Shown piece by piece: positions 1 to 12,740 of a stretch of 12,740 bases of DNA. Made by a program: the position numbers and the translations under genes. The stretch comes from JBBIVP01 sp037439705 [NCBI: bacterium] (GTDB lineage Bacteria; JBBIVP01). The stretch is taken from the NCBI GenBank assembly GCA_037439705.1, contig JBBIVP010000033.1, positions 1-12,740 on the forward strand. The letters run 5' to 3'. The notes beneath the pieces are model-generated. The model saw only the letters and a program-made list of their open reading frames with translations. It was not told the DNA's origin and did no database searches. How positions within the stretch are numbered: the stretch's first letter is position 1; each line of letters opens with the position of its first letter.

Positions 1-52
1 TCAATCCAACGCCCTGAACGGTTCCTTTCACCAGTATTTTTGATGCCTTCAT
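1..52 (-). CDS. Acylphosphatase-domain protein N-terminus (acylphosphatase or HypF), partial
   Basis: On the minus strand an ATG at 52-50 opens a frame that stays open to the window edge and reads MKASKILVKGTVQGVGL. The VxGxVQGVG motif is the phosphate-binding loop of the acylphosphatase fold, found in stand-alone acylphosphatases (about 90 residues) and at the N-terminus of HypF, the carbamoyltransferase that helps make the CN ligands of [NiFe] hydrogenases. Only 17 codons are visible, so the two cannot be told apart. The hydrogenase operon next door favours HypF by context only. The residue after GVG is Leu where Phe or Tyr is usual. There is no clear Shine-Dalgarno sequence upstream. The gene is divergent from the hydrogenase operon and shares its 160-nt promoter region. 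Confidence 0.6.
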   Translation of the reverse strand, partial: MKASKILVKGTVQGVGL

Positions 53-59
53 TGATTTT

Positions 60-88
60 ATCTTATGAAATTTCTAATCCAAAGGCAA
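60..88 (-). promoter_or_regulatory. Possible minus-strand promoter for the acylphosphatase/HypF gene
   Basis: Read on the minus strand, TTGCCT (88-83) and TAAGAT (65-60) are separated by 17 nt. Each matches four of six consensus positions. The -10 ends seven nt before the ATG at 52, so a transcript would begin at or next to the start codon. This agrees with the lack of a ribosome binding site. The match is weak and could be chance in AT-rich DNA. Confidence 0.3.
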
Positions 89-103
89 AGATTATTGATT
101 TTC

Positions 104-130
104 TTGAAATGAATTTTTGATTGTTATAAT
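104..130 (+). promoter_or_regulatory. Predicted sigma70 promoter of the hydrogenase operon, extended -10
   Basis: A perfect TATAAT lies at 125-130, preceded by TG at 122-123, giving the extended -10 form TGnTATAAT. A TTGAAA at 104-109 is 15 nt upstream, shorter than the usual 17. The extended -10 can compensate for a poorly placed -35. Transcription would start near 137, leaving a leader of about 80 nt before the first large gene. No inverted-repeat operator is obvious beside it. Confidence 0.6.
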
Positions 131-162
131 GTTTTACTGGGAATAGGGTGGGATTAAAGGAA

Positions 163-170
163 GGGGAGGT
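163..170 (+). promoter_or_regulatory. Strong Shine-Dalgarno before the leader ORF
   Basis: GGGGAGGT sits six nt before an ATG at 177. It is a stronger site than the AAGGAG (202-207) that serves the first large gene at 215. This is the main reason to take the short leader ORF seriously. Confidence 0.5.
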
Positions 171-176
171 AGAAAG

Positions 177-218
177 ATGGATTTTGGGAGGAAGAAAAAT
201 CAAGGAGAGAAAAGATGA
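177..218 (+). CDS. Predicted 13-residue leader peptide overlapping the operon's first gene
   Basis: The ATG at 177 opens a frame of 13 codons reading MDFGRKKNQGEKR, ending in TGA at 216-218. The stop overlaps the start of the QmoC-like gene as ATGA (215-218), the same overlap used at two other junctions in this operon. The peptide is basic and hydrophilic and resembles no known family. A run of regulatory codons, as in amino-acid attenuators, is not present. If translated, it would couple ribosome delivery to the first structural gene. It may be only a chance ORF in a purine-rich leader, so the call rests on the strong ribosome site and the exact overlap. Confidence 0.35.
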   Translation: MDFGRKKNQGEKR

Positions 219-1378
219 AGAAGGGAAGAGTTTATCCAGGATTTGTCTATGAGGTAAAAAAGTATGGAAGATTTGATTTCACAGGTTGTTACAACTGCGG
301 AACCTGTCCTCAAGTATGCGCTCTCTCTTCAGATAGTGCCCCTTTTCCAAGAAGACCAATTCAGTTTGCGCTCCTCGGATTGAGGGATGAGATGTTAAAG
401 AGCCTTGAACCGTGGCTATGTCATGATTGTGGGGATTGTTCAAAGTGGTGTCCAAGGGAGAATGAGCCACAGCATTCAATGGCAACCCTTAGAAGGTTTC
501 TCCTTGCTCAATATGACTGGACAGGAATTGCAAAGTGGATAATGAGGTCAAAGGTTTTACATTTCAGTCTATTATTTTTGACAGCAATTCTATTTCTCCT
601 TCTCGTATGGGTTTATCATACCTTCATTGACCCGGATGTTAGAGGAACCATATCAACAAAGGAATTTTTATCTACCCCTATGGATTTATCCCATATGTTT
701 TCAAGCCCATATCCTATTATGCTATATTTTACCCTCTTTGTTATCCTTTTCCCGATTTTTATTTTAGGAGTAAATCTGTTCAGGATGTGGAGGTGGACGA
801 TGGCAGATTTGAGGATTCCATTTTCAATATATCTAAGGGAATTCATAACTTATATAAGGCACTCTGTAACCCATGAGAATATAAGAAAGTGTGAGGAAAC
901 AAAAGAGAGGTGGCTCCCACACTGGCTTATGGCTTTGGGATGTGTGATGATGCTTTTTATTCTGGTATTTGCATTAAAATGGTTTCAGACAGATAAGGTT
1001 CATCCTGTTTATCATCCCCAGAGATGGCTTGGATATATTGCAACAATTTTTATGCTCTATGGCTCAGGTGATGCGCTTTTGAGCAGGATAAGAAAAAAAT
1101 CGGTTGTTCATAAGTATTCTGAATTCAGCGATATCACATTTCCGCTTCTTCTCTTCCTTGTTGCTTTGAGTGGAATTGTCCTTCACATATTTAGAATTTT
1201 AGGGCTTTCACTTGCAACCCATTATGCTTACGCAGTTCACATAGCAATAACCATTCCAATGCTTCTTGTTGAACTTCCATTTGGAAAGTGGTCTCACATG
1301 ATTTACAGACCAATGGCAATCTATTTTCAGAAAGTTAAAGAAAGTGTGATGGAAAAACAGATTAGGGAGGTAGCATGA
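215..1378 (+). CDS. QmoC-like membrane subunit: HdrC ferredoxin domain plus cytochrome b-type membrane domain
   Basis: 387 residues. The N-terminal third is an HdrC-type ferredoxin with two CxxCxxCxxxC motifs, C25/28/31/35 and C69/72/75/79, predicted to hold two [4Fe-4S] clusters. From residue 114 there are about six hydrophobic membrane segments (near 114-136, 165-189, 235-256, 271-289, 308-330, 338-356). Several histidines lie in or near them (H116, H236, H324, H342) and could bind heme b, as in NarI/HdrE/QmoC-type membrane subunits. The architecture and length match QmoC, which connects the HdrA-like proteins QmoA/B to menaquinone in sulfate reducers. Here no QmoA, QmoB or AprAB accompanies it. 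Instead it heads a hydrogenase operon, so the likely job is to link the soluble complex to the quinone pool. The start at 215 has AAGGAG at 202-207; the stop overlaps the next start (ATGA). Confidence 0.85.
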   Translation: MKKGRVYPGFVYEVKKYGRFDFTGCYNCGTCPQVCALSSDSAPFPRRPIQFALLGLRDEMLKSLEPWLCHDCGDCSKWCPRENEPQHSMATLRRFLLAQYDWTGIAKWIMRSKVLHFSLLFLTAILFLLLVWVYHTFIDPDVRGTISTKEFLSTPMDLSHMFSSPYPIMLYFTLFVILFPIFILGVNLFRMWRWTMADLRIPFSIYLREFITYIRHSVTHENIRKCEETKERWLPHWLMALGCVMMLFILVFALKWFQTDKVHPVYHPQRWLGYIATIFMLYGSGDALLSRIRKKSVVHKYSEFSDITFPLLLFLVALSGIVLHIFRILGLSLATHYAYAVHIAITIPMLLVELPFGKWSHMIYRPMAIYFQKVKESVMEKQIREVA

Positions 1379-2250
1379 GCAAAACAAAAATAGGAGCAGC
1401 AATGGTAGTGGGAGGAGGGGTTGGAGGAATTCAGGCAGCCCTTGACCTCGCTGAGGCTGGAATAAAGGTCTATCTTGTAGAAGATAAACCATCCATAGGT
1501 GGTGTAATGTCACAACTGGATAAGACATTTCCGACGAATGACTGCGCTATGTGCACATTGGCACCGAGGCTTGTCGGTGTTGGAAGGCATAAGGACATAG
1601 AGATAATCTCCCTTTCGGAGATAGAAAAAATTGAGGGAGAGCCCGGAAATTTCAGGGTAACTTTGAAGAGAAAGCCGAGATATGTTGATGAGGAGAAATG
1701 CACTGGTTGTGGAACATGCGTTTCAAACTGTCCTACAAGAAACAGGGTTCAACCGCTTGAGCCCTCACCCATTGAGATTGAGCATGAGTTTAGAGATAAG
1801 GTTGTGGAAATCGTTCAGAGGAATAAAGGAAGGGATGGACCGCTTATGCCAATTCTTCAGGAGATAAATGCTACATTCAACTACCTTCCTGAAAGTGCAT
1901 TAAGATATGTAGCCAAAGAAACTGGTTATCCTCTTTCTCATATTTTAAGAATTGCCACATTCTACAGTGCATTCAGCATTACGCCGAGGGGAAAATATGT
2001 AATAAATGTGTGCATAGGCACAACATGTTATGTGAGAGGTGCTGATAAACTTATGGAGAGATTTAGGGATGAGTTGAAAATAAAAGAAGGGGAAACAACA
2101 CCTGACAGGCTCTTCACATTGAGAGGAGTAAGGTGCATAGGTTGCTGTGGACTTGCCCCTGCTCTTATGGTGAATGAAGAGGTTCACGGAAAGGTCACAA
2201 TTCCTCATGTAAGAGAGATTATAAACAAATATAAAAAGGAGGCGGCATAA
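1375..2250 (+). CDS. Chimera: N-terminal half of HdrA fused to a NuoE/HydC [2Fe-2S] domain
   Basis: 291 residues. Residues 8-120 match the start of an HdrA flavin domain: the GGGVGG dinucleotide loop at 13-18, an acidic strand end (E36), the HdrA-specific CxxC region (C57, C60), then a ferredoxin motif C109/112/115/119. Where HdrA should continue with a second cluster motif and the rest of its flavin fold, the protein changes to a NuoE/HydC domain (about 131-290). This has thioredoxin-fold [2Fe-2S] ligands C213, C218, C254 and C258 and the helical N-terminal part typical of NuoE. NuoE/HydC works with NuoF/HydB in NAD(P)H oxidation, and that partner is encoded two genes downstream. The missing remainder of HdrA appears in the 4510-7710 gene. 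GGGAGGT precedes the ATG; the gene overlaps its upstream neighbour by 4 nt. Function in a shared complex is inferred. Confidence 0.85.
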   Translation: MSKTKIGAAMVVGGGVGGIQAALDLAEAGIKVYLVEDKPSIGGVMSQLDKTFPTNDCAMCTLAPRLVGVGRHKDIEIISLSEIEKIEGEPGNFRVTLKRKPRYVDEEKCTGCGTCVSNCPTRNRVQPLEPSPIEIEHEFRDKVVEIVQRNKGRDGPLMPILQEINATFNYLPESALRYVAKETGYPLSHILRIATFYSAFSITPRGKYVINVCIGTTCYVRGADKLMERFRDELKIKEGETTPDRLFTLRGVRCIGCCGLAPALMVNEEVHGKVTIPHVREIINKYKKEAA

Positions 2251-2633
2251 TGCCGAAGCTCACAATTGATGAATTGAGAAGGAAAAGGGAGGATGCTAAG
2301 AAGGGGTTATATTTAAGGGAGGGAGAATTCAAGGGAAAGGTGATAGTTCATATGGGAACCTGCGGAATAGCTGCTGGAGCGAGAAATATCCTATCAGCAT
2401 TCCTTGAGGAATTGGAAAAGAGTGGAAGAAAGGACATAATGATAACAACAAGTGGATGTGCAGGGTTGTGTTCAAGGGAGCCTATGGCTACAGTGGAAAT
2501 CCTTGACAAACCGCCTGTCAAGTATGTTGACCTCACTCCTGACAAAGTCAGAAAAATTTTCAGGGAGCACCTTTTGGAAGGCAAAATAGTTGTTGAATAC
2601 GCCCTTGGAATAGGTTCTGAAAGGGGAGGATAG
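2250..2633 (+). CDS. HndB-like thioredoxin-fold [2Fe-2S] ferredoxin
   Basis: 127 residues. The core (about 29-115) is a thioredoxin-like ferredoxin domain as in HndB of NADP-reducing hydrogenases and the N-terminus of HydB. Visible cysteines are C38 in MGTCGIAAGA and C70/C74 in GCAGLC. The second cysteine of the usual CxxxxC pair is Ala, a feature I recall as common in HndB proteins, so whether it binds a normal [2Fe-2S] cluster is uncertain. A charged N-terminal extension (1-25) looks helical and could dock to the flavoprotein encoded next. Start and previous stop share one base (TAATG), with AGGAGG upstream, so translation is coupled. The role is probably electron relay or structural support beside the FMN subunit, as in HndABCD-type enzymes. 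Confidence 0.85.
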   Translation: MPKLTIDELRRKREDAKKGLYLREGEFKGKVIVHMGTCGIAAGARNILSAFLEELEKSGRKDIMITTSGCAGLCSREPMATVEILDKPPVKYVDLTPDKVRKIFREHLLEGKIVVEYALGIGSERGG

Positions 2634-2635
2634 AT

Positions 2636-4513
2636 ATGGCTGTAAGAAGGATAGAACTTATGTTATGCACAGGAACAGGCTGTGTCGCAGGTGGGGCATA
2701 CAAGATAAAGGATGCCCTTGAGAAGGAACTGAAAAAGCACGGGCTTGATAAGGAAATATCAATTGTTATTACAGGATGTAATGGCTTCTGCGGACAGGGT
2801 CCGCTTATGGTTGTTGAGCCCGATAAAATTTTTTATGGTTGGTTGAAGCCCGAAGACATACCACATCTCGTTGAGGAGCATTTTCTAAAGGGAAGACCTG
2901 TTAAAAAACTGATGTTCGTTCCACCTGAAAAGAAGGAACCCGTTCCATTAGTTTCAGATATTTCATTCTTTAAGAAACAGTACCTTATTGTCTTAAAGAA
3001 CAAGGGAATGATAGACCCAGAGAAGATAGAGGAATACATTGCAAGGGATGGATATGCAGCCCTTGAGAAGGTTTTGACATATATGGACCCCGAATCTGTC
3101 ATTGAGGAAATAAAGAAATCTGGATTAAGGGGAAGGGGAGGTGCAGGATTTCCAACTGGAATCAAATGGGAAGTGTGCAGGAAACAACCAAAAACCCCCA
3201 AGTTCATAGTAGGCAACTGCGACGAGGGAGACCCAGGTGCTTATATGGACAGAAGCGTTTTTGAATCAGACCCCCATTCTGTTATTGAGGGAATGATAAT
3301 TGGAGGATATGCAATAGGTGCAAATAAGGGATATATATATGTGAGGACTGAATACCCACTGGCAATTCAGAGGATGAAGCTCGCAATTCAACAGGCAAGG
3401 GATTATGGGCTCCTTGGAGAAAACATTCTCGGTTCAGGATTCAGTTTCGACCTTGAGATAAGAGAGGGTTCTGGCGCATTCGTCTGCGGTGAAGAGACAT
3501 CACTTATTCATTCCATAGAAGGAAAATCTCCTGAACCACGACAGAGACCACCTTTTCCTGCACAGGAAGGAGTATGGGGATGTCCAACGGTTATAAACAA
3601 TGTTGAGACATGGGCTAATGTTCCAGTAATCATTCTCAGGGGTGCAGAATGGTTTTCAAGCATAGGAACGAAAACGAGCAAGGGGACGAAGATATTCTCT
3701 CTCGTCGGAAAGATAAACAATACAGGTCTCATTGAGGTTCCAATGGGGATAACCCTTAGAGAGATAATTTATGAGATAGGAGGAGGGATTCCGAAGAATA
3801 AGAAGTTCAAGGCAGTTCAAACAGGTGGTCCATCAGGTGGATGCATACCAGCATCACTTATAGACCTTCCAATTGACTATGAGAGCTTAACAGAAGCGGG
3901 CTCAATGATGGGTTCAGGAGGAATGATTGTGATGGATGAGGAAACCTGTATGGTTGATGTGGCGAAGTTCTTCATACAGTTTACAAACGATGAATCCTGT
4001 GGAAAGTGCTCTACCTGCAGGGAAGGAAGCGAGGCCATGCTTGAGGTTCTAACCAGGATTACAGAAGGAGAAGGAAGGGAAGGGGATATTGAGTTCCTTG
4101 AGGAACTCGGTCAGGTTGTAAAAGATGCCTCAATGTGTGGACTCGGTAAGACCCTTCCAAACCCTGTTCTTTCTACAATAAGGTATTTCAGGGATGAGTA
4201 TGAGGCTCACATTAAGTATAAAAGATGCCCTGCACTGGTCTGCAAGAATCTGATCAAATATTACATCCTTCCAGAAAAGTGTATAGGATGTACTGTTTGT
4301 ATGAAGGAATGCCCTGTAAATGCTATAAAGGGACAGACGAAATACATTCATATTATAGACCAGTTGCTGTGCACAAAATGTGGAACCTGCATAGAAGTTT
4401 GTCCTCCAAAGGTATCAGCAATCATTAAGGTCACAGGAAAGGAAGCAGAAGAATTACAAACCATTCCGGAACCCATTCCAGTAGTAGAATTTAAAAAGAG
4501 GAGTAAAAAATGA
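2636..4513 (+). CDS. HydB/HndC-type NuoF flavoprotein, NAD(P)H- and FMN-binding bifurcating subunit
   Basis: 625 residues. Domains in order: thioredoxin-like [2Fe-2S] ferredoxin (C11, C16, C48, C52); NuoF core with the FMN/NAD(H) glycine-rich loop GRGGAGFPTGIKWE at 166-179, the acidic NCDEGDPGAYMDR segment at 194-206 and GSGAFVCGEET at 278-288; the N3-type [4Fe-4S] site C455/458/461 with C501; then a C-terminal ferredoxin with two [4Fe-4S] motifs (C549/552/555/559 and C579/582/585/589). The RCPALVC pair (C531, C536) with H525 lies where HydB enzymes carry a zinc-type site. This full order, with ferredoxins at both ends, is that of HydB/HndC in electron-bifurcating hydrogenases rather than complex I NuoF. 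It should exchange electrons with NAD(H) or NADP(H). A two-nt gap follows the previous gene, and GGGGAGGA precedes the ATG. Confidence 0.92.
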   Translation: MAVRRIELMLCTGTGCVAGGAYKIKDALEKELKKHGLDKEISIVITGCNGFCGQGPLMVVEPDKIFYGWLKPEDIPHLVEEHFLKGRPVKKLMFVPPEKKEPVPLVSDISFFKKQYLIVLKNKGMIDPEKIEEYIARDGYAALEKVLTYMDPESVIEEIKKSGLRGRGGAGFPTGIKWEVCRKQPKTPKFIVGNCDEGDPGAYMDRSVFESDPHSVIEGMIIGGYAIGANKGYIYVRTEYPLAIQRMKLAIQQARDYGLLGENILGSGFSFDLEIREGSGAFVCGEETSLIHSIEGKSPEPRQRPPFPAQEGVWGCPTVINNVETWANVPVIILRGAEWFSSIGTKTSKGTKIFSLVGKINNTGLIEVPMGITLREIIYEIGGGIPKNKKFKAVQTGGPSGGCIPASLIDLPIDYESLTEAGSMMGSGGMIVMDEETCMVDVAKFFIQFTNDESCGKCSTCREGSEAMLEVLTRITEGEGREGDIEFLEELGQVVKDASMCGLGKTLPNPVLSTIRYFRDEYEAHIKYKRCPALVCKNLIKYYILPEKCIGCTVCMKECPVNAIKGQTKYIHIIDQLLCTKCGTCIEVCPPKVSAIIKVTGKEAEELQTIPEPIPVVEFKKRSKK

Positions 4514-7500
4514 AAAGCGTTGAGGTAATTATAAATGAAAAGAAGGTTGAGGAGGGGACAAAGCTCATAAATGCAATTGAAAAGGCTGGATTCTCTGTTC
4601 CTATTCTTTGCTATCACAAAGTCCTCTCTCCTTACGGTGCGTGCAGGTTGTGCCTTGTTGAAGTAAAGACCCCCGGAAGGGCTCCTGCCCTTCAGGCTTC
4701 ATGCTCCTATCCCGTTCATGAGGGGATTGAGGTTTTGACAGATACAGAGAGGGTTAAAAAGGCAAGAATAATGGTTGCAGAGCTTCTCCTTGCAAGGTGT
4801 CCTGATTCAGACCTCATAAAAACCATTGCATATGCACACGGTGTTAAGGAGCCGAGGATAAGGAAAAAGAACGATGACTGCATCTATTGTGGCCTGTGCG
4901 TGAGAATGTGTGAAGAGAGGATGGGAAGAAGCGCAATAGGATTTACTGGAAGGGGTCCAAGAAAGAAGCTTGAGCCCCCATTTGGAAAGCACAATGAGAT
5001 GTGCTGGACCTGCGGTGCTTGCAATTTTATATGTCCTGTTGGAAAGAAGGTTACAGTTCTAACTACAAAAAGACCATTCATTCCAATTCCAAATACCTTC
5101 AATATGGGTCTTGACTCAAGACCATCCATTTTCATCCTTTATCCACAGGCAGTTCCAAATAAGGCAATGATAGACAAAAATACATGTATCCATCTTAATT
5201 ATGAAGCCTGTGGAATATGTAAAGAGGTGTGCCCTGCTGGTGCAATAAATTATGAGGATAAGGAAAAGAAAATAGAATTAAATGTTGGAGCAATAATTGT
5301 TGCTCCAGGATATGAACCATTTGATGCAAAATTGAAAGAGGAATATGGATACGGAAAATATCCAAATGTGGTTTCTGCGCTTGAGTTTGAGAGAATCCTT
5401 TCAGCATCAGGTCCATATTCTGGAAATGTTTTAAGACCCTCTGATAAGAAGCATCCAAAAAGAATCGCATTCATCCAGTGCGTTGGGTCAAGGGATAATG
5501 AGAGGGATTATTGCTCAGCAGTTTGCTGTATGTATGCAACGAAGGAGGCGGTGTATGTGAGGGCATACAGCAAGTTATTTGAAGCGTATTATGAAACAGC
5601 AAAAAAACAGGGGGTTAGATACATAAGGTGTAGACCAGCAAAAATTGAGGAGGTCCCTGAAACCAGGAACTTGATAGTCCATTACCTTGAAGAAGGGGAT
5701 AAAAAGGCTTCTCATGAATATGATATGGTTGTTCTTTCTGTTGGAATGCTTCCTCCAAAGAGTGCGAAAGAACTGGCAAAAAGACTTGGAATTGAACTTA
5801 ACGAGTTCAACTTCTGCAGAACCTCTGTCTTTTCTCCAGTAGAAACTGTAAGAGAAGGGATATATGTGGCAGGACCATTCACTGAACCAAAGGATATTCC
5901 TGAAACCGTGATGCAGGCATCCGCATCCGCATCAAGGGTTCTCTCACTTCTTTCCGATGTAAAGGGAAGCCTTATAAAGGTAAAAGAATATCCACCTGAG
6001 ATTGATGTAACTGGTCAGGAACCAAGAATAGGGGTATTTGTCTGCCACTGCGGAACAAACATAGCGGGTGTTGTAAATGTGCCTCAGGTTGTTGAGTATG
6101 CAAAGACATTACCGAATGTCATATGGGCTGAAAACTTCCTTTATACCTGCTCAGCAGATGCATGCGAAAAGATAAAGGAAAGGATAAAGGAGTACAATCT
6201 TAACAGGGTTATTGTAGCATCCTGCACGCCGAGAACCCACGAGGTATTGTTTAGAAGCGTAATAAGGGAAGCAGGGTTAAATGAGTATCTCTTTGAGATG
6301 GCAAACATAAGAGACCAGTGTTCATGGGTGCACATGGAGGAGAAGGAAAAATCCACAAAGAAAGCAAAGGACCTTGTGAGAATGGCAGTTGCAAAGGCAG
6401 TGCTCCTTGAACCCCTTCAGAAAGGGAAACTTCCAATAACAAAGGGGGCACTTGTTATAGGAGGTGGACTTGCTGGAATGACATCTGCATTAGAACTTGC
6501 TGAACAGGGATACAATGTCTACCTCGTTGAAAAGGAGAAGGAACTTGGAGGGAATCTGAGAAATATAAGGTATCTTTTCAATGGAGAAGACCCGCAGAGG
6601 GAACTAAGAGGAATAATTGATAAGGTTAAAGGAAATCAAAAAATCCATCTCTTCCTTGAATCAAAGGTTGAAAGCGTTGAGGGTTCTGTTGGAAACTTTA
6701 AAACAAGTATAAAAACGAAGGATGGAATAAAAGAGGTTGAGCACGGGGTTGTTATAATAGCAGTTGGAGCGAAGGAATATAAACCAAAGGAGTACCTCTA
6801 CGGAGAAGACAGAAGGGTTATCACTCAGAGGGAGCTTGAGGAGAAGATTTCAAGTGAGGGAATCTCCTCTCCAAAGACATTTGTTATGATTCAGTGTGTA
6901 GGTTCAAGGGATGAAGAAAGACCTTATTGCTCAAGGATATGCTGTAATGAGGCAGTGAAGAATGCCTTGAAGATAAAGGAAATTTCCCCTGAATCAAATG
7001 TCTACCTTCTTTACAGGGACATAAGGACATACGGTTTTAAGGAAAGTTATTACACTAAGGCGAGAAAAGAGGGCGTTGTTTTCATAAGATACAGGGAGGA
7101 CAGAAAGCCTCAGGTTTCAAAAGATGGAGATAAACTTATAGTTAGCGTTTATGATTCCATCCTTGGAATGGAGGTTGAAATCCCAACAGATTTTCTTGTT
7201 CTTTCAGCAGGGGTTGTTCCTTATGAAGACAACAAAGAGGTTGCGCAGCTCTTTAAGGTTCCACTCACTCAGGACAAATTCTTCCTTGAGGCGCACATAA
7301 AATTGAGACCCGTTGATTTTGCAACAGAGGGGGTGTTTCTCGCAGGGCTTGCCCATTCCCCAAAACTTATTGAGGAAAGTGTGATTCAGGCTCAGGCATC
7401 AGCAGCAAGGGCGAGCACAATCCTTTCCCATGACCACCTTGAACTTGAGGCAAACATTTCTCACATAATTGATGAAAACTGTGATGGATGTGCATACTGT

Positions 7501-7710
7501 GTTGACCCATGTCCATTTAAAGCAATCACACTTCTTGAATATATGTGGCAGGGCTCAATAAAGAAGGTTGTCGAGGTTAACGAAAGCCTATGCAAGGGTT
7601 GTGGATGCTGTATGGCTACCTGTCCAAAGAGGGGAGCAATGGTTAAAGGTTTCACCCTTGACCAGATAAGCGCACAGATTAATGCAGCTCTTGAATCAAT
7701 GGAGGTGTGA
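4510..7710 (+). CDS. NuoG-head/HdrA/HdrA chimera, predicted multi-flavin electron hub
   Basis: 1066 residues in three parts. (1) 1-180 is a NuoG/HydA-type head: [2Fe-2S] ligands C34/45/48/65 and two [4Fe-4S] motifs (C124/127/130/134, C165/168/171/175). The usual His-Cys cluster is missing; that stretch (95-110) keeps only C97. (2) About 200-490 is the rear half of an HdrA: cluster motif C226/234/237/241, flavin-fold segments around 258-272 and 450-475, and IQCVGSRD with YCSAVCC. It has no GxGxxG loop of its own. (3) About 503-1066 is a second HdrA with the cysteine-rich N-domain (VCHCG, C512/514; also C547, C572), a GGGLAG flavin loop at 651-656, a repeat of IQCVGSRD/YCSRICC at 794-812, and a C-terminal two-cluster ferredoxin (C991/994/997/1001; C1028/1031/1034/1038). 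MvhD follows directly, so the last unit probably takes hydrogenase electrons. ATGA overlap with the previous gene; AGAGGAG upstream. Confidence 0.9.
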   Translation: MKSVEVIINEKKVEEGTKLINAIEKAGFSVPILCYHKVLSPYGACRLCLVEVKTPGRAPALQASCSYPVHEGIEVLTDTERVKKARIMVAELLLARCPDSDLIKTIAYAHGVKEPRIRKKNDDCIYCGLCVRMCEERMGRSAIGFTGRGPRKKLEPPFGKHNEMCWTCGACNFICPVGKKVTVLTTKRPFIPIPNTFNMGLDSRPSIFILYPQAVPNKAMIDKNTCIHLNYEACGICKEVCPAGAINYEDKEKKIELNVGAIIVAPGYEPFDAKLKEEYGYGKYPNVVSALEFERILSASGPYSGNVLRPSDKKHPKRIAFIQCVGSRDNERDYCSAVCCMYATKEAVYVRAYSKLFEAYYETAKKQGVRYIRCRPAKIEEVPETRNLIVHYLEEGDKKASHEYDMVVLSVGMLPPKSAKELAKRLGIELNEFNFCRTSVFSPVETVREGIYVAGPFTEPKDIPETVMQASASASRVLSLLSDVKGSLIKVKEYPPEIDVTGQEPRIGVFVCHCGTNIAGVVNVPQVVEYAKTLPNVIWAENFLYTCSADACEKIKERIKEYNLNRVIVASCTPRTHEVLFRSVIREAGLNEYLFEMANIRDQCSWVHMEEKEKSTKKAKDLVRMAVAKAVLLEPLQKGKLPITKGALVIGGGLAGMTSALELAEQGYNVYLVEKEKELGGNLRNIRYLFNGEDPQRELRGIIDKVKGNQKIHLFLESKVESVEGSVGNFKTSIKTKDGIKEVEHGVVIIAVGAKEYKPKEYLYGEDRRVITQRELEEKISSEGISSPKTFVMIQCVGSRDEERPYCSRICCNEAVKNALKIKEISPESNVYLLYRDIRTYGFKESYYTKARKEGVVFIRYREDRKPQVSKDGDKLIVSVYDSILGMEVEIPTDFLVLSAGVVPYEDNKEVAQLFKVPLTQDKFFLEAHIKLRPVDFATEGVFLAGLAHSPKLIEESVIQAQASAARASTILSHDHLELEANISHIIDENCDGCAYCVDPCPFKAITLLEYMWQGSIKKVVEVNESLCKGCGCCMATCPKRGAMVKGFTLDQISAQINAALESMEV

Positions 7711-7711
7711 A

Positions 7712-8137
7712 ATGGGAGAACAGGAAAAAAAGTTTGAGCCTTTTATCATCGCCTTCTGCTGTAACTGGTGCTCCTATGCAGGAGCGGATTTAGCAGGAGT
7801 ATCAAGGCTTCAGTACCCGCCAAATGTTAGAATTATAAGGGTTATGTGTTCTGGTATGGTTCATCCAAATCTCGTCATAGATGCTTTGACAAAGGGCGCG
7901 GATGGCGTCATAATGTGTGGCTGTCATCCAGGTGATTGTCATTATCGGGAAGGAAATCTCAAGGCTCAGAAAAGGGCAGAGGGAATCCACCTTATGCTTG
8001 ATGACCTCGGAATTGAAAGGGAAAGGTTCAGGCTTGAATGGGTTTCTGCCTCTGAGGGAATTAAATTCGCCCAGGTAATTAGTGAGTTTACTGAACAGAT
8101 AAGAAAACTCGGACCAAATCCTATGAAAGGAGGGTAG
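7712..8137 (+). CDS. mvhD: MvhD-family [2Fe-2S] iron-sulfur subunit linking hydrogenase to HdrA
   Basis: 141 residues from the ATG at 7712, chosen because GGAGGT (7701-7706) lies five nt upstream and the preceding gene stops at 7710; an upstream in-frame ATG (7682) would overlap that gene by 29 nt. Conserved MvhD/VhuD cysteines are visible: FCCNWC (C16, C17, C20), VMCSG (C46) and CGCHPGDCHY (C69, C71, C76). In methanogen Mvh-Hdr complexes MvhD carries one [2Fe-2S] cluster and passes electrons from the hydrogenase to the HdrA flavin. Its place here, between an HdrA-containing chimera and hydrogenase genes, agrees with that job. In several bacteria MvhD is fused to HdrA, but here it is separate. 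Confidence 0.93.
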   Translation: MGEQEKKFEPFIIAFCCNWCSYAGADLAGVSRLQYPPNVRIIRVMCSGMVHPNLVIDALTKGADGVIMCGCHPGDCHYREGNLKAQKRAEGIHLMLDDLGIERERFRLEWVSASEGIKFAQVISEFTEQIRKLGPNPMKGG

Positions 8138-8139
8138 AG

Positions 8140-8340
8140 ATGAGGGTGAAAATAGTTGAGAGAAAAAAATTTATGTGGGATGGTAATGAATATAAGACTG
8201 AAGAAGAGGCAAAGGATGCAATGCTCAAGTATAAATCTGATGGATTTGAGGTCCTAATGGAGAAAGGAGGTGATAAATACTACCTTTATACAAGAAGGGT
8301 TGCAGCGCAGGTGGTGGTTGAAGGAACTCCACCTGTTTAA
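8140..8340 (+). CDS. Small cysteine-free protein of unknown function inside the hydrogenase operon
   Basis: 66 residues, with a strong AAAGGAGGG (8126-8134) before the ATG and a two-nt gap to MvhD, so it is probably a real gene. I do not recognise the family. It has no cysteine, membrane segment or signal peptide. The sequence suggests a small strand-helix-strand-strand unit: a basic, strand-like start, an acidic helix around 20-30 (KTEEEAKDAMLKYK), then two strand-like stretches with a tyrosine-rich KYYLYTRR. It is the only protein of the nine-gene operon without visible cofactor ligands. A structural, assembly or interface role for the MvhD-hydrogenase contact is a guess from position alone. 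Its tail, rich in Val and ending in TPPV, looks flexible. Confidence 0.75.
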   Translation: MRVKIVERKKFMWDGNEYKTEEEAKDAMLKYKSDGFEVLMEKGGDKYYLYTRRVAAQVVVEGTPPV

Positions 8341-8344
8341 AAAT

Positions 8345-8355
8345 AAAGGAGGTGA
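8345..8355 (+). promoter_or_regulatory. Near-perfect Shine-Dalgarno of the hydrogenase small subunit
   Basis: AAAGGAGGTGA, almost the full complement of the 16S rRNA 3' end, ends three nt before the ATG at 8359. A matching site, AAAAGGAGGTGA, lies at 9282-9293 before the large subunit. Both hydrogenase subunits thus carry the strongest ribosome sites of the operon. Confidence 0.75.
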
Positions 8356-8358
8356 ATC

Positions 8359-9282
8359 ATGGCTGTAAGAGTAGCAGAAGAGTGGTTCGCCATATGTGGG
8401 GGTTGTGAGGTCACAATCCTTGACATAGGCGAAAAGCTTCTTGACCTTCTGCCAAACCTTCAATTCGTCCATATCCCAGTTTTAATGGACCACAAGGTTT
8501 TCGGGCAGAAGGGAGAGAAGAAAAAGATGGAGATTCCACAGGCAGATGTTGGAATCATCGCGGGCTCAATAAGGAATGAGGAGAACAGGGAACTGGCGAA
8601 GGAGATGAGGGCAAAGTGCAAAACCCTTATTGCTCTTGGCTCCTGTGCCTGCTACGGAGGAATTCCCGCACTCGCAAACCTCTTCAAGTTAGATGACCTA
8701 TTGAAAAAGGTTTACAAGGAATCAAAGTCAACAGACCCAGCAGAGCCTCCCAAAGATAATATTCCATCTCTCGCCGACAGGGTGTATGCACTTGATGAGA
8801 TTGTGAAGGTGGATGTCTATATCCCTGGATGCCCAACATCCCCAGACCTCGTAGTTGATGCCCTGACAGCCCTTCTTCAGGGAAAGCCATTTACCCTTCC
8901 AGAAAGGAGCGTATGCGATGACTGCCCAACACAGAGACAGAAGAAGGCGGACATCCAGCTGAAGAGACCCCTTGAGTCTGTGACAGACATAAGTAAGCCA
9001 GTGAATAAATCAAGGTGTTTTATGGAACTCGGTTATCTTTGCTTAGGACCAGTGACAAAATCAGGATGTGGAGGTCATGAAAAGGTTCCAAGATGCATAA
9101 AGGGCTACATGCCATGCAGGGGCTGTTTCGGTCCAATCAGAAAGGGCGCAAATCCACTCGTTGAGATGATGGGAGCACTCTCAAGCATAGGGCTTGATGC
9201 AAAGGTAATTGCTGACAGGGCACCCACAATTCAGAGGTACATAGGCGGGCACGGAAGGCTGAAACCAACGCCTGCAAGATAA
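8359..9282 (+). CDS. mvhG: [NiFe] hydrogenase small subunit, MvhG-like (group 3)
   Basis: 307 residues without a Tat signal peptide, so cytoplasmic, as in group 3 enzymes. The proximal [4Fe-4S] cluster ligands are visible as CGGC (C13, C16), GSCACYGG (C96) and PGCPTSP (C158). A C-terminal region carries eight more cysteines for two further clusters: C186, C189, C220, C228, C237, C246, C253 and C256. It transfers electrons from the NiFe site of the large subunit encoded next towards MvhD. Length and cysteine pattern agree with MvhG/Vhu-type small subunits. The 18-nt gap before it and 15-nt gap after it keep it in the operon. Confidence 0.93.
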   Translation: MAVRVAEEWFAICGGCEVTILDIGEKLLDLLPNLQFVHIPVLMDHKVFGQKGEKKKMEIPQADVGIIAGSIRNEENRELAKEMRAKCKTLIALGSCACYGGIPALANLFKLDDLLKKVYKESKSTDPAEPPKDNIPSLADRVYALDEIVKVDVYIPGCPTSPDLVVDALTALLQGKPFTLPERSVCDDCPTQRQKKADIQLKRPLESVTDISKPVNKSRCFMELGYLCLGPVTKSGCGGHEKVPRCIKGYMPCRGCFGPIRKGANPLVEMMGALSSIGLDAKVIADRAPTIQRYIGGHGRLKPTPAR

Positions 9283-9297
9283 AAAGGAGGTGAAAAA

Positions 9298-10743
9298 ATG
9301 GGAGAAAGAATAGTAATACAACCAGTATCAAGGATTGAAGGGCATGCAAAGATAACAATTCAACTTGATGATGTAGGAAATGTGGAGAACACATGGGTGA
9401 ATGTGATTGAACTAAGGGGATTTGAGAAGTTCTGTATAGGAAGACCTGTTGAGGAACTTCCGAGGATTATGACAAGCATATGCGGAGTCTGCCCATGGTC
9501 CCTCCACCTTGCCAGTGCAAAAGCAAATGATGCTGTATTCGGCGTTAAAATCCCACCCGCAGCAAAGAAACTGAGAGAACTATGCAATTCAATCGCCTAT
9601 ACAGAGGAACACATCCTTCACTTCTATTTCCTCGCAGGAGCGGACTTTGTAATGGGTCCGGATGCAGATTATTCAGTCAGGAATGTAATTGGAATAGCCC
9701 AGAAGCTTCCAGATGTTGCTAAGAGGGTTGTGAGGTGCAGGTGGCTCGGAGCAGAGATGCTTCAAATAGTTTCTGGAAAATCAATCCATCCTGTTACAGC
9801 GGTTCCTGGTGGGTTCAGCAAGCCTTTGACAAAAGAAGAGGTTGAAAAATTAAAACCTATGGCTCAGGAGGTTCTTGACCTTGCAAAGTTTACAATTGAT
9901 TATGCAAAGAAGAACATCTTTCCACAGTATCTTGATGCAGTAAAGACGCTCGGCGTAATAAAGACAGGCTTTCTCGGAACTGTAAGAGAGGATGGAACAT
10001 GGGATGTTTATGATGGAAAACTGAGGATGATGAACCCTGACGGAACCTACCTTGACTTCAAATATGAGGAATACACCGATTACATAGCAGAGCACATTGA
10101 ACCATGGTCATATCTGAAATTCCCCTATATGAAGAAGGCTGGAAAAATTGTTATGGACATTGACAATCCCGTTGGGGTTTACAGAACCAATACCCTTGCG
10201 AGGATAAATGTTTGTGATAAGATGCCAACCCCACTTGCTCAGGCTGAGCTTGAGGAGTTCAGGAAGAACTTCGGAAGACCAGCACAATTGACCCTCCTTT
10301 ATCATTGGGCAAGGCTGATTGAACTTCTTGCAAATGCAGAATATGTGGTTCAACTTCTTAATGACCCTGAAATAACGAGCACAGATATAAGGGTTCCTGT
10401 TAAACCCAGAGCTGCAAGGGGAGTTGGATGCGTTGAGGCACCAAGGGGAACACTCATTCACGATTATGAGACAGACGAAAATGGAATTGTTACAAATGTC
10501 AACCTCATAGTTGGAACAACACATAACAATGCTGCAATCAATATGTCCGTTAAGAAATCTGCGAAGGAGCTCATAAAGAATGGTAAGTATGATGAGGGAA
10601 TACTAAACAAACTTGAAATGGCAATAAGGGCTTATGACCCATGCCTTTCCTGCGCCACCCACAAGCTTGATGGTTCTATACCAGTTAAAGTAACAGTCAT
10701 AGGACCTGATTACCAGATCATAGATACCCTTAAGAACTTCTGA
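9298..10743 (+). CDS. mvhA: [NiFe] hydrogenase large (catalytic) subunit, MvhA-like, with altered L1 motif
   Basis: 481 residues. It starts with the group 3 signature SRIEGHAKI (11-19). The N-terminal NiFe ligands are C62 and C65 in SICGVCPWSLH; the C-terminal ligands are C449 and C452 in DPCLSCATH (447-455). The 26 residues after H455 match the tail normally removed by an endopeptidase, and such a protease is encoded just downstream. The L1 motif is unusual: family members mostly read RICGVCPxxHH, whereas here Arg is Ser60 and the first His is Leu69, leaving only H70. The catalytic cysteines are intact, so H2 activation is still likely, but proton or second-sphere properties could differ. 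It belongs with the small subunit upstream and is the last gene before the terminator. Confidence 0.93.
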   Translation: MGERIVIQPVSRIEGHAKITIQLDDVGNVENTWVNVIELRGFEKFCIGRPVEELPRIMTSICGVCPWSLHLASAKANDAVFGVKIPPAAKKLRELCNSIAYTEEHILHFYFLAGADFVMGPDADYSVRNVIGIAQKLPDVAKRVVRCRWLGAEMLQIVSGKSIHPVTAVPGGFSKPLTKEEVEKLKPMAQEVLDLAKFTIDYAKKNIFPQYLDAVKTLGVIKTGFLGTVREDGTWDVYDGKLRMMNPDGTYLDFKYEEYTDYIAEHIEPWSYLKFPYMKKAGKIVMDIDNPVGVYRTNTLARINVCDKMPTPLAQAELEEFRKNFGRPAQLTLLYHWARLIELLANAEYVVQLLNDPEITSTDIRVPVKPRAARGVGCVEAPRGTLIHDYETDENGIVTNVNLIVGTTHNNAAINMSVKKSAKELIKNGKYDEGILNKLEMAIRAYDPCLSCATHKLDGSIPVKVTVIGPDYQIIDTLKNF

Positions 10744-10747
10744 TTTT

Positions 10748-10774
10748 AGGGGGGTTAACCCCCCTTTTCTTTTT
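10748..10774 (+). terminator. Rho-independent terminator of the hydrogenase operon
   Basis: The perfect palindrome AGGGGGGTTAACCCCCCT (10748-10765) forms a seven-bp, nearly all G-C stem with a TTAA loop. The T-rich tract TTTTCTTTTT continues to 10774. It begins five nt after the large-subunit stop and ends exactly at the next ATG. It may be partial, letting some transcription into the protease gene, for which no separate promoter is evident. Confidence 0.85.
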
Positions 10775-11248
10775 ATGAAGCCAAAAAGGATAATCGTTTT
10801 AGGGTGTGGGAATGTGTTGTTTGGAGATGATGGATTTGGTCCAGAGGTTGTAAAATTTCTTAACGAAAATTTTAAAATTCCTGATGATGTTGAGGCTATT
10901 GATGCTGGAACGAGTGTTAGAAACATACTTTTTGACCTGGTTTTAAATCCGTCAAGGCCCGAGAAGGTTATTATAGTGGACGCAGTTGACATTGGAAGAA
11001 CTCCGGGTGAGGTTTTTGAAATTGACATTTCATCAATTCCACCTATAAAAATTGATGACTTTTCAATGCACCAATTGCCAACATCAAGTCTCTTAAGGGA
11101 ATTGAAGGATATATGCGGCGTTGATGTGAGAATAATATGCGTTCAGGTTCAGCATATTCCAGAAGAGGTGAAGCCTGGACTTTCAGATGTAGTAAAAAAG
11201 GCAATTCCCGTTGCCTGCGAAAGGATTTTAAAAGAAATTATTGATTAA
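10775..11248 (+). CDS. [NiFe] hydrogenase maturation endopeptidase (HycI/HybD/FrhD family)
   Basis: 157 residues, the usual length. The family signature appears as GCGNVLFGDDGFGPEV (10-25). The three nickel-sensing ligands of HybD have likely counterparts in D19, an Asp of VDAVD (D69 or D72) and H99 in SMHQLP. The enzyme removes the C-terminal tail of the large subunit after NiFe insertion, and a suitable tail of 26 residues is present on the large subunit just upstream. The start lies directly on the T-tract of the terminator and no Shine-Dalgarno is visible. The first strand (KRIIVLG) begins at residue 4, so a later start is unlikely. Expression probably depends on terminator read-through or an unrecognised promoter. 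Confidence 0.92.
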   Translation: MKPKRIIVLGCGNVLFGDDGFGPEVVKFLNENFKIPDDVEAIDAGTSVRNILFDLVLNPSRPEKVIIVDAVDIGRTPGEVFEIDISSIPPIKIDDFSMHQLPTSSLLRELKDICGVDVRIICVQVQHIPEEVKPGLSDVVKKAIPVACERILKEIID

Positions 11249-11265
11249 AATTTTCTTTGAAAATT
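11249..11265. repeat. Short AT-rich inverted repeat between protease and oxidoreductase genes
   Basis: AATTTTC and GAAAATT, separated by TTT, form a perfect seven-bp stem right after the protease stop. The stem has a single G-C pair and no following T-run, so it is a poor terminator. It overlaps the -35 of the promoter at 11257-11285 and could be an operator half-site pair or chance. Confidence 0.3.
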
Positions 11266-11285
11266 AATTCTTAAGGGTTTAAAAT
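11257..11285 (+). promoter_or_regulatory. Predicted promoter giving a leaderless transcript for the downstream oxidoreductase gene
   Basis: TTGAAA (11257-11262) and TAAAAT (11280-11285) are separated by exactly 17 nt, each with five of six consensus bases. The -10 ends seven nt before the ATG at 11293, so transcription should begin at or next to the start codon. No Shine-Dalgarno lies in the 20 nt upstream, which agrees with leaderless initiation. Confidence 0.6.
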
Positions 11286-11292
11286 TTTCCAA

Positions 11293-12318
11293 ATGAAGCC
11301 TAATATATGCGTGATAGGGGCTGGATACTGGGGAAAAAACATTGTTAGGACTATTTACGAAATGGAATGCCTCTACGGAGTTTGCGAGATAGATATTAAA
11401 AAGATTGAAAAATTAAAAAATGAATATGAGTTCAAAGCATTTACCAACTTGAAGGATGCACTCAGAGACGAGAATATAGAAGGATATGCCATTGCTGTTC
11501 CTCCCTCTTCCCTTCCAAAAGTTGCTCTTGAGGTTTTGAAAAGAGAAAGGCATGCCTTTGTTGAAAAACCGCTTTCCCTTTCCTTAAAGGGAATAGAAAG
11601 GATGATGGAACTTTCAGAGAAACACGGAGTAGTTCTCATGGGGGGCTACATTCTTCTTTATAACGATGCCCTGTCGTTCATAAAAAACTGGTTCAAATCC
11701 GAAAAACCCAGAACCTACTACATCTATTCCCAGAGACTTAACCTCGGAATAATAAGAAATGATGTGAATGTCTGGTGGAGTCTTGCTCCTCACGATGTTT
11801 CAATAATGAATTATCTGTTTGATGAAAAACCAGATTTCATCAGGGCATGGGGTTCTTCCTTCATAAGAAATGGTATAGAGGATGTTGTTCTGGGAGAGAT
11901 TTCCTATTCGGACGGGATGAGGGTATACATTCATGTAAGCTGGATTGATCCGTGCAAGGTGAGAAGAACGGTATTCATTACGGACAAAGGAATGATAGAA
12001 TTTGATGATACAAGGGCTGATGATAAGGTAAGGATTCATAAAAAAACCGTTGAAAAAAAGGAGGTTGAAAAGGGGCTTGGAGATTTTTCCTCTTTTGCTG
12101 AATTTCAGGTGATTCTCCGTTCAGGAGATACATTTATTCCAGCAATAAGGGTCAGGGAACCTTTGAAGGTTGAATTAGAGCATTTTGTTGATTGCATAAT
12201 CAAAAAGAAAAAGCCGCTCACAGATGGTTTATTTTCGTATCAGGTTTTAAAAGTCATCTCCGCCGGGGAAAGGGCTTTAAAATCCGAAAAAGGGGTGAGG
12301 ATAAATTGGGAGAGATAA
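11293..12318 (+). CDS. Gfo/Idh/MocA-family NAD(P)-dependent oxidoreductase, WlbA-like sugar dehydrogenase
   Basis: 341 residues. The N-terminal Rossmann fold shows GAGYWGKN (9-16). The family Lys lies in EKPLSL (K92), the GGYILLY segment follows at 117-123, and a second catalytic-type motif, APHDVS (H167, D168), is in the C-terminal domain. Such enzymes oxidise or reduce sugar carbons. Pairing with a beta-helix acyltransferase that starts inside its 3' end suggests nucleotide-sugar 3-oxidation and N-acetylation as in WlbA/WlbB (WbpB/WbpD) pathways for polysaccharide sugars. The aminotransferase of that pathway is not in view. No signal peptide, so cytoplasmic. It has its own promoter and appears unrelated to the hydrogenase operon. 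Substrate is not determined by the sequence. Confidence 0.85.
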   Translation: MKPNICVIGAGYWGKNIVRTIYEMECLYGVCEIDIKKIEKLKNEYEFKAFTNLKDALRDENIEGYAIAVPPSSLPKVALEVLKRERHAFVEKPLSLSLKGIERMMELSEKHGVVLMGGYILLYNDALSFIKNWFKSEKPRTYYIYSQRLNLGIIRNDVNVWWSLAPHDVSIMNYLFDEKPDFIRAWGSSFIRNGIEDVVLGEISYSDGMRVYIHVSWIDPCKVRRTVFITDKGMIEFDDTRADDKVRIHKKTVEKKEVEKGLGDFSSFAEFQVILRSGDTFIPAIRVREPLKVELEHFVDCIIKKKKPLTDGLFSYQVLKVISAGERALKSEKGVRINWER

Positions 12319-12740
12319 AGATATATCCAGGAGTAAAACTCGGGAAAGACTTAAGAATTGAAGAATGGGTTGAGATAGGGGTTCCTCCGAGGGATAAAGG
12401 TAATGAAATTCTTGAAACGGTTATAGGAGATAATGCATTTATAAGGTCAAAGAGCATTATATACGCGGGAACAAGGATTGGAAAAAATTTCTTCGCCGGG
12501 CATACAGTCATGATAAGGGAGAGGTGTATAATTGGAGATGATGTAAGTATTGGAACAGGGAGCGTTATTGAAAGGGATGTAAAGATAGGGAATGGCGTGA
12601 GAATTCATTCACAGGTTTTTATACCTGAATTTACGGAGATTGAAGATAGAGCATGGATTGGTCCAAGGGTTGTTATAACCAACTGCCTCCATCCATTGTG
12701 TCCTCAGAGCAAAAGATGCCTCAAAGGACCGTTAATAAAA
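12306..12740 (+). CDS. Left-handed beta-helix acyltransferase (WlbB-like), 3' end beyond window
   Basis: The frame is open from a TTG at 12306 to the window edge, 145 codons so far. TTG is chosen because GGGGTGAGG (12292-12300) lies five nt upstream, there is no earlier ATG in frame, and the next ATG (12511) would cut away the first helix coils. The start overlaps the oxidoreductase stop by 13 nt, so the two are translationally coupled. The protein shows hexapeptide-type repeats, for example around IGDNAF, IGDDVS and IGNGVR, typical of trimeric acetyl-CoA-dependent transferases. The segment near the end of the window (NCLHP...KGPLI) matches the loop region of WlbB/WbpD-type N-acetyltransferases. 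The substrate is probably an aminated sugar nucleotide made by the partner enzyme; this is inference from context. Confidence 0.82.
   Translation, partial: MGEIKIYPGVKLGKDLRIEEWVEIGVPPRDKGNEILETVIGDNAFIRSKSIIYAGTRIGKNFFAGHTVMIRERCIIGDDVSIGTGSVIERDVKIGNGVRIHSQVFIPEFTEIEDRAWIGPRVVITNCLHPLCPQSKRCLKGPLIK

What the first reader, a model, noticed from the sequence alone, without database searches (positions are those of the whole stretch)
1375..7710. One HdrA appears split in trans, its halves grafted onto NuoE and NuoG partners
The 1375-2250 gene carries only the front of an HdrA (GGGVGG flavin loop, CxxC region, first ferredoxin motif) and then becomes NuoE. The 4510-7710 gene has a NuoG head followed, from about residue 200, by what looks like exactly the remaining part of an HdrA (second cluster motif C226-C241, later flavin-fold segments, YCSAVCC), without any flavin loop of its own before residue 226. 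Both junctions fall at CxxCxxCxxxCP motifs, as if recombination occurred between similar ferredoxin repeats of HdrA and NuoG. The FAD site would then be built from two polypeptides, physically tying the NuoE and NuoG proteins together.
Basis: partly seen in the sequence, partly recalled or inferred. Interest (0 to 1): 0.9.

Follow-up and report, generated by a model that had tools for sequence, protein, structure and literature searches.

The report
Electron-splitting enzyme cut by inserted operon
A key energy-converting flavin protein (HdrA) is encoded as two half-proteins on either side of NADH-handling genes, one half carried by each of two NADH-module subunits, and the same cut recurs in many bacteria and some archaea, suggesting that the module is plugged straight into the flavin enzyme.

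Summary
The gene at 1375-2250 carries HdrA residues 145-258, then NuoE. Coverage is complementary apart from about 17 residues over one CxxCxxCxxxCP motif.

The cut recurs. The C-half is grafted to NuoG; the N-half is fused to NuoE or free-standing. Of 51 further genomes with the NuoG-HdrA junction, 48 hold the N-half, 1 a contig-edge fragment, and 2 none, on contigs that end. A second family cuts a canonical HdrA there: 5odc residues 3-263 on one protein, 246-652 on the other. Free halves are under purifying selection.

Best reading: a NuoE-F-G (Bfu) block sits inside hdrA and the halves rejoin in trans, sharing the FAD site, the inserted ferredoxin and one cluster ligand (Cys197) between chains. 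Close relatives carry a GltD domain, or nothing, in that loop. The trans complex is inferred; no heterodimer could be modelled. Ten searches of an open-access library found no description.

The parts
215..1378 (+). QmoC/HdrC-like membrane subunit (387 aa): HdrC-type ferredoxin part plus membrane helices
   Evidence: NCBIfam qmoC 8e-59, 199.9 bits, below its cut-off of 300
1375..2250 (+). Fusion protein P0001: HdrA N-half::NuoE (BfuC)
   Evidence: phmmer vs PDB; alignment A2 of 27 orthologues
1396..1743 (+). HdrA N-half (aa 8-123): GGGVGG flavin loop, CAMC, first CxxCxxCxxxCP of the inserted ferredoxin
   Evidence: matches 5odc_A 145-258; ends at intact-HdrA model position 123
1552..1554 (+). 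Codon of C60, equivalent to HdrA Cys197; TGA (Sec) in 10 of the 43 first-scan split loci
   Evidence: offset 137 in the equal-length one search match (8-121 to 145-258); TGA codons
1777..2238 (+). NuoE/BfuC domain (aa 135-288)
   Evidence: PF01257 2.5e-46; 8a6t_C
2250..2633 (+). Thioredoxin-like [2Fe-2S] ferredoxin
   Evidence: PF01257 3.2e-4, below cut-off; NF041612 5.1e-9, below cut-off
2636..4513 (+). NuoF/BfuB with N-terminal Trx-like [2Fe-2S] and C-terminal 2[4Fe-4S] domains
   Evidence: PF01512, PF10589, PF01257, Fer4
4510..7710 (+). Fusion protein P0002: NuoG (BfuA) head::HdrA C-half::second HdrA
   Evidence: alignments A1 and A3
4510..5043 (+). NuoG/BfuA head (aa 1-178): [2Fe-2S] plus two [4Fe-4S] motifs
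   Evidence: 9mqx_A 18-181, E 2.4e-37
5065..5979 (+). C-half of the split HdrA (aa ~186-490): second inserted-ferredoxin motif C226/C234/C237/C241, rest of flavin fold, E294 and K345 (E356/K409 equivalents)
   Evidence: 5odc_A 249-510; cysteines and E294 invariant in A1; K345 invariant in A3
6016..7701 (+). Second HdrA (aa ~503-1064): N-domain, own flavin fold, no inserted ferredoxin, C-terminal 2[4Fe-4S]
   Evidence: model aligns to 5odc_A over 553 residues, Z 36.7, rmsd 3.3
7712..8137 (+). MvhD (listed ORF opens at 7682; start at 7712 inferred from the P0002 stop)
   Evidence: PF02662 4.8e-57
8359..9282 (+). MvhG/VhuG-like [NiFe] hydrogenase small subunit
   Evidence: PF01058; VhuG 8e-65, below cut-off
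9298..10743 (+). MvhA/VhuA-like [NiFe] hydrogenase large subunit
   Evidence: PF00374; VhuA 6.3e-142, below cut-off
10775..11248 (+). HycI-type hydrogenase maturation protease
   Evidence: PF01750 1.6e-26

Best explanation
The hdrA gene is interrupted inside its inserted-ferredoxin domain, between the two cluster motifs, by a NuoE-Trx-NuoF-NuoG (Bfu/HydABC-type) block. The N-half is carried on the N-terminus of NuoE; the C-half follows the ferredoxin repeats of NuoG and continues into a second HdrA. The halves reassemble in trans when NuoE, NuoF and NuoG assemble (inferred). Shared between chains would be: the FAD site (GxGxxG from P0001, E294/K345 and the C-terminal FAD motif from P0002); both clusters of the inserted ferredoxin (C109/C112/C115/C119 from P0001, C226/C234/C237/C241 from P0002); and the fourth ligand of the N-domain cluster of the second HdrA (C60, the Cys197 equivalent, in P0001; the second HdrA lacks it). 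The inserted ferredoxin, through which HdrA normally feeds free ferredoxin, would be wired to NuoG's [4Fe-4S] clusters and so to the NADH/ferredoxin core. With MvhADG and the QmoC-like subunit the likely enzyme is a membrane-anchored complex that couples H2, NAD(H)/ferredoxin and quinone through HdrA flavins and the NuoF flavin. Shown: sequence complementarity, co-occurrence, conservation, purifying selection, related unsplit genes. Inferred: assembly, electron route, quinone, direction, and that the block entered hdrA rather than the reverse.
For: Complementary HdrA coverage in the window and in L173: a free 283-aa protein matches 5odc 3-263 and the NuoG fusion matches 5odc 246-652 or 8rvv 264-640, overlapping only at NuoG's motif. 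Co-occurrence: 38 of 43 genomes with the N-half hold the full-length NuoG-HdrA junction; the N-half contigs of the other 5 end early. Of 51 newly found junction genomes 48 hold the N-half, 1 a fragment, 2 none where contigs end. Reverse search: 9 of 9 hits among 297 genomes of one phylum and 7 of 10 among 124 of another are junction-positive; the other 3 lie on contigs of 6-10 kb. Free-standing N-halves without an N-domain end 8-14 residues after the last Cys in 14 loci. N-half dN 0.003-0.10 against dS 0.16-1.2 in 7 unsaturated pairs. Ligand cysteines and flavin residues invariant. Unsplit relatives with the same flanking genes.
Against: No physical evidence of assembly. The AlphaFold2 monomers are weak where the halves should meet (P0001 residues 1-130, ten-residue means 51-82; P0002 119-227 and 233-246 below 50), which fits missing partners but proves nothing. 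The listed rows of the fold comparison show NuoE, not HdrA, for P0001. The halves overlap by about 17 residues at one ferredoxin motif. On the N-half tree no starred set holds the window. The QmoC score is below the curated cut-off, so quinone coupling is weakly based.
Confidence: 0.75

Rival explanations
1. The halves do not rejoin. The N-half on NuoE is a docking or electron-transfer appendage, and the C-half on NuoG is a relic or scaffold, with only the second HdrA binding a working flavin.
For: The second HdrA in P0002 is complete enough to work alone. No heterodimer model exists.
Against: Flavin and cluster residues are invariant in both halves. Free N-halves exist with no other domain and are under strong purifying selection. 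In the 17 L173-type stretches the NuoG fusion has no second HdrA and no intact HdrA is seen in the stretch, so the two halves are the only HdrA of that operon.
Confidence: 0.12
2. The N-half complements another, intact HdrA of the cell (a swapped or heterodimeric HdrA) and not the NuoG-borne C-half.
For: 12 of 79 stretches with both halves also show an intact HdrA (L005, L007, L014, L015, L020, L028, L038, L154, L196, L198, L202, L203), many genomes hold further HdrAs, and HdrA pairs with a trans Cys197 are described (PMC9012536).
Against: In 67 of 79 stretches, the window included, no intact HdrA lies nearby, while the NuoG-borne half that lacks a flavin loop does. An intact HdrA needs no second flavin loop.
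Confidence: 0.06
3. Origin by recombination between similar CxxCxxCxxxCP ferredoxin repeats of HdrA and NuoG, and not by insertion of a block. This concerns origin only and is compatible with trans assembly.
For: NuoG's last motif aligns with HdrA motif 1, and the C-half starts just after it.
Against: A single crossover explains only the NuoG junction. It does not give an N-half, fused to NuoE or free, upstream on the same strand, as in 79 of 79 stretches with both halves (one locus counted twice).
Confidence: 0.3
4. Assembly or annotation artefact.
For: 42 of 43 first-scan titles say MAG; one match (L194/G1104) is a visible chimera with a run of unknown bases.
Against: The same pair occurs in dozens of unrelated genomes, one on a 4.8-Mb contig (L020), and in this window as clean overlapping open frames.
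Confidence: 0.01

Closest known systems
Type II (double) HdrA, including tandem and fused HdrAs of ANME archaea (PMC9012536, section 15 part 1 and passages; PMC12054007, passages and section 5)
   Same: Two HdrA units whose features complement each other: one has Cys197 but no N-domain, the other the N-domain but no Cys197. L045, L053 and L042 are unsplit relatives; L045 and L053 have the same flanking QmoC, MvhD, MvhG, MvhA and HycI genes.
   Different: There both units are unbroken, singly or in one chain. Here the first unit is cut and shared by two polypeptides, and the order of units is reversed relative to the ANME description.
Type III HdrA / HdrL, HdrA with a GltD/NfnB domain inserted in the inserted ferredoxin (PMC12054007, PMC9012536, PMC2702500; passages and the sections named above)
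   Same: An NAD(P)H module is placed in the same ferredoxin loop. L043, L049 and L051 share the window's operon (L041's contig ends), and L001 (split) is 91-98% identical to L043 in the second HdrA, 82-83% in the cut one.
   Different: GltD is inserted in cis, about 25 residues further on (after PQAVPN, read), and the chain stays whole. Here a multi-gene block separates the halves into two proteins.
Bfu (HydABC-type) bifurcating family (PMC9304861, abstract, section 5 whole and passages)
   Same: NuoE, NuoF with extra [2Fe-2S] and 2[4Fe-4S] domains, and a BfuA-like NuoG head; the third substrate reaches the core through BfuA. The PHP and ATPase genes between nuoF and nuoG in several loci resemble hydABC operons (recalled).
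   Different: No BfuA or BfuC carrying HdrA is described in section 5. Bam-Bfu is said there to contain an HdrA-type module, not described as split.
HdrABC-MvhADG of methanogens (5odc, 8rvu)
   Same: L173 encodes HdrC- and HdrB-like proteins, a complete HdrA in two pieces, and MvhDGA.
   Different: HdrA is cut near residue 263, and nuoEFG lies between the pieces. The window itself lacks HdrB.

Membership tests
HdrA | TrxR-like flavin domain with GxGxxG and the E356/K409 bifurcation residues | tested here: met
   Split over two chains: loop in P0001; E294 and K345 invariant in P0002 alignments. Residue roles from PMC12054007.
HdrA | Inserted ferredoxin with two cluster motifs | tested here: met
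   Motif 1 in P0001, motif 2 in P0002, all eight Cys invariant in 27 and 29 rows.
HdrA | One continuous polypeptide | tested here: not met
   Two genes 2.26 kb apart; 79 of 79 stretches with both halves keep them apart by 1.4-7.8 kb.
Type III HdrA | GltD-like domain inserted in the ferredoxin domain | tested here: not met
   No such domain in P0001 or before the C-half in P0002; present in L043.
Bfu family | BfuBC core: NuoF with extra [2Fe-2S] and 2[4Fe-4S] domains plus a NuoE [2Fe-2S] | tested here: met
   Pfam domains of P0005 and P0001.
Bfu family | BfuA head resembling characterised members | tested here: met
   9mqx_A, E 2.4e-37.
Bfu family | Measured NADH/ferredoxin bifurcation | not testable with these tools
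   Needs biochemistry.
Qmo complex | QmoC membrane subunit | tested here: inconclusive
   NF038018, 199.9 bits against a cut-off of 300.
Qmo complex | Association with AprAB | tested here: inconclusive
   No apr-like gene among the nine proteins scanned in this window; the rest of the genome is not held.
Group 3c [NiFe] hydrogenase (MvhADG) | MvhA, MvhG and MvhD in one operon | tested here: met
   VhuA and VhuG scores are below their curated cut-offs.
Intein-mediated split protein | Intein halves at the break | tested here: not met
   No intein family among Pfam matches of P0001 and P0002 at E <= 0.001.

The most novel reading that the evidence does not exclude
The inserted-ferredoxin loop of HdrA is an evolutionary socket. 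Into it nature has placed nothing (type II), a GltD domain in cis (type III), or a complete bifurcating NADH module that cuts the protein in two. The cut version is a chimeric enzyme in which the HdrA flavin site, two [4Fe-4S] clusters and one extra cluster ligand are each built from two chains, wiring flavin-based bifurcation in HdrA in series with the non-canonical NuoF (Bfu) site, so that H2, quinone or disulfide, NAD and ferredoxin are coupled in one machine.
Probability: 0.5. Interest if true: 0.9.

Novelty: new variant of a known kind. Interest (0 to 1): 0.8.

Why it matters
If the halves rejoin, this is a cofactor-binding fold kept split across two subunits in more than a dozen phyla, with electron-carrying clusters ligated across the chain boundary. 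It joins two of the known electron-bifurcation mechanisms in one complex. It also shows how such machines gain a new electron input: by placing a module inside the loop through which the old enzyme spoke to ferredoxin. Routine annotation is likely to miss it, since each half would be filed as NuoE, NuoG or truncated HdrA, and many free halves are further hidden by a TGA (selenocysteine) codon.

Tried and rejected
Monomers were folded instead. Structural comparison recovered NuoE for P0001 and the second HdrA for P0002; the half-HdrA parts were not among the listed rows and are therefore untested by fold.

Intein, frameshift or read-through joining of the halves: rejected for lack of intein matches and because at least 1.4 kb lies between them.

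'The N-half is missing in L161': rejected. It lies about 24 kb upstream on the same strand of the same contig (G198:C40), free, ending in a TGA before nuoE. 'N-half without C-half' in G010, G030, G031, G037, G043 and G115: all on contigs that end before the expected place.

A single clear origin of the split: not established. Starred branches force at least 5 changes for the double-HdrA split group on the C-half tree, 2 on the N-half tree and 2 on the concatenated tree of 20 loci. The trees are unrooted, so the direction (cut, or rejoined) is unknown; the two single-half trees are quick searches.

My pattern for the E356 residue matched only 58 of 93 C-halves because it was too strict; the alignment shows the residue invariant in 29 of 29. 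The K409 pattern matched 91 of 93; the other two are a contig-truncated row and the L194 chimera.

Rows dropped before counts: three of 93 N-half rows are not real halves (two TGA-truncated duplicates, one unrelated protein), leaving 90, all with CxxC/U and CxxCxxCxxxC and 89 with GxGxxG, L037 lacking its start. L206 repeats L012. One pair with saturated dS (L001/L003, N-half dN 0.15) and one that covers N-half plus NuoE (L013/L018, dN 0.13, dS 0.96) are left out of the N-half range.

In the reverse search 5 of 14 junction genomes of the second phylum gave no hit at 1e-75; four of them have a free N-half and the fifth, G035.

Papers: ten searches of an open-access library with no preprints and few subscription journals found no description of this split. 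Appel et al. 2021 on HdrA(BC) modules was seen only in reference lists. Passages or sections were read of PMC9012536, PMC12054007, PMC11237513, PMC2702500, PMC10553843, PMC9304861, PMC6305446, PMC7325909, PMC5165239, PMC12142623 and PMC7886697; PMC6085437 gave no match for the terms asked; the rest were seen as search listings.
Full report
WHAT IS IN THE WINDOW. Nine co-directional genes run from 215 to 11248: a QmoC/HdrC-like membrane protein, P0001 (1375-2250), a small thioredoxin-like ferredoxin, NuoF, P0002 (4510-7710), MvhD, MvhG, MvhA and a HycI-type protease. P0001 is HdrA residues 145-258 followed by a NuoE domain. P0002 is a NuoG head best matched by the BfuA-like chain 9mqx_A, then HdrA from about residue 249 to about 560, then a second HdrA with N-domain, own flavin fold and C-terminal ferredoxins but no inserted ferredoxin.

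COMPLEMENTARY, NOT OVERLAPPING. On a model of 24 intact HdrAs (440 positions) P0001 covers 3-123 and P0002 106-438. Of 91 N-half rows, 70 end at positions 121-124; of 92 C-half rows all start at 97-109. The overlap is one CxxCxxCxxxCP motif. In P0001 it is HdrA's own motif 1; in P0002 it is NuoG's last motif, since it aligns inside 9mqx_A. The break therefore falls in the loop between the two cluster motifs of the inserted ferredoxin.

A RECURRENT ARCHITECTURE. A scan of genome contigs with P0001, capped at 80 loci, gave 43 that hold an HdrA N-half beside NuoE, from more than a dozen phyla by record title. In 35 of these 43 the N-half and NuoE are one frame (two with a TGA codon, two cut by a contig end). 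In 8, all titled Desulfobacter- or Deltaproteobacteria, the N-half is a separate gene of about 130 codons that stops 8-14 residues after the last cysteine, followed by a separate nuoE. Ten of the 43 have TGA at the codon for Cys197; other loci with similar titles (L011, L023, L040) have cysteine. Selenocysteine in HdrA is known (PMC2702500, PMC12054007, passages read).

CO-OCCURRENCE, BOTH WAYS. The NuoG-HdrA junction profile (alignment A1) matches full length in 38 of the 43 genomes; in the other 5 the N-half contig ends before the expected position. Searching 1355 genomes of six phyla with the same profile at E <= 1e-80 found 62 carriers, 51 of them not in the first set. Fifty match the junction in full; G1104 is broken by unknown bases. 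Their surroundings, a whole-genome search of 13 of them and a reading of the remaining N-halves show the N-half in 48 of 51: 25 fused to NuoE (one at a contig edge), 6 free with a selenocysteine codon, 17 free with an N-domain. One more (G124) has a 60-residue fragment at a contig edge. Two (G116, G556) have none; their junction contigs end 0.2 and 3 kb upstream. In reverse, the NuoE-fusion profile A2 hits 9 of 297 genomes in one phylum, all junction-positive, and 10 of 124 in another, 7 junction-positive and 3 on contigs of 6-10 kb. In all 79 fetched stretches with both halves on one contig (one locus counted twice) the N-half lies upstream on the same strand, 1.4-7.8 kb before the C-half; in G198 it lies about 24 kb upstream.

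A SECOND FAMILY CUTS A CANONICAL HDRA. In L173 and 16 similar stretches the NuoG fusion carries no second HdrA, and no intact HdrA is seen in the stretch. In L173 a free protein of 283 aa matches 5odc residues 3-263, and the NuoG fusion of 585 aa matches 5odc 246-652 and 8rvv 264-640, the difference at the start being NuoG's own motif. HdrC- and HdrB-like genes and MvhDGA lie around, and the Bfu block with regulator-like genes lies between. In L170 and L171 the same N-half is fused to NuoE. Together the two pieces make one complete methanogen-type HdrA.

FUNCTIONAL CONSTRAINT. In 27 aligned N-halves the flavin-loop glycines, both CAMC cysteines and all four motif-1 cysteines are invariant. In 29 C-halves C226, C234, C237, C241 and E294 are invariant, and K345 in 24. 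Free N-halves show dN 0.003-0.09 against dS 0.16-1.1 (3 pairs), and fused ones 0.02-0.10 against 0.25-1.2 (4 pairs without saturation). These are genes under purifying selection, not relics.

SHARED ANCESTRY AND MODULE SWAP. On the C-half tree the window lies in a 13-row set (SH-aLRT 99) with L160, L163, L172 and L003 (split), L001 (split), L041/L043/L049/L051 (GltD type III) and L042/L045/L053 (intact type II). The N-half tree, with few columns, returns nearly the same rows but with no support for that set (0), inside an 18-row set with 91. On the concatenated tree the 13-locus set is supported 100/99, and L001 nests 100/100 with the type III loci L041 and L043. QmoC is seen in 12 of the 13, MvhD in 12 and MvhG in 11, with L172 and L041 cut by contig ends. 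L001 and L043 are 98% identical in the second HdrA's N-domain, 91% in its flavin domain, 97% in MvhD, 94% in MvhG, 87% in QmoC and 82-83% in the cut HdrA, yet one carries the NuoEFG block and the other a GltD domain. The GltD insert lies about 25 residues beyond the cut. So the same loop accepts different electron-input modules.

HOW IT PROBABLY WORKS. Chadwick et al. (PMC9012536, section 15) describe that the N-domain cluster of HdrA takes one ligand, Cys197, from the partner HdrA, and that the inserted ferredoxin carries electrons to free ferredoxin. In the window Cys197 is C60 of P0001 and the N-domain is in P0002, so that ligand too would cross chains. NuoE and NuoG both sit on NuoF in known complexes (general knowledge), which would bring the halves together. 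The inserted ferredoxin would then touch NuoG's [4Fe-4S] clusters, replacing free ferredoxin as partner and linking HdrA flavin chemistry to the NADH/ferredoxin core. With MvhADG and the QmoC-like subunit the window complex would couple H2, NAD/ferredoxin and quinone; in loci with HdrB and HdrC a disulfide would take the place of quinone. Direction and stoichiometry are open.

LIMITS. No heterodimer could be modelled. P0002 residues 119-227 and 233-246 and much of the HdrA part of P0001 are predicted with low confidence, as expected for half domains but without proof. The searches of papers covered open-access texts only.

Noticed in passing
L013, L018, L029, L030, L032, L034, L035, L039, L058, L060; also L063, L065, L066, L067, L069, L073, L075: TGA at the Cys197 codon (CAM-Sec) of the HdrA N-half in the first ten loci and of other HdrA matches in the last seven. 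Routine gene calling would break these genes.
   Followed up: yes
L001:13507-15920, and similar places in L005, L006, L012; L173:3458-7275: A regulator-like set (CBS plus HATPase, PHP domain, HATPase; L001 scanned) sits inside the Bfu block, as in hydABC operons (recalled); its role is unknown.
   Followed up: partly
L041, L043, L046, L048, L049, L051, L052, L054, L055, L056, L061, L064, L068, L072, L074, L076, L077, L078: Eighteen HdrAs of the first scan have an insert of over 300 residues between hdrN and hdrM (type III-like; only L043's insert was scanned for families), 17 under bacterial titles. PMC12054007 counted nine type III sequences in methane- and alkane-metabolizing archaea.
   Followed up: partly
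L005:1586-4636, L038:2005-5064, L028:18346-20816, L020:17126-20440: An intact double HdrA lies next to the split one in the same locus.
   Followed up: no
L012:19732-20052, L018:11840-12214: MvhD matches stop near a conserved cysteine; a further selenocysteine codon is suspected but the codon was not checked.
   Followed up: no
L169:1377-2249: A split N-half fused to NuoE with a TGA at the Cys197 codon also in the phylum of G021 (Planctomycetota by L021's title), so selenocysteine there is not limited to desulfobacteria.
   Followed up: no
L194:9992-12076 (G1104): The NuoG-HdrA frame runs into unknown bases and then an unrelated enzyme: an assembly chimera.
   Followed up: partly
L033:13846-17111: The C-half protein is divided into two frames within the second HdrA's N-domain; frameshift or true fission not decided.
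   Followed up: no
window 11293-12740: Downstream of the operon lie a Gfo/Idh-type oxidoreductase and a hexapeptide-type acetyltransferase (by eye, no family search), looking like sugar-nucleotide genes.
   Followed up: no
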